Part shown: positions 1 to 64,000 of the stretch, one piece after another
How positions within the stretch are numbered: the stretch's first letter is position 1
Layout: each line of letters opens with the position of its first letter
Source of the DNA: Thermophilibacter mediterraneus
GTDB lineage: Bacteria; Actinomycetota; Coriobacteriia; Coriobacteriales; Atopobiaceae
Length of the DNA: 64,000 bases
Reading direction: 5' to 3'
Assembly (NCBI RefSeq): GCF_900119385.1
Contig: NZ_FPKO01000007.1
Span: 124,001-188,000 of the forward strand
Translations under genes and position numbers: made by a program
Notes under the pieces: model-generated
Seen by the model: the letters and a program-made list of their open reading frames with translations, nothing else
Databases searched by the model: none
Told to the model about the DNA's origin: nothing

Positions 1-1
1 C

Positions 2-373
2 TACGACCCGGCGAGCCGCGCGCCGGCCGAGATCGTGCGCGAGGCGGGCGCTCCGGTCGCCTCCGCCGACGTGACGCTGCTGGGGAGCCTCGCCGCGTCG
101 TGCCCCGGCACGGAGCTCGTCTATGCCGACTGGTCGGGCGGCGGCTGGGAGGCGGCCTACGAGGCCTTCGCCCCAGCGATGCGATGCGCCTCCGACCCGG
201 CCGAGACGCTTTCCCCGGGTGCCCCCGCGCTTCTGTGGCTCTCCGGGGACGGCGCCGAGGCCGTGCGGGCTGCGGACGAGCTCGGCCTGCGCGTCGCGTG
301 GGAGCGCGAGCTCTGGCGTCCCTACGACCGTCGCACCTACTCCCTCGCCCTGCTCGTGTCTCCCGTCGCATGA
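2..373 (+). CDS. C-terminal fragment of an unidentified protein
   Basis: A reading frame enters from before base 1 and ends at the TGA at 371-373, leaving about 123 C-terminal residues. The visible part is soluble-looking and mixed in charge, with the motifs YADWSGGGWEAAYEAF and WRPYDRRTYSLALL near its end, and no transmembrane segment. I do not recognise a family. Codon use is high-GC at third positions, like the neighbouring genes, which supports real coding. It reads in the same direction as the next gene but is separated from it by 148 bases holding an inverted repeat, so they are probably separate units. The start lies outside the window. Confidence 0.6.
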   Translation, partial: YDPASRAPAEIVREAGAPVASADVTLLGSLAASCPGTELVYADWSGGGWEAAYEAFAPAMRCASDPAETLSPGAPALLWLSGDGAEAVRAADELGLRVAWERELWRPYDRRTYSLALLVSPVA

Positions 374-402
374 CGGGGGTCGACGGAGTCGCAGCTCGTA
401 GA

Positions 403-434
403 CGTGGTCAGCGATCCGTCGCGCCCTGACCACG
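403..434 (+). terminator. Inverted repeat after the first gene, possible terminator
   Basis: A perfect 9-bp inverted repeat (CGTGGTCAG at 403-411, CTGACCACG at 426-434) with a 14-base loop lies 30 bases after the stop codon at 373. No T-run follows, so a terminator role is inferred from position only. Confidence 0.35.
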
Positions 435-455
435 CGCCGCGCCTCGTCGGCGGCA

Positions 456-461
456 TACACT
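456..461 (+). promoter_or_regulatory. Candidate -10 (TACACT) for the TM-LuxR gene
   Basis: TACACT lies 60 bases before the ATG at 522. The same hexamer is seen upstream of uvrA, gap and the flippase-like gene in this window. No convincing -35 is visible. Confidence 0.35.
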
Positions 462-521
462 GGTGGCGGGGTCGCCCGGGGTTCCCGGGCGGGGTCGTCG
501 GCTCGAGCGAGAGGGGGCGCC

Positions 522-3113
522 ATGGGACTGGGGAGCGTCGCGGGCGCCGGGACGCGCCGCTGGCCGCTCGCGCTCTGGTGCGCCTGGCTCGCCGTGCTCG
601 TCGCCTCGCCCGAGTACGACCGCGCCCTCATCGCCGAATCCTCCCATGCCTTCGCCGCCCTCGGCCTCCTGGCGGGGACCGCCTGCTCGCTCGCGCTCCC
701 GTCCGGCGCGGCGCCGGGGGACGCCGAGAGCGCCGCCGGAGCACCGCTCTCGGGGCTCCTGCGTCGCGCCCGTCCCGTCGCCCTCGGCGCGATCGTGTCC
801 CTCGGCGCGCTCGCGTCCGTCGCCTCGCTCGCCCTCAACCTCGTCAACTGGGTGGTCACGGGCCTTCTGGGGATATGGGTCTTGGACTCGCCCGTCCCGG
901 TCGCGCTGATCGACATCTGGACCGGTGCCCGGCCCTGGGCGCCGGCGCTCTCGGCGCTCTCGGGCCTCTCCTGCGCGCTCGCGTGCGTCTCGTGCCTGCG
1001 CGCGGCGCGCGGCACGGGGCCCGAGGCCCGGTCGGTGCCGCTCGCCCCGCTCGCCCTCGCGCTCGCCACGCTCCTGCTCGCGGGGGCGCTCCGTCCCTAC
1101 GTCTGGTTCGGGGTCTGCTGGGTGGGGATCGGTCCCGCCTCAGAGGTGGTCGCGCTTCCGTTCAGGCTCGTCTGGGGCTCCCTCGTCGCGCTCTGCATAT
1201 GCCGTCTCCTCCGCAGGCTCAGCCTTCGCGTCGCCCCCGCCCCGCGCCTCGAGGTGGACGAGGGGGCCCTGCTCGCGCTTCTCGTGGCGGCGCTGGCGCT
1301 GGGCACGCTCGCGCAGCGGTGGCTGGGCTACGTCGTCGGCGTCACCCCCTACGTCCTCTTTGACCTGGCCGACCTCGTCGGGCTCGCGTGGGACCCCGCG
1401 CCCCTCGTGCTCGTCGCCTCGGCCTCCCTCGGCGCGCTCGTGGCGGCGGCGCTGGTCGCCCTGCCCGTCGTCGCGGGGCGCTGGGCTCGATCGCTCGGGG
1501 TCGCGGCGGCTCTGTCGGGAACCGCCGGTCGGCCCGAGGGCGAGGGGGAGGAGGGCGAGAAGGACGCGGGCTCGGCGCGCGCCCCGCTTCGCGAGCTCCT
1601 CGCGCGCGGCCTCACCGAGCGCGAGGCCCAGGCCGTGCGGGCCCTGCTCGACGGCCTGAGCTCACGGGAGGCCGCCGAGCGGCTGGGGCTCGGCGCCTCC
1701 ACGGTGCGCAACTACCAGCAGCGCGCCTACCGAAAGCTCGGCGTCGCGTGCGCGAGCGAGGCGCGCGAGCTCCTTGCCGGCGAGGCTCCCGGGCCGGGCG
1801 CGCCGGGCCCCACGGCGGAGGGGGAGGGCGCGCCCGTCGGCCCCGCGCCCGAGGGCGTCGCGCGCCGCGTCGCCGGCGTGCTGCTGGCGTGCTTCCTGCT
1901 CCTGCCGATCGGCTCCGGCGGCCGCCTCGCATGGTGGGTCTCGGGGCAGGTCGCGACCTGCGCGGCCGGGGGCCTTGCGCTCGCGGCGGCGCTCCTCGCC
2001 CTCGACGCGCTGCGCGCCCGGGGCGTCCTCGTGGACGGCCGGGACGCCGCGCGCCCGCCCGCGCGCGGAGAGCGGGCCGCGCTGCTGGCCTCGGGCTCCG
2101 TCGTCGTCGCGTGCCGCCTCGCGCTGCTCCTGGGCGGGCCGTGGGTCTCGGTGCTCGCGTTTCGCGCGGCCATGGCGCTCGTCGTGCCTGCCTTCGTGGC
2201 GCTCTCCCTGCGCCGCGCCGCGCGGGCGGCGGGGTCGAGGCCGGGGGCGCTGCCGCTCGTCGCGCACGCCGTGCTCGGCGACCCCTGGGCGCTCGCGGTC
2301 GCGTGCCTCTCGGCGGCGCTGCTCGGGGCGGTCTGGGAGGAGCTCTGGCGCGCGGCGGTGTGGACGGACTTCTCGCTCTTCCCGCAGGCGCTGCCGTTTC
2401 TTGCGGCGGTGCTGGGCGCCTGCGCGGCGCTCGTGTGGCTGCGGCCGGGGCGGGGCTCGCGCGCCCTGTCCGGCGCCGCGCTCGCGCTCTCGCTCGTGAC
2501 GCTCGCGATCGAGGGCTGGGAGACCGCCGTCCTTCTCTGCGCGCTTCTCCACGGGGCAATCCTCGCGCGGGGGCTCTCCCGCGAGCGCGGGGGAGCGGCG
2601 GCGCGCCCGGGCGACGCCGCGGCCGTCGCCGCGCTCGCCTGCGCGTCGTGCGCGGCGGGGGCCTGCGCCGGCGTGGTGGTGGTCAACCGATACGCCGCGA
2701 TGTTCACCACGGAGACGAACCTCCTTCTCGTGGGGGCCTACGACTACGAGCGCCTCGTCGCCTTCACGTCGTCGGCGAGCTACGTCATGGGTGCGCTGTT
2801 CCTCGCGCTCGGGTGCGCGCTCGTCGTCGCGACGTGGCGCGTCGTGTGCTCGGTCGACGCCGAGCGCCTCATGGAGGGGGTGCGCGTGACGCCCGAGCAG
2901 CGCCTCCGCGCGTTCCTCGTGAGCCGCGGGCTCAGCGACCTGCAGGCAGAGGTGGCCCTGCTCACGGCCGAGGGGCTCTCGGCGCGCCAGATCGGCGCGC
3001 GCCTGCACTACGCGCCCGGCACGGTGAGCGCGGCGCGCGTGGGGGCCTACCGGGCGCTCGGGGTCCACGACCGCGCCCAGCTCGTGGCCGTGCTCTCGGG
3101 CGCGGGCGGGTGA
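522..3113 (+). CDS. Membrane protein with two LuxR-type HTH domains
   Basis: This 863-residue protein has the order: about 10 hydrophobic segments (residues 15-340), a LuxR/GerE helix-turn-helix (about 356-407, LTEREAQAVRALLDGLSSRE, then STVRNYQQRAYRKLG), a second hydrophobic block (about 445-780), and a second HTH at the C-terminus (about 793-850, GLSARQIGARLHYAPGTVSA). It looks like two TM-HTH units joined head to tail. Coriobacteriia carry many single TM-HTH regulators of this kind, which are thought to sense something at the membrane and bind DNA directly. No ligand can be inferred. The ATG is preceded by a G-rich site (GAGAGGGGG). It stands alone upstream of uvrA. Confidence 0.75.
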   Translation: MGLGSVAGAGTRRWPLALWCAWLAVLVASPEYDRALIAESSHAFAALGLLAGTACSLALPSGAAPGDAESAAGAPLSGLLRRARPVALGAIVSLGALASVASLALNLVNWVVTGLLGIWVLDSPVPVALIDIWTGARPWAPALSALSGLSCALACVSCLRAARGTGPEARSVPLAPLALALATLLLAGALRPYVWFGVCWVGIGPASEVVALPFRLVWGSLVALCICRLLRRLSLRVAPAPRLEVDEGALLALLVAALALGTLAQRWLGYVVGVTPYVLFDLADLVGLAWDPAPLVLVASASLGALVAAALVALPVVAGRWARSLGVAAALSGTAGRPEGEGEEGEKDAGSARAPLRELLARGLTEREAQAVRALLDGLSSREAAERLGLGASTVRNYQQRAYRKLGVACASEARELLAGEAPGPGAPGPTAEGEGAPVGPAPEGVARRVAGVLLACFLLLPIGSGGRLAWWVSGQVATCAAGGLALAAALLALDALRARGVLVDGRDAARPPARGERAALLASGSVVVACRLALLLGGPWVSVLAFRAAMALVVPAFVALSLRRAARAAGSRPGALPLVAHAVLGDPWALAVACLSAALLGAVWEELWRAAVWTDFSLFPQALPFLAAVLGACAALVWLRPGRGSRALSGAALALSLVTLAIEGWETAVLLCALLHGAILARGLSRERGGAAARPGDAAAVAALACASCAAGACAGVVVVNRYAAMFTTETNLLLVGAYDYERLVAFTSSASYVMGALFLALGCALVVATWRVVCSVDAERLMEGVRVTPEQRLRAFLVSRGLSDLQAEVALLTAEGLSARQIGARLHYAPGTVSAARVGAYRALGVHDRAQLVAVLSGAGG

Positions 3114-3145
3114 GCGCGTCCTTCTCCCCGCGCCCTGCCTCTACC

Positions 3146-3159
3146 AGAACACGTGTTGC
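3146..3159 (+). promoter_or_regulatory. Possible LexA (SOS) box upstream of uvrA
   Basis: AGAACACGTGTTGC matches the Gram-positive LexA consensus CGAACRNRYGTTYC at 12 of 14 positions and has the GAAC-N4-GTT core. It lies about 90 bases before the uvrA start. uvrA is SOS-controlled in many bacteria. The site is upstream of, rather than over, the candidate -10 at 3210, which lowers confidence. Confidence 0.4.
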
Positions 3160-3193
3160 AGCATCCGTGAATACGCCGACCGCTCGCCGACCA

Positions 3194-3229
3194 TGTCCTG
3201 CCGCTCGGCTACACTAGGGCGGCAGGACA
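3194..3229 (+). promoter_or_regulatory. 10-bp inverted repeat enclosing the uvrA -10
   Basis: TGTCCTGCCG (3194-3203) and CGGCAGGACA (3220-3229) form a perfect inverted repeat around a TACACT -10 (3210-3215), 19-54 bases before the uvrA ATG. This could be an operator or a leader hairpin. Confidence 0.4.
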
Positions 3230-3247
3230 CGTATCACGGGAGGCCCC

Positions 3248-6121
<2,874 letters not shown>

Positions 6122-6125
6122 CGCG

Positions 6126-6623
6126 ATGTCCCGGCGCGAGAAGCTCCAGAAGACCAACGCCATGCGCGAGCTCGAGGCCGCGGGCGTGCCCTTCTCGTGG
6201 GAGACCTACGAGGTGGACGAGACGGACACCTCGAGCGAGCTGGGACTGCACATCGCACAGCGCCTGGGGGAGGACCCCGCCTCGAGCTTCAAGACGCTCG
6301 TGTGCGTGACCCCCTCCGGCGACCACGTGGTCTGCTGCCTGCCCGTTGCCGACGAGCTCGACCTCAAGAAGGCGGCAGCGGCGGCGGGCGAGAAGTCCCT
6401 CGCGCTGATGCACGTGCGCGACCTCGAGCCCACGACGGGATACGTCCGCGGCGGGTGCTCGCCGGTGGGGATGAGGCGGCGCTTCCCCACGCTCATCGAC
6501 GAGACCGCGCAGCTCTTCGACGAGATTCGCGTCTCGGGCGGGAGGCGCGGGCTGTCGCTCTCCATCGCGCCCGACGACCTCGCCGCCTTCTGCGACGCCA
6601 CCCTCGCCGACATCGTGCGCTAG
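6126..6623 (+). CDS. ybaK: YbaK-type Cys-tRNA(Pro)/aminoacyl-tRNA deacylase
   Basis: This 165-residue protein belongs to the YbaK/EbsC superfamily, which hydrolyses mischarged tRNAs such as Cys-tRNA(Pro) in trans. Family features are the N-terminal AMRELEAAGVPF, the FKTLVCVTPSGDHVVCCLP stretch, the DLKKAAAAAGEKS helix (conserved lysine) and GYVRGGCSPVGMRRRFPTLI, the typical ybaK signature around the substrate pocket. It lies 4 bases after uvrA and is probably co-transcribed, although no functional link is known. A more distant YbaK-fold protein is encoded at 51.2 kb. Confidence 0.88.
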   Translation: MSRREKLQKTNAMRELEAAGVPFSWETYEVDETDTSSELGLHIAQRLGEDPASSFKTLVCVTPSGDHVVCCLPVADELDLKKAAAAAGEKSLALMHVRDLEPTTGYVRGGCSPVGMRRRFPTLIDETAQLFDEIRVSGGRRGLSLSIAPDDLAAFCDATLADIVR

Positions 6624-6703
6624 GCGCGCGGGTCGCGGTGCCCGGCGCCGCGCCCGCCCCGGCGCCGCGTCCGCACCGGCGCCGCGTCCGCACCCCCCTC
6701 CCT

Positions 6704-6725
6704 CGCACAAATCCGAAATTGTGCG
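6704..6725. repeat. Dispersed palindrome family 1, copy a
   Basis: Imperfect copy with arms CGCACAA and TTGTGCG around an 8-base centre. It is related to the 24-bp palindromes at 6807, 63115, 63215 and 63329. It sits in the 446-base gap between ybaK and murJ. Confidence 0.6.
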
Positions 6726-6776
6726 GTCCGTCGTGGCTGCGTCTCGGCGTCTTCCCAGTTGACGGCTTGCCCGCGG

Positions 6777-6830
6777 ACAGGAAATCCGTCCGCTGCGCGC
6801 TCCGCGCCGCACATTTTCTGAATTGTGCGG
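6777..6830. repeat. Dispersed 54-bp element of palindrome family 1
   Basis: The 54-base unit begins with CAGGAAA, has TGCGCG at positions 18-23, and ends in the palindrome CCGCACA (6807-6813) ... TGTGCGG (6824-6830). The same unit, with identical length and spacing, occurs at 63185-63238 and 63299-63352. This is a true interspersed repeat, resembling REP/BIME elements in structure. Confidence 0.7.
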
Positions 6831-6923
6831 CTCGCCCGCGTCGCGCCCCCGGCGTCTCCCCGGTCGACGGCTCGCCCGCGTCGCGCCCCCGGCGTCTCCC
6901 CGGTCGGCGGCTCGCCCGCGTCC
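6831..6923. repeat. 40-bp direct tandem repeat, 2.3 copies
   Basis: Two adjacent 40-base copies (6831-6870 and 6871-6910) differ at one position near their end. A partial third copy begins at 6911. A degenerate relative precedes copy 1 (about 6740-6770). It lies directly next to the 54-bp element. The rest of the 6624-7069 gap shows no gene. Confidence 0.7.
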
Positions 6924-7069
6924 GCTCGCCCGCGTCGCGCCCTCGCCCCAACCTCTCCGCGCGACACCCTCGCTGTGGGGAAACGGCGGGAAATCCGCCC
7001 TCGGCTCGCCCGGGCGGTGGCTCGGTGAGAAGATAAGGGTTCTGTGCACGCAAGCGAGGAGGCAGACAG

Positions 7070-8767
7070 GTGAGTCGCACGCCCGCATACCAGCCCAAGC
7101 ACATGAGGCGTCCCGACGAGGGGGCCGAGCTCACCACGCGCATCGACGGCCGCGCCGTGCGGGCGCGGCAGGGGGCCGCCCCGGAGGGGGACACCCAGGA
7201 TCAGGTCGGGCGCAGCGCGGCGCTCATGAGCGTGCTCGTGGTGGTGAGCCGTCTGACCGGGTTCCTGCGCACCTGGGGCCAGGCGTACGCCATCGGCGTC
7301 ACGGTGATGGCGAGCTGCTACTCCATCGCCAACAACCTCCCCAACCAGCTCTACGAGCTCGTTGCCGCGGGCATGCTCACGACGGCCTTCCTGCCCGTGT
7401 ACATGTCGGTGAAGAAGCGGGCGGGCACCGAGGGGGCGAGCGCCTACACCTCCAACCTCGTCTCGATCGTGCTCGTCGCCATGGGTGCGGTCGCGGTGCT
7501 CGGCTTCATCTTCGCCGCGCAGATGGTCTACACGCAGTCCTTCACGGCGACCGACGAGTTCGACTTCGGCCTCACGGTCTACTTCTTCCGGTTCTTCGTG
7601 ATCGAGGTCGTGCTCTATGCGCTCTCATCGATCTTCTCGGGCGTGCTCAACGCGGAGCGAGACTACTTCTGGGGCCAGGCGGCGCCCATCTTCAACAACT
7701 TCGTGACCACCGCCTCCTTCCTCGTCTACGCCGCGCTCGCGCCGACGAGCCCCGGGCTCGCCCTTCTTGTCCTCGCGCTCGGAAACCCGCTCGGCGTCGC
7801 CGTGCAGGTCGCCATGCAGGTCCCCCCGATGCTGCGCCACGGCATCAGGCTGAGGTTTCGCATCGACCTACGCGACCCGCTTCTCAAGGAGACGCTCAAG
7901 ATCGGCGTGCCGTCGCTCGCCGTGGTCGTCGCGTCGTTCGTGACCACCTCGGTCCAGTCGTCCTCGGCCCTCTCGGTGACGGCGACCGGCGCCTCGATCA
8001 CCTACTACTCGCGCCTGTGGTACACGCTGCCGTACTCGATCCTCACGGTTCCCATCACGACGGCCATGTTCACCGAGCTCTCCGACAGCTGGGCCAGGAG
8101 CGACCGCGGGTCGTTCGTGCGAGGGATCGTCTCGGGCACGAGCCAGATCCTGTTCTTCTCGGTGCCGTTCATGCTCTACCTCATCGTGTTCTCCGTCCCG
8201 CTCGTCTCCATCCTCGCGGCCGGCAGCTTCACCCCGGAGGCCCTCTCCATGACGGCCTCCTACCTGAGCGCCTACGCGATTTCCCTGCCCGCCTATGCCG
8301 TCTACATGTACCTGCAGAAGGTCGCCTCCGCCATGCGGAGGATGGCGCTGTGCGCCGTGGCGAACGCCGTCGCGGCGGTGGTGCAGGTCGTCTCCCTGCT
8401 CGCGCTCACGCCGACCTTCGGCCTCGACTTCGTTGCCTTCTCGTCCACCCTCTTCTTCGTGACGCTGTGCATCGTGATGTTCGCGAGCCTGCGCGGCTCC
8501 CTCGGCCCCATCGGGCTCGCGAGGGTGGCGCTCGCGGCCCTGCGCGCGCTCGCGCTCGGCGCCGCGGGCGCGCTCGCGGGCGCGCTGCTGCTGCGGGCGC
8601 TCAACGGGGCGCTCGGCGACTGCACCGGCCAGATGCTTCGCTCCGTTGCGTACTGCGTCGTCGCGGGCGTCCCCGCCCTCGTCGTGACCTACGGTGCCGC
8701 GCTCGTCCTCAGGGTCCCCGAGGCGGCCATGATCGGGAGGCTCGTCGGCCGCCTCCTGCACCGGTAG
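7070..8767 (+). CDS. murJ: Lipid II flippase MurJ (MviN)
   Basis: This integral membrane protein of 565 residues is predicted to flip lipid II across the membrane for peptidoglycan assembly. About 50 polar N-terminal residues precede the MOP-superfamily core, which begins ALMSVLVVVSRLTGFLRTW. The family motif NLPNQLYELVAAGMLTTAFLPV is intact, and about 13-14 hydrophobic segments run to the end. The start is GTG at 7070 with AGGAGG at 7057-7062. No ATG upstream fits. It stands alone after a repeat-rich gap and converges on the next gene, with a shared hairpin in between. It lacks the long cytoplasmic kinase-like tail of mycobacterial MurJ. Confidence 0.9.
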   Translation: MSRTPAYQPKHMRRPDEGAELTTRIDGRAVRARQGAAPEGDTQDQVGRSAALMSVLVVVSRLTGFLRTWGQAYAIGVTVMASCYSIANNLPNQLYELVAAGMLTTAFLPVYMSVKKRAGTEGASAYTSNLVSIVLVAMGAVAVLGFIFAAQMVYTQSFTATDEFDFGLTVYFFRFFVIEVVLYALSSIFSGVLNAERDYFWGQAAPIFNNFVTTASFLVYAALAPTSPGLALLVLALGNPLGVAVQVAMQVPPMLRHGIRLRFRIDLRDPLLKETLKIGVPSLAVVVASFVTTSVQSSSALSVTATGASITYYSRLWYTLPYSILTVPITTAMFTELSDSWARSDRGSFVRGIVSGTSQILFFSVPFMLYLIVFSVPLVSILAAGSFTPEALSMTASYLSAYAISLPAYAVYMYLQKVASAMRRMALCAVANAVAAVVQVVSLLALTPTFGLDFVAFSSTLFFVTLCIVMFASLRGSLGPIGLARVALAALRALALGAAGALAGALLLRALNGALGDCTGQMLRSVAYCVVAGVPALVVTYGAALVLRVPEAAMIGRLVGRLLHR

Positions 8768-8771
8768 GGGA

Positions 8772-8811
8772 GCCCCCGGCGGGCGACGAGTCGCTGTCGA
8801 CAGCCGGGGGC
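8772..8811. terminator. Bidirectional hairpin between convergent genes
   Basis: A perfect 9-bp stem (GCCCCCGGC 8772-8780, GCCGGGGGC 8803-8811) with internal pairing in the loop lies between the murJ stop and the stop of the minus-strand gene. No T-run is present. Confidence 0.5.
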
Positions 8812-8822
8812 GTCGCGCGCCC

Positions 8823-9251
8823 CTACCCGCTCACGACCAGCTGATCGCAGCGCTCCACGTACACCTCGACCACCGGCGCGTCGCGCACCCCGTCCGGGCC
8901 CGCCTCGCACAGCAGCTCCGCGATCAGGTCGTCGAGGTCCTCGAGGTCCTCGAGCGCGCCGCCGCCCTCGTCGGGGTCGTCCCCGAGGTAGTTTCGGACG
9001 AAGCGGCGCTCCTCCTCGCTGATCCTCTCGGGCGCCCCCTCGTCCGCCGTTCGGCCCCGACCCGCCCCGGGCTCGCGCTCGCAGAGGCGCGTGGTCACGA
9101 TCCGGCGCACCTCCCGGGCGAACTCGGGGTCGTCCACCTGCTCGGGTCGCATCACCATGACGAGCGTCCCCGGCGGGTAGTCCCGCTCGTCGTCGCGCGC
9201 CTCCCGCTCGAACCTCAGTGCGAACCTCGCCTCGGGCCAGTGCAGTGACAT
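8823..9251 (-). CDS. Small acidic protein of unknown function
   Basis: This encodes 142 residues, starting MSLHWPEARF. It is strongly acidic in its C-terminal half (a DLEDLDDLIAELL helix) with an ERISEEERRFVRNYLG segment in the middle. It has no signal peptide, membrane segment or metal motif. I do not recognise a family. The start is supported by AAGGGAG six bases upstream of the ATG. It converges with murJ and diverges from the histidine operon across 395 bases. Codon use matches its neighbours, so it is likely a real, cytoplasmic, lineage-restricted protein. Confidence 0.65.
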   Translation of the reverse strand: MSLHWPEARFALRFEREARDDERDYPPGTLVMVMRPEQVDDPEFAREVRRIVTTRLCEREPGAGRGRTADEGAPERISEEERRFVRNYLGDDPDEGGGALEDLEDLDDLIAELLCEAGPDGVRDAPVVEVYVERCDQLVVSG

Positions 9252-9541
9252 CCCATGCTCCCTTCCTCGTCCGCGTCCGTGGCGGCAAGCCTAGCAGGTG
9301 GCGGGGCGCGCTGTCTGACGCCCCGCCGACGGTCCCCTTCGTCCGCAGGTGGGCGCGTCGCGACCCGATGGAGGGGCACCCGCGGCTCGGCGGACGGCGC
9401 CTTCGCGCCCGCGGGCGGCCCCGTCGGGCGGCACCGTCGGGCGACGACGCGCCCTCGCCGCGCGAGTCGTGCCGCCCCGCGCCCGCTTCTCCCGCCCCGC
9501 GCGGCGGGCACTGTTACGCGTCGGAAAACGCGGCGCGCCGG
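9252..9541. other. Gene-free stretch upstream of the his operon
   Basis: Very GC-rich DNA between the divergent acidic gene and the his promoter. I see no gene, tRNA or clear repeat in it. Open frames crossing it lack ribosome sites and read into hisZ-hisG. Confidence 0.4.
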
Positions 9542-9563
9542 ACACTTTACTGTGCTAAAGTGT
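9542..9563 (+). promoter_or_regulatory. his operon promoter/operator palindrome
   Basis: ACACTTTA (9542-9549) and TAAAGTGT (9556-9563) form a perfect 8-bp inverted repeat. Its right arm contains an extended -10 (TGCTAAAGT, 9553-9561). A repressor bound here would cover the promoter. The hisZ-hisG start is 83 bases downstream. No T-box or His-codon leader peptide is apparent. Confidence 0.5.
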
Positions 9564-9646
9564 GCTCGGCGGATCGGGACGTCCCATGGACCTCCCTCCC
9601 GCCGCCGAATCGTGCCCCGCCACGGTCCCAGAGGAGGGAAACCACC

Positions 9647-11311
9647 GTGATTGCAGGAACCCCCCGCGGCTTCCGCGACATCCTCCCGCGCGAGGCGCTC
9701 GCCCGCGAGCGCATCAGCGCCACCGTCCGCGCGTGCTTCTCGGCCCGCGGCTACCTTCCGGTCGAGACGCCGCTGCTCGAGGACCGCTCCGCCATCGAGC
9801 GCGGTGCGCGCGTGCGCGACTCCGCGTTCCAGCTCTTCGACACCGACGGGACGCTGCTCATGCTCCGCCCCGACCTCACGCTCCCCGTCGCCCGCCTCGT
9901 CGCCGGCCGCGTGGGGGCAGGCGAGCTCCCGGCGCGCTTCCGCTACAGCGCCCCGGTGGTGCGCGAGGAGCCGAGCCTGCGCGGGCAGCCCCGGCAGTTC
10001 ACGCAGCTCGGCGTCGAGCTCGTGGGCGAGGACGGCGCCGCGGCGGAGGTGGAGGTCGTGCGCCTGCTCGCCGAGGCGCTCGGCGCGCTCGAGGTGCCCG
10101 CGTGGCGCATCGTGTTCGGGTCGGTGCGCCCGCTCACGGCCCTGCTCGACGCCTGCGCCCCCACCCCCGGCTTTCGCGAGGAGGTCCTCGCCCTCGTCCA
10201 CGACTCCGACCTCGTGAGCCTCGACGAGCTCGTCGCCTCCGTCCCGGACCTCGCCCCCGAGGCGTCGCGCGCCCTCGCCGAGGTCCCCCGCCTCTCCGGG
10301 GGCACCGAGGTCATCGCGCGCCTCGACGCCCTTCTCGCCGGCGCCGGCGTTCCCGAGGCCGAGCGCGGCACCGCCGAGCTCGCGGAGCTCGCCGACGCGC
10401 TCGCGGACCTCTTCGACCAGGGCCGCCTCTCCTTCGACTTCTCGATCATCAACTCGTTCGACTACTACACCGGCATCATCTTCAAGGGCTACGCCGAGGG
10501 CATCGCCGCGAGCCTCGCCTCGGGCGGCCGCTACGACGCGGTCCTCGCGAACCTCGGGCGCCCGGGGCTCGCCGCCTGCGGCTTCGCCCTCTCGCTCGAG
10601 CGCCTGCAGGAGGTGCTCGGGGAGCCGGGCGAGTCGGGCGTGGTGACGCCCGGGGTGCGTCTGGCGGAGCGCCCGCTGCGCATCGCGGTGCCCAAGGGCT
10701 CGCTCTTCCGCGAGACCGTCGCTGCCCTCGCGGCGGCGGGCCTGCCCACCGGCGAGCTCTCCGATCCCGGCCGCAAGCTCGTCATCCGCGAGGGTGACGT
10801 CGAGTACGTCATCGTGCGCGCCCAGGACGCGCCCGCCTTCGTCGGCCACGGCGGGGCGGACTGCGGCGTCTGCGGGAAGGACTCGCTCATCGAGGCGGGG
10901 CTCGACCTGCTGCAGCTCGTCGACCTGCGCTACGGGGCGTGTCGGTTCGTGGTGGCCGAGCCCGCCGCGCGCGCGGGGGAGGCGGAGCGCAACTACCAGT
11001 GGCGCGGCACCGTGCGCGTGGCGACCAAGTACCCGCGCATCACCCAGCAGTACTACGACGCGATCGGCCAGCAGGTCGACATCGTGACGCTCCACGGCAA
11101 CATCGAGCTCGGGCCCATCGTCGGCATGGCCGACCGCATCGTCGACATCACGGCCACGGGCACCACGCTCGCCGAGAACGACCTCGTCATCGTCGACGAC
11201 GTCATGGCGTGCACGGCGCGCTTCTTCGCGGGCCCCGCCGCCTATCGCTGCGACAAGAGGATCCGCGACCTCGCCGCCCGGCTCGCCGAGGTCGCGAGGG
11301 AGGGGGAGTGA
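9647..11311 (+). CDS. hisZG: HisZ-HisG fusion: ATP phosphoribosyltransferase
   Basis: This protein catalyses the first step of histidine synthesis, joining ATP and PRPP. Residues 1-335 are HisZ, the histidyl-tRNA synthetase-like regulatory subunit: TPRGFRDILP at the start, motif-2-like FRYSAPVVREEPSLRG, and motif-3-like SGGRYDAV...CGFALSLERL. Residues 343-554 are short-form HisG: AVPKGSLFRE, RAQDAPAFVGHGGADCGVCG, and the PRPP loop DITATGTTLAENDL. These are normally two proteins forming a hetero-octamer. Here they are one 554-residue chain with an intact join (MAERPLRIAVP region). GTG at 9647 follows GAGGAGGG. hisD starts 4 bases after the stop. Confidence 0.9.
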   Translation: MIAGTPRGFRDILPREALARERISATVRACFSARGYLPVETPLLEDRSAIERGARVRDSAFQLFDTDGTLLMLRPDLTLPVARLVAGRVGAGELPARFRYSAPVVREEPSLRGQPRQFTQLGVELVGEDGAAAEVEVVRLLAEALGALEVPAWRIVFGSVRPLTALLDACAPTPGFREEVLALVHDSDLVSLDELVASVPDLAPEASRALAEVPRLSGGTEVIARLDALLAGAGVPEAERGTAELAELADALADLFDQGRLSFDFSIINSFDYYTGIIFKGYAEGIAASLASGGRYDAVLANLGRPGLAACGFALSLERLQEVLGEPGESGVVTPGVRLAERPLRIAVPKGSLFRETVAALAAAGLPTGELSDPGRKLVIREGDVEYVIVRAQDAPAFVGHGGADCGVCGKDSLIEAGLDLLQLVDLRYGACRFVVAEPAARAGEAERNYQWRGTVRVATKYPRITQQYYDAIGQQVDIVTLHGNIELGPIVGMADRIVDITATGTTLAENDLVIVDDVMACTARFFAGPAAYRCDKRIRDLAARLAEVAREGE

Positions 11312-11314
11312 GCC

Positions 11315-12718
11315 ATGAGAAAGGTCATGCTCGAGGGGGGCCGCCGGCTCACGCAGGCGGACCTCAACCGAAGCGGCGCGCTGCCGGCGGACGTCATCGC
11401 CTCCGCCGAGCGCATCGTCGACGACGTCCGCGAGCGCGGCGACGAGGCGCTGCGCGAGTGCTGCCTGCGCTTCGACGGCGCCTGCCCGGACGCCTTCCGC
11501 GTCCCGGACGACGCGCTCTCCCGCGCGCTCGACGCCGTCGACCCGGCGTTCCTCGCGGCGCTCACCCGGGCGCGCGACCAGATCCGCGACTTCCACGAGC
11601 GCGAGCGCGAGCAGTCCTGGTTCACGACGCGCCCCGACGGAACGATCCTCGGCGTGCAGGTGACGCCCGTCGCCTCCGCGGCCGTCTACGTCCCCGGGGG
11701 GCGCGCGCAGTACCCCTCGACCGTGCTCATGGACACCGTCCCGGCCAAGGTCGCGGGCGTTGCGCGCGTGGTCATGCTGACCCCGCCGCAGGCGGACGGC
11801 ACGCTGAGCGCCTACACGCTCGCCGCCGCCGCGCTCGCCGGCGTCGACGAGGTCTACGCCGTGGGCGGGGCCCAGGCGATTGCGGCCGCGGCGTACGGCA
11901 CCGAGTCGGTCCCCGCGGTCGACAAGATCGTGGGGCCGGGCAACGCCTACGTGGCGGCGGCCAAGCGCTACGTCTCGGGCGACGTGGGCATCGACATGGT
12001 GGCCGGGCCCTCGGAGGTCTGCGTGCTCGCCGACGCCACGGCCGACCCCGTGGTGGTGGCCGCCGACCTCATGGCCCAGGCGGAGCACGACCCGATGGCG
12101 AGCTGCTACCTCGTGACCTGCGACGCGGGCCTCCCCGAGCGCGTGCTCGCCGCCGCCGAGACGCTCCTCTCCCAGAGCCCGCGCGAGCAGATCACGCGCG
12201 CGAGCCTGGACGAGCGGGGCGTCGTCGTGGTGGCCGAGTCGCTCGAGGCGGCCGTCGACGCCGTGAACGTGGTGGCGCCCGAGCACCTCGAGCTCCACTG
12301 CGAGGACGCCATGGCGCTTCTCGGCAAGATCCGCAACGCCGGAGCCATCTTCGTGGGGGCCTGGAGCTCCGAGCCGCTCGGGGACTACGTCGCGGGCCCC
12401 AACCACACGCTGCCCACCGGCGGCACGGCGCGCTTCTCCAACCCGCTCGGCGTCTACGACTTCCAGAAGCGCTCGAGCGTGATCTGCTACACGCCGGAGG
12501 GGCTGCTCGCCGACGCCCCCGCCGCGCAGACGCTCGCCCAGGCGGAGGGTCTGTGGGCGCACGCGCTCTCCGTGGGGCTGCGCCGCCGCCTGGCTGAGGG
12601 GGACGCCCCCGACCCCGCGGACGTCCGCCGCGTGGCCTGGCCCGAGGACCTCGTCGCGCCGGCCGGCATCCCGCTCGCCGGGGCGGCGGCTCCGGGCGAC
12701 GGCGCCGGGGAGGCGTGA
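11315..12718 (+). CDS. hisD: Histidinol dehydrogenase
   Basis: HisD performs the last two steps, oxidising L-histidinol to L-histidine with two NAD. It encodes 467 residues, slightly longer than the usual 430 because of an Ala/Gly-rich C-terminal tail. Diagnostic segments are [16 protein letters not shown], the [11 protein letters not shown] nucleotide-binding loop, [13 protein letters not shown], the zinc-site [17 protein letters not shown] with the catalytic Glu-His pair, and [16 protein letters not shown]. It overlaps nothing but lies 3 bases from both its neighbours, so translation is probably coupled along the operon. Confidence 0.97.
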
Positions 12719-12721
12719 GCG

Positions 12722-13813
12722 ATGGGCGAGAAGAACCTCGGCCTCGCGTCTCGCGTGCGCCCCGCGCTGCGCTCGTTCGTGCCCTACGACCCGGCGTTCT
12801 CCCCGTGCCGCGTGAACCTCTCCGCCAACGAGAACACCCACGAGATGCCCGCCGAGTACGTCGGGGCCGTGCGCGCGGCCCTCGCCGCCACGCCGCTCAA
12901 CCGCTACCCGGACCCGATGGCCAACGCCCTGCGCGACGCCCTCGCCGAGCGCCACGGCGTCGGCCGCGGCAGCGTCGTGGTGGGCAACGGCGGCGACGAG
13001 GTGCTCTTCAACCTGCTGCTCGCCTTCGGCGGTCCCGGCCGCCCCCTCGTCACCTGCCCGCCGGACTTCTCCGAGTACGCGCTCTTCGCCCAGATGACCG
13101 AGACCCCGCACGTGACGGTGCCGCGCGACGCCGAGGACTTCTCGGTCGACGTCGACGCGCTCGTGGCCGCCGCCCGCGGGGCGGCGCTCGTGATCGTGAC
13201 CTCGCCCAACAACCCCACGGGCAACCTCCTCGACCGCGCGCTCGTCGAGCGGCTGCTCGACGAGACCGACGCCCTCGTGCTCGTGGACGAGGCCTACGTG
13301 GAGTTCGCGCCCCCGGGGTCGAGCGTCGTCGACCTGGTCGCCGCGCGGCCGCGCCTCGTGGTGCTGCGCACCCTCTCCAAGGCGTTCGGCATGGCCGGCG
13401 TGCGCGCGGGCTACCTCGTCGCCGACCCGGCGGTCGTGGACGTGCTCGCCTCGGTGCGTCAGATATACTCCGTAGACGTGCTCGCGCAGGCCGCCGCGCT
13501 CGCCGCGGTCACGCACCGGGACGCCCTGGCGCCCGTGGTCGCGGACGTGACGTCCGAGCGCGAGAGGCTCTCGGCGGGGCTCGCCGCGCTCCCCGGCGTG
13601 CGCGTCTGGCCCTCCGCCGGCAACTTCGTGCTGGTGCGCGTGCCCGGGGCGCATCGCGTCTGGGAGCGCCTGCGCGACGAGCACTCCGTCCTGGTGCGCG
13701 ACTTCTCGTCGACGCCGGGGCTCGGGGACTGTCTCAGGATCTCCGTGGGCACGCGCGGCGAGAACGACGTTCTTCTCGACGCGCTGGCCACGCTTACGAG
13801 GGAGGAAGCATGA
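12722..13813 (+). CDS. hisC: Histidinol-phosphate aminotransferase
   Basis: This PLP-dependent enzyme of 363 residues converts imidazole acetol phosphate to histidinol phosphate using glutamate. It has the class II aminotransferase fold: [12 protein letters not shown] near the N-terminus, [34 protein letters not shown], and the PLP-binding lysine in [10 protein letters not shown] (about K220). The C-terminal [11 protein letters not shown] closes the active site. Its TGA overlaps the hisB ATG (ATGA). Confidence 0.95.
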
Positions 13814-14397
13814 CAAGGACCGCCAAGGCCGTTCGCGGGACCTCCGAGACCGACATCGGCGTCTCGGTCGACCTGGACGGGACGGGCGAGGCCGACGTCG
13901 AGACCGGCATCGGCTTCTTCGACCACATGCTCTGCGCGCTGGCACGCCACTCGCTCGTCGACCTGACCGTGCGCGCCAAGGGCGACACCCAGGTCGACGA
14001 CCACCACACCGTCGAGGACACGGGCATCGTCCTGGGCCAGGCGCTGCGCGAGGCGCTCGGCGACAAGCGCGGCATCCGCCGGTTCGGCAGCGCGCTCGTG
14101 CCGCTCGACGAGGCGCTCGTGATGGCCGCCGTGGACGTCTCCGGGCGCGGCGAGCTCTACTGGGACGTGCCCATCGGCCCCGACAAGGTGGGGACCTTCG
14201 ACACCGAGCTCGGCCACGAGTTCTTCTGCGGCCTCGCTCGCGAGGCGGGCGTCACCCTCCACCTGCGGCTCGTGTGCGGCTCCAACGCGCACCACATCCT
14301 CGAGGCCACCTTCAAGGCGTGCGCCCGCGCGCTGCGCGAGGCGCTCGAGGACGACCCGCGCGTGAGCGGGGTGCCCTCCACGAAGGGGAGCCTGTGA
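13810..14397 (+). CDS. hisB: Imidazoleglycerol-phosphate dehydratase
   Basis: HisB dehydrates IGP to imidazole acetol phosphate. It is the monofunctional form (195 residues) without the phosphatase domain found in enterobacteria, so histidinol-phosphate phosphatase must come from another locus. The manganese-binding histidine motifs are intact: [23 protein letters not shown], and [26 protein letters not shown] is also conserved. It overlaps hisC by 4 bases and hisH by 1 base (TGATG). Confidence 0.97.
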
Positions 14398-15062
14398 TGG
14401 CGCGCGCCGGGCGGATCGTCGTGGTGGACTACCACAAGGGCAACCTCTCCTCGGTGGTGCGCGGCATCTCCGATGCGGGGGGCGACGCCGTGGCGTCCGA
14501 CTCGCCCGACGCCATCCGCTCCGCCGCCGCGGTCATCGTGCCCGGCGTGGGCAACTTCGGTGACGCCATGTCCTACGTGCGCGATTCCGGCCAGGCGGAC
14601 GCCGTCCGCGACGCCCTGGCGCGCGGGGTGCCCTTCCTCGGCATCTGCCTGGGGATGCAGCTGCTCTTCGAGCGCGGGAACGAGACGGGCGACGGCTCGT
14701 GGGCCGAGGGCCTGGGCGTGCTCCCCGGGTCGGCCACGCGCCTGGAGTCGAGCCGCCTCAAGGTCCCCCACGTCGGCTGGGACCAGATCCACCTCACCCC
14801 GCTCGGCCGCGCGTGCCCGCTCTTCGCGGGCGTGCCCGAGGGCGCCAACGTCTACTTCACGCACTCCTTCGCGCTGGCGGACGACGTGCCGGACGAGGTG
14901 GTGGCGGCGCGCACCCACTACGTGCGGAGCTTCGGCTCGGCGGTGTGGCGCGACAACGTCTACGGGGTGCAGTTCCATCCCGAGAAGAGCTCCGCGGCGG
15001 GGCTCGCGATCCTGCGCAACTTCGTGTCCCTGGCCCTCGGGGGGACGGGAGGCTCCCGATGA
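14397..15062 (+). CDS. hisH: IGP synthase, glutamine amidotransferase subunit
   Basis: HisH releases ammonia from glutamine and channels it to HisF. It encodes 221 residues of the class I amidotransferase family: VVDYHKGNLSSV at the start, the oxyanion strand PGVGNFGDAM, the nucleophile cysteine in GICLGMQLLF, and the catalytic His-Glu in VQFHPEKSS. The start ATG overlaps the hisB stop, and the frame extending upstream of it is not used. Its partner hisF is not adjacent but lies at 18.2 kb. Confidence 0.96.
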   Translation: MARAGRIVVVDYHKGNLSSVVRGISDAGGDAVASDSPDAIRSAAAVIVPGVGNFGDAMSYVRDSGQADAVRDALARGVPFLGICLGMQLLFERGNETGDGSWAEGLGVLPGSATRLESSRLKVPHVGWDQIHLTPLGRACPLFAGVPEGANVYFTHSFALADDVPDEVVAARTHYVRSFGSAVWRDNVYGVQFHPEKSSAAGLAILRNFVSLALGGTGGSR

Positions 15063-15793
15063 TCCTCTTTCCCGCAATCGACCTCGTGGCCGGCCGCGTG
15101 GTGCGCCTCGAGCGCGGGGAGCGTTCGCGCATGGACGTCTACTCCGACGACCCCGCGGCGGTTGCCGCGTCGTTTCGCGACGCCGGGGCGAGCTGGGTCC
15201 ACGTGGTCGACCTCTCCGCCACGCTCGAGGAGGACGGGGCCGCCCGCGCCGCCAACGACGCCGCCATCCGCGCGATCTGCTCCGTCCCGGGCATCTCGGT
15301 GGACGCGGGCGGCGGGGTGCGCGACCTCGCCGCCGTCGAGCGACTGGCGGGGCTGGGCGTGCGCCGCATCGCCATCGGGACGGCGCTCGTGCGCGACCCC
15401 GCCTTCGCCGCCGAGGCGGCGCGCCGCTACGGCGAGCTCGTCGTCGCCGACGTCGCGGCGCGCGGGGGAGAGGTGCGCGTGAACGGCTGGCGGGAGGGCG
15501 CGGCGATCTCTGCCGACGAGCTCGTGGCGCGCCTCGCCGACCTGGGGTACCGTCACCTCGTCTTCACCGACGTCGCGCGCGACGGGATGCGCTGCGGCGT
15601 CGATGCCGGGGCGTACCGCCACGTGGCCGAGGTCGCGGGCTTCCCCGTGGTCGCATCGGGCGGCATCGCGAGCCTGGGCGACCTGCGCGCCCTGGCCGCG
15701 CTCGGCCCCGGCGTCATCGAGGGCGCCATCACCGGACGGGCCCTCTACGAGGGGTCCTTCTCGCTCGAGGACGCGCTCGACGCCTGCGCGTGA
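15059..15793 (+). CDS. hisA: ProFAR isomerase
   Basis: HisA isomerises phosphoribosylformimino-AICAR-phosphate. It is a (beta/alpha)8 barrel of 244 residues. The N-terminal catalytic Asp is in PAIDLVAGRVVRL, and the second catalytic Asp in FTDVARDGM. Phosphate loops DAGGGVRD and ASGGIASLGDL are present. In the first motif, the usual Lys/Gly pair (IDLKGGK) is replaced by VAG, a small variation. The ATG overlaps the end of hisH by 4 bases. This is the last his gene of the continuous operon. Confidence 0.95.
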   Translation: MILFPAIDLVAGRVVRLERGERSRMDVYSDDPAAVAASFRDAGASWVHVVDLSATLEEDGAARAANDAAIRAICSVPGISVDAGGGVRDLAAVERLAGLGVRRIAIGTALVRDPAFAAEAARRYGELVVADVAARGGEVRVNGWREGAAISADELVARLADLGYRHLVFTDVARDGMRCGVDAGAYRHVAEVAGFPVVASGGIASLGDLRALAALGPGVIEGAITGRALYEGSFSLEDALDACA

Positions 15794-15817
15794 CGCCATC
15801 GACCCGGGGAGAGGAAC

Positions 15818-17014
15818 GTGCAGTACCGCACCTGCCCCCGCAACGGGGACCGCATATCCGCGCTCGGCCTGGGCTGCATGCGCCTCCCGGGGGCGCTCGG
15901 CCGTCCGGACGAGCGGCGGGCCCGCGAGATCATCGCCCGCGCGGTGGAGCGCGGCGTCAACTACCTCGACACCGCCTACCTCTACCCGGGCAACGAGGCC
16001 TGCGTGGGGGCCTCCCTCGAGGAGCTCGGCCTGCGCGACCGGGTCCTCCTCGCCACCAAGCTCCCGCACGGCTCGGTCCGCTCCGCCGCCGACCTCGACC
16101 GCATCTTCGACGAGCAGCTGCGACGGCTGCGGACGGACCGCGTCGACTACTACCTCATCCACAACGTGACGAGCCCCGCCCAGTGGGAGCGCCTCCGGGA
16201 CCTGGGGGTCGAGGACTGGATCGAGCGTCAGCGCGCCGCGGGGCGCATCCGCCGGATGGGGTTCTCCTACCACGGCAGCGCCGGGGACTTCCCCGTGGTG
16301 CTCGACGCGTACGACTGGGACTTCTGCCAGATCCAGTACAACTATGCGGGGGAGCGGTACCAGGCGGGCACCGCGGGGCTCCTCGCCGCGCACGAGCGCG
16401 GGATGGCCGTCTTCGTGATGGAGCCGCTCCTGGGCGGAAGGCTCGCGGACCGTCTGCCCGACCGCGCGCGAAAGATCCTCGACGCCGCGGCCGAGCCGGG
16501 GCTCGCGACGCCCGCCGCATGGGGGCTCTCGTGGGTGTGGGACCATCCCGAGGTGACGATGCTGCTCTCGGGCATGAGCGCGACCGAGCAGGTCGACGAG
16601 AACTGCGCGATTGCCGACCGGGCGCTGCCCGGGTCGCTCACGACGTCGCAGCGCGAGGTGATCGCGCGCGTGGTGGCGGAGTTCGAGCGCGCGAACCGCG
16701 TCCCCTGCACGGGGTGCAACTACTGCATGCCGTGCCCGAGGGGAATCAACATCCCGGGGTGCTTCTCGGCGTACAACGCGAGCTACGCGCACGGCTGGCT
16801 CACGGGGGTCGCGCAGTACTTCACGGCGAGCGCCGTGCGCACGGAGCGCCCCAGGCTCGTGAGCAACTGCGTCCGCTGCGGGGCGTGCGCGCGGCGCTGC
16901 CCCCAGGGGATCGACATCCCCGCGCGCCTGTCCGAGGTCGGCCGGCGCTTCCAGCCCGGGCCGGTGGGCTGGGCGCTCGAGGCGTGGTCGCGCCGGCCCC
17001 GCGGGCGCGCGTGA
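15818..17014 (+). CDS. Aldo/keto reductase with C-terminal Fe-S domain
   Basis: This encodes 398 residues. Residues 1-280 form an AKR barrel: GLGCMRLPG, the tyrosine/aspartate pair of VNYLDTAYLYPGNE, the lysine in LATKLPHG, and DYYLIHNV with the active-site His. Residues 300-385 carry two four-cysteine clusters, CTGCNYCMPCP and CVRCGACARRCP, expected to bind [4Fe-4S]. Proteins of this build are common in anaerobes and their substrates are mostly unknown. The GTG start follows GGGAGAGG. It lies 24 bases after hisA and is likely co-transcribed, but nothing in histidine synthesis calls for it. Confidence 0.85.
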   Translation: MQYRTCPRNGDRISALGLGCMRLPGALGRPDERRAREIIARAVERGVNYLDTAYLYPGNEACVGASLEELGLRDRVLLATKLPHGSVRSAADLDRIFDEQLRRLRTDRVDYYLIHNVTSPAQWERLRDLGVEDWIERQRAAGRIRRMGFSYHGSAGDFPVVLDAYDWDFCQIQYNYAGERYQAGTAGLLAAHERGMAVFVMEPLLGGRLADRLPDRARKILDAAAEPGLATPAAWGLSWVWDHPEVTMLLSGMSATEQVDENCAIADRALPGSLTTSQREVIARVVAEFERANRVPCTGCNYCMPCPRGINIPGCFSAYNASYAHGWLTGVAQYFTASAVRTERPRLVSNCVRCGACARRCPQGIDIPARLSEVGRRFQPGPVGWALEAWSRRPRGRA

Positions 17015-17055
17015 CGGCGAGGCGCCGCCCGGCCGCGCGCGGCGTGAGGTCGATG

Positions 17056-17180
17056 CCCCGGTGCGCGCCGGCTTGCCGACGGCCACGACCCGGTGCGCGC
17101 TAGATTGCCGCCCGACCGCACCCCGGTGCGCGCCGGCTTGCCGCCCGGCCGCGCCCCGGTGCGCGCCAATTTGCCAGTTT
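17056..17180. repeat. 33-bp tandem repeat, four copies
   Basis: The motif GGTGCGCGC recurs at 17060, 17092, 17125 and 17158, giving a period of 32-33 bases, with most of each unit conserved (CCCGGTGCGCGCC then TTGCCG). The last copy diverges into AT-rich DNA. The units are directly adjacent with no unique spacers, so this is not a CRISPR array. Confidence 0.75.
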
Positions 17181-17303
17181 TGTCATTTCACCCAGGCGAT
17201 TGGGTATAGATTTTTATGCTCGCCTCCGGCGATGGGTGCGTAGGGGGGAGAAGTTTAAACTATCCCTTGTTCTTCTCGACCCGTCTTGTCGGAATGGCGC
17301 AAT

Positions 17304-17392
17304 GATTGGGTGGCCGAGCGCCGTTCCACAGGCCCTCCCGGCTTGGCGGGCTACCCAATCGTAGGGGCATTCTGACAGATTCGGCCTTTTCG
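17304..17392. repeat. 57-bp inverted-repeat element, family 2 copy a
   Basis: GATTGGGT (17304-17311) and ACCCAATC (17353-17360) bound a 57-base hairpin. It is followed by GGGGCATTCTGACAGATTCGG (about 17363-17384). The copy at 33536-33592 has exactly the same 57-base span, closely matching arms and a very similar right flank. It lies in the 460-base convergent gap between the aldo/keto reductase gene and bioY, in locally AT-richer DNA. Confidence 0.6.
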
Positions 17393-17474
17393 CGCGCACT
17401 CTCGGCTGAGGCCCACCGGCCCCGCTGCCGCGCTCTCGGCCGAGGCCCGCCGGCCCACGCAGCCGCGCCGGCCG

Positions 17475-18008
17475 CTAGTCCCGGGCCGCTGCGCCGAGGG
17501 CGCGGTTGACCGACTCGGCGACGCTGATGCTCGCGGCCACCTTGAGGACGTCGGGCACGACGAAGGGCAGCACGCCGGAGGCGAGGGCGACCGGGGCCGA
17601 GAGGGAGTAGACCCCCATGAGCTGGACGGTCCCGAAGAGGTAGCTCACGCCGAGCAGCGCCGTCCCCGCCATGGCGGCGCGGGTGCGGCGGGGCAGGGCC
17701 TCGGCGCGCATGAGGGCCGCCGCGGGGGCCATGCCCAGGAGGAACCCCCAGAGGTAGCCGCCCGTGGGCCCGAGGAGCGTCCCGACACCTCCCTGGAAGC
17801 CCGAGAAGACCGGGAGCCCGCAGGCGCCCAGGACGAGGTAGACGGCGACCGTGAGAATCGACTCGCGCGGCCCCATGACCTGGGGGATCAGTGCGAGCAC
17901 GAAGGTCTGCATGGTGAAGGGCGCCAGCCCCAGCGGGACGGTGACCCAGGCGGAGCAGGCGAGCAGCGCGACGCAGACTCCGCAGCGGGCGATCGAGCGA
18001 GTGGACAC
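17475..18008 (-). CDS. bioY: Biotin transporter BioY (ECF S-component)
   Basis: BioY is the membrane-embedded biotin-binding subunit that works alone or with an ECF energy module. It encodes 177 residues and about six hydrophobic segments, with the family motifs PFTMQTFVLAL, YLVLGACGLPVFSGF, GPTGGYLWGFLLG and a C-terminal PDVLKVAASISVAE. I chose the GTG at 18008 because GGGAAGGAG lies five bases ahead of it. An in-frame ATG at 18029 has no ribosome site. No ECF ATPase or EcfT gene is in this window. Confidence 0.9.
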   Translation of the reverse strand: MSTRSIARCGVCVALLACSAWVTVPLGLAPFTMQTFVLALIPQVMGPRESILTVAVYLVLGACGLPVFSGFQGGVGTLLGPTGGYLWGFLLGMAPAAALMRAEALPRRTRAAMAGTALLGVSYLFGTVQLMGVYSLSAPVALASGVLPFVVPDVLKVAASISVAESVNRALGAAARD

Positions 18009-18048
18009 GGCGGCTCCTTCCCGTGACATGTGACAGCCGAAGTATAGG

Positions 18049-18124
18049 CCAGTCGCCCGGACCCGTCGCCCGGCCAGTCGCCCGGACCAGTCGCCCGGCC
18101 AGTCGCCCGGACCCGTCGCCCGGG
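18049..18124. repeat. Short tandem repeat between bioY and hisF
   Basis: A unit of 13-14 bases, CAGTCGCCCGG or its variant CCGTCGCCCGG, is repeated about six times. It lies between the divergent bioY and hisF starts, just upstream of the hisF -10. Confidence 0.7.
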
Positions 18125-18145
18125 GCGCCCCGCCTCCGCCCCCGC

Positions 18146-18151
18146 TATGAT
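18146..18151 (+). promoter_or_regulatory. Candidate -10 for hisF
   Basis: TATGAT preceded by GC, 48 bases before the hisF ATG and directly after the short tandem repeats. Confidence 0.4.
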
Positions 18152-18198
18152 TGCCTCATCCGCCGGCGCGCCCGGACCGACCGTCGAAAGGACACCCC

Positions 18199-18969
18199 AT
18201 GCTGACCAAGCGCGTCATACCCTGCCTGGACGTGAAGGACGGACGCGTGGTGAAGGGCGTCAACTTCGTCGACCTGCGCGACGCGGGGGACCCGGTCGAG
18301 CTCGCGCGCCGCTACGACGCCGAGGGCGCCGACGAGGTGGTCTTCCTCGACATCACGGCCACCTCCGATGACCGCGCGACCAAGGTCGGCCTCGCCAGCC
18401 GAGCCTCGGCGGAGCTGCGCATCCCCTACACGGTGGGCGGGGGCTTTCGCGACGTGGCGTCCTGCCGCGAGATGATCGCGGCGGGCGCGGACAAGGTGTC
18501 GCTCAACTCCGCCGCGGTGCGCGACCCGAGCCTCATCACCGCGGCGGCGACGGCGTTTGGCAGCCAGGCCGTCATCTGCGCCATCGACGCCAAGCGCGTG
18601 CCCGGCGCCGGGGACAGGTGGGAGGTCTACCTCGCGGGCGGGCGCCAGGCAACGGGCATCGACGCGGTTGCGTGGGCGGAGGAGGCGGCCCGACGCGGCG
18701 CGGGCGAGATCCTGCTCACGAGCATGGACCGCGACGGAACCAAGGACGGCTTCGACCTCGCGCTCACCCGCGCGGTCGCGCGCGCCGTGCCCATCCCCGT
18801 GATCGCGTCGGGCGGCGTGGGCGAGCTCGAGCACTTCGCCGAGGGCATCCTCGAGGGCGAGGCCGACGCCGTGCTCGCCGCGAGCGTCTTCCACTTCGGC
18901 ACGTTCACGATCCGCCAGGTCAAGGAGTACATGGCCAGCCAGGGCATCCCCGTGCGGCTGGACTTCTAG
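18199..18969 (+). CDS. hisF: IGP synthase, cyclase subunit
   Basis: HisF uses HisH-derived ammonia to close the imidazole ring, giving IGP and AICAR. It encodes 256 residues and a full (beta/alpha)8 barrel. Catalytic aspartates are in [12 protein letters not shown] and [12 protein letters not shown]. Phosphate loops TVGGGFRD and [11 protein letters not shown] are present, as is the C-terminal IPVRLDF. The ATG at 18199 has GAAAGGA upstream. An in-frame upstream extension has no support. It has its own promoter region, away from hisH and hisA. Confidence 0.96.
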
Positions 18970-18997
18970 CCTGCGGCGAGAAGGGCCGGCGGCTCGC

Positions 18998-20614
18998 CTA
19001 CGCCACGTCGAGCGGCTCCGCGATCGCGCGGCCGCCCGCCAGGCGCACCGTGAGCGGGCGCGCCTGCGCGGGGTCCTCGGCGGGGAAGTCCTCGCGGTAG
19101 TGCGCCCCGCGGCTCTCGGTGCGCGCGAGCATGGCCGTGACGAGGGCGTGGGCCGAGAGGAGCGCCAGCTCGACGCGACGGCTCCGCGCCGCGTCGCGCC
19201 AGTCGTCCGCGCGCCCGCACGTCTCGGCGAGGCGCGCGTCGAGCCGCTCGATCAGGGCGAGCTGCGCGCGCAGCCCCTCGTCGCTGCGCGCGAGCAGGCA
19301 GCGCTCGTCCATGCTGCGCCGCAGCTCGGAGAGAACCGCCTCCGCCTCGGGCGAGGCGACCGCGTCCCCGAAGTCCCAGTCGACGAAGGCGCCGCCGCTC
19401 TTCTCGCCGGCGCGCCCCGCCGCCCACCTGGCAGCCTCGCGTCCCGCGATCTCGCCGAAGACCAGCGCGTTTGCGCTCGAGAGCCCGCCGATGCGGTCCG
19501 CCCCGTGCATCCCGCCCGTGGCCTCGCCGCACGCGAAGAGGCCCTCTACCCCAGTCGAACCGCGCACATCTACCAGAATTCCCCCGTTTGAGGCGTGCGC
19601 ATAGGGAGCTATGCGCACTCCCTCTGCCGGACTCCGCCCGAACGCTCCCTCGAACCAGTCGAAGTAGGTCTGCATGAACTCCGGCAGGCTCTCGGGAAGG
19701 TCGTAGTCCACGCGTGCACCGCGCGGGCCCGCGGCGGCGACGGCCAGGTCCACCGTGCGGTCGGCAAGGCTCGCCGAGAAGGGCCCGTGCCCGCCGCGCT
19801 CGTCGAGCAGCCGCGCCGCGTCCGGGCCGCCCACGCCCTCCACCCGTGCGTAGCGGAAGGTTCGCTCGTTGAAGACGACGCCGCTCACCGGCTCCACGAG
19901 TCCCGGCATGATCTGGATGAACTCCACGTTCACGAGGCGCGCGCCGTGCGAGAGCGCCACCGCGGCCACGGCCCCGCTCACGTCGGGCATCGTGAGCGTG
20001 CGCGAGAAGAGCCCGCCGAAGCCGCCCGTCGCGAGCCCCCCCGCGCCCGCGTAGCCCCTGCGCGGCCGCCCTGCGCCCATGTCCACGAGCTCCGCGCCCC
20101 CGCCCGCGCCCCGCCCGCCGGTGACGAGAAGCCCCTGGAGCTCGTGGCGGGGCAGCAGCGCTACGCCCGCCCGCTCGAGCGCCGCCTCGGTCGCCGCGCG
20201 GTACGAATCGCGCCCGAGGCCGTGCCAGCTGCGGTGCGTGCGGTCGAAGCAGGGTATGAAGTCGCGCTCGCCGGCGCGCTCGGCCCGGCGCAGCTCGACG
20301 CCGCGCGCCTCGAGCCGCGCGACCGCGGCGCCGACGCCCCCCGCGAGCACCCGCGCGAGCCGCGGCACCGCCACGCCGCGCCCCACCTCGCGGATCGCGT
20401 CCACGAGGTCGTCCACGTCCTTCTCGCCGTCCGGGCCCACGAGGCCGAGCCCCCAGGTGCCCCCGAAGAAGCTCGAGCCGGAGAACGTGGGCCCCGCGCT
20501 CGCGAGCGCCACGCGCGCGCCCTCGCCCGCAGCGGCCAGCGCCGCCTCGCAGCCGGCCAGCCCCGCGCCCACCACGAGCACGTCGCACGTCTCGGTTTCC
20601 ATCGCGTGAGCCAT
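18998..20614 (-). CDS. FAD flavoprotein, L-aspartate oxidase/fumarate reductase type
   Basis: This 538-residue flavoprotein starts with the FAD-binding [16 protein letters not shown] motif. The capping domain is followed by the family signature [20 protein letters not shown] and a helical C-terminal domain (about 425-538), as in NadB and succinate dehydrogenase A. The usual substrate-site His-Pro-Thr segment is not evident; [17 protein letters not shown] lies in its place. Substrate use is therefore uncertain, and L-aspartate oxidase is only one possibility. There is no signal peptide or haem domain. The start has GGAGG upstream. It sits opposite the his genes, between hisF and hisI. Confidence 0.75.
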
Positions 20615-20638
20615 GACAAGCCCTCCATGCTCCTGTAG

Positions 20639-20644
20639 TAAAGT
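20639..20644 (+). promoter_or_regulatory. Candidate -10 for hisI-hisE
   Basis: TAAAGT lies 26 bases before the hisI GTG and overlaps the 5' side of the divergent flavoprotein gene's leader. The hexamer is the same as the -10 of the main his promoter at 9556. Confidence 0.4.
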
Positions 20645-20669
20645 GGGGGCACCCGAACGAGGAGGACAG

Positions 20670-21050
20670 GTGTCCCAGCCAGACGACCAGTATAGCTATG
20701 CCGGGGAGCGGCTCGAGCCCGTGGGCCTCGACGCCGCCAACGTGCGCTTCGACGAACGCGGCCTCGTGCCGGCCGTCGTGCAGCAGGCCCTCACCGGGGA
20801 GGTGCTCATGGTGGCGTGGATGAGCGAGGAGTCGCTCGCCCTCACGCTCAGGACCGGCACCACCTGGTTCTGGAGCCGCTCGCGCCAGGAGCTCTGGAAC
20901 AAGGGCGCCACGAGCGGCAACACCCAGCGCGTGCGCCGCATCCTCGTCGACTGCGACGCCGACACGCTGCTCGTCGAGGTGGACTCGCCGGGCCCCGCGT
21001 GCCACACGGGGCGCCGCAGCTGCTTCTATCGCATCATCGACCAGGGCTGA
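20670..21050 (+). CDS. hisI: Phosphoribosyl-AMP cyclohydrolase
   Basis: HisI opens the purine ring of PR-AMP. It encodes 126 residues, a stand-alone domain not fused to HisE. Conserved motifs are [32 protein letters not shown], the magnesium-binding DCDADTL, and the zinc-binding [12 protein letters not shown] place the start at GTG 20670 because GGAGGACAG is directly upstream. The longer frame overlaps the divergent promoter. It is followed after 32 bases by hisE. Confidence 0.95.
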
Positions 21051-21082
21051 CGCACCGCGCGCCCTGCACACGGGGGGAGAAC

Positions 21083-21400
21083 ATGGGCGAGAGAACCGCC
21101 AACGTGCACGACGGCGACATCGGCGAGACCCTGACGGGGCTGGCCGCCGTCATCTCCGGGCGCCGCGAGGCGTCCCCCGACGCGTCCTACACCGCGCGCC
21201 TGCTCCAGGGCCCGGAGGACCGCCTGCTCAAGAAGCTCACCGAGGAGGCGACCGAGGTCGTCATGGCCTGCAAGGACCGCGACCACGACCACATCCGCTA
21301 CGAGGCCGCCGACCTCGTCTACCACCTGCTCGTGACCATGGAGCGCTACGGCGTCACCGTGGCCGAGCTCGCCGGCGAGCTCGACGCCCGGCACCGGTAG
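21083..21400 (+). CDS. hisE: Phosphoribosyl-ATP pyrophosphohydrolase
   Basis: HisE removes pyrophosphate from PR-ATP, the second pathway step. It encodes 105 residues of the all-alpha NTP pyrophosphohydrolase (MazG-like) fold. The core SYTARLLQGPEDRLLKKLTE is followed by EEATEVVMACKDRD and EAADLVYHLLVTM, which supply the metal-binding Glu and Asp residues. The ATG has GGGGGGAGA upstream. The ATP-grasp gene begins 12 bases after the stop. Confidence 0.95.
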   Translation: MGERTANVHDGDIGETLTGLAAVISGRREASPDASYTARLLQGPEDRLLKKLTEEATEVVMACKDRDHDHIRYEAADLVYHLLVTMERYGVTVAELAGELDARHR

Positions 21401-21411
21401 GGGAGGCGCGC

Positions 21412-22674
21412 ATGGCAAGGAGGCCAGAGCACGTCGCCGAGAAGGACCTCGCCTCGACGATCCAGCCCGTCATCCTGGGCGCCGACTACTCCGCGTACGC
21501 CTACGTCCGCGCGTTCTGGGAGGCCTACGGCGTCCACTCGATCATCTACGGAAACTTCGACGTCAAGTCGATCTCGCGCACCCGCTTCGCCGAGTACCGC
21601 GTGGTCGCGGGCATCGACGAGGAGGGCCCCCTGCTCGAGCTGCTGCGCTCCGCGGGGGAGGAGCTCTGCGACGCCGGTCGCCTGCCCTTCCTCGTGACCT
21701 GCGGCGACTTCTACGCGCGCATCGTCTCCGAGCACCGCGCGGAGCTCGAGCGCTGGTTCTACACGCCGGTCGCCGACTTCGACGTGCTCGACTTCGTCAC
21801 GCAGAAGGAGAACTTCTACCGCACCTGCGAGGAGGTGGGCATGGACTACCCCAGGACCCGCTTCCTCGACTGCTCGGACCCCGACGCGGAGGTCGACGAC
21901 GAGGGCTTCTCCTACCCGCTCGTCGCGAAGCCGTCCAACTCGGCCGCCTACCACTACGCCGAGTTCCCCGGCAAGAAGAAGGTCTTCGTCGTCGAGGGCC
22001 CCGAGGAGCTGCGGCGCATCTTCGACGAGCTCAAGCGCTCGAGCTACGACGAGAGCCTCATCGTCCAGGAGTACGTCCCGGGCGGGGACTCGCACATGTA
22101 CGCCGTCTACGCCTACGCGGACGCCCGCTCCGACGTGGCGTTCTCCGTCTGCGCCCACGTGGGCCTGGAGGACCACCACCCCGGCGCCATCGGCAACGCC
22201 GTCGCCATGGCGCCCGAGCCCAACGAGGAGGTCGAGGCGGCCGTCGCGCGCTTCCTCAAGCGCGTGCGCTACCACGGCATGTGCTGCTTCGACGCCAAGT
22301 TCGACGCGCGCACGGGCGCCTTCAAGTTCCTCGAGATGAACGCCCGCCCCGGTCGGAGCTCCTGGATCGTGCTGCTCTCGGGCATCAACTTCGCCCGCAT
22401 CCAGGTGGAGGACGTCGTGCTCGGGCGCGACCCGGTCCCGGTGGTCCCCTCCGACGAGTGGGTCTACGTCGCGGTGCCGAGGGGCGTCATCGCGCGCTGC
22501 ATGCCCGAGGGAGCGCTCAAGGAGCGCATCCTCGCCGCCTTCCGCACCGGGCGCGCCCGCTTCGCGCTCGACTGGCGCGCGGACTGCGCCGCCCAGCGCC
22601 TGTGGGCCTACGTCAACTACTACCACCAGGTCTCGAAGTTCAAGAAGTACCTCCCGCACGGGGACGCGTCGTGA
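21412..22674 (+). CDS. ATP-grasp carboxylate-amine ligase
   Basis: This encodes 420 residues. An N-terminal Rossmann-like region (PVILGADYSAYAYVRAF) is followed by an ATP-grasp domain: NFYRTCEEVGMDYPRT, the lysine-bearing YPLVAKPSNS, VQEYVPGGDSHMYA, and the metal-binding FKFLEMNARPGRSSW. This arrangement is shared with D-aspartate ligases that add the cross-bridge residue to peptidoglycan precursors, and with other uncharacterised carboxylate-amine ligases. A cell-wall role is plausible but not shown by the neighbours, which are his genes and uvrC. GGGGAGG precedes the ATG. Confidence 0.75.
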   Translation: MARRPEHVAEKDLASTIQPVILGADYSAYAYVRAFWEAYGVHSIIYGNFDVKSISRTRFAEYRVVAGIDEEGPLLELLRSAGEELCDAGRLPFLVTCGDFYARIVSEHRAELERWFYTPVADFDVLDFVTQKENFYRTCEEVGMDYPRTRFLDCSDPDAEVDDEGFSYPLVAKPSNSAAYHYAEFPGKKKVFVVEGPEELRRIFDELKRSSYDESLIVQEYVPGGDSHMYAVYAYADARSDVAFSVCAHVGLEDHHPGAIGNAVAMAPEPNEEVEAAVARFLKRVRYHGMCCFDAKFDARTGAFKFLEMNARPGRSSWIVLLSGINFARIQVEDVVLGRDPVPVVPSDEWVYVAVPRGVIARCMPEGALKERILAAFRTGRARFALDWRADCAAQRLWAYVNYYHQVSKFKKYLPHGDAS

Positions 22675-22782
22675 GCGAGCGCGGGAAGGCCCCCGGCGAC
22701 CGCGCGTCGCTCGGGGGCGGCCCCGTGTCCGGCGCCGCCCCGGGGAGCTCCCCCCACGCCGCCCCCCTCCCTCGCCGAGCAG

Positions 22783-24693
<1,911 letters not shown>

Positions 24694-24931
24694 TTCTACC
24701 TGCGGATGATTGACGACCTGCTTCTTTTCTCTCGAAAGGATCGGTCGGACGAGACAGTATAACAAGCAGACCAGCTTTACCTGTTGATTACATAACTCTG
24801 ACCGTTTGGGCCACTCGATTCGACCGTTGGGCGGTCTTTGTGAAGATTTCGTTTCCTCTGTCCCTAACCTAGAAGGGGTAAGGGACGGCTGCCGTCACGA
24901 GGCGGCCGCAGGAGGAGAAAAGGAAGAGACC
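24694..24931 (+). promoter_or_regulatory. AT-richer leader of the ABC transporter operon
   Basis: This 238-base stretch is much lower in GC than its surroundings. It holds a TATAAC -10-like hexamer (24758-24763) and an inverted repeat GTCCCT (24860-24865) / AGGGAC (24881-24886) close to the start of the binding-protein gene, which could be an operator. GGAGGAG precedes the ATG. Confidence 0.4.
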
Positions 24932-26527
24932 ATGAAGAAGCTCATCAACAGCGCGGTGTCTCGTCGCACGTTCCTTGGCGGCGCCGCCGCTGCCGGCGCG
25001 CTCGGCCTTGCTGCGTGCAACGGCGACACCCCCGAGGGCGAGGGCGGCGACACCACCTCCGGTGGCAACACCATCACCGCCGGCTCCGCCTACGCGCCGT
25101 CCGAGTATAACCCCACGAAGACCTCCTCGGCCTTCTGCCTCGGCTCCAACTGGCACGTCCTCGAGGGCCTCTACGGCACCGACCCGCACGACTACTCCAC
25201 CTTCCCCGAGCTCGCCACCGGCGACCCGGAGCAGGTCGACGACACGCACTTCACCATCACCCTGCGCGAGGGCGCGGCGTTCTCCAACGGCAACGCCGTG
25301 ACCGCCGCCGACGTGGTCGAGGCCTTCGACCGCACCAAGGCCGACGCCACCTACGGCGCCTTCCTCGCCCCGATCGACTCCCTCGAGGCCACCGACGACG
25401 CCACGATCACCGTCACCACGGCCATCGCCAACTTCTCGCTGCTCAAGGAGCGCCTGGCGCTCGTCCGCGTCTTCCCCGCCGGCACCACCGACGACGAGCT
25501 CTCCAGCCAGCCCGTCGGCTCCGGCCCCTGGATGTACGACGCCATCACCGACAACACCGTCGACCTCGTCCCCAACCCCAACTACAACGGCTCCTTCCCC
25601 GCCGAGGACGCCGGCCTGCACTATGACATCCTCGTTGACGCCACCGCCCGCATGACCGCCCAGCAGCAGGGCACCACGCTCGTCATGGAGTCCGTCACCG
25701 CCGACGCCATCGACATGATCACCGAGGCCGGCTGCAAGGTCGACACCGTCCAGGGCTTCGGCACCCGCTTCATCATGTTCAACACCACCAAGGCGCCGTG
25801 GGACAACAAGGTCGCCCGCCAGGCCGTCATGTACGCCATCAACACCGACCAGATGATCGACAACATCTTCAACGGCCTCGCCGCCACCGCCAGCTCCTAC
25901 ATCCCGGTGGACTTCCCCAACTACCAGGAGGCCGCCACGGTCTACACCTATGACCAGGAGCAGGCCCAGGCCCTGCTCTCCGAGGCCGGCGTGACCCCGG
26001 GCGCCCTCGTCATCCGCTGCACGGACAACACCCAGGCCTCCGGCATGGCCACCCAGGCCAAGCAGGACCTCGACGCCCTCGGGTTCAGCTGCGAGATCAG
26101 GGAGGAGACCTCCGCTGCCACCTACGCGGCCATCGACGGTGGCTCCGACGACTTCGACATCCTGATCGCCCCGGGCGACCCGTCCTGCTGGGGCGCCGAC
26201 CCCGACCTGCTCCTCAACTGGTGGTACGGTGACAACGTCTGGCAGCAGACGCGCACCGGCTGGGGCAGCTCCGCCGAGTTCGCCCAGATCCGCGAGCTCA
26301 TGAACGCCGCGCTCGGCCAGACCGGCGACGAGCAGCAGGCCACCTGGAAGCAGGTCTACGACCTCATCGCCGACAACGCCGTCCTCTACCCGCTCATCCA
26401 CGTCCAGACCGTGACCGCCTCCTGGGATGACGCCGCCGCGTCCCCGACCGGCGTCGCCATCGAGGGCTTCGAGGGCATCGGCACGACGGGCATGAACTTC
26501 ATCGGCTGCAAGACGGTCAGCGCGTAG
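24932..26527 (+). CDS. ABC transporter substrate-binding lipoprotein (family 5)
   Basis: This encodes 531 residues. The N-terminus carries a twin-arginine motif (SRRTFLGG) and a lipobox (GLAAC, about residue 25-30), so it is probably a Tat-exported lipoprotein. A Gly/Thr linker leads to the dipeptide/nickel-type binding fold (VVEAFDRTKAD, PVGSGPWMYD, RQAVMYAINTDQMI). Family 5 proteins bind peptides, nickel or sugars. Because nanA-nanK-nanE follow, and because SatA/SiaE-type sialic acid binding proteins belong here, N-acetylneuraminate or a derivative is the likely ligand (inference). The hairpin after it may keep its mRNA more abundant than that of the permeases. Confidence 0.88.
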   Translation: MKKLINSAVSRRTFLGGAAAAGALGLAACNGDTPEGEGGDTTSGGNTITAGSAYAPSEYNPTKTSSAFCLGSNWHVLEGLYGTDPHDYSTFPELATGDPEQVDDTHFTITLREGAAFSNGNAVTAADVVEAFDRTKADATYGAFLAPIDSLEATDDATITVTTAIANFSLLKERLALVRVFPAGTTDDELSSQPVGSGPWMYDAITDNTVDLVPNPNYNGSFPAEDAGLHYDILVDATARMTAQQQGTTLVMESVTADAIDMITEAGCKVDTVQGFGTRFIMFNTTKAPWDNKVARQAVMYAINTDQMIDNIFNGLAATASSYIPVDFPNYQEAATVYTYDQEQAQALLSEAGVTPGALVIRCTDNTQASGMATQAKQDLDALGFSCEIREETSAATYAAIDGGSDDFDILIAPGDPSCWGADPDLLLNWWYGDNVWQQTRTGWGSSAEFAQIRELMNAALGQTGDEQQATWKQVYDLIADNAVLYPLIHVQTVTASWDDAAASPTGVAIEGFEGIGTTGMNFIGCKTVSA

Positions 26528-26577
26528 CCTCTGCCTTCGCTCCGTCCCCGGTCGGCTGCCGGGGCACAGGGACGTTC

Positions 26578-26611
26578 GAGGGGCCCGGGCTCTGGTTGGC
26601 TCGGGCCCCTC
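26578..26611 (+). terminator. Intercistronic hairpin after the binding-protein gene
   Basis: GAGGGGCCCG (26578-26587) and CGGGCCCCTC (26602-26611) form a perfect 10-bp stem. The following bases are only modestly T-rich. This is the usual position for partial termination or mRNA protection between a binding-protein gene and its permeases. Confidence 0.6.
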
Positions 26612-26646
26612 TCTTACTCACGTAAGGCATCGAGAGAGGAGAGGGT

Positions 26647-27612
26647 ATGAACAACCTCCTGCGCCTGATCGGCCGTCGCATCATCGCGCTGCCGATCATG
26701 GCCCTGGGCGTCACCCTGCTCGTGTTCTTCCTCATGTCCTTCACCGACCCCTCCATCCCGGCGCGCACCGTCCTCGGTGAGGGCGCCTCTCCGGAGGCGG
26801 TGGCGGAGTACATGGACGAGCACGGCATGAACGACCCGTGGCCGGTTCGCTACGTCGACTACATCGGCGGCCTCGTCCAGGGCGACCTGGGCACCTACGG
26901 CAGCCGCCAGACCCCGGTGGCCAACGCCATCGCCTCGGCCCTGCCGATCACCATGCAGCTCACCTTCTTCGGCCTGCTGCTCGCCGCGATCTTCTCGTTC
27001 ACGCTCGGCGTCATATCGGCGCTCTACCGTGACAAATGGCCCGACCAGCTAATACGAGTGATATCCATCGCAGGAATCGCGACGCCGTCGTTCTGGCTGG
27101 CGGTCCTGCTCATCCTGCTCGTGACGATGGCGCACCTCACGCGCGTCTTCCCGTCCTCCGGCGCGCTGCCGGACATCTTCGCCAACCCCGGCGGGTACTT
27201 CGGCCGCATGATCATGCCGGCGATCGCGCTCGCCTTCCCGGTCATCGGCCAGATGACGCGCATCGTGCGCACGGCCATGGTCGAGGAGCTCGACAAGGAC
27301 TACGTGCAGACGGCCCGCGGCAGCGGCATCCCCGAGAACGTCGTCATTGCCAAGAACGTGCTCCGCAACGCCCTCATCACGCCGGTCACCACGCTCGGCC
27401 TCAAGATCGGCTACCTCATGGGCGGCGCGGTCGTCATCGAGGTCATCTTCGCGCTTCCCGGCATGGGCACGCTCATCCAGCAGGGCATCACCGGCGGCGA
27501 GATCATGCTCGTCCAGGGCGTCGTCGTGGTCGTGGCTCTGGCCTTCGTCATCATCAACATCGTGGTTGACATGCTCTACCTGCTGATCAACCCGCGCATT
27601 AGGACGGTGTAG
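26647..27612 (+). CDS. ABC transporter permease (DppB type)
   Basis: This encodes 321 residues of the oligopeptide/dipeptide permease family, with about six transmembrane helices. It has the typical N-terminal helix (RRIIALPIMALGVTLLVFFL), an extracytoplasmic loop (DPWPVRYVDYIGGL), ITMQLTFFGLLLA, and the cytoplasmic EAA coupling loop GSGIPENVVIAKNVLRNALI. It would form half of the membrane channel with the permease domain of the next gene. AGAGAGGAGAGG precedes the ATG. In sialic acid SAT2 systems this position is SatB/SiaF. Confidence 0.9.
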   Translation: MNNLLRLIGRRIIALPIMALGVTLLVFFLMSFTDPSIPARTVLGEGASPEAVAEYMDEHGMNDPWPVRYVDYIGGLVQGDLGTYGSRQTPVANAIASALPITMQLTFFGLLLAAIFSFTLGVISALYRDKWPDQLIRVISIAGIATPSFWLAVLLILLVTMAHLTRVFPSSGALPDIFANPGGYFGRMIMPAIALAFPVIGQMTRIVRTAMVEELDKDYVQTARGSGIPENVVIAKNVLRNALITPVTTLGLKIGYLMGGAVVIEVIFALPGMGTLIQQGITGGEIMLVQGVVVVVALAFVIINIVVDMLYLLINPRIRTV

Positions 27613-27617
27613 GCCCC

Positions 27618-29639
27618 ATGACTAAGATTAGGGAAAAGCAGACCGAGAAGCTCGAGAAGGCTGCGTCGAAGGGCCTCAAGCTCGGCGGCCTCAAGAAGAT
27701 GAGCCTCTCGAGCAAGATCTCGCTCGTCATCCTCGTCCTCGTGGCGCTCTCCGCCATCCTCGCGCCCGTCATCGCCCCGCATGACCCGCTCGAGATCACC
27801 AAGGCCTACCAGCCCCCCAACGGGGAGTACCTCTTCGGCACCGACAACGCCGGCCGCGACATCCTCTCCCGCATGCTCTACGGCGGGCAGTACTCGCTCG
27901 TGATCGGCTTCGGCGCGACGCTCTTCGCGCTCGTCCTGGGCTCGATCATCGGCGCCGTCGCCGCCGTCGCGCGCAAGGCCGTCTCCGAGGTCATCATGCG
28001 CGTGCTCGACGTCATCATGTCCATCCCGGGCATCGCCCTCGCGGCCATCCTCGTCCTCATCCTGGGCAACTCCGTGCCGGCCATCATCTTCTCGATCGGC
28101 TTCATGTACACGCCGCAGATCGCGCGCATCGTCCGCGCGAACGTGGTGTCCGAGTACGGCGAGGACTACGTCCGCGCGGTCATCGTCTCCGGCGCCCGCG
28201 CCCCGTGGATCCTCATGAAGCACGTCCTGCGCAACTGCATCGCGCCGATCATGGTCTTCACGGTCACGCTCGTCGCCGACGCCATCATCTTCGAGGCGTC
28301 GCTGACCTTCATCGGCGCCGGCATCGCCGAGCCCACCCCCACGTGGGGCAACATCCTCTCGTCCGCGCGCGACGGCGTCCTGCTCGGGCGCTGGTGGCAG
28401 GCGCTGTTCCCGGGCATCGCAATCATGGTCACGTGCCTCGCGCTCAACATCCTCTCCGAGGGCCTGACCGACGCCATGGCCGCCGCCCCGTCCGCCCCCG
28501 TCGCCAACGAGAACGCCGAGAGCCGCCGCGAGGCCGACCTCCTCGTCGCCGACCCCGTCCGCGCCTACAAGGAGCAGGCCGCGTCGCTGTCCCGCCGCCT
28601 CGGCGCCCTTCGCGAGGTCGAGCTCGCGCGCACCGACCGGCGCGCGCCCGACTACTCGGTCGAGCCGCTGCTGCAGGTCAAGGACCTCTGCATCGGCTTC
28701 CCGCGCCACGGCGACGTCAACGTCGTCGACCACGTCTCCTTTGACGTGCGCCCCGGCCAGTGCATGGCCCTCGTGGGCGAGTCCGGCTGCGGCAAGTCCA
28801 TCACCACCAAGACCGTGATGAACCTCCTGCCCGACTCCGCCCGCATCACGGGCCAGATCCTCTACAAGGGCCAGGACCTCCTCAAGCTCTCGAAGGAGGA
28901 GCACCGCAAGCTGCTGGGCCACGAGCTCGCGATGGTCTACCAGGACTCGCTCTCGTCGCTCAACCCCTCGATGCTCATCTCCGCGCAGATGAAGCAGCTC
29001 ACGAGCCGCGGCGGCACCCGCAGCGCCGAGGAGCTCCTCGAGCTCGTCGGCCTCGACCCCAAGCGCACGCTCGAGAGCTACCCGCACGAGCTGTCCGGCG
29101 GCCAGTGCCAGCGCGTCATCATCGCCATGGCGCTGACGCGCAACCCGTCGCTGGTCATCTGCGACGAGCCCACCACGGCCCTCGACGTGACGGTCCAGAA
29201 GCAGGTCATCAAGCTCCTGAACGACCTTCAGAAGCAGCTCGGCTTCGCCATGATCTTCGTGTCCCACGACCTGGCGCTCGTCGCCGAGGTCGCCTCCGAG
29301 ATCACCGTCATGTACGCCGGCCAGGTCGTCGAGTCCGCCCCCACCAAGGAGCTGCTCACCAACCCGGTCCACGAGTACACGCAGGGCCTGCTCGGCTCCG
29401 TCCTCTCCATCGAGGCGCACGACGGCAGCCGCCTGCACCAGGTCCCCGGCTCCGTGCCGAGCCCGGCTGACTTCCCCAGGGGCGACCGCTTCGCGCCGCG
29501 CTCGAGCCACCCCACCGTGGGCCTCGACGTGCACCCCGTGCTCAAGCTCGTCCCCGGCACCGAGCACCACTTCGTCTCGGAGATCCCCGACGAGGAGCTC
29601 AAGAAGAACGGTCTCGTCTCTCGACTGGAGGTGAGGTAG
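27618..29639 (+). CDS. ABC transporter permease-ATPase fusion
   Basis: This encodes 673 residues. The N-terminal half is a DppC-type permease: HDPLEITKAYQPPN, FGTDNAGRDILSRM, the EAA loop VSGARAPWILMKHVLRNCIA and about six helices to residue 290. After a charged linker, residues 350-600 form a DppD-type ATPase: Walker A GESGCGKS near 387, signature LSGGQCQR near 492, Walker B LVICDEP near 512, plus the C-terminal oligopeptide/dipeptide extension. Permease and ATPase are usually separate; to my knowledge the same fusion occurs in SAT2 sialic acid transporters (SiaG type). It starts 5 bases after the DppB-like gene. Confidence 0.9.
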   Translation: MTKIREKQTEKLEKAASKGLKLGGLKKMSLSSKISLVILVLVALSAILAPVIAPHDPLEITKAYQPPNGEYLFGTDNAGRDILSRMLYGGQYSLVIGFGATLFALVLGSIIGAVAAVARKAVSEVIMRVLDVIMSIPGIALAAILVLILGNSVPAIIFSIGFMYTPQIARIVRANVVSEYGEDYVRAVIVSGARAPWILMKHVLRNCIAPIMVFTVTLVADAIIFEASLTFIGAGIAEPTPTWGNILSSARDGVLLGRWWQALFPGIAIMVTCLALNILSEGLTDAMAAAPSAPVANENAESRREADLLVADPVRAYKEQAASLSRRLGALREVELARTDRRAPDYSVEPLLQVKDLCIGFPRHGDVNVVDHVSFDVRPGQCMALVGESGCGKSITTKTVMNLLPDSARITGQILYKGQDLLKLSKEEHRKLLGHELAMVYQDSLSSLNPSMLISAQMKQLTSRGGTRSAEELLELVGLDPKRTLESYPHELSGGQCQRVIIAMALTRNPSLVICDEPTTALDVTVQKQVIKLLNDLQKQLGFAMIFVSHDLALVAEVASEITVMYAGQVVESAPTKELLTNPVHEYTQGLLGSVLSIEAHDGSRLHQVPGSVPSPADFPRGDRFAPRSSHPTVGLDVHPVLKLVPGTEHHFVSEIPDEELKKNGLVSRLEVR

Positions 29640-30464
<825 letters not shown>

Positions 30465-30480
30465 GCCCACCCGTTCGCTC

Positions 30481-30509
30481 GCGGGCGCGCCTTCGGGCGC
30501 GCCCGCTTT
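30481..30509 (+). terminator. Terminator of the ABC transporter operon
   Basis: A perfect 11-bp stem (GCGGGCGCGCC / GGCGCGCCCGC) with a TTCG tetraloop is followed by TTT. It lies 16 bases after the ATPase stop codon. Confidence 0.8.
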
Positions 30510-30551
30510 GCGAAATCGGCGGGCGGCAGGTACTTCTCTCCCGCCAGCCGC

Positions 30552-30557
30552 TAGCAT
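30552..30557 (+). promoter_or_regulatory. Candidate -10 for nanA
   Basis: TAGCAT preceded by CGC, 55 bases before the nanA ATG and after the transporter terminator. This suggests the nan genes have their own promoter. Confidence 0.4.
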
Positions 30558-30611
30558 CTGAGCGTGCATCCCGTTTGCGGTCCCCCCGACCGCTCCGAAG
30601 AAAGGATCAGC

Positions 30612-31535
30612 ATGGCAGACAAGTTCACGATCAGGGGCGTCGTCCCGCCCGTCGTCGTTCCCGACACGCCCGACCACGAGCTCGACGTCCCCTCGTTCGA
30701 GCGCCTCATCAACCGCCTGATCGACGCCGGCGTCGACGGCCTGTTCTTCCTCGGGTCCTCCGGCGAGGTCGTCTTCTCCACCGACGAGCGTCGTCGCCAG
30801 ATCATCTCCGAGGCGGTGCGCATCGTCGACCACCGCGTGCCCGTCCTCGTCGGCATCATCGACACCGAGACCGAGCGCGTCATCGAGCACGGAAGGGTCG
30901 CCACCGAGCTCGGCGCCGACGCGCTCGTCGCCACCGCGCCCTTCTACGCCCTCGGCGGAATGACCGAGGTCGAGGAGCACTTCCGCATCCTGCACGAGGA
31001 GCTCGACCTGCCGATCTTCGCCTACGACATCCCCGTGTGCGTGCACACCAAGCTCCCCTGGCCGCTGCTCGTCAAGCTCGGCAGCGAGGGCGTGCTCGCC
31101 GGCGTCAAGGACTCCTCCGGCGACGACATCTCCTTCCGCTACCTCTGCCAGGCAAACGAGAAGGCCGGCCACCCGCTGAGCCTGCTCACCGGCCACGAGA
31201 TCGTCGTTGACGGCGCGTACCTCTCCGGCGCCGACGGCTCGGTGCCCGGCCTCGCGAACGTCGAGCCCGAGGGCTACGTCCGCATGTGGCGGGCCGCCGA
31301 GGCGGGTGACTGGGCGACGGTCAAGGCCGAGCAGGACCGACTCAACGACATCTCCCACATCTTCGACGTGACGAGCGGCGTCCAGGGCTACGCGGGAGGC
31401 GTGGGCGCCTTCAAGACCGCCCTCATGCTGCTGGGCGTCTTCGACTCCAACACCATGCCGCGCCCGGTCAAGGCCCTCGAGGGCGACAACGTCGAGGCCA
31501 TCCGCAAGGTCCTCGCCGAGACCGGCCTTCTCTAG
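30612..31535 (+). CDS. nanA: N-acetylneuraminate lyase (DapA family)
   Basis: NanA splits N-acetylneuraminate into N-acetylmannosamine and pyruvate. It encodes 307 residues of the class I aldolase barrel shared with dihydrodipicolinate synthase. It has FLGSSGEVVFS (the GxTGE-type carboxylate loop with Ser for Thr), the catalytic tyrosine in YDIPV (Y138) and the Schiff-base lysine in GVKDSSGD (K166). The sequence alone cannot exclude another DapA-type aldolase; the following nanK and nanE make NanA the best reading. ATG 30612 follows GAAAGGA. Confidence 0.85.
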   Translation: MADKFTIRGVVPPVVVPDTPDHELDVPSFERLINRLIDAGVDGLFFLGSSGEVVFSTDERRRQIISEAVRIVDHRVPVLVGIIDTETERVIEHGRVATELGADALVATAPFYALGGMTEVEEHFRILHEELDLPIFAYDIPVCVHTKLPWPLLVKLGSEGVLAGVKDSSGDDISFRYLCQANEKAGHPLSLLTGHEIVVDGAYLSGADGSVPGLANVEPEGYVRMWRAAEAGDWATVKAEQDRLNDISHIFDVTSGVQGYAGGVGAFKTALMLLGVFDSNTMPRPVKALEGDNVEAIRKVLAETGLL

Positions 31536-31548
31536 GGGAGGAGCTTCC

Positions 31549-32508
31549 ATGAGCCAGACCATCGTCGCCGTCGACATCGGCGGAACCAAGATCGCGTGCG
31601 GGCTCGTCACCCTGGGCGGCGAGAAGCCCGTCATCTCCAAGGTGGAGAAGGTCCCCACCGACGCCATGGCCGGCGGTGAGCACGTTCTCGCCACGGTCCT
31701 CGCGCAGATCAAGGCCGCCATCGAGCGCGCCGACGAGCCGCCCGTGGGCGTGGGCATCTCCTCAGCCGGCGTGGTGAACCCGCGCAACGGCGACATCACC
31801 TTTGCCAACGAGCTCATGCCCGGCTGGGGCGGCACCCGCCTCGGCACCGAGGTCACCGCCGCGACGGGCCTGCCCTGCCGCGTCCTCAACGACGTCCACG
31901 CGCACGCCCTCGGCGAGGCGCGCTGGGGCGGCGGGCGCGACAAGAAGAGCTGCCTGGTGGCAGCCGTGGGCACCGGCATCGGCGGCGCGTTCGTCGAGGG
32001 CGGCAAGATCATGCTCGGCGCGCACGACGAGGCGGGGCACATCGGTCACGTCTGCTGCCCCGCGGCGGCGGGCGTGCCGTGCTCCTGCGGCGCCACCGGC
32101 CACCTCGAGCCGATCGCCGCGGGCCCCGGCATCATCCGCGAGTACGTCCGCCTGGGCGGCGACGAGGCGCTCCCCGACGGGACGCCCATCGACGGCGCGG
32201 AGATCGACCGCCGTGCCGCGGCGGGCGACGAGGCAGCCAAGTCGGCTGAGGCGCGCGCCGGCCGCGCGCTCGGGGAGGTCCTGGGCAGCATGTGCAACAT
32301 GCTCGACCCGGACGTGGTGATCCTCTCGGGCTCCGTGGCCCAGTGCGGCCCCGACTGGTCCGATGCCATGGCCGAGGCCTTCCGCGGCCAGGCGATGCCG
32401 CCCGTCGCCACCACGCCCATCGTGGGCGGCGAGCTCGGCGGCGACGCCCCGCTCATCGGCGCGGCGGAGAACTTCGTGGCCTCCGGCTACGCCGAGGTCG
32501 AGGACTAG
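31549..32508 (+). CDS. nanK: N-acetylmannosamine kinase (ROK family)
   Basis: NanK phosphorylates N-acetylmannosamine at O6. It encodes 319 residues of the ROK family with the ATP loop DIGGTKIACG, the catalytic aspartate in LNDVHAHALGEARWG, GTGIGGAFVEGGKI, and the zinc motif region HIGHVCCP...CSCGATGHLE. In that motif the final usual cysteine (GCLE) is histidine, so zinc binding may be altered. GGGGAGGAG precedes the ATG. It lies 13 bases after nanA. A long inverted repeat separates it from nanE. Confidence 0.88.
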   Translation: MSQTIVAVDIGGTKIACGLVTLGGEKPVISKVEKVPTDAMAGGEHVLATVLAQIKAAIERADEPPVGVGISSAGVVNPRNGDITFANELMPGWGGTRLGTEVTAATGLPCRVLNDVHAHALGEARWGGGRDKKSCLVAAVGTGIGGAFVEGGKIMLGAHDEAGHIGHVCCPAAAGVPCSCGATGHLEPIAAGPGIIREYVRLGGDEALPDGTPIDGAEIDRRAAAGDEAAKSAEARAGRALGEVLGSMCNMLDPDVVILSGSVAQCGPDWSDAMAEAFRGQAMPPVATTPIVGGELGGDAPLIGAAENFVASGYAEVED

Positions 32509-32515
32509 CCCCGCG

Positions 32516-32614
32516 GAAAACCTGACAAAGGTGACAGGGCAGTTTGTCAGGTTTTCCTTCCGCGACCGTCGCACAAAACCTGACAAACTGCCCTGTCACC
32601 TTTGTCAGGTTTTC
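32516..32614. repeat. 99-bp nested perfect inverted repeat between nanK and nanE
   Basis: Two 40-base arms (32516-32555 and 32575-32614) are exact reverse complements, separated by 19 bases. Each arm is itself an inverted repeat: AAAACCTGACAAA and TTTGTCAGGTTTT around 13 bases. In RNA, the arms can pair with each other in one long stem or fold separately as two 13-bp hairpins. The element fills the gap from the nanK stop to the nanE ribosome site. Confidence 0.9.
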
Positions 32615-32630
32615 TTGGAAGGGGAATGTT

Positions 32631-33317
32631 ATGCCCATCTCACCGCTCGTCCAGTCCCTCAAGGGCAAGCTCATCGTCTCCGTCCAGGCCTATCCCGGCG
32701 AGCCGCTGCGCCACCCCGAGACCATGGCCCAGATGGCGCGCGCCTGCGAGCTCGGCGGGGCCGCGGCAATCCGCTGCCAGGGCCTCTCCGACATCGCGGC
32801 GATCAAGGGCCGCGTCGAGATCCCCGTCATCGGCCTGTGGAAGGAGGGCCACGAGGGCGTCTACATCACGCCCACGCTGCGCCACGCGATGGCGTGCGTG
32901 AACGCAGGCGCCGACGTGGTTGCCCTCGACGCCACCGACCGCCCGCGCCCGGACGGCCGCACCTTCAAGGAGACGGTCGAGGCAATCCGCGCGCAGAGCG
33001 ACGTCCTCATCATGGCCGACTGCATGACCATCGACGACATCCGCAACGCCGTAGCCTGCGGCTGCGACCTCGTCTCCACCACGCTCTCCCACAACAAGGC
33101 CGCCATCGACACCACGCTTGAGGACGGCCCCGACGTGCCGCTGCTCAAGCAGGCCACCTCCGAGTTCCCCGACTACCCGATCATCTGCGAGGGCCACGTC
33201 CACACGCCGGCCGACGGCAGGACCGCCATCGACGCCGGCGCATGGGCCGTCGTGGTGGGGACCGGCATCACGCACCCCACCTCGCTCACGAGCTGGTTCA
33301 GGGCTGCGATCGAGTAG
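32631..33317 (+). CDS. nanE: N-acetylmannosamine-6-phosphate 2-epimerase
   Basis: NanE converts ManNAc-6-P to GlcNAc-6-P, which then enters amino-sugar metabolism through NagA and NagB (not in this window). It encodes 228 residues of the NanE TIM-barrel family: GKLIVSVQAYPGEPLR at the N-terminus, the catalytic lysine in GLWKEGHEGVYITPT, ALDATDRPRPDG, and the phosphate loops CEGHVHTPADG and VVGTGITHPT. ATG 32631 follows GGAAGGGG. A longer frame reads back into the inverted repeat and is not credible. Confidence 0.93.
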   Translation: MPISPLVQSLKGKLIVSVQAYPGEPLRHPETMAQMARACELGGAAAIRCQGLSDIAAIKGRVEIPVIGLWKEGHEGVYITPTLRHAMACVNAGADVVALDATDRPRPDGRTFKETVEAIRAQSDVLIMADCMTIDDIRNAVACGCDLVSTTLSHNKAAIDTTLEDGPDVPLLKQATSEFPDYPIICEGHVHTPADGRTAIDAGAWAVVVGTGITHPTSLTSWFRAAIE

Positions 33318-33341
33318 GGCCCCGCGCCCATATGACGAGCC

Positions 33342-33379
33342 GCCCGCCCGCGCGACCTCTCGCGCGGGCGGGCCTCTTT
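33342..33379 (+). terminator. Terminator after nanE
   Basis: A perfect 14-bp GC stem (33342-33355 with 33360-33373) and loop CCTC are followed by CTCTTTG. It is well placed to end the nan operon, 25 bases after the stop. Confidence 0.8.
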
Positions 33380-33451
33380 GTGGCGCGCCCGCCAGGCGCG
33401 TCCCGCGCGGCGGTGCACGCGCGAACCCCCGAATCTGCGCAAAGTGGCAGC

Positions 33452-33654
33452 GGTTGGGTGTCGACTCCTCGGTGTGATCGCTCCTGAGGCGCCACGGAGA
33501 GCTCAGGGGCTCGAATTCTGCCACGTCTCTCGCTCGGTTGGGTATTTGTCGGGTCCGCCGGGACGCTCGGGGCCGAAAGCCGATACCCAACCATGGGGCT
33601 TTCTTGACCGATTCGGGCCTCTGGCCTGACACAGGCGGAGTCGATCACCCAATC
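33452..33654. repeat. Nested inverted repeats, including family 2 copy b
   Basis: The inner hairpin spans 33536-33592 (GGTTGGGTAT / ATACCCAACC), the same 57-base length as the copy at 17304, with a similar right flank (GGGGCTTTCTTGACCGATTC). An outer pair, GGTTGGGTGTCGA (33452-33464) and TCGATCACCCAATC (33641-33654), encloses it. No gene is visible in this gap. Confidence 0.6.
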
Positions 33655-33740
33655 GTGGCATCCCGGGGCATTTGGGCGCTCGTGGGAGCTGCTCGCCCCG
33701 CCCGCGTCCTCGCTGCGTGGCATCCCGGGGCATTTGGGCG
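33655..33740. repeat. 24-bp direct repeat with 62-bp period
   Basis: A 24-base sequence beginning GTGGCATCCCGGGGC occurs identically at 33655-33678 and 33717-33740. It adjoins the inverted repeats on its left. Confidence 0.75.
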
Positions 33741-33797
33741 GTCGGCGCCCTGCGCCCCGTCGCTCTTCTCTCTGATAGATGCTTATCTGCGCGCAAA

Positions 33798-33895
33798 TTT
33801 GCGTGAAATTGCGTATTCATGACCGTTAAGAGGAGATTATCGGCCGTTCAGAGGTCATGAGCGCATTTCTGCGCACTTTTGCATGAACTTGCATA
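33798..33895 (+). promoter_or_regulatory. Operator array upstream of the Gfo/Idh-fruR-fruK operon
   Basis: TTTGCGTGAAATTGCGTA (33798-33815) and TTTGCATGAACTTGCATA (33878-33895) are 15/18 identical direct repeats 80 bases apart. Between them lie an inverted repeat TCATGACC (33817-33824) / GGTCATGA (33853-33860) and an 11-bp direct repeat CCGTTAAGAGG / CCGTTCAGAGG spaced 21 bases (33823, 33844). The DNA here is AT-rich. The pattern suits binding by the DeoR-type regulator encoded in the operon. Confidence 0.55.
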
Positions 33896-33971
33896 AAAAT
33901 GAATGTCACAGAACGAGAAGGGCGACGGTCGCGCAGGACGCGCCTTCGCCCCAGGAAGAAAGGAAGCGCCC

Positions 33972-35060
33972 ATGGCAGACAAGAACCAGACGCCCGCGGC
34001 CCCGCTCGACGCCGCCGCGGCCGCCGCCGCGGCATTCGCCGCCGCCAAGGACCACCCGTTCCCCGACGACATCTTCACCGCCCCGCAACTCAACTGGGCC
34101 GTCATCGGCTGCGGCGTCATCGCCAACCAGATGGCCGAGTCGCTCGCGCTGGCCGGCCGCAGGCTCGCCGGCGTCGCCAACCGCACGCGCGAGAAGGCCG
34201 TCGCCTTTGCGGAGCGCCACGGCGTCGAGAAGGTCTACGACACGGTCGAGGAGCTCTACGCCGACCCCGAGATCGACGCCATCTACGTGACGACCCCGCA
34301 CAACACCCACATCCGCTACCTGCGCGCGGCGCTCGCCGCCGGCAAGCACGTGCTCTGCGAGAAGTCCATCACGCTCAACAGCGCCGAGCTCGACGAGGCG
34401 CGCGCCATCGCGCGCGAGCACGGCGTGGTCCTCATGGACGCCACCACGATCTTGCACATGCCGCTCTACCGCGTCCTTCTCGCCCGCGCCGCGTCCGGCG
34501 AGTTCGGTCGCATGAACCTGGCGCAGCTCAACTTCGGCTCCTACAAGGAGTACGGCGACCTCACCAACCGCTTCTACAACATCAACCTGGCGGGCGGCGC
34601 CATGCTCGACATCGGCGTCTACGCGCTCTCGCTCATGCGCCTGTTCATGGAGAGCCAGCCCACCGAGGTCGTCTCCCTGGGCAACCTCGCGTCGACGGGC
34701 GTCGACGAGGCGGGCGGCATCGTGTGCCGCAATGCGGAGGGGCAGCTCGGCGTGGTCTCGCTCACCATCCACTCGAAGCAGCCCAAGCGCGCCGTGCTCT
34801 CGTTCGACAAGTGCTACGTGGAGATCTCGGAGTACCCGCGCGCCGACTCCGCCACGATCGTCTGGACCGCCGACGGGCGCTGCGAGACCGTCGCCGCGGG
34901 CACGGAGGGCTACGCGCTCTGCTACGAGATGGCCGACCTCGAGCGCGCCGTGGCCGGAGACGCCGACGCCGCGAGCCTCATCGACACCGCCGCCGACGTC
35001 ATGGAGCTCATGACGCGCCTGCGCGCCGACTGGGGCGTGACCTACCCCGAGGAGCGCTAG
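33972..35060 (+). CDS. Gfo/Idh/MocA family oxidoreductase
   Basis: This encodes 362 residues. An Ala-rich N-terminal stretch precedes the NAD(P)-binding Rossmann motif (VIGCGVIANQMAESL). The catalytic-lysine motif reads CEKSITLN instead of the common EKP, and GGAMLDIGVYALSLM lies in the C-terminal domain. This resembles the dihydrodiol dehydrogenase-like branch, and the substrate is unknown. A role in converting modified sialic acids (as NanOx does) is conceivable from the nearby nan genes, but the sequence is not close to YjhC as I know it, and a terminator separates them. I chose ATG 33972 (AAAGGAAG upstream) over 33903. Confidence 0.8.
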   Translation: MADKNQTPAAPLDAAAAAAAAFAAAKDHPFPDDIFTAPQLNWAVIGCGVIANQMAESLALAGRRLAGVANRTREKAVAFAERHGVEKVYDTVEELYADPEIDAIYVTTPHNTHIRYLRAALAAGKHVLCEKSITLNSAELDEARAIAREHGVVLMDATTILHMPLYRVLLARAASGEFGRMNLAQLNFGSYKEYGDLTNRFYNINLAGGAMLDIGVYALSLMRLFMESQPTEVVSLGNLASTGVDEAGGIVCRNAEGQLGVVSLTIHSKQPKRAVLSFDKCYVEISEYPRADSATIVWTADGRCETVAAGTEGYALCYEMADLERAVAGDADAASLIDTAADVMELMTRLRADWGVTYPEER

Positions 35061-35062
35061 CC

Positions 35063-35812
35063 ATGCTCGCGGAGGAGCGGCTCGCGCGCATCGTCGACGT
35101 GGTGGGGCGACAGGGCACGGCCACCGTGCCCGAGCTCGCCGGGCTTCTCGGCATCTCCGAGTCGACCATCCGGCGCGACCTCGACAAGCTTGACCAGGCC
35201 CATCGCCTCGTCAAGGTGCACGGCGGGGCCACCACCCTGGAGTCCGCGCACCTCACGCGCGACCTCACGCTCGAGGAGCGCCACGGCCTGCACGCGGGGG
35301 AGAAGCGCGCCATCTGCGCCCACGCGGCGACCCTCGTGGGACCGGACGACCTGGTCTACCTTGACGCCGGGTCCACGGTCGAGGAGCTGCTGTCGCACCT
35401 CGCCGAGCGCCGGGCGCGCTACGTGACCGACTCGGTCTCGCACGCGACGATGCTCGCGGGCCGCGGCTTCAACGTGACCGTGCTGGGCGGGGAGCTCAAG
35501 AGCGCCACCGAGGCCCTCGTGGGGCCCGACGCCATCGCGACGCTCTCGCGCTACCACTTCACCATCGGCTTCTGGGGCGCCAACGGCATCACCCCCGAGA
35601 GCGGCTTCACCTCGCCGGAGAGCAACGAGGCACTGATCAAGCAGCTCTCCATGGAGCACACGGCGCGGCGCTACGTGCTCGCCGACGCCACCAAGTTCGA
35701 CAGCACGAGCCTCGTGGGCTTCGGGCTCTTCTCGTCGGCCACCATCATCACCTGCGGGGACGTCCCCGAGAGGTACCGGGCCTTCGACAACGTCGTGGAG
35801 GTATCGCTATGA
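35063..35812 (+). CDS. DeoR-family transcriptional regulator (FruR-like)
   Basis: This encodes 249 residues. The N-terminal winged HTH is typical: RLARIVDVVGRQGTATVPEL, then SESTIRRDLDKL and VKVHGGA. The C-terminal DeoR sensor domain holds YLDAGSTVEELL and FWGANGITPESGFTSP, which bind a sugar phosphate in this family. It is followed by fruK and a fruA remnant, the fruR-fruK-fruA order seen in many Gram-positives, so fructose 1-phosphate is the likely effector. The repeats upstream of the operon are candidate binding sites. Its stop overlaps the fruK ATG (ATGA). Confidence 0.9.
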   Translation: MLAEERLARIVDVVGRQGTATVPELAGLLGISESTIRRDLDKLDQAHRLVKVHGGATTLESAHLTRDLTLEERHGLHAGEKRAICAHAATLVGPDDLVYLDAGSTVEELLSHLAERRARYVTDSVSHATMLAGRGFNVTVLGGELKSATEALVGPDAIATLSRYHFTIGFWGANGITPESGFTSPESNEALIKQLSMEHTARRYVLADATKFDSTSLVGFGLFSSATIITCGDVPERYRAFDNVVEVSL

Positions 35813-36708
35813 TCTGCACCGTCACGTTCAACCCCTCGCTCGACTACATCGTGCGGGTCGACGACATGCGCCTCGGCGCCATCAACCGCACCACCTACGA
35901 GCAGGTGCTTCCCGGCGGGAAGGGCGTGAACGTCTCCATCGTGCTCGGGAACCTCGGGCACGCGAGCCGCGCGCTCGGCTTCGTGGCGGGCTTCACCGGC
36001 GACGAGCTGTCGCGCCTGTGCGCCGAGGCGGGGGTCGACTGCGACTTCATCCGCGTGCCGCGGGGCATGACCCGCGTGAACGTCAAGATCAAGAGCGCGG
36101 AGGAGACCGAGCTCAACGGCATGGGGCCCCAGATGGGCGAGAAGGACGTGGAGGTCCTCCTCTCCAAGCTCGACGCGCTGGGGGAGGGCGACACGCTCGT
36201 GATCTCCGGCTCCGTGCCCGCGTGCCTGCCGCACGACATGTACGAGCGCGTCATGGGGCGCGTGGCGCCCCGCGGCGCCTACGTGGTGGTGGACGCCGAG
36301 CGCGACCTGCTCACGCGCGCCCTGCCGCTGCGGCCCTTCCTCGTGAAGCCCAACAACCACGAGCTCGGCGACATCTTCGGCGTTGAGCTGCGCACCCGCG
36401 ACGAGGTCGTGCCCTATGCGCGTCGCCTCCAGGAGATGGGCGCCGCGAACGTGCTCGTCTCGATGGCGGGGGAGGGCGGCGTGCTCGTCACCGAGACCGG
36501 TGAGGTCTTCGAGTCCCCCGCCGCCCGCGGCACCGTGGTGAACTCCGTGGGCGCCGGCGACTCGTCGGTCGCCGGCTTCATCGCGGGCCTCATCGAGACC
36601 GGCAGCTACGAGGCCGCCTTCCGGATGGCGCTCGCCGCCGGCTCCGCGAGCGCCTTCTCCGACCACCTGGCAACGCGCGCCGAGGTCGAGGCGCTGCTCG
36701 CGGGCTAG
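35809..36708 (+). CDS. fruK: 1-phosphofructokinase
   Basis: FruK phosphorylates fructose 1-phosphate to fructose 1,6-bisphosphate. It encodes 299 residues of the PfkB family: TVTFNPSLDYIV at the start, GGKGVNVSIVLGNLG, and the catalytic-base motif NSVGAGDSSVAGFIAG (GAGD). TRVNVKIKS and VKPNNHELG match FruK/LacC-type phosphosugar kinases. Its usual partner, the fructose PTS permease, is damaged in this genome (next feature), so either fructose 1-phosphate comes from another transporter or the pathway is being lost. Confidence 0.9.
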   Translation: MICTVTFNPSLDYIVRVDDMRLGAINRTTYEQVLPGGKGVNVSIVLGNLGHASRALGFVAGFTGDELSRLCAEAGVDCDFIRVPRGMTRVNVKIKSAEETELNGMGPQMGEKDVEVLLSKLDALGEGDTLVISGSVPACLPHDMYERVMGRVAPRGAYVVVDAERDLLTRALPLRPFLVKPNNHELGDIFGVELRTRDEVVPYARRLQEMGAANVLVSMAGEGGVLVTETGEVFESPAARGTVVNSVGAGDSSVAGFIAGLIETGSYEAAFRMALAAGSASAFSDHLATRAEVEALLAG

Positions 36709-36711
36709 GCG

Positions 36712-38114
36712 GTGCCGGCCGGCGTGGACTACGACTCGGCGGACGGGGAGCCGGCGACGCTGCTGTTCCTCATCGCCGCCCCTGAGGGGGAGGCGACACG
36801 CACCTCGAGGTGCTGAGCCGTCTCTCCACGCTGCTTCTCGACGCCGACTTCTGCGCGCGGCTGCGCGCCGCGGGGACGCCGGAGGAGTTCCGCGCCCTCG
36901 TGGACGCGGAGAAGGACAGGCGCCTCGCCGAGGAGCGCGAGAAGGCCGCGACGAGCGCCGCGCGCGACGCCGCGGGCGGCTCCGCCCCCGTCGAGGCGGC
37001 GCAGGGGGAGGGCCTCGGCCGCCAGGTCTACAAGCACCTCATGAACGGCGTCAGCCACATGCTGCCCTTCGTCGTCGGCGGCGGCATCCTGATGGCGCTG
37101 TCGTTCCTGCTCGACCAGCCGGGCCTGGGCACGAGCTCCTACGGCAGCTCGACGCCCGTGGCGGCGTTCTTCAACCTCGCCGGCAACCAGGCCTTCAACT
37201 TCATGCTCCCGATCCTGGCGGGCTACATTGCCATGTCCATCGCCGACCGCCCCGGCCTCGCCGCGGGCTTCGTGGGCGGCTGGATCGCCAAGCAGGGCTA
37301 CACGCTCGGCTACCTCTCCACCGCCATGGACGCCGACGCCCAGGCGGCCCTCGTCTCGGGCGGCTTCCTCGGGGCGCTGCTCGCCGGCTTCCTGGCGGGC
37401 TACATCGTCCTGAGCCTCGAGCGCGCGCTCGAGAAGCTCCCGAGCTCGCTCGAGGGCATCAAGCCCATCCTGCTCTACCCGGTGCTCGGCGTCTTCCTCA
37501 CGAGCCTCGTCATGATGGGCGTGAACCCGGTCATGGGCGCGATCAACTCCGCGCTCTCCGGCTTCCTGAACGGCCTCTCGGGCACCTCCATCGTCCTTCT
37601 CGGCGTGATCGTCGCCGCCATGCAGGCCACCGACATGGGCGGCCCCATCAACAAGGCCGCCTACGTCTTCGGCACCGCCGCGCTCGCCGAGCAGACCGTG
37701 ACCGGCAACATGATCATGGCCGCCGTGATGGCGGGCGGCATGGTGCCGCCGCTGGTGATCGCCCTCTGCACCACCCTCTTCAAGAACCGCTGGACCGAGG
37801 CGGACCGCAAGGCGGGCGTGGTGAACTACATCATGGGCCTCTCGTTCATCACCGAGGGCGCGATTCCGTTCGCCGCCTCCGACCCGCTGCGCGTGCTTCC
37901 CGCCTGCATCGCGGGGTCCGCGGTCGCGATCGCCCTCTCGATGCTGCTGGGCTGCGCGAGCCCGGCGCCGCACGGGGGCGCGTGGGTGATCGCGGTGATC
38001 ACCAACCCCGTGCAGTACCTGCTGGCGCTCGCCGCCGGCGCCGTGGTGGGGTGCCTGGTGCTCGTGCTGCTCAAGAAGCCGCTGCCGCCCGAGCAGAGCG
38101 GGCTGGCCAAGTAG
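36712..38114 (+). pseudogene. fruA: Decayed fructose PTS permease (fruA), IIC remains
   Basis: The 36712-36797 segment reads VPAGVDYDSADGEPATLLFL, the end of a fructose IIA domain, but in a different frame from the continuation (HLEVLSRLSTLL...). One extra G in the G5 run at 36786-36790 would rejoin them as APEGGGDTHLEV. The IIA part lacks its first 70 or so residues, including the phosphorylated histidine, and the whole IIB domain is missing. From about 37020 an apparently intact IIC membrane domain follows (GVSHMLPFVVGGGILMAL, FITEGAIPFAA). It starts at the fruK stop without a ribosome site. If translated from GTG 36810, it gives 434 residues without IIB. Confidence 0.75.
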
Positions 38115-38295
38115 GCTCGCCTCCCTGGCGGCCCGGCGGCGCGCGCCGGCGCTCAGAGCGCTTGTCGAGAAGGCGCTCGGCAGGAGCTCGCGGCGGCGCG
38201 TGCCCTCGGGCCAACGACGGCGGTTCCGGGCAGGGCCCTCCCACCATCCGGTCCAGATGCGGGCGGCGCGGCGAGAAGGACGCGCCGCCGTGCGC

Positions 38296-38301
38296 TAGAC
38301 T
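38296..38301 (+). promoter_or_regulatory. Candidate -10 for rapZ-whiA
   Basis: TAGACT preceded by TGCGC, 27 bases before the rapZ ATG. The 38115-38327 gap is otherwise GC-rich, with only a weak 6-bp hairpin (GAGCGC / GCGCTC near 38155-38180). Confidence 0.4.
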
Positions 38302-38327
38302 GGGACCAGTCGTAGAAGGGGGGCGTC

Positions 38328-39254
38328 ATGTCTGATACCAGCGAGCAGATGCGCGCCGCGGAGCGCGCCGGGCGCGTGCCCGACGTCGTGGTGGTCACGG
38401 GCATGTCGGGCTCGGGCCGCACCCAGGCCCTGCACGTCTTCGAGGACATGGGCTACTTCTGCATCGACAACCTGCCGCCCCGCCTGCTGTTGCAGCTCGC
38501 CGAGCTCGTGGGCATCAACTCGGGCGTGGGCAGGCACCTCGCCGTGACCTGCGACCTGCGCAGCCAGGGGCTCTTCGACGAGTTCTCCGACTCCGTCACG
38601 CAGCTGCGCGAGCACGAGATCTCCTGCAAGGTGGTGTTTCTCGACACCACCGACGACGTCCTCATGCGCCGCTACGACGAGAACCGTCGGCGCCACCCGC
38701 TCGCCGCGCCGGGGGAGACCCTCGCGAGCGCCATCTCCCGCGAGCGGGCCCAGCTCGCGAGCGTGCGCGACTCCGCGGACCTCGTCATCGACACGAGCCG
38801 CCTGCGCACGAGCGCGCTGCGCACCCGCCTGCGCCGCGCGTTCTCCGAGCTCACGGACAGCCAGCTCATGGAGGTCTCGGTCTTCTCGTTCGGCTTCAAG
38901 CACGGCATGCCGGTCGAGGCCGACCTCATGATCGACGTGCGCTTCCTCCCCAACCCCTTCTATGACCCCACCATGCGCACCCTGACCGGCAACGACCGGC
39001 TCGTCTCCGACTTCGTCCTGGGCAACCCCACGACGGAGAAGTTCCTCGAGGCGTGGTACCGCCTGCTCGACGTGGCGATGCCGGGCTACGTCGCCGAGGG
39101 GAAGAGCCACCTCTCCGTCGCGGTGGGCTGCACGGGCGGCCAGCACCGCAGCGTCGCCATCGCCAATGCGACGGCGGCCTACCTCGAGCGGGGAGGCTAC
39201 CACGTGACCCTCTCGCACCGCGACCTCGCGCTCGCCAACGTGAGGACGAGCTAG
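38328..39254 (+). CDS. rapZ: RNase adapter/nucleotide-binding protein RapZ
   Basis: This encodes 308 residues, a full-length RapZ/YvcJ protein. The N-terminal P-loop reads GMSGSGRTQAL, with arginine in place of the Walker A lysine, as in several actinobacterial members. FCIDNLPPRLL, FLDTTDDVLMRRY and the C-terminal RFLPNPFYDP and VGCTGGQHRSV motifs are conserved. In Escherichia coli, RapZ senses GlcN6P and guides sRNA decay; its role in Gram-positives is less clear. GAAGGGGGG precedes the ATG. whiA starts one base after the stop, and the expected yvcK between them is missing. Confidence 0.93.
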   Translation: MSDTSEQMRAAERAGRVPDVVVVTGMSGSGRTQALHVFEDMGYFCIDNLPPRLLLQLAELVGINSGVGRHLAVTCDLRSQGLFDEFSDSVTQLREHEISCKVVFLDTTDDVLMRRYDENRRRHPLAAPGETLASAISRERAQLASVRDSADLVIDTSRLRTSALRTRLRRAFSELTDSQLMEVSVFSFGFKHGMPVEADLMIDVRFLPNPFYDPTMRTLTGNDRLVSDFVLGNPTTEKFLEAWYRLLDVAMPGYVAEGKSHLSVAVGCTGGQHRSVAIANATAAYLERGGYHVTLSHRDLALANVRTS

Positions 39255-39255
39255 C

Positions 39256-40218
39256 ATGTCGTTCACCGCGGAGGTCAAAGACGAGCTCTCCCGCGTGGAG
39301 GCGCCCGTGCCCGTCTGCGAGCTCGCCGAGCTGTCGGCGCTCATCCGGGTGTGCGGGACCCTCTCCTTCAGGGGCTCGGGGCGCTACTCGATCCGCATCT
39401 CGACCGAGACGGGTGCCGTCGCGCGCACGGTCATCAAGCTCACGCACAAGATCTTCGACCTCGAGACGGCGCTCACGGTGCGCCGCTCGGTGCTGCACAA
39501 GACGCGCAACTACCTCATCGAGATTCCCGAGCAGGAGCGCCTCGCTGCCGACCTCGTGCGGCTGGGCATCCTGGTTCCCGGGCGCGGGCTTGCCACGGGC
39601 GTGCCCTCGGCGCTGCTCGGCAGCCGACCGGCGCGCGAGGCGTTCGTGCGCGGCGCGTTCATGGCGGGGGGCTTCATCGCGGGCCCGCGCGGCGACTTCC
39701 ACCTCGAGATAGCCGTCACGGGGGAGGACTTCGCCCGGGGCCTCGCCGAGCTCGTCGGCTCCTTCGGCGTGTCGGCGCGCGTGAACCGGCGCCGCGGCGC
39801 CTACGCCATCTACCTCAAGAGCTTCGACGACGTGATCGGCCTTATGCGCGCGATGGGCGCGCGAAGGATGGCGCGCATCGTCGAGGTGGCCCGCGCGAAG
39901 AAGTCGGTGAAAAACGACGTCAATCGGCGCGTCAACGCCGAGATGGCCAACCAGGCGCGCTCGACGGGCGCCGCCGCCGCGCAGCTCGAGCTCATCGAGC
40001 GCGCCGAGTGCGTGGTGGGCCTCGCCGCGCTTCCCCCCGCGCTCAGGGCGTTCTGCCAGGCGCGCCGCGCCCATCCCGAGCTCTCGCTCGCGGCCCTGGG
40101 CGAGGAGCTCGACCCCCCGGCGTCGAAGTCGGCGATGTACCACCGCGTCCTGCGGCTGCAGGAGATCGTCGAGGCAGCCGAGCGCGAGGGGAGCCCCACG
40201 TCAGCGGAAGAAATCTGA
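39256..40218 (+). CDS. whiA: DNA-binding protein WhiA
   Basis: WhiA is a conserved Gram-positive DNA-binding protein, linked to sporulation in Streptomyces and to cell division in Bacillus. It encodes 320 residues: N-terminal FTAEVKDELSRVE, a homing-endonuclease-like fold in the middle (REAFVRGAFMAGGFIAGP, FHLEIAV), and a C-terminal HTH (LSLAALGEELDPPASKSAMYHR). It is co-directional with and one base from rapZ, and precedes the glycolytic genes, a conserved order. Confidence 0.95.
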   Translation: MSFTAEVKDELSRVEAPVPVCELAELSALIRVCGTLSFRGSGRYSIRISTETGAVARTVIKLTHKIFDLETALTVRRSVLHKTRNYLIEIPEQERLAADLVRLGILVPGRGLATGVPSALLGSRPAREAFVRGAFMAGGFIAGPRGDFHLEIAVTGEDFARGLAELVGSFGVSARVNRRRGAYAIYLKSFDDVIGLMRAMGARRMARIVEVARAKKSVKNDVNRRVNAEMANQARSTGAAAAQLELIERAECVVGLAALPPALRAFCQARRAHPELSLAALGEELDPPASKSAMYHRVLRLQEIVEAAEREGSPTSAEEI

Positions 40219-40280
40219 GCGTCCACCGCTCAAATTTCAGCGGCGTTCAGTTTTAGCGATACTCGCCGTCGCGCGTGGGG

Positions 40281-40286
40281 TACACT
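40281..40286 (+). promoter_or_regulatory. Candidate -10 for gap
   Basis: TACACT, 83 bases before the gap ATG. The leader contains a GC hairpin (CGGGG-AGAA-CCCCG type, about 40331-40347) just before the ribosome site. AT-richer sequence lies upstream. Confidence 0.4.
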
Positions 40287-40368
40287 ATCGGGTGGCAAGG
40301 GCGTCAGCCCATGTTGGTGCTTTGGTCCGTCGGGGAGAAGCCCCGTCGGCCCCGTGAAAGGAGAAAGC

Positions 40369-41394
40369 ATGGCAGTAAAGGTTGCTATCAACGGCTTTGG
40401 TCGCATCGGCCGTCTGGCGTTCCGTCAGATGTTCGGTCACGAGGGCTCTGAGATCGTCGCCATCAACGACCTCACCTCTCCCGACATGCTCGCGTACCTC
40501 CTGAAGTATGACACCACGCAGGGCAACTACGCCCGCGACCACAAGGTCGAGGCCGGCGAGGACTCCATCACCGTCGACGGCAAGAAGATCACCATCTACA
40601 AGGAGGCCGACGCCTCCAAGCTCCCCTGGGGCGAGCTCGGCGTTGACGTCGTCCTCGAGTGCACCGGCTTCTACACCTCCAAGGCCAAGGCCCAGGCCCA
40701 CATCGACGCCGGCGCCAAGAAGGTCGTCATTTCCGCTCCCGCGGGCAACGACCTCCCGACCATCGTCTACAACGTCAACCACGAGCAGCTGACCGCTGAC
40801 GACAACATCATCTCCGCGGCCTCCTGCACCACCAACTGCCTCGCTCCGATGGCCAAGGGCCTCAACGACTTCGCGCCGATCGTCTCCGGCATCATGACCA
40901 CCATCCACGCCTACACCGGCGACCAGATGCCGCTCGACGGCCCGCAGCGCAAGGGCAACAAGCGTCGCTCCCGCGCCTGCGCGCAGAACATCGTCCCGAA
41001 CTCCACCGGTGCCGCCAAGGCCATCGGCCTCGTGCTCCCCGAGCTCAACGGCAAGCTGATCGGTGCCGCCCAGCGCGTTCCCACGCCCACCGGCTCCATC
41101 ACCAACCTCTACTGCGTCGTTGACAAGAAGGTCACCGTCGACGAGGTCAACGCTGCCATGAAGGCCTACGCCGAGACCATCCCCGAGACCTTCGCCTACA
41201 ACGAGGACGACATCGTCTCCTCCGACATCATCGGCGAGACCCACGGCTCGATCTTCGACGCCACCCAGACCATGGTCCAGGACCTCGGCAACGGCCAGAG
41301 CCTCGTTCAGGTCACCTCTTGGTACGACAACGAGAACTCCTACACCTCCCAGATGGTCCGCACCATCAAGTACTTCGAGAAGTTCGTCGCGTAG
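40369..41394 (+). CDS. gap: Glyceraldehyde-3-phosphate dehydrogenase, type I
   Basis: This glycolytic enzyme of 341 residues oxidises G3P to 1,3-bisphosphoglycerate with NAD. It has the Rossmann start [17 protein letters not shown], the catalytic cysteine in [13 protein letters not shown] (C153), and [12 protein letters not shown] and WYDNENSY near the end. The AT content at third positions is higher than in neighbours, as expected for a highly expressed gene. ATG 40369 follows AAAGGAG; an upstream in-frame GTG overlaps that site. It heads the gap-pgk-tpiA series. Confidence 0.97.
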
Positions 41395-41418
41395 CATCGT
41401 CTCGCAGGGCTTTTCACA

Positions 41419-41462
41419 GGGGTGCGGTCGCAGCTCACGGGGCCGCGGCCGTACCCCCTTTT
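41419..41462 (+). terminator. Hairpin between gap and pgk
   Basis: A 13-bp stem with two G-U pairs (GGGGTGCGGTCGC / GCGGCCGTACCCC) is followed by CCTTTT. It probably reduces rather than stops transcription, since pgk has no clear promoter of its own. Confidence 0.55.
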
Positions 41463-41490
41463 CGTAGCGTACTGATCGCAAGGAGTGAAC

Positions 41491-42681
41491 ATGGCTTTCA
41501 CCAAGAAGACCGTCCGTGACGCCGACGTCGCGGGCAAGCGCGTTCTCATGCGCGTCGACTTCAACGTGCCCCTGAAGGACGGCGTCGTGACCGACGACAC
41601 CCGCGTGCGCGCTGCCATCCCCACCATCGAGTACCTCAAGGACAAGGGCGCCAAGATCATCCTCATGAGCCACCTCGGCCGCCCCAAGGGCGACGGCCCC
41701 GAGCCCGCGTTCTCCCTCAAGCCCGCCGCCGACAAGCTCGCCGAGCTCACCGGCTATGACGTGAAGTTCGTCGACGACACCTACGGCGAGAAGGCCGCCG
41801 AGGCCGTGGCCTCCCTCTCCGACGGCGACATCCTCGTCCTCGAGAACGTCCGCTTCGACAAGCGCGAGAAGAAGAACGACCCCGAGATCGCCAAGACCCT
41901 CGCGTCCTACGGCGACATCTTCGTCCTCGACGCCTTCGGCACCGCTCACCGCGCCCAGGGCTCCGTTGTCGGCCCCGCCGCCTACCTGCCCGCCTACGCC
42001 GGCTTCCTGCTCGAGAAGGAGGTCGACACCCTGACCTCGATCTTCGCCGAGCCCGAGCGCCCCTTCGTCGCCATCGTCGGCGGCTCCAAGGTGTCCTCCA
42101 AGATCGGCGTCCTCGACCACCTCATCGACTCCGCCGACACCCTCATCATCGGCGGCGGCATGGCCTACACCTTCTTCCTCGCCCAGGGCATGAGCGTGGG
42201 CAACTCCCTCAAGGAGGAGGACTGGGTCGAGCGCGCCGGCGAGATGCTCAAGAAGGCCGAGGAGAAGGGCGTCAAGATCCTGCTCCCGATCGACAACCGC
42301 GTCGCCGACCACTTCGGCGAGGACGCCGTGCCGGAGATCGTCGCCTCTGACGCCATCCCCGACGACCGCGAGGGCATGGACATCGGCCCCGAGACCGAGA
42401 AGCTCTACGCCGAGGCCATCAAGGGCGCCAAGACCGTGTTCTGGAACGGCCCGATGGGCGTCTTCGAGTTCGACAACTTCGCCCACGGCACCGAGGCCGT
42501 CGCGCGCGCCATCGCCGACTCCGACTGCACGTCGATCATCGGCGGCGGCGACTCCGTCGCGGCCATCAACAAGTTCGGCCTGGCCGACAAGATGAGCTGG
42601 ATCTCCACCGGCGGTGGCGCTTCCATGGAGCTCGTCGAGGGCAAGGCCCTTCCTGGAGTGGAGGCGCTTCTCGATGCGTAA
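41491..42681 (+). CDS. pgk: Phosphoglycerate kinase
   Basis: Pgk makes ATP from 1,3-bisphosphoglycerate. It encodes 396 residues with both domains complete: [13 protein letters not shown], the substrate histidine/arginine motif [28 protein letters not shown], the hinge region [10 protein letters not shown], and the nucleotide loop [10 protein letters not shown] followed by [13 protein letters not shown] 41491 has AAGGAG in front. Its last 8 bases overlap the start of tpiA, so translation is coupled. Confidence 0.97.
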
Positions 42682-43441
42682 GAGGATGATCGCTGGCAAC
42701 TGGAAGATGAACAAGACCTACAGCGAGGGCGTCGTCCTCGCCCAGGGCCTTGCCGACGAGCTCAAGGACGGCACCGGTGACGTCGACGTCGTCGTCTGCC
42801 CGCCCGCCGTCGACCTCAAGGGCGTCTCCGAGGTCATCGAGCAGGCGTCCGCCCCGTTCGCGCTCGGCGCGCAGAACGTCTACTGGGAGGAGTCCGGCGC
42901 CTACACCGGCGAGACCGCTCCCGCCATGCTCGAGGCCGTGGGCGCCACCCACTGCATCATCGGCCACTCCGAGCGCCGCGACTACTTCGGCGAGACCGAC
43001 GAGGACGTGAACAAGAAGGCCAAGGCCCTCATGGCTCACGGCATCGTGCCGATCTCCTGCTGCGGCGAGTCCCTCGAGATCCGCGAGGCTGGCAAGCACG
43101 TCGAGTTCGTCGTCGACCAGATCAAGAAGGACACCGAGGGCCTCGAGATCACCGACCCCTCCAAGTATGTGATCGCCTACGAGCCCATCTGGGCCATCGG
43201 CACCGGCAAGACCGCCACGGCCGACGACGCCCAGGAGGTCTGCGGCGCCATCCGCGCCACCCTCGTCGAGGTCTTCGGCGAGGAGGTCGCCTCCGGCATC
43301 CGCGTGCTCTACGGCGGCTCCGCCAAGCCCGAGAACATCGCCGGCTTCCTCGAGAAGGAGGACGTTGACGGCGCTCTCGTCGGCGGCGCCTCCCTCAAGG
43401 CCGACAGCTTCGCCGCCATGGTCAAGAGCGCCATGGCCTAA
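42674..43441 (+). CDS. tpiA: Triosephosphate isomerase
   Basis: TpiA interconverts dihydroxyacetone phosphate and G3P. It encodes 255 residues with all catalytic positions: lysine in AGNWKMNK (K11), electrophile histidine in IIGHSERR (H98), base glutamate in [10 protein letters not shown] (E170), and the C-terminal phosphate loop [11 protein letters not shown]. It begins inside the last codons of pgk. Confidence 0.97.
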
Positions 43442-43443
43442 GC

Positions 43444-43470
43444 GTGTAAAAGGGACAGTCACTTTTGCAC
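43444..43470. repeat. Small hairpin of the REP-like AAAAGGGACAG type after tpiA
   Basis: GTGTAAAAG (43444-43452) and CTTTTGCAC (43462-43470) pair with one G-U. The loop GGACAGTCA extends the symmetry. It starts three bases after the tpiA stop codon. The core resembles the AAAAGGGACAGTCCCTTTT hairpins scattered in many genomes (from general knowledge). Confidence 0.5.
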
Positions 43471-43504
43471 ATCTCGGGGTCCGGGCGCCGCCCGGGCCCC
43501 GTTG

Positions 43505-43513
43505 TGCTACCAT
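43505..43513 (+). promoter_or_regulatory. Candidate extended -10 for secG
   Basis: TGCTACCAT, 40 bases before the secG GTG. It follows the same TGCTANNNT pattern as the promoters at 9553, 60578 and 61624. Confidence 0.45.
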
Positions 43514-43552
43514 TGCAGGCTGTTATGCATCTGTCCAGAAGGAGTCCATCTC

Positions 43553-43807
43553 GTGAACGTCCTCAACATCGTCCTTACCGTCCTGCTGTTCCTCTCGGGT
43601 GCGTTGACCGTCATCCTGGTCCTCATGCACTCTGGCAAGGGCACGGGCGTCTCTGACATGATCGCCTCGTCGCTCTACAACTCCGGCACGGGGTCGGGCG
43701 TTCTCGAGAAGAACCTCAACAAGCTCACCGTCGTCACCTCGGTGATCTTCATCGCCTGCGTCCTTGCGATGGCGCTGACGTTCCCGCTGGGCTCGCTCAG
43801 CTACTAG
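43553..43807 (+). CDS. secG: Protein translocase subunit SecG
   Basis: SecG is the small third subunit of the SecYEG channel. It encodes 84 residues with two hydrophobic helices (IVLTVLLFLSGALTVILVLM and VVTSVIFIACVLAMALTF) flanking the conserved loop HSGKGTGVSDMIASSLYNSG. GTG 43553 follows AGAAGGAG with good spacing; the longer frame upstream covers the promoter. Location after gap-pgk-tpiA is typical. A strong terminator follows. Confidence 0.95.
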   Translation: MNVLNIVLTVLLFLSGALTVILVLMHSGKGTGVSDMIASSLYNSGTGSGVLEKNLNKLTVVTSVIFIACVLAMALTFPLGSLSY

Positions 43808-43877
43808 CGTCGCGCGTCCCCGCGCTCGACCCCGGAGCTGGTGCACGGGGGCAACGCGCTCGACATATCGTGAACTG

Positions 43878-43902
43878 GGCGGCCCTCGGGCCGCCTTTTT
43901 TT
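43878..43902 (+). terminator. Rho-independent terminator after secG
   Basis: An 8-bp stem GGCGGCCC / GGGCCGCC with a 2-base gap and an uninterrupted run of seven T residues. Confidence 0.9.
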
Positions 43903-44006
43903 GTGCGCAGAGGCCGGGGAGGCGCCCCGCCGCCCGGGGGGCTGCGTCGCTCGCATGGCGCGCGGCTGCCCCGTGCGCCCGCAACCCGCGGGGGACAGGC
44001 GACGCC

Positions 44007-44070
44007 GAGACGGAGCGATCGACCAAAAGTCCGCTCTGATAGACCCCGTTTTTGTCAATCGCTCCGTCTC
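44007..44070. repeat. 64-bp hairpin element between secG and tRNA-Leu
   Basis: GAGACGGAGCGATCGAC (44007-44023) and GTCAATCGCTCCGTCTC (44054-44070) are 17-base arms with one mismatch, extended inward by AAAA / TTTT. The 30-base interior contains no reading frame. The rest of the 446-base gap shows no gene apart from the tRNA promoter. Confidence 0.75.
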
Positions 44071-44198
44071 GATGAAGGCGGCGCACGAGGCGCCTCGATG
44101 GGAGGGCGGAGCGCGAGGCGTCATGGCGCCCGACGGCCATCGGAGCCCGCCCGATCCGGCTTCGCGCCCTCGATTTCCAAAAAAGTCAAAAATCACGC

Positions 44199-44227
44199 TT
44201 GCATCCGAGAGGGGACTCGTGCATACT
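44199..44227 (+). promoter_or_regulatory. Promoter of tRNA-Leu
   Basis: -35 TTGCAT (44199-44204), 17-base spacer, -10 CATACT (44222-44227). An A-rich block (CCAAAAAAGTCAAAAATCACG) lies just upstream and matches the one at tRNA-Val, which suggests an UP element. Confidence 0.7.
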
Positions 44228-44253
44228 ACTCCTTGCGCGAAAGCGCAGTGCAA

Positions 44254-44344
44254 GTCGGAGTGGCGGAATTGGCAGACGCGCTAGCTTGAGGTGCTAGTGA
44301 CTGACTAAAAGGTCGTGCGGGTTCAAGTCCCGCCTCCGACACCA
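44254..44344 (+). tRNA. tRNA-Leu (GAG), CCA encoded
   Basis: The acceptor stem GTCGGAG / CTCCGAC pairs over 7 bp, followed by A73 and an encoded CCA. The anticodon stem CTAGC / GCTAG holds the loop TTGAGGT with GAG at 44288-44290. The long variable arm between the anticodon and T arms (TGACTGACTAAAAGGTCG region) is typical of leucine tRNAs. The T arm reads GCGGGTTCAAGTCCCGC. Confidence 0.95.
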
Positions 44345-44402
44345 CGAAGGATCGCGGGTCCCCACGGGGACCCGCTTTTCGTATCTCGACCCTGGGGGCC
44401 GC

Positions 44403-46655
44403 ATGGCAAAGACTGCGCTCAGCGTCCGTCGCATGGAGGGCATCGGCGAGGGGAGCCTCGTCGGGACGCTCTCCAAGCTCCTCCAGCTCACCTGCGAGGC
44501 GGTCCTCGTCTTCGACGGCGCCGGGCGAGTTCTTCTCGCCAACGATGAGGCATCCGAGCTCTTCGGCGACGACGCGCCCCTCGTGGGGACCGACGTGCGC
44601 CTGCTCTTCCCGTCGTCGGACGAGCCCGAGGCGGTCGGGGGCCCCTTCGACGTGGCGGCGCTCGCCTTTCCCGTGGACGGCACGATGGCGCTCGTCTCGT
44701 GCCGGGGGGCGGGGGGCAGGTCCGCGACCGTGCGCGTGCGCTGCGACAGCGTGAACGCCCCCGGCGAGACCTACCTGCTCACCGCCCTCGCCGCCACGCC
44801 CGAGAGCCGGCAGGACCGCGAGGGGCAGCGCGCCTTCGAGGACCTGCGCCGCGCCAACCACCGCCTCTCGGGCACCCTGAAGATCGTGCTCGACACCCTC
44901 GACTCGTCCGACCTCGCCACGCTCTTCGAGCGCATGCTCGAGGAGCTCACCGACACCATGGAGGCTGACGGGACGATCGTCTACCTCGCCGAGGCCGACG
45001 GCTTCCACCTCAGGGGGGTCTCGAGCGGCCTCATGGGCGAGAAGATCGCGCGCTTCATGCCCTTCGGGCGCAGCGTCGAGCGCCTCGCCATCCGCGAGGG
45101 TCGCGCGGTGCGCCTGCGCGTGTGCGCCCCCTCGGCGGAGGCGCTGCGGCAGGGGCGCCTCACGACCCGCGAGGTCGTCAATGAGGACACGCACGAGGTG
45201 CTCCGCATGCGCAGCTCCATGCTGCCGCCCTTTACGAGCTTCGTCCCCGTTCCCGTGTGGTTCGGCGGCCACGTCATCTCGATCATCGAGGTGGGCTGGC
45301 GTCGCATGCACCCGATCGACAAGGAGGACGCGCGCCTGCTCGACTCGGTCGCTCACTACCTCTCGGTGCAGCTGGCGGGCACCTTCACGACCCTGCGCGC
45401 GCAGCGCGCCGAGCGCCTCGCCGCCCTGGGGACGGAGCTGCGCGAGGAGCTGCTCGCGCAGGCGTCCCAGGACCCGGTTCCCAGGGACCCCGAGCCGCTG
45501 CGCGACGTCATGCGCGAGGTCGCCGACGAGCTCGACGCCGCCCTCGTCGCGCTGCAGGTGAACTCCCAGCAGCGCGTCGTTGTCGCCACCCTGCCCCTCA
45601 CGGGCACCCAGGAGCTCCCGGTTGACTTCGAGGCGCTCGTCGGAGCGCACCTCAGCGACGGGGTGGGCGTGGCGCCCGTCCCGCCCGACTGCGAGCTGAG
45701 CGCCCACCTCCGGTCCCTTGGCGAGCCCTGCGTGGGCGCCATCGTCGACATGGGCACGCTCGGGGGCCGCCGCTTCTGTGCGCTGCTGCTGCGTCCCGAC
45801 GGCGCCGAGCCCTTCGACGACATCGAGCTCGACTTCCTGCGCGAGCTCGCCGAGGACGTGCGCGACCTCGCCCGGGGCGCGATGGCGCGCGAGCAGGACA
45901 AGCGCATCTCGCAGGCCCTGCAGACCGGCATGAGAAACGAGCTCCAGGAGGTCGTCGGCCTCTCCCCGCAGGCCGTCTACTCGTCGGCGACCAAGGCGGC
46001 GTCCGTGGGAGGGGACTTCTATGACCTCATCCGTCTCCCCGACCACCGCGCCTGCGTCATCATGGGCGACGTCTCGGGAAAGGGCGTCGAGGCGGCGTCG
46101 GTGTCGGCGGCGGTCAAGACGGCGCTGGGGGCCTACGCCTGGGAGGGGCTCGCCCCGGCGCGCATGGTGCGCTCCCTGAACGAGTTCCTGCTGGGCTTCT
46201 CGCGGCTCGAGACCTTCGCCACGCTCTTCGTGGGCGTGATCGACGTGGGCAGCGGCACGCTCAGGTATTGCTCGGCGGGCCATCCCCCCGCTATCCTCAT
46301 CCGCGCCGACGCGAGCGAGATCTCGAACCTGGAGGTGCAGTCGGGCGTCGTTGGCGCCTTCCACGACATCAGCTACCAGGACGGCGTGGTGCGCCTCGAG
46401 CGCGGCGACGCGCTGCTGCTCTACACCGACGGGACGACCGAGGCGCGCGACCCGTCGGGGGCCTTCTTCGGCGAGGAGGGTCTCCGGGACATGGTGATGC
46501 GCGAGTCCGCCGGAGACCGTTCCTTCGAGGGGTTCGTGGACCGCCTGCTGGCCACGCTCGACGAGTTCACGGGCCACGACCTCGAGGACGACGTCGCCAT
46601 GATGGCGCTGCTCTACGAGGGGCTCCCTGCGCCGGCGCCCTCGGCCGCCGATTGA
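44403..46655 (+). CDS. PP2C-type (SpoIIE/RsbU) phosphatase with PAS/GAF sensors
   Basis: This encodes 750 residues. A PAS-like region (about 20-130, AVLVFDGAGRVLLANDEASE) precedes two GAF-like domains (about 170-330 and 365-500). The C-terminal phosphatase holds the metal-binding GGDFYD (near 536) and MGDVSGKGVEAA (near 554), SAGHPPA, LLLYTDGTTEARD and the final DDVAMMAL. RsbU-type enzymes dephosphorylate a STAS anti-sigma antagonist to trigger partner switching. The next gene encodes such a STAS domain fused to a kinase, its likely substrate. There is no membrane segment, so sensing is cytoplasmic. It starts 58 bases after tRNA-Leu. Confidence 0.88.
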   Translation: MAKTALSVRRMEGIGEGSLVGTLSKLLQLTCEAVLVFDGAGRVLLANDEASELFGDDAPLVGTDVRLLFPSSDEPEAVGGPFDVAALAFPVDGTMALVSCRGAGGRSATVRVRCDSVNAPGETYLLTALAATPESRQDREGQRAFEDLRRANHRLSGTLKIVLDTLDSSDLATLFERMLEELTDTMEADGTIVYLAEADGFHLRGVSSGLMGEKIARFMPFGRSVERLAIREGRAVRLRVCAPSAEALRQGRLTTREVVNEDTHEVLRMRSSMLPPFTSFVPVPVWFGGHVISIIEVGWRRMHPIDKEDARLLDSVAHYLSVQLAGTFTTLRAQRAERLAALGTELREELLAQASQDPVPRDPEPLRDVMREVADELDAALVALQVNSQQRVVVATLPLTGTQELPVDFEALVGAHLSDGVGVAPVPPDCELSAHLRSLGEPCVGAIVDMGTLGGRRFCALLLRPDGAEPFDDIELDFLRELAEDVRDLARGAMAREQDKRISQALQTGMRNELQEVVGLSPQAVYSSATKAASVGGDFYDLIRLPDHRACVIMGDVSGKGVEAASVSAAVKTALGAYAWEGLAPARMVRSLNEFLLGFSRLETFATLFVGVIDVGSGTLRYCSAGHPPAILIRADASEISNLEVQSGVVGAFHDISYQDGVVRLERGDALLLYTDGTTEARDPSGAFFGEEGLRDMVMRESAGDRSFEGFVDRLLATLDEFTGHDLEDDVAMMALLYEGLPAPAPSAAD

Positions 46656-46703
46656 GCACCCGCGCGGCGTTAGACGGCCGCGCCTTTGGGGAATAACTCC
46701 ACC

Positions 46704-47468
46704 ATGCCCGACACGGTGAACATAGCCCTGGTGACGGTCGAGGGCGACCTCGACGTGCAGACGGTCCCCGCGGTCCGCCGCAGGGTCGACCGCCTCGTCG
46801 CGCAGGGGTGCCGCCGCATCTTCCTCAACATGGCCAACGCCCGCTACGTGGACTCCGCCGGGATGGGGCTCATCCTCACGGAGCTCCGGCGCGTTCGGGC
46901 GGCGGGCGGCCTCCTCTCGCTCGTCAACGTCTCGCCCCAGGCCTACCTCGCGCTTCGCCGCATGCGCGTCTTCGACTACATGCCCGTCACGCGCGCCGGC
47001 GAGCGTCGCGACGTCAGCGCGATCGACCCCTCGGTGCTGCCGGAGTGGAGGACCACCTTCCGCGTGGAGCCCTCCGCGCTCGACGAGGCGCGCGAGCGCA
47101 TGGGCGAGCTGCTGGCGCAACTGCCCTTCACCCCCGACGAGGTCTTCGACATGACGCTCGCCTCCGGGGAGGCGCTCGGCAACGCCGTCGACCACACCTG
47201 CGGGGGAGGGGTGCTCGCGACGGTCGCGGCGTACCCCGACCGCGTGACCATCGACGTGACGGACTGCGGGGAGGGCTTCGAGCTCTCCGCAGACGAGGAA
47301 ATTCCCTCGAGCGGCCCGTGCGCCGAGCGCGGTCGCGGCATCCGTCTCATGCGGCTGCTCGCCGACTCCGTGAGCATCGCCCACAAGAGCACGGGCGAGG
47401 GGACGGTGGTCAGGCTCGTGAAGCTCTTCGACGCCGCGGAGCCCCCGGCGCCTGACGTCGCATCCTGA
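46704..47468 (+). CDS. Fused STAS antagonist and HATPase anti-sigma kinase
   Basis: This encodes 254 residues. Residues 1-105 are a STAS domain (RsbV/SpoIIAA type) with the phosphorylatable serine in YVDSAGMG (S51). Residues 115-245 are a HATPase domain (RsbW/SpoIIAB type) with N-box GEALGNAVDHT, G1 box VTDCGEGF and G2 box ERGRGIRLM. The antagonist and its kinase are normally separate proteins that bind each other. Here one chain holds both. The upstream phosphatase completes the switch. No sigma factor lies alongside, so the target is unknown. ATG 46704 is better placed than a TTG at 46686. Confidence 0.85.
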   Translation: MPDTVNIALVTVEGDLDVQTVPAVRRRVDRLVAQGCRRIFLNMANARYVDSAGMGLILTELRRVRAAGGLLSLVNVSPQAYLALRRMRVFDYMPVTRAGERRDVSAIDPSVLPEWRTTFRVEPSALDEARERMGELLAQLPFTPDEVFDMTLASGEALGNAVDHTCGGGVLATVAAYPDRVTIDVTDCGEGFELSADEEIPSSGPCAERGRGIRLMRLLADSVSIAHKSTGEGTVVRLVKLFDAAEPPAPDVAS

Positions 47469-47521
47469 TCGCCGCCGCATCCTGTACATTCACAATCCCT
47501 TCACATATAGGGACGTCATGC

Positions 47522-47550
47522 TTGCGCGCGACCTCGCGCCCCCGTATAGT
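47522..47550 (+). promoter_or_regulatory. Promoter of tRNA-Gly
   Basis: -35 TTGCGC (47522-47527), 17-base spacer, -10 TATAGT (47545-47550), 14 bases before the tRNA. Confidence 0.65.
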
Positions 47551-47564
47551 ATTCCTCGCTCAAA

Positions 47565-47640
47565 GCGGGCTTAGCGCAGTTGGTAGCGCGCCACCTTGCC
47601 AAGGTGGAGGTCGCGGGTTCGAACCCCGTAGCCCGCTCCA
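47565..47640 (+). tRNA. tRNA-Gly (GCC), CCA encoded
   Basis: Acceptor stem GCGGGCT / AGCCCGC, anticodon stem CCACC / GGTGG with loop TTGCCAA (anticodon GCC, 47598-47600), T arm CGGGTTCGAACCCCG, and encoded CCA. Confidence 0.96.
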
Positions 47641-47651
47641 TGCGAGCTTCA

Positions 47652-47678
47652 GGGCCGGTCAAAGGACCGGCCCTTTTT
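47652..47678 (+). terminator. Terminator after tRNA-Gly
   Basis: Stem GGGCCGGTC / GACCGGCCC with loop AAAG and TTTTT. Confidence 0.9.
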
Positions 47679-47742
47679 GTTATCCTGAGTAGTCGTTCGA
47701 GTCAAGTCACCTGCTAGGTATCTGCTAGGAGCCCGCAAGCAC

Positions 47743-48762
47743 ATGTTCCTCTCGCTCATCTTCGTCGTGTTTCTTTACGCGGTGGTCCAGGGCTTCGTGC
47801 GAGTGGTCGTCTACTTCTGGGAGTGGCTCTCCCGCGGCCGCCAGCTCGACGCCGACGACGTCGAGCGCGCCGAGAACGCCCTCGATCAGTCGGAGGACGT
47901 CCTGGAGCGCGAGCTCGCCCGCGCCGAGCGCCGCCGGGGGCTCGGCCGCCTCTTCGCCCGCTGGAGGGCCTCCAACGAGGCCGTCGACGAGTACCTCGAC
48001 CACCTGCACCTCGGCTGGTACCAGGTCGTCATCATCTTCTTCCTCGGGTCGATGGCGGGCCTTCTGATCGAGGAGGCGTGGATGCTCGTGAGCGCCGGGC
48101 TCGCCGAGAACCGCGTGGGCCTGGTGTGGGGCCCGTTCTCGCCGCTGTACGGCTGCGGCGCCGTGCTGCTCACGGTCCTGAGCTTCCTGCTGCGCCGCCT
48201 GGGCGCCAGGGGGTGGCAGGTGTTCGTGGTGTCCGCCGTGGTGGGCGGGGTGCTCGAGCAGCTCACCGGCTGGGCCATGTCGACCTTCTTCGACGCCGAG
48301 TCCTGGACCTACCTGCACCTGCCCGACCACATCACCCAGTGGGTGGCGTGGCGCTTCCTCGCGGCCTGGGGGCTGCTGGGGCTCGCGTGGTGCCGTGCCG
48401 TCATGCCGCGCCTGCTCTACCAGATCGGGATGCCCACGACCCGCAGGCAGGCGGTCTTCGTCACGCTCGTCGCCGTCTACCTCGTGGCGGACGTCGCCAT
48501 GACGATCGTGTGCTTTAACCGCAAGACCGAGCGAGACGCCGGCGTGCCCCCCGCCAACGCCTTCGAGCAGTGGGTCGACACCAACTACTCCGACGAGTTC
48601 ATCGCCGGTCGCTTCCAGAACCTCAAGATCGGCGGGGAGCGCGACATGGTCGACGAGAACGGCAACATCGTGCCCGGCCAGACCCGCGACGGCGAGGTCC
48701 GGGGGAGCGACGGCGACGCCGGCGCCCTGCCGGGGGAGAAGGACGAGGGGGGTGCGCGATGA
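47743..48762 (+). CDS. CmpB-like multi-pass membrane protein (PF06541 type)
   Basis: This encodes 339 residues. One N-terminal helix (MFLSLIFVVFLYAVV) and a charged coiled segment (about 35-85) precede five or six hydrophobic helices (90-250) with the family-like motif GLVWGPFSPLYGCGAVLL. The C-terminal 80 residues are acidic and hydrophilic. This matches the putative ABC-transporter type IV (CmpB) family, whose function is not known. No ATPase gene is nearby. Its last codon overlaps the ATG of the cysteine desulfurase gene (ATGA), so they are translated together. Confidence 0.7.
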   Translation: MFLSLIFVVFLYAVVQGFVRVVVYFWEWLSRGRQLDADDVERAENALDQSEDVLERELARAERRRGLGRLFARWRASNEAVDEYLDHLHLGWYQVVIIFFLGSMAGLLIEEAWMLVSAGLAENRVGLVWGPFSPLYGCGAVLLTVLSFLLRRLGARGWQVFVVSAVVGGVLEQLTGWAMSTFFDAESWTYLHLPDHITQWVAWRFLAAWGLLGLAWCRAVMPRLLYQIGMPTTRRQAVFVTLVAVYLVADVAMTIVCFNRKTERDAGVPPANAFEQWVDTNYSDEFIAGRFQNLKIGGERDMVDENGNIVPGQTRDGEVRGSDGDAGALPGEKDEGGAR

Positions 48763-50030
48763 CGCCCGAGCGCGAGGTGTACCTCGACTACGCAGCGGCG
48801 ACGCCCGTCGACCCGGAGGTCGCGCGCGCGATGCTGCCCTACCTCACGGAGCGCTTCTGGAACCCCTCGGCGCCCTACGCGCGTGCGAGGGAGGCCCGCG
48901 ACGACGTCGAGCGCGCCCGCGGGGCCATCGCGCGCCTGATCGGGGCGCGCCCGGACAACGTGGTCTTCACGGCGGGCGCCACCGAGGCCAACAACCTCGC
49001 CTTCGCCGCGGTGGAGGGGCACGTGGTCGTCGACGCGGTCGAGCACGAGAGCGTCCTGGCCTGCGCGGGCACGCACGCGCGCCGCACCGTGCGCGTGGGG
49101 GCCGACGGCCTCGTGGACCCCGCCGCGGTCGCGCGAGCCATCAGGCCCGACACCGAGCTCGTCTCCGTCGAGCTGGCGAACGGCGAGCTCGGCTGCGTCC
49201 AGCCCGTCCGCGAGATCGCGCGGGTGGTGGCCGCCGAGCGCGCCCGACGCCTCGAGGAGGGCGAGCACCGCCCCATCTACCTGCACACGGACGCCTCGCA
49301 GGCGGCGGGAGCGCTCTCGGTCAACGTGAGCTCGCTCGGCTGCGACCTCATGACGCTCTCCGCCGCCAAGGTCTACGGGCCCAAGCAGGTCGGCCTGCTC
49401 TGGGCGGCGGACGACGTCCGGCTGCGCCCGCTCGTCTTCGGGGGCGGCCAGGAGGGCGGCGTCCGCTCGGGCACCGAGAACGTCATGGGCGTCGTGGGCT
49501 TCGCGCGCGCCCTCGAGCTGGCGTGCGAGCGCCGCCCGCAGGAGGCGCGTCGCCTCGCCGCGCTGCGCGAGCGGCTGCGCGCGGGCATCTGCGAGCGCGT
49601 GCCGTGGGCGGTGGTCTCCGGGCCGCGCAACCCCAAGCGCCGCCTGCCGGGCCTGCTGCACGTCTCGTTCGCCGGCGTGGAGGCGCGCCGCCTCGTGATC
49701 GCCCTCGAGCGCGCGGGCGTCTCAGTGGGCACCGGGTCGGCCTGCGCCGCCAGCCGCATGCGCGTCTCCCACGTGCTCGAGGCGGTGGGGATGCCGCGCG
49801 AGCTCGCCGAGGGGAGCCTGCGCCTGACGGTCGGACGCCCCACCACCGAGGCCGACGTGGACTATGCGGTCGACGCGATCGCGGGGGCCGTGCGCGCCGA
49901 GGCGACGCGCCTGGGGCTCGACGACGCCCGCCAGCTCGAGCGCGTGTCCTCGCTCGGCTGGGGCGCGACCGGGGGCCCGCGGGCTCGCGGCGCGGGGGAG
50001 CCGGAGGGAGGCGCTCGTGGCGGGCGCTGA
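48759..50030 (+). CDS. Cysteine desulfurase (NifS/IscS type)
   Basis: This PLP enzyme of 423 residues mobilises sulfur from cysteine as a persulfide. It opens with VYLDYAAATPVDP, has GATEANNLAFAA, HTDASQAAG, the PLP lysine in LSAAKVYGPKQVG (K204), GGGQEGGVRSGTEN, and the active cysteine in GTGSACAASR (C329). The C-terminal 30 residues are Gly/Arg-rich and not conserved. mnmA follows with a 14-base overlap, so this enzyme probably supplies sulfur for tRNA 2-thiouridine. Confidence 0.93.
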   Translation: MTPEREVYLDYAAATPVDPEVARAMLPYLTERFWNPSAPYARAREARDDVERARGAIARLIGARPDNVVFTAGATEANNLAFAAVEGHVVVDAVEHESVLACAGTHARRTVRVGADGLVDPAAVARAIRPDTELVSVELANGELGCVQPVREIARVVAAERARRLEEGEHRPIYLHTDASQAAGALSVNVSSLGCDLMTLSAAKVYGPKQVGLLWAADDVRLRPLVFGGGQEGGVRSGTENVMGVVGFARALELACERRPQEARRLAALRERLRAGICERVPWAVVSGPRNPKRRLPGLLHVSFAGVEARRLVIALERAGVSVGTGSACAASRMRVSHVLEAVGMPRELAEGSLRLTVGRPTTEADVDYAVDAIAGAVRAEATRLGLDDARQLERVSSLGWGATGGPRARGAGEPEGGARGGR

Positions 50031-51156
50031 GGCGGCGCGCGCGGGCGCGCTCCCGGCTCGCGGCGCGCGGGTCTTCTGCGGCCTGTCCGGGGGCGTGGAC
50101 TCCGCCCTCGCGTGCGCGCTGCTCGTCGAGCGGGGGTACGACGTCACGGCGGTCTACATGCGCAACTGGTCGCGCGACCTCCCCGGCTTCCGGTGCCCCT
50201 GGGCCGACGAGCTCGCGGACGCCGAGCGCGTCGCCGTTCGCCTGGGCGTGGGACTCGAGGTCTGGGACTGCGAGGAGGAGTACCGCTCGACGGTGGTCGA
50301 CTACCTCGTGGACGCCTACGCCCGCGGGCTCACCCCCAACCCCGACGTCATGTGCAACCAGACCATCAAGTTCGGGACGTTCGTCGAGCGCGCGCTCGAG
50401 CGCGGGGCGGACTTCGTCGCGACGGGCCACTACGGACGCGTCGAGCGCGCGGAGGACGGCCGCGTGCGGCTGCTGCGCGCGCTCGACGAGCACAAGGACC
50501 AGACCTACTTCCTGTGGCGCGTCGCCGAGGAGGCCCTCTCCCGGGCGCTCCTGCCCATCGGCGAGGTGGGCGACAAGGCCCTGGTGCGCCGCATGTGCGC
50601 CGAGCGCGGGCTCGGCGTGGAGGGGAAGCCCGACTCCGACGGCATATGCTTCGTGGGGCCGGTCGGCATCCGCCCCTTCCTGCTCGACGCCCTCGAGCGG
50701 CGCGCGGGCGACGTCGTGGAGTGGGAGAGCGGTCGCGTGCTCGGGCGCCATGACGGGGCGTTCCTGTTCACCGTGGGGCAGCGCCGGGGCCTCGACCTCG
50801 GCGGCGGCCCCGCGCGCTACGTCGTGGACACGGACGTGGAGAAGAACGTCGTCTACGTGACCGCCGACCGACGGAGCCCGGCGCTCTTCTGCCGGGAGCT
50901 CTCGCTCGGCGACGCCCGCTGGGTCTCGGGCGAGCCGCCCGCCTCGGGGCGCTACCTCGTCCGCACCCGGCACACCGGGGAGCTGCGCGAGGCGTGGGTC
51001 GAGGCCGACGGGGCGTCCCGCACGGCGACCGTGCGCTTCGACGAGCCGGCGCGTCGCGTGGCCCCGGGACAGTCCGCGGTCATATACCAGGGGCTCCGCT
51101 GCCTCGGCGGGGGAGTCGTGCAAAAGGGGGCGGGGCTCGTCCCCGCCGGTCGCTAA
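50017..51156 (+). CDS. mnmA: tRNA-specific 2-thiouridylase MnmA
   Basis: MnmA thiolates U34 of Glu, Gln and Lys tRNAs. It encodes 379 residues: the PP-loop SGGVDSALA (about 24-32), YMRNWS, NPDVMCNQTIKF with the first catalytic cysteine (C113), ATGHYGR, KDQTYFLWRV, and DGICFVG with the second (C211). GQRRGLDLGG marks the central domain and a beta-barrel completes the protein. GTG 50017 has GGAGGGAGG upstream. It overlaps the desulfurase gene, its likely sulfur donor. Confidence 0.95.
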   Translation: MAGAEAARAGALPARGARVFCGLSGGVDSALACALLVERGYDVTAVYMRNWSRDLPGFRCPWADELADAERVAVRLGVGLEVWDCEEEYRSTVVDYLVDAYARGLTPNPDVMCNQTIKFGTFVERALERGADFVATGHYGRVERAEDGRVRLLRALDEHKDQTYFLWRVAEEALSRALLPIGEVGDKALVRRMCAERGLGVEGKPDSDGICFVGPVGIRPFLLDALERRAGDVVEWESGRVLGRHDGAFLFTVGQRRGLDLGGGPARYVVDTDVEKNVVYVTADRRSPALFCRELSLGDARWVSGEPPASGRYLVRTRHTGELREAWVEADGASRTATVRFDEPARRVAPGQSAVIYQGLRCLGGGVVQKGAGLVPAGR

Positions 51157-51165
51157 GGAGGGACC

Positions 51166-51645
51166 ATGTCAATGGAGAGGGCGCGCGAGCACCTCGAGCG
51201 GTTCGGCCTGGCCGACAGGATCCGCGAGTTCGACGAGTCGAGCGCCACGGTGGAGCTCGCCGCGAGGGCAGTGGGCGTCGAGCCCGCGCGCATCGCGAAG
51301 ACGCTGAGCTTCATGGTCGCCGAGACGCCCACGCTCGTGCTCTTCGCCGGCGACGCCCGCGTGAACAACCAGGCGTTCAAGGCGACGTTCCACTGCAAGG
51401 CCAAGATGCTCTCGGCCGAGCAAGCCGCCGAGCTCGTGGGCCATGCCGTGGGCGGCGTGTGCCCCTTCGGCGTGAACGACGGGGTGGAGGTCTTTCTCGA
51501 CGAGTCCCTGCGTCGCTTCGAGACCGTGTGGCCCGCGGCGGGCAGCTCGAACTCCGCCATCGAGCTCACGCTCGACGAGCTCGAGCGCGTCTCGGGCGCG
51601 CGCGGGTGGGTCGACGTGGGGCGCGGCTGGAGAGAGGGAGAATAG
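51166..51645 (+). CDS. YbaK/ProX-like aminoacyl-tRNA deacylase domain protein
   Basis: This encodes 159 residues of the YbaK/prolyl-tRNA synthetase-associated fold. Key segments are ELAARAVGVEPARIAKTLSF (conserved lysine), LVLFAGDARVNNQAFK, and GHAVGGVCPFGVNDGVEVFLDES (the GHxxGGxxPFG substrate loop). SSNSAIELTLDEL ends the domain. It is of the YeaK/ProX-like type rather than the 6.1-kb YbaK type. It starts 9 bases after mnmA with AAGGAGG in front, so it may belong to the same operon. Confidence 0.88.
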   Translation: MSMERAREHLERFGLADRIREFDESSATVELAARAVGVEPARIAKTLSFMVAETPTLVLFAGDARVNNQAFKATFHCKAKMLSAEQAAELVGHAVGGVCPFGVNDGVEVFLDESLRRFETVWPAAGSSNSAIELTLDELERVSGARGWVDVGRGWREGE

Positions 51646-51698
51646 GCGCAGACCGCCGCTTGCCGACCGTGCGGGACGTGCGGCGGCGCGCGGCGCGC

Positions 51699-51704
51699 TA
51701 CACT
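51699..51704 (+). promoter_or_regulatory. Candidate -10 for the flippase-like gene
   Basis: TACACT only 14 bases before the ATG at 51718, which implies a very short leader, or that translation begins at GTG 51742. Confidence 0.35.
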
Positions 51705-51717
51705 AGTCCAACGAGCG

Positions 51718-53181
51718 ATGAGCGACGACGTCTGGAGCGCGGTGGCAGAGAAGCACGACAGTCCCAAGGCGGCCGCTGCGGCCAAGGCCCCCTCCGGGCC
51801 CGCCAAGGCGCCGGGCACCTCCGGCGCGGCCAAGGCCAAGGGCCCCACCGGCGCGGCCAAGAAGGTCGCCCTCAAGGTCTCCGCCGTCCGCTCGGTCTCC
51901 GCCGAGGACCGCGCCGCCGACAAGAAGTCGCTCGGCCAGGTCAGGAAGACCGTGGTCTTCCTGGGTGCCGTGGCGATTGCCTACGCCCTCTACCTCGTCT
52001 TCTCCGGGCAGGTCGACGAGTTCGTGTCGTCGCTTGCCGGCGTCGACCTCTCGTGGATCGTCGCGGGCGTGGTGTGCTTCCTGTTCTACTACGTCTTCGG
52101 CATCCTGGCCTACGTGCTCTCCGTGGCGGCCGACCCCGATTGCCCGGTGGGCATTCGCGACCTGATGAGCGTCGAGGCGTCGGGCGTCTTCTTCATGCGC
52201 CTCACGCCCAACAGCGCGGGGGCGCCCCCCGCGCAGATCTTTCGCCTCACGCGCGCGGGCATGTCGGCCGGGGCGGCGAGCGCGCTCAACTTCACGCGAA
52301 CGATTATCTACGAGACGGGCGAGGGCGTCTTCGCCGCCATCATGCTGCTCTTCTGCGGCGGGTATTTCTACGAGACCTTCGGTGACGTCACGCTCATCGG
52401 CCTCTTCCTCTTTGGCTTCAAGGTCGTGCAGGTGGGCGGCTTCATCGCCCTGTGCCTGCTGCCCCGCCCGGTCATGGCCGTGGGCAACTGGGCGCTGCGC
52501 TTCGCCAACCGCCGCAAGTGGCTCAAGGACGATAAGTACGAGAAGTACTACGAGGTTGTGAACACGCAGGTCATGGAGTTCTCGCGCGCCTTCAAGCGCG
52601 CCGCGCGCAACGTGCCGGAGATGCTCGCCACGATGGTGGTGACGCTGCTGCAGCTGGGCTGCATGTACGCGCTGCCCTACTTCGTGCTGCGCTCCTTCGG
52701 CGAGCCCGCGGACTTCCTGGTGTGCCTCGCGTCGGGGTCGATGCTCGAGCTGCTCGTGAACGCCGTGCCGCTGCCGGGCGGCGCGGGCGGCGCGGAGGTC
52801 GGCTTCGCCTACCTCTTCAAGGGGATGTACGGCGTCCACCTCACGGCCGGCTTCGTGATCTGGCGCGCGATCGAGTACCTGCTCCCCGTCATCATCGCCG
52901 CGCCGTGCATGGGCCTGCGCTCCACGAGCGGGGAGTCCATCAACCGGCGCGCCAAGCGGGTCTGGAAGCGCCTGCGCGGCGCGGTTGGCGGCAAGGGCGG
53001 CTCCGGGTCCGGCAGGGGGCTCGGTCGCGGGCGCGGCGGCGTCACGGTGAAGCCGGGCGCCAAGAAGAAGGCGCCCTCCGGCGCCGGCACGGGCACGGGA
53101 GCGGGCGCCTCGGACGTCGAGGCGCGCATCGCCGCCGGCAAGGCCGCCGCGGCCAAGAAGAAGGCGCAGAAGGGCGCGTAG
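51718..53181 (+). CDS. Flippase-like membrane protein (LPG synthase TM family)
   Basis: This encodes 487 residues. An Ala/Lys/Pro-rich N-terminus (1-70) is followed by about eight hydrophobic helices with UPF0104/AglD features: FFMRLTPNSAGAPPAQIFRL and LELLVNAVPLPGGAGGAEVGF. The tail from about 410 is low-complexity Gly/Ala/Lys. Members of this family include the transmembrane part of lysyl-PG synthase and glycolipid flippase candidates. There is no synthase domain here, so the role is uncertain. In-frame GTG 51742 with GGAG upstream is an alternative start. Confidence 0.8.
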   Translation: MSDDVWSAVAEKHDSPKAAAAAKAPSGPAKAPGTSGAAKAKGPTGAAKKVALKVSAVRSVSAEDRAADKKSLGQVRKTVVFLGAVAIAYALYLVFSGQVDEFVSSLAGVDLSWIVAGVVCFLFYYVFGILAYVLSVAADPDCPVGIRDLMSVEASGVFFMRLTPNSAGAPPAQIFRLTRAGMSAGAASALNFTRTIIYETGEGVFAAIMLLFCGGYFYETFGDVTLIGLFLFGFKVVQVGGFIALCLLPRPVMAVGNWALRFANRRKWLKDDKYEKYYEVVNTQVMEFSRAFKRAARNVPEMLATMVVTLLQLGCMYALPYFVLRSFGEPADFLVCLASGSMLELLVNAVPLPGGAGGAEVGFAYLFKGMYGVHLTAGFVIWRAIEYLLPVIIAAPCMGLRSTSGESINRRAKRVWKRLRGAVGGKGGSGSGRGLGRGRGGVTVKPGAKKKAPSGAGTGTGAGASDVEARIAAGKAAAAKKKAQKGA

Positions 53182-53301
53182 CGCGTCTGGGACGTCGTCT
53201 CGCGCCCTCGCCCCGGAGCCGCGCCGGGGAGTTCCGCCGACCCGTCGCCGCGGCACCTCGGGCGTCCCGAGGACCAATTTCAAAAAAGTCCAAAAAGACG
53301 C

Positions 53302-53331
53302 TTGCATTCGGAGTGGGACCCTTGCTAATAT
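53302..53331 (+). promoter_or_regulatory. Promoter of tRNA-Val
   Basis: -35 TTGCAT (53302-53307), 18-base spacer, -10 TAATAT (53326-53331). The A-rich block upstream (CAAAAAAGTCCAAAAAGACG) closely matches that of tRNA-Leu at 44178. Confidence 0.75.
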
Positions 53332-53372
53332 ATCCCTCGCGCTGCGGTCCCCAACGCAGCCGGAACACATAA

Positions 53373-53447
53373 GGGCGTTTAGCTCAGGGGGAGAGCGCTT
53401 CCCTGACACGGAAGAGGTCACAAGTTCAAATCTTGTAACGCCCACCA
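53373..53447 (+). tRNA. tRNA-Val (GAC), CCA encoded
   Basis: Acceptor stem GGGCGTT / AACGCCC, anticodon stem CTTCC / GGAAG with loop CTGACAC (anticodon GAC, 53405-53407), T arm CAAGTTCAAATCTTG, A73 and CCA. Confidence 0.95.
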
Positions 53448-53456
53448 ACTTCTCGC

Positions 53457-53487
53457 AGCTCAGAGCATATTCGCTCTGAGCTGTTTT
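53457..53487 (+). terminator. Terminator after tRNA-Val
   Basis: A 10-bp stem AGCTCAGAGC / GCTCTGAGCT with a 6-base loop, then GTTTT. Confidence 0.85.
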
Positions 53488-53666
53488 CGTGTTCGGGGCA
53501 TGTCGGGCGGGTCTCGCGGGACGGTGCGGGGCACCAGCTCGCGCGCGGGCAGCGAAACCCCTCCGGTCTTCCCGTCACATTTCATTCCCGCCCGTGTGTA
53601 GTAGATGAGGGGCAGGGCAGCTGCGGCTCCGAGGAGACACCCGACGAAGAGAGAGGAGGCTGGTCG

Positions 53667-54194
53667 ATGCAGATCCCCCGCACCGCACCGGATCGCGATC
53701 CCGAGCGGCTCGTGCGTGACTACGCCGACCTCGTCCTGCGCGTGTGCTACACCTACCTGCGCTCGACTGCCGACGCGGAAGACGTCTGCCAGGACACGCT
53801 CACGAAGCTCATCTGCCGCGAGGAGCCGTTCCGCGACGCCGGCCACGAGCGCGCGTGGGTCATTCGCGTCGCGTCGAACGCCTGCAAGAACCTGCTGCGC
53901 GACCGCGGGGCACACCCCGAGGCGGACCTCGACGCCGTCCCGGAGCCGGTCGCGCCGCAGGGGCCGGGCGAGGACGCGCTCCGGCGGCGCGACGACCGCG
54001 TGCTCAATGCCGTGATGGCGCTTCCGCTCCCGCAGCGCGAGGCGGTCTACCTGCACTATTACGAGGGCTACCCCACGCGCCAGATTGCCGCCATCACGGG
54101 CTCCACCGACGTTGCCGTGCGCCGGCGCCTGAGTCGCGCCCGCGCCCGGCTGAGAGAAGACCTGATGGGAGAATACGATGACTTCCCCGCTTGA
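53667..54194 (+). CDS. ECF-type RNA polymerase sigma factor
   Basis: This encodes 175 residues. Region 2 (about 12-80) shows LVRDYADLVLRVCYTYLR, DAEDVCQDTLTKL and RAWVIRVASNACKNLLR. Region 4 (about 115-165) shows LPLPQREAVYLHYYEGYPTR and a recognition helix (VAVRRRLSRARARLRE). It directs RNA polymerase to promoters whose regulon cannot be read from here. GAGAGAGGAGG precedes the ATG. The downstream membrane protein overlaps it by 17 bases and is probably its anti-sigma factor. A GAAACC/CGTC pair at 53554-53576 might be an autoregulated promoter, but its spacing is short. Confidence 0.9.
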   Translation: MQIPRTAPDRDPERLVRDYADLVLRVCYTYLRSTADAEDVCQDTLTKLICREEPFRDAGHERAWVIRVASNACKNLLRDRGAHPEADLDAVPEPVAPQGPGEDALRRRDDRVLNAVMALPLPQREAVYLHYYEGYPTRQIAAITGSTDVAVRRRLSRARARLREDLMGEYDDFPA

Positions 54195-55305
54195 CTCCTA
54201 CACCAGCTCGCTGGACGAGCTGCGCTTCCCCGACGAGGCCAAGGCCCGCATGGCCGCGAATCTGCGGAGGGTCGCTGCGGAGGGGGGCGCCAAGAAGGAC
54301 GCGCCGTCCGGGCGTCTCGCCGAGGCCCTGACCCGTCCCGCCCGCCCCCGGGCGCACCGCTGGGCGCGCGTCGCCGCCGGCCTCGCGCTTGCCCTCGTGC
54401 TGGGCGGGGGCGCCACCGTCGCCGTGGCGACGGGCGTGCTGCCCAACCCGGCCGACGTGCTCTCGGACGTCTTCGGCGGCGCGCCGGCCCAGACCGAGCT
54501 CCTGAACGACGTGGGTCGGCCGATCGGTGCGAGCGCGACCTCGAACGGCGTCACCGTGACGGCCGAGGCCGTGGCGGGCGACCGGTTCAACTACGCCGTG
54601 GCCTACTCGATCGAGTTCGACGATCCTACCGCGCTCGAGGAGCTCGAGTTTCACGAGGGCGGCACCCTGACGTACGTGGGGGACGCCTTCCTGCGCGTGG
54701 ACGGCGCGATGAGCGGCGGCGGTCTCGTCCGGCTCTACGATGCCGACCCCGGTGACAACACGCTGCAGCTCGTGCAGGTCATGGGGGTACAAACGTGGAA
54801 CGACGCGGGCATTGTGGGCCGCACGGCGCGCTTCTCGATGAGCAAGCTCGAGATTTTCACCGATGAGGGGGAGTTCAAGACCCTGGCGGCCGGCAACTGG
54901 AACCTCAAGTTTGAGATGAACTACGTGGACACGACCGTCGACCTGCCAGCGGGCCAGACAACAACGTGGCAGGGCTCGAACGTTACGATTGACGCCGTGG
55001 CGGTGTCCTCCCTCGGCGTCACGGTGGACTACACAATCGACCGGCAGACGCGCGACCTTGCGCTTCCCGGCGAGGTGAGCGACGAGGCCCTGGCCGAGCA
55101 GGCTGCTGTGATGGGCCTCCCTGTGATCGTGACCTTCGCTGATGGGACGACGTTCGACGCCACGGACGCCAACGGCTCTTCGGCGAAGCGCGATGACGGC
55201 ACGACCACCGTCTCCAAGGCGACGACCTACGACCGCATCGTGGACGCGGACGATATCGTGAGCGTGACGGTGGGTGACGTGGAGATCCCCGTGAGCGTCG
55301 CATAG
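54178..55305 (+). CDS. Membrane-anchored putative anti-sigma factor (DUF4179-like)
   Basis: This encodes 375 residues. About 60 N-terminal cytoplasmic residues (DELRFPDEAKARMAANLRR) could bind the sigma factor. One transmembrane helix (about 64-87, VAAGLALALVLGGGATVAVA) is followed by a 290-residue extracytoplasmic region with beta-rich DUF4179-like character (TVTAEAVAGDRFNYAVAYSI). The extensive overlap with the sigma factor gene supports coupled synthesis and the anti-sigma role. The signal sensed outside is unknown. There is no zinc motif (HxxxCxxC). Confidence 0.75.
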   Translation: MTSPLDSYTSSLDELRFPDEAKARMAANLRRVAAEGGAKKDAPSGRLAEALTRPARPRAHRWARVAAGLALALVLGGGATVAVATGVLPNPADVLSDVFGGAPAQTELLNDVGRPIGASATSNGVTVTAEAVAGDRFNYAVAYSIEFDDPTALEELEFHEGGTLTYVGDAFLRVDGAMSGGGLVRLYDADPGDNTLQLVQVMGVQTWNDAGIVGRTARFSMSKLEIFTDEGEFKTLAAGNWNLKFEMNYVDTTVDLPAGQTTTWQGSNVTIDAVAVSSLGVTVDYTIDRQTRDLALPGEVSDEALAEQAAVMGLPVIVTFADGTTFDATDANGSSAKRDDGTTTVSKATTYDRIVDADDIVSVTVGDVEIPVSVA

Positions 55306-55326
55306 TCCCGCAACAGCCTGCGTGAC

Positions 55327-55363
55327 GGGGGGCGAGCCGCCGTGCCCGGGTGGCTCGCCCCCC
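55327..55363. terminator. Bidirectional terminator between convergent genes
   Basis: A perfect 12-bp stem GGGGGGCGAGCC / GGCTCGCCCCCC with a 13-base loop, between the anti-sigma gene and the minus-strand sulfatase gene. Confidence 0.7.
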
Positions 55364-55405
55364 CCCTCGTCTGGGCGGAGGCCGCCGCCGGGTGGCGCGC
55401 CCGAG

Positions 55406-57595
55406 CTACTCCTGCTTGGAGCCGAACTCGAGGTAGCTGATCGTCCGCATGTCCGCATACGCCTGCGGCAGCCTGATGTCGTCGCCCTCGCCGTCGTCGA
55501 GCGGAATCCACGCTCCGGTTGCGAGCTCGGTGCCGATGAGGCTCGCCGCGGGCACGTCCTCGCGGGCGACCATCTGGGCCTTCTGGTAGTCGGTGAGGGG
55601 CGCCCCTGCGGCGTCGAGCAGCATCGCCGCCAGCTGGGCCGGGCCCGCGGAGTCCGTCTCGACCCCGCCGACGGCGCTGCCCGCCACGTCGTAGTTGGCC
55701 CAGATGGTGTAGGTGGTCGAGTAGATGAGCCGGAGCTTGTCCTGCTCGCTCGCGTCGGGCATGAGCGCGTCGGCGAGCTCGGGCGAGAAGCCGGGCTGGT
55801 GGTCGCCGAAGTAGAGCAGGATCACCGGGCGGTCGAGCTGGCGCAGCTCCTCGACGAACGCGGCGAGGTCGCGGTCGGACGCGGTGATGCAGGCGAGGTA
55901 CTCGCCGAGCTCGGCGGTGGTCTCGGCGTCGAGCCCCTCCGGCTCGTAGCCGGGGAGGTCCTCGAGCGGCACGTTGTTCTGCAGGTACCCGCTGTGGTTC
56001 TGCATGGTGACGTCGAAGATGAACTGCGGCTCGTCGCTCGATCGCAGCAGCTCGAGGACCTTGTCGAAGGTCGCCCCGTCCGAGATCGCGCCATGATAGA
56101 AGTCCACGCCTGCGAACTCCTCGTCACCGGTGCCGGTCTTGAAGTCCTCGAACGAGAGGAACTCGTCGAAGCCGAGGGCGTCGTAGACGCTCTGGCGGTT
56201 CCAGTTGGTGGGGCTGTTGGGGTGGATCGCCGTCGTTGCGTAGCCGAGCTCGGCGAGCTGGGCGGGCAGGCTCGGCGCCTCGGACATGTCATAGAGCATG
56301 AAGGGGTACTTGCCGTTGCCCACGTAGGCCAGCGGCACTCCCGTCAGGAACTCGAACTCGGTGTTGCAGGTGCCCCCGCCGAGCACCGAGACCGCGAGGC
56401 TGCCCTGGCTGAGCGTGCCGGCGTCGGAGACGAGCGAGCGGTAGAACTCGGGCCCCTGGTAGCCCACCCCGAGGCCGTCGTAGATCGAGAGGTCCGAGAA
56501 GGTCTCGTCCATGACGCAGACGATGCTCGGGAGCTCCCGCTCGAACTGCGCCTCGGCGGCGGCGCGCGGCAGCGTGGAGCCGCGCCCGTCGTCGTACTCG
56601 TCGGCGTAGGCGCGCTCGAGGTCGGCGGCGTCCCGCTCGTCGTAGCCCTCCGGGCGGTCGATGGGCAGGTCCTGCGCGACCCTCACGAACGAGGGGAGGA
56701 AGCCGTGGCCCTCGTAGGACTGCAGCGAGTCCCAGTAGGAGACCTGGAGGCCGAACGCCTCGCCGAGGTCCGTGGTCACGAGGCCCCACAGGCAGCTCGC
56801 CGCGGCGAGGGCGGCGATGACGTTGCCGAGCGCGTTGACGCCGAGCTGCTCGCGCGTGGCGCAGCGCGAGGGGGCGACGAGCGCGCAGGCGGCCATGGCC
56901 ACGAGGGCGCACGACACGCCCAGCAGGACGAGGTGGTCGACCGAGTAGACGTAGCCCCCGCTCACCTCGGCCGCGGTGCCGAGCGCGAGCAGGTCGTTGG
57001 GCATGATCGCCGCGTCCTTGAACCGCGCGACGAAGAACTGCGCGATGCCGACGAGGCTGAGCGCGCCCACGCCCACGGCCATGCCGGCGCCGCGGCGCTG
57101 GAAGAGGAAGTAGAGAAGGACGAGCGCCCCGAGGATCATCGCGACCTCGAGCGACGGGTAGAGCGGCTCCATGTCGAGGATGCGGCCGTTCCAGGGGAGC
57201 TCGAGCGCGAGCCAGCCGAGGGCGCAGCTGAGGGCGAGGGCCCCCGCGGCGATGCCCGCCCGCAGCAGCTCGGCGGCGGCGCGCCACCGCCCGCCGCGCC
57301 CGCCGAGGCGCTCGAGGGCGTCGAGGAGGGGCCGGCGCAGCAGGGCGCAGGCCGCCTCGAGGAGCGCCGCGAGCGAGAGGGCCACGAGCGTGAGCCCGTC
57401 CCCCTCGCGCTCGAAGAGGCCGAGGCCGACCACCGCCGCGCACGCCACGAGCGCGACGACCGCGGGCGCGAGCCAGGCGAGGTCGGCGGGGCGGGGGCGC
57501 CTGCCGCGCGCGAGGGCGCGACGGACGACGAGGGCGGCCGCGGCGACGACGGCCGCGAGCGCGGCGAGGGGGATGAGCGGGGTTGACTCGAGCAT
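55406..57595 (-). CDS. LTA synthase-like sulfatase-fold membrane protein 1
   Basis: This encodes 729 residues. About seven hydrophobic N-terminal helices (1-265) anchor an extracellular alkaline-phosphatase-superfamily domain. Metal and catalytic sites typical of LtaS are visible: the metal-binding ENE-equivalent is MDETFSDLS, the catalytic threonine is in GGGTCNTEFEFLTG (near 408), and YFGDHQPGF (near 594) supplies further ligands. LtaS enzymes polymerise glycerol phosphate from phosphatidylglycerol; related enzymes transfer phosphoethanolamine or other polyol phosphates, so the exact product is open. GGAGG precedes the ATG. A paralogue lies 100 bases upstream on the same strand. Confidence 0.88.
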   Translation of the reverse strand: MLESTPLIPLAALAAVVAAAALVVRRALARGRRPRPADLAWLAPAVVALVACAAVVGLGLFEREGDGLTLVALSLAALLEAACALLRRPLLDALERLGGRGGRWRAAAELLRAGIAAGALALSCALGWLALELPWNGRILDMEPLYPSLEVAMILGALVLLYFLFQRRGAGMAVGVGALSLVGIAQFFVARFKDAAIMPNDLLALGTAAEVSGGYVYSVDHLVLLGVSCALVAMAACALVAPSRCATREQLGVNALGNVIAALAAASCLWGLVTTDLGEAFGLQVSYWDSLQSYEGHGFLPSFVRVAQDLPIDRPEGYDERDAADLERAYADEYDDGRGSTLPRAAAEAQFERELPSIVCVMDETFSDLSIYDGLGVGYQGPEFYRSLVSDAGTLSQGSLAVSVLGGGTCNTEFEFLTGVPLAYVGNGKYPFMLYDMSEAPSLPAQLAELGYATTAIHPNSPTNWNRQSVYDALGFDEFLSFEDFKTGTGDEEFAGVDFYHGAISDGATFDKVLELLRSSDEPQFIFDVTMQNHSGYLQNNVPLEDLPGYEPEGLDAETTAELGEYLACITASDRDLAAFVEELRQLDRPVILLYFGDHQPGFSPELADALMPDASEQDKLRLIYSTTYTIWANYDVAGSAVGGVETDSAGPAQLAAMLLDAAGAPLTDYQKAQMVAREDVPAASLIGTELATGAWIPLDDGEGDDIRLPQAYADMRTISYLEFGSKQE

Positions 57596-57695
57596 GGGGC
57601 CTCCGGGGAAGGTGCGCGGGCACGCCGCCCCGCGAGCGCGGGCCTCGGGGCGGCAACCCTCTTATGATAGTGCGGGGGAGGGGCGAGGGGCTTCC

Positions 57696-59804
57696 CTACG
57701 AGAGCGTGCTCGCAAACTCCAGGTACGTCATGTTCGCCAGGTCGTCGTAGGAGGCGGGGACGTCGTCGCTGCCGTAGGCGAGCCACGAGCCGTCCGCGAG
57801 GCAGGTGCCCACGAGGCTCACGGCGGGGAGCTCCTCGCGCACGGTGAGCTCGGCCTTCTGGTAGTCGGTGAGCGGCGCGCCCACGGCCTCGGCGAGGAGC
57901 GCGCCGAGGTAGCAGACGCTCGTGTCGAGGCGCTCGGAGGCCTGCCCGCTGCCGGCGACGTCGTAGTTGGCCCAGATGACGTAGGTCGTCTCGTGGGTGC
58001 GCAGGCCGTGCGCGAGCTCGTCCTCGCCGGGGAAGAGTGCGTCGTTCACGATGGTGGAGAGGGCGGGCTGGTGGTCCCCGAAGAAGCAGAGCACCACGGG
58101 CCGGTCGAGCTCGCGCAGCTCGTCCACGAACTCGGCGAGCGCCCGGTCGGACTCCTCGATGCACGCGAGGTACTCGGAGAGCCGGTCGTTGTCGTAGCTG
58201 CTCAGCCCGTCGATGTGGTACTGCTCGACCTCGCCGATGTTCTCCTGGTCGTAGGCGGAGTGGTTCTGCATGGTGACGTCGAAGATGAGCTGCGGCCCGT
58301 CGTCCTGCTCGAGCAGCTCGAGGATCTTCTCGTAGGTCGCCTCGTCGGAGACGCCGCTGTGGAAGGTCTCGGCACCCTGGAAGTCGTCGATCGAGAGGAA
58401 GCGGTCGAAGCCGAGCGCCTCGTAGACGCGGTCGCGGTTCCAGTTGGAGGCGTAGTTGGGGTGCAGGGCGGTCGTCGCGTAGCCGAGCTCGGAGAACTGC
58501 CTGGCGAGGCTCGGGGCGCCGGAGAGGTCGTAGAGCGAGTAGGGGTACTTGCCGTCGCCGACGAAGGCGAGGGGGACTCCCGTGAGGAACTCGAACTCGG
58601 AGTTGCAGGTGCCGCCGCCGAGCACGGACACCGAGAGGTCGCCGGTGAGGACGGCGTCGTCGATGGAGCGGTAGCGCTCGGGTCCCTCGTAGCCCCAGCT
58701 CTCGCCGTCGAGCGAGCTGAGGTCGGCGAAGGTCTCGTTCATGATGCAGATGACGGTGGGGCGCAGCTCCTCGAACTGCTCGCGCGCGACCTGGGCGTCC
58801 TCGCTCGCCCCTGCCCCCCCGTCGTAGGCCGCGGCGCGCAGCTGCTCGGTCTGGCTCGCCTCCTCGGCCGTGTAGCCCTCGGGGACGTCGATGGGGAGGT
58901 CCTGGGCGACGGCGACGAAGGTGGTGAGGAAGCCCTGGCGCTCGTAGTAGTCGAGCGAGTACCAGTACTCCATGCCCACGCCGAGGTCGTCGAAGTAGCT
59001 CGGGACCGTCACGCCCGCGCAGAGGGCGACGAGGGAGGCGAGCGCGCACCCGAGGTTGACGAGCCTCGCGCGCACGGCCGCCTGGGCGCTGCGCGGCCGC
59101 GCCGCCGCGACGAGCGAGCAGACCGCGACGGCGAGCATGACGCAGGAGAGCCCGACGAGCACCCGCCCGCTCACGGCGTAGACGTAGCTGCCGCTCACGG
59201 CAGCCGCGGTCTGCAGGACGAAGAGGTCGTTGGGCAGGAGCGCGGAGGCCTTGAATCGGGCGACGAAGTACTGGGCGAGGCCGATGACCCAGCACAGCGC
59301 CACGACGATCGCCGGGCCCGCCCCCCGACGCTGGAGGAGGAAGAACAGGACGAGGGTAGCGCCGAGGACGATCGCCATCTCGATGGCGGCGTAGTTGAGC
59401 GCGATGGAGAGCGCGAGCTCGTTGTAGGTGAGCTCCATCGCCAGGAAGCCGAGCACCGTGCACGCGAGCACCGCGACCACGCTGGCGAGCGCGCGCAGGG
59501 GCGCGGCCGCCGCGGGGTTGGTCGTGGCGAGCAGGTCGACGCGGGCGGTCGCGCGCCCGCGCAGCAGCGCGGCGGCCCCGGCCAGCAGCGACGAGGCGCA
59601 GAGGCACCCGAGCTCCGCGGCGCCCCCCTCGTAGAGGCCGAGCGCGCACCACGTCGTCGCGACCGCGAGCGCGGCGACGGGCGCGACGAGCCATGCGAGC
59701 GTGCGCACGGAGGGGCGAGCCCCTCGCGCCCGGCGTCTGCGCACGTAGAGGGCACCGAAGGCGACAAGGACGAGAAGCGCTGCGAGGGGCATGGCGAGGA
59801 GCAT
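57696..59804 (-). CDS. LTA synthase-like sulfatase-fold membrane protein 2
   Basis: This encodes 702 residues and is clearly paralogous to the downstream gene along its whole length (QDLPIDVPEGY, GGGTCNSEFEFLTGVPLAFVG, LTDYQKAELTVREELPA). The catalytic threonine is near 397 and FGDHQPALS near 573. The metal site reads MNETFADLS (asparagine-containing, closer to classic LtaS than MDETF in the paralogue). Tandem copies may divide priming and polymerising roles, as known for listerial LtaP/LtaS, but here this is only an idea. AAAGGA precedes the ATG. Confidence 0.88.
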   Translation of the reverse strand: MLLAMPLAALLVLVAFGALYVRRRRARGARPSVRTLAWLVAPVAALAVATTWCALGLYEGGAAELGCLCASSLLAGAAALLRGRATARVDLLATTNPAAAAPLRALASVVAVLACTVLGFLAMELTYNELALSIALNYAAIEMAIVLGATLVLFFLLQRRGAGPAIVVALCWVIGLAQYFVARFKASALLPNDLFVLQTAAAVSGSYVYAVSGRVLVGLSCVMLAVAVCSLVAAARPRSAQAAVRARLVNLGCALASLVALCAGVTVPSYFDDLGVGMEYWYSLDYYERQGFLTTFVAVAQDLPIDVPEGYTAEEASQTEQLRAAAYDGGAGASEDAQVAREQFEELRPTVICIMNETFADLSSLDGESWGYEGPERYRSIDDAVLTGDLSVSVLGGGTCNSEFEFLTGVPLAFVGDGKYPYSLYDLSGAPSLARQFSELGYATTALHPNYASNWNRDRVYEALGFDRFLSIDDFQGAETFHSGVSDEATYEKILELLEQDDGPQLIFDVTMQNHSAYDQENIGEVEQYHIDGLSSYDNDRLSEYLACIEESDRALAEFVDELRELDRPVVLCFFGDHQPALSTIVNDALFPGEDELAHGLRTHETTYVIWANYDVAGSGQASERLDTSVCYLGALLAEAVGAPLTDYQKAELTVREELPAVSLVGTCLADGSWLAYGSDDVPASYDDLANMTYLEFASTLS

Positions 59805-59944
59805 GATTATCCTTTGATGACACGGGGCTTACCTGCACCTCATGATAGGGCATCGCGGCTTCCCGCCCGAAAACTCCCGCAAGCCAACGTTCTTCTCGCC
59901 CTCCCCGCTCGCGGCCGGGGCGCCCGCGCGCCCGGTCGGCGCGC

Positions 59945-59950
59945 TAAGAT
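59945..59950 (+). promoter_or_regulatory. Candidate -10 for the nitroreductase gene
   Basis: TAAGAT preceded by GCGC, 44 bases before the ATG. Confidence 0.35.
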
Positions 59951-59993
59951 GGGCCAAGGGGCCCGCCCGGGCCCGCGAGCCGAGGAGGATGCC

Positions 59994-60518
59994 ATGAACG
60001 AGGTCATCGAGGCAATCAAGAGTCGTCGCAGCGTGCGCTCCTACACCGACGAGATGCCGCCCCGCGAGCTGATCGACCAGGTGGTCGAGGCCGGGCTGTG
60101 GGCGCCGAGCGGCAGGAACCTTCAGGGGCCCATCGTTCTTGTCGTGACCGACCCCGAGCTCCGTGCGCGGCTCTCGCGCATGAACGCTGAGGTGCTCGGC
60201 GCCCCGGACGGGCCCGACCCGTTCTTCGGCGCGCCGGTTGTGCTCGTGGTGCTGGCGCCGCGCGACCAGGCGAACCGCGTCTACGACGGCAGCCTCGTGA
60301 TGGGCAACCTCATGCTTGCCGCCCACGCGCTCGGGCTGGGGAGCTGCTGGGTGCACCGCGCCCGCCAGGAGTTCGACACCGACGAGGGTCGCGCGATCCT
60401 CGCGGGGCTGGGCATCGAGGGCGAGTGGGAGGGCATCGGCCACTGCGTGCTGGGCTATCCCGCCGCGGAGGGCGTGGGCCGGCCGCGCCGCGAGGGCCGC
60501 GTGTTCTACGCCGAGTAG
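59994..60518 (+). CDS. Nitroreductase family FMN protein
   Basis: This encodes 174 residues. The FMN-binding start IKSRRSVRSYTDEMPPREL is typical, followed by AGLWAPSGRNLQGP, LVMGNLMLAAHALGLGSCWVHR (the FMN/dimer helix) and HCVLGYPAAEG. It probably reduces nitro compounds, quinones or flavins using NAD(P)H; the physiological substrate is unknown. ATG 59994 has CGAGGAGG in front. It is divergent from the LTA-synthase-like gene and has its own promoter. Confidence 0.88.
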   Translation: MNEVIEAIKSRRSVRSYTDEMPPRELIDQVVEAGLWAPSGRNLQGPIVLVVTDPELRARLSRMNAEVLGAPDGPDPFFGAPVVLVVLAPRDQANRVYDGSLVMGNLMLAAHALGLGSCWVHRARQEFDTDEGRAILAGLGIEGEWEGIGHCVLGYPAAEGVGRPRREGRVFYAE

Positions 60519-60577
60519 CGCCGACGGACGCACCGGGCGTGCGGCCGAGCCCGCCCGGCGCGCCGCTGCGGGCGTCG

Positions 60578-60586
60578 TGCTAGCCT
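60578..60586 (+). promoter_or_regulatory. Candidate extended -10 for the exonuclease-like gene
   Basis: TGCTAGCCT, 60 bases before the start. An identical nonamer precedes the aminopeptidase gene at 61624. Confidence 0.5.
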
Positions 60587-60645
60587 AGAGGGTCGCCGGG
60601 CGCGTCCCGGCGGCCGACCCCATCCTCGAGCGAAAGCGGGTAGCC

Positions 60646-61611
60646 GTGGACCTCAGCCAAGCCATAGAGTGCGCCAGCGCCTTCGTCTTCCCGGGCTTTC
60701 TCGCCGACGACGCCTCGCTCTCGGCGGAGCGGGCCAGAAACGAGGAGGCCCTCGGGGTGCTGCGCGCCGCGTGGGCCGAGGCCCCCGCGGGCAGGGAGCC
60801 GTTCTCCTTCGACCTCGTCCGCTCGCTCGCCGACCGCAACCGCGACGTCTGCGACCGCTACGGCATCGAGCGGCTGCGCGACGTGAACCCCTCGAGCCTC
60901 TCGCGCGGGCTGTCCCCGGCCGAGCTCATCCATGCCGTCGCGGTGCTGCAGCACCGAACCGACGCGCAGGTCGCCGCCCTCTCGGGCCCCGACGCGCGCG
61001 ACCTCAACGTGGCGTGGGTGGACGCGCCGGTCTCGGGCATGGTGGTGGGCATCGACATCGAGACCACCGACCGCGACCCGGCGCGCGGCTACATCATCAA
61101 CGTCGGCCTCGAGTTCATGACCATCGGCCCCAAGGCCAAGCCGCACGACCCGTTCGCGGGCTACTTCGGCCTGCCCCAGATGTACGCCGAGAAGGGCGTG
61201 CCGCTCGCCGACATCCACAAGATCTCGTGGTCGGACCTCGAGGGCAGGACGCCCTTCCGCGAGGACCGCAAGGTGCAGGAGGCGCTGCTCGCCACGCTCA
61301 CCGCCTACCCGTTCATGGCGCACAACGCGGCATTCGAGGACTCCTGGTTCACGCTGCACATAGACGGCTACGCCGAGGCGCGCAAGGCGGGGCGCGTGAC
61401 GGTGATCGACTCGCGCGACATCTGCCGGCGCGTCGACCCGGAGACGCGCGTCCTGCCGCACGAGCAGCGGCCCGCCTCGCTCGAGAGCTGGGCGCGCAGG
61501 CGCGGTACCCTCAAGGCGGGGGAGTCCGAGCGCCACCTCGGACTCGACGACGTGGAGCTCATGCTCGCCACGGTCCAGGCGGAGTTCGCCGAGCGCAACA
61601 TGCTCGCGTAG
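60646..61611 (+). CDS. DEDD-type 3'-5' exonuclease-like protein
   Basis: This encodes 321 residues. The N-terminal 120 are unassigned. The DnaQ-like core has motif I GIDIETTDRDP (Asp and Glu), motif II AHNAAFEDSW, where the usual FD pair reads FED, and motif III HLGLDDVELM (His and Asp, DEDDh class). It lies apart from any polymerase gene, so a stand-alone RNA or DNA trimming role is likely, with specificity unknown. The start is GTG 60646; no strong ribosome site is seen, so an internal start is possible. Confidence 0.75.
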   Translation: MDLSQAIECASAFVFPGFLADDASLSAERARNEEALGVLRAAWAEAPAGREPFSFDLVRSLADRNRDVCDRYGIERLRDVNPSSLSRGLSPAELIHAVAVLQHRTDAQVAALSGPDARDLNVAWVDAPVSGMVVGIDIETTDRDPARGYIINVGLEFMTIGPKAKPHDPFAGYFGLPQMYAEKGVPLADIHKISWSDLEGRTPFREDRKVQEALLATLTAYPFMAHNAAFEDSWFTLHIDGYAEARKAGRVTVIDSRDICRRVDPETRVLPHEQRPASLESWARRRGTLKAGESERHLGLDDVELMLATVQAEFAERNMLA

Positions 61612-61623
61612 CGGGCGGGCGTG

Positions 61624-61632
61624 TGCTAGCCT
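61624..61632 (+). promoter_or_regulatory. Candidate extended -10 for the aminopeptidase gene
   Basis: TGCTAGCCT, 37 bases before the ATG, identical to the motif at 60578. Confidence 0.5.
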
Positions 61633-61668
61633 AGGCGGTCGCAAAACGTCGCGACCGAAGGGGTTCCC

Positions 61669-63012
61669 ATGAACGAGAGCGTGAGGAGCGCCGCCGACGG
61701 GCTCGTCGAGTTCGTCCGCGCGTGCCCGAGCATGTTCCACACCGCCGCCGAGATCTGCCGCCGCCTCGACGGGGCCGGCTTCACCCGCCTGCACGAGGCG
61801 GACGCCTGGGAGATGGCGCCGGGTGGCCGCTACTACGTCGTCCGCAACAACTCGAGCGTCGTCGCCCTGAAGGTGGGCGACGAGCTCGGCACCCCGTCCC
61901 GCAGGGCGCCCCACCACTTCCAGATGGCCGTCGCGCACGGCGACTCGCCCACCTACAAGGTCAAGTCGTCGCCCGAGCTCCCCGGGCCCGAGGGCGCCCT
62001 GCGCCTCGACGTCGAGGCGTACGGGGGGATGATCGACCACACCTGGCTCGACCGGCCGCTCGGCCTCGCCGGGCGCGTCCTCGTGCGCTCCGGGGCGCGC
62101 GTCGAGAGCCGCCTCGTCAACATCGAGCGCGACGTCTGCCTCATCCCGAGCCTCGCCATCCACCTCGACCGGTCCTCCGGACTCGCCCCGCAGCTCAACC
62201 GCGCGGTCGACCTCTGCCCGCTCTTCTCGGCCGGGGAGCTCGGCCCCGGCTCCTTCCTCGAGATGGTCGCCGCCGCCGCGGGGGCTGATGCCGCCGACGT
62301 CCTCGCGCACGACCTCTTCCTCGTGGCCCACGAGGAGCCGCGCGTCTGGGGACAGGCCGACGAGTTCGTCTCGGGCGGGCGCCTCGACGACCTGCAGTGC
62401 GCCTACGTCGCGCTGAGCGCGTTCCTCTCGACGGACAACGCGCGCGACGTGAGCGTCTTCGCGTGCTTCGACAATGAGGAGGTCGGATCGCTCACCAAGC
62501 AGGGCGCCATGTCCACCCTCCTCGCGGACACGCTGCTGCGCACGAGCTCCGCGCTCGGGCGCACGCCCGAGGAGCACCGCCGCGCCCTCGCCGCCTCGAT
62601 GCTCGTGAGCTGCGACAACGCCCACGCCGTCCACCCCAATCACCCCGAGAGGTACGACGAGGCGAACCGCTGCCGGCTCAACGGCGGCCTAGTCGTCAAG
62701 GAGGCCGCGAACCAGCACTACTGCACCGACGCCTTCAGCCGGGCGCTGCTCGTGGCCCTTCTCGACCGCGCGGGCGTGCCGCACCAGAGCTTTGCCAACC
62801 GCTCCGACATGGCGGGGGGCTCGACGCTCGGCAACCTCTCCAACTCCCAGGTGAGCGTCCACGCCGTGGACGTGGGTCTCCCGCAGCTCGCGATGCACTC
62901 CGTCTTCGAGACCGCGGGCGCGCGCGACACGGCCCTCGGGATCGCGGCGCTCGAGGCGTTCTATGGCGCGGACCTCGTGATCGATGGCGCCGACGGGGCG
63001 GAGCTCGGCTAG
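61669..63012 (+). CDS. M18 family aminopeptidase
   Basis: This encodes 447 residues, full length for the M18 (ApeB/DAP-like) zinc aminopeptidases, which remove acidic or neutral N-terminal residues in the cytoplasm. Metal and catalytic elements are AVAHGDSPTYKVK (first His and Asp), SGGRLDDLQCAYVAL, CFDNEEVGSLTKQGA (tandem glutamates), SCDNAHAVHPNHPE, and the C-terminal LAMHSVFETAG with the last metal histidine. There is no signal peptide. GAAGGGG precedes the ATG. It is a single gene with its own promoter. Confidence 0.92.
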   Translation: MNESVRSAADGLVEFVRACPSMFHTAAEICRRLDGAGFTRLHEADAWEMAPGGRYYVVRNNSSVVALKVGDELGTPSRRAPHHFQMAVAHGDSPTYKVKSSPELPGPEGALRLDVEAYGGMIDHTWLDRPLGLAGRVLVRSGARVESRLVNIERDVCLIPSLAIHLDRSSGLAPQLNRAVDLCPLFSAGELGPGSFLEMVAAAAGADAADVLAHDLFLVAHEEPRVWGQADEFVSGGRLDDLQCAYVALSAFLSTDNARDVSVFACFDNEEVGSLTKQGAMSTLLADTLLRTSSALGRTPEEHRRALAASMLVSCDNAHAVHPNHPERYDEANRCRLNGGLVVKEAANQHYCTDAFSRALLVALLDRAGVPHQSFANRSDMAGGSTLGNLSNSQVSVHAVDVGLPQLAMHSVFETAGARDTALGIAALEAFYGADLVIDGADGAELG

Positions 63013-63114
63013 CGGGCCTGCGCCATGTCGGCGCTGCGCTCACGCCGGCGCCGCGGCTTTGCGCCCTCTATCCAGCCGCCCCGCCGCTCCGTCGCCCCGT
63101 CCAGCCGCCCCCAT

Positions 63115-63352
63115 CCGCACAATTCCGAGATTGTGCGGCGCCGAGGAGGAGCCCGGGGGAGAAGGGCCTGTTGGCGGCGGCCGGTCAGGAAACGCCTCGA
63201 CTGCGCGCCCCCCGCCGCACAATTCCTGAATTGTGCGGCGGGGCGGGGGGTCCCGGGGACGAGCGTCGGGGTTTCCCCAGATGAGGTCCTTCTCGCGGTC
63301 AGGAAATCGGCCCAGTGCGCGGTCCTGTCCGCACAATTCCGGAATTGTGGCC
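63115..63352. repeat. Cluster of three family 1 palindromes, two 54-bp elements
   Basis: Palindromes CCGCACA...TGTGCGG lie at 63115-63138, 63215-63238 and 63329-63350. The latter two end 54-base units beginning TCAGGAAA (63185, 63299), as at 6777. The first two are exactly 100 bases apart. The cluster fills the 341-base gap between the aminopeptidase and the transposase and abuts the transposase stop codon. No gene is seen here. Confidence 0.75.
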
Positions 63353-63353
63353 C

Positions 63354-64000
63354 CTAACGAGCGGCATAGTTAGCCATCCGCTCCTTCGCCGCCTCGGCGA
63401 TCGCCGCCGCGACCCACTCCTCGTTCTCGCGGCGCTCCCGCCCCGCGTTCCTGAACCTCCTGCCCGGGCCCTGCGCCGAGAACGTCGAGGAGAGCAGGTC
63501 GGCCCTCGGCACGTGACCGCGCGCGGCCTCCCCCAGCAGCTCCGAGGCGATCCCGGGCCCTCCCGGGGCGCGGTGCGAGTACCTCCAGCAGAACTCGTCC
63601 ACGAAGCCCTGCGTCCGCGTCCTCGAGAGCCCGTGGTAGGTCCCCTGGGCGTAAGCGCGCAGGTTGGAGATCACCTTGTGCGCCAGGCGCAGCCACGTCC
63701 CCGGCGCCCCGCCCGAGGGCGACCTGCCGGCCTCGGCGCGCGGCCACGACGCGACCGCGCAGCCTATGGGCAGGAAGCCGTCGAAGCGCACGCGGGCGAG
63801 CACGCTGACGCGGGCGCGGAGGAACTCCCGGTAGGAGCCCGCCGTCACGTCGGAGGCGACCCTGACCGAGCAGCGGCCCGGGCCGCGCGGGCCGGGGGCC
63901 TCGACGGCGACGAGCAGGGGCACCTTCTCGCAGCCGCGGCCCACCCTCCCGGCGACCGTCGCCCCGAGGTACATCTCGTCGACCTCGACGGTGCCGTCAA
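63354..64000 (-). CDS. ISXO2/IS1595-type transposase, 5' part outside window
   Basis: The frame enters from beyond base 64000 and ends at TAG 63354-63356, giving about 215 C-terminal residues. It shows the ISXO2-like transposase core: VEVDEMYLGA with the first catalytic Asp, VPLLVAVEAPG, and the C-terminal HKVISNLRAYAQGTYHGLSR and FVDEFCWRYSHR, where the last catalytic position lies. The middle region FLRARVSVLARVRFDGFLP matches the usual second-Asp strand. The N-terminal zinc ribbon would lie outside the window. No terminal inverted repeat can be defined from the visible side. Confidence 0.75.
   Translation of the reverse strand, partial: DGTVEVDEMYLGATVAGRVGRGCEKVPLLVAVEAPGPRGPGRCSVRVASDVTAGSYREFLRARVSVLARVRFDGFLPIGCAVASWPRAEAGRSPSGGAPGTWLRLAHKVISNLRAYAQGTYHGLSRTRTQGFVDEFCWRYSHRAPGGPGIASELLGEAARGHVPRADLLSSTFSAQGPGRRFRNAGRERRENEEWVAAAIAEAAKERMANYAAR

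Follow-up and report, generated by a model that had tools for sequence, protein, structure and literature searches.

A perfect nested inverted repeat between nanK and nanE of Thermophilibacter mediterraneus, very probably a REPIN-like doublet of a RAYT/TIRYT-linked repeat family

The nanK-nanE intergenic region

The window analyzed here is a stretch of 64,000 nucleotides of DNA from Thermophilibacter mediterraneus (genome G000). Positions 31549–32508 of its forward strand encode a predicted ROK-family sugar kinase (PF00480, 167 bits). The kinase scores below cut-off against two N-acetylmannosamine kinase models (95, cut-off 450; 107, cut-off 283), thus the name nanK rests on the operon context. 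The downstream gene on the same strand, positions 32631–33317, is nanE, which encodes N-acetylmannosamine-6-phosphate 2-epimerase. Its identity is confirmed by PF04131 (156 bits) and by NF002231 (257 bits, cut-off 189).

A 99-bp element fills the gap between the kinase stop codon and the ribosome-binding site of nanE. It begins 7 nt downstream of the TAG stop codon (32506–32508) and ends 2 nt before GGAAGGGG (32617–32624, forward strand), which by eye is the probable ribosome-binding site of nanE, whose ATG is at position 32631. The left arm (32516–32555, forward strand) displays the palindrome CCTGACAAA-GGTGACAGGGCAG-TTTGTCAGG with A/T flanks, here termed family A. The right arm (32575–32614, reverse strand) is the same palindrome inverted and is the exact reverse complement of the left, i.e. 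the arms are 40 nt each and 100% complementary. The 19-nt spacer between them (32556–32574) is peculiar to this locus. Each arm contains a 13-bp inverted repeat of its own, AAAACCTGACAAA / TTTGTCAGGTTTT, and that of the left arm reaches 15 bp (32515–32557) when the flanking bases are counted. Thus the perfect nested repeat described in an earlier note on this DNA is confirmed, as is its placement directly ahead of the nanE ribosome site. No perfect inverted repeat in the window is longer than that of the 40-nt arms; three mononucleotide shuffles of the window give 15 bp as the longest. The runner-up in the window is at positions 63210–63243 and has 16-bp arms and a 2-nt loop.

The RNA of positions 32500–32645 folds at −88.3 kcal/mol, compared with −40.4 ± 3.9 kcal/mol for 200 shuffles (z = −12.4). 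According to the earlier note the RNA can choose between one long stem and two small hairpins. The predicted balance between the two forms is uneven: the long stem has −76.0 kcal/mol and the halves folded separately have −20.4 and −14.5 kcal/mol. With the long stem so much the stabler, any effect of the small hairpins would have to be kinetic. No intrinsic terminator (GC stem plus T run) is predicted at the element; one is predicted outside it, 3′ of nanE at positions 33342–33373 of the forward strand. A promoter scan of positions 31500–33500 predicts none. Rfam shows no family at gathering score, with sub-threshold matches mostly to microRNA families on the hairpin.

In the mRNA the 40-bp stem would stand as an intercistronic hairpin between nanK and nanE and may serve as a decay barrier to 3′ exonucleases or as an RNase III site. 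Such a stem would shield the upstream mRNA, and lower or uncouple nanE. This role, read from the predicted fold, is the least certain step of the mechanism proposed below and we give it somewhat less than an even chance.

Dispersal of the repeat families and their transposase genes

A DNA search of 60 genomes, the window's own included, gives matches in 18. Sixteen of these belong to the genus set, which consists of 31 Thermophilibacter/Olsenella genomes. Among named genomes, the family A pattern scan shows 20 stretches, which come from several Olsenella and from two genomes of Thermophilibacter provencensis. The exact pattern CTGACAA-N5–25-TTGTCAG was scanned in ten genomes and is present 28 times in G017, 12 in G022, nine in G028, eight in G005, five each in G008 and G013, four in G000, three in G012, two in G011 and none in G007. 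The reversed pattern, used as a control, is absent from all ten with the exception of one occurrence in G022. The four palindromes of the window's genome make up two doublets, the nan doublet and one at C6:587653–587723. G005, whose assembly is 98% complete, has its eight A-like palindromes by pattern and no PF01797 gene was found in it.

The A pattern forms 30 pairs (two are family C and three are not inverted), and the arms are exact in 20. A second palindrome, family B (GCGTGCAAAAGGGACAG...TTTTGCACGC), forms 36 pairs with exact arms in 30. By one pattern its palindromes number 94 in G011, 74 in G022, 58 in G000, 51 in G018, 26 in G017, two in G009 and one in G013; the same pattern reversed gives 0. 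The intergenic placement of copies was checked at the loci read. Spacers vary from doublet to doublet, thus the two arms and their spacer may not be a single mobile unit; jumping of the doublet together with its own spacer was rejected, the spacers being unlike between places.

Forty of the 60 genomes have matches to the PF01797 (Y1_Tnp) profile. Sixty listed genes, all within the genus, were taken with their flanks, and a tree was made of 55 of the proteins; the five omitted are shorter than 180 aa (L074, L124, L132, L135 and L156). Y1_Tnp genes in G017, G013, G012 and G022 have family A on both sides in inverse orientation (at most two mismatches), and a gene in G028 has a family A copy found at one side. 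The five proteins constitute one clade (support 100/99). Family B brackets five proteins of a separate clade (100/99), which includes L075 of the window's genome (C1:398949), where the upstream repeat has one mismatch. Other transposase clades bear other end repeats, and a family C doublet is located upstream of a transposase gene in G018.

Of the 55 alignment rows, 54–55 retain the HVH motif, and several conserved tyrosines are candidates for the catalytic one. With the NCBIfam model of the REP-associated tyrosine transposase (cut-off 80), the B protein of G000 passes at 80.5, whereas L076 of G000 (74.3) and the A protein of G017 (59.6), the one A-clade protein scanned, are below. Two transposase genes appear broken, L092 in G022, where the C-terminal reading diverges, and G008:C32:70112–70444, which has one internal stop codon.

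The arm is thus dispersed in relatives, where its copies flank transposase genes of the RAYT type that belong to one clade. This supports the suggestion of the earlier note that the element is a small mobile repeat, movement itself being unseen: no transposition event is seen in the genomes compared. In the copy flanks a GT[AG]G tetranucleotide beside the palindrome is absent by eye, and GTAG occurs only within some copies. No target-site duplication was seen by eye in the aligned gaps, and no nanK-nanE gap is recognizable as the empty ancestor of an A insertion.

We consider it highly likely that in this 99-bp element two head-to-head copies of the RAYT/TIRYT-linked family A form a REPIN-like inverted doublet that is probably mobile. 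A probable mobile repeat thus accounts for the striking perfect palindrome, and dispersed doublets linked to RAYT/TIRYT genes are hereby shown in Coriobacteriia. The proposed mechanism starts from repeats that flank RAYT/TIRYT-type HUH-tyrosine transposase genes on either end and also lie scattered in intergenic DNA. The cognate transposase would spread the repeat as a single-stranded hairpin, as has been proposed for REP elements.

Three PF01797 genes are present in the window's genome, i.e. L074, the B gene L075 and L076, and a transposase of the A clade was not found among them. L076 itself is outside the A clade; a degenerate A-like repeat adjoins it, and by eye the sequence 3′ of L076 resembles that 3′ of the A genes in G017 and G022. 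The end repeat of L076, TTGACACT...AGTGTCAA, occurs seven times in G000 and is absent from G009, G011 and G017, and two of the seven copies have the inner GGTGACAGGGCA of family A. L076 (G000 C1:1069900–1073300), L077 of G017 and L092 of G022 occupy what appears to be one syntenic place, where the end repeats differ by species. This place is probably a case of orthoswitch. Family A would then be a relic in the window's genome, because the syntenic transposase is of a different branch, whose end repeats also differ, and both A doublets of G000 are probably leftovers.

Inheritance and concerted change of the doublets

NanE is above threshold in 21 of the 31 genus genomes. In three (G004, G007 and G014) no nanK adjoins nanE, and the junction was read in 17, with G025 left out. 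Doublets occupy eight of the 17 gaps and are of four kinds: A in G000, G013 and G017, B in G011, G022 and G018, C in G009, and in G029 a pair with other arms (patterns D and I). The other nine gaps are without a doublet; by eye, seven display an unrelated GC-rich hairpin (G001, G006, G008, G015, G016, G021 and G030), G019 a short hairpin and G026 a weak one. By eye a hairpin of some sort is available in all 17 gaps, with energies from −88 to a weak −14 kcal/mol (G026).

On a tree of nanK plus nanE the A and B labels need three changes each. G022 (B) has G017 (A) as its sister with support of 90/92, and G018 (B) has G016 (GC hairpin) with 99/97. Operon recombination could account for the scatter of the labels. 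At the nan gap, 21 comparisons of spacers give no convincing homology of A with B doublets (best cross-family p = 0.02). Between separate B doublets the best spacer match, G022 with G018 in inverted sense (p = 0.009), is not convincing either.

The element is located between a stop codon and a ribosome site, it has a very stable fold, and some hairpin can be drawn in each of the 17 gaps, all of which would suit an attenuator or riboregulator that evolved locally in the nan operon and is unrelated to mobile elements. This origin is very improbable and is refuted by dispersal, as the same sequence is found elsewhere and adjoins transposase genes. In addition, other sequences occupy the place in sister species, and the element shows neither a terminator nor an Rfam family at gathering score. 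A regulatory role acquired later by a mobile repeat is possible.

In G017 and G013 the nan doublet is found at the orthologous position between the same flanks and is thus not recent; the recent origin considered in the earlier note is not supported. The second A doublet of G000 is likewise common to G017 and G013 in the same place. These orthologous doublets refute a recent inverted duplication without function, a reading which the exactness of the arms would favor and which now has next to no likelihood. At L002 positions 1503–1571, the orthologue in G022 (L249) is a single half of the A doublet with a clean junction, which represents either a lost half or a state before doubling.

The arms within a doublet change together. 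At eight places the arms are identical in 26 of 27 doublets, though they vary between species, and the sole exception is the purB doublet of G004. In the nan doublet a single position sets G013 apart from G000 and G017, and the change is present in both arms. The purB doublet of G017 is unlike five others in both arms, while its 22-nt spacer is recognizably theirs. All arm differences between compared intact doublets are two-sided. The gene conversion or selection invoked in the earlier note is supported as concerted arm change, however the two causes are not told apart for certain.

In the acs-iorA gap the spacer of G002 (L324) is the inverted spacer of G000 (L303) and G022 (L315) at 13 of 14 letters, with the arms in place. 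Nine of 10 letters agree once the GC ends, themselves part of the repeat, are removed, and the match is equalled by 57 of 200,000 shuffles. The acs spacers of G018 and G011 and those at a 754-kb place are too divergent for sure orthology. In the same gap, L327 (G028) and L325 (G013) both have the spacer caagcgtgaa, with flanking hairpins that differ between the species; the two hairpins of L327 are also unlike each other, i.e. a hybrid pair.

Template switching between the arms of an inverted repeat is described as homogenizing the arms, with inversion of the spacer as a by-product, in the portion of PMC8604942 consulted. Template switching during replication would keep the arms of the doublets identical and could also invert spacers, and from the sequence comparisons it appears to be the best explanation of the joint change. 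Compensatory selection for a long RNA or DNA stem would likewise leave the arm differences of intact doublets two-sided. We regard it as unlikely, though well above negligible: an intermediate is present in only one of 27 doublets (purB of G004), the inner 13 nt, most of which the small hairpins leave unpaired, are conserved too, and template switching is reported to yield inverted spacers as a by-product (PMC8604942, as consulted in part).

Operon gaps and comparison with known systems

Three additional gaps, after purB, between acs and iorA, and after potA, were picked via three other B doublets of G000 and then read across the genus, so that all four gaps were chosen for a doublet in the window's genome. 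The names purB, potA, acs and iorA are readings of translations. Repeats are present in 18 of 29 gaps after purB (five families; a thirtieth, incomplete gap is left out of the count), in 21 of 27 acs-iorA gaps (seven families), and in two of 13 gaps after potA, both B, with a fragment in G017. The purB and acs-iorA gaps thus repeat the pattern seen at nan, and the potA gap does not. The purB gaps of G014 and G023 have no insert whatever, and the acs-iorA gaps of G020 and G027 have other long inverted repeats, beyond the 21. Eleven arm types are told apart by pattern across the three gaps, a few of them perhaps variants of each other, and eight of the 11 (A, B, C, E, F, I, J and K) are by eye also found beside some transposase gene.

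Control windows about 1.5 kb upstream of purB, acs and potA contain a family repeat in two of 70 cases and those downstream beyond the three gaps in four of 68, a contrast that is somewhat inflated because the family patterns were written after the gaps had been read. Not counting the family that led to its choice, a gap is found occupied in 31 of 68 cases (purB 11 of 22, acs 15 of 21, potA 0 of 11, nan 5 of 14). A generic hairpin detector, which misses imperfect repeats, gives 15 of 29 for purB, 18 of 27 for acs, 12 of 17 for nan (four being GC hairpins) and two of 13 for potA (one GC hairpin). Outside the gaps it has no hits in the roughly 109 kb that precede the four query genes, and 14 in the roughly 127 kb that follow the gaps. 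Ten of these 14 are REP-signature hairpins past the acs gap in several genomes, where the family patterns are found in 0 of 26 windows.

Different families at one gap are also found elsewhere. One gap with nearly identical flanks has a B doublet in G000 and an A doublet in G013, and another has B in G000, G017 and G022 and a different palindrome in G013. Comparison of 38 B places of G000 (from 50 of the 58 B palindromes, those listed) with 40 sampled A regions of G017, G022 and G013, also a partial set, shows one common gap, the A/B gap just named, which could be at chance level.

Several families may have met in one gap by chance, these being simply the few gaps that tolerate insertion, and we put this only a little short of an even chance. 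The potA gap, with B in two of 13 and nothing else, and the single gap common to the two partial lists, no obvious excess, are consistent with it. Against it, 31 of 68 gaps are occupied without the choosing family, compared with two of 70 upstream control windows. More tentatively, and on balance doubtful, certain operon gaps may be standing berths for RAYT-type hairpins, where occupancy lasts and the family changes by species. Either a new family would overwrite the resident hairpin, or the host would keep any useful intercistronic stem. If the berths are real, mobile repeats would be interchangeable parts of operon architecture. Aligned gaps in which the same genes enclose different hairpin families provide a test bed for whether REP hairpins are parasites or useful parts of operons.

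A search of the open-licence literature found no paper on such repeats in Coriobacteriia or on different families in one gap. Of the traits of REP/REPIN systems, a short dispersed palindrome is present here in relatives (the own genome has only four), as are inverted doublets and, in relatives, a transposase gene flanked by the same repeat; the tag is not. In the part of PMC3116915 consulted, the REPINs of Pseudomonas are similar in being inverted doublets of a dispersed extragenic palindrome, with a potential hairpin and a link to RAYT genes. The elements described here differ in that there is no GT[AG]G tag, the spacers are place-specific and the phylum is another.

TIRtrons, as far as the consulted part of PMC3733652 describes them, have Y1 transposases (TIRYT) and non-GTAG inverted repeats with the core GGGGWSAS, sometimes dispersed and dimeric. 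The portion of PMC6006769 consulted places TIRYT in subclass 2.1 of TnpA-Y1 and finds no REP-like sequences next to the genes of this subclass. The present families share with TIRtrons a Y1 HUH transposase gene between inverted repeats that are without the GTAG tag, and many B and F copies have a GGGGWSAS-like core, GGGGACAG. Unlike TIRtrons, family A has GGTGACAG, one base off this core, and a single genus has many families side by side, which are met again and again in the same gaps of operons. The C-terminal helix-turn-helix is seen here only as weak Pfam matches below cut-off, near residues 225–277 of four proteins.

In the REP orthoswitch, according to the section of PMC3686654 consulted, a syntenic transposase has different end repeats in related strains and the old repeats are left as relics. 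L076 of G000 compared with L077 of G017 is similar to this; unrelated families in one gap across species are not mentioned in that section. The homogenized arms, the inverted spacer and the maintained hairpins resemble the products of template switching in the parts consulted of PMC8604942 and PMC8794818, where the sequences concerned are yeast coding sequence and RNA hairpins, whereas those described here are REP doublets.
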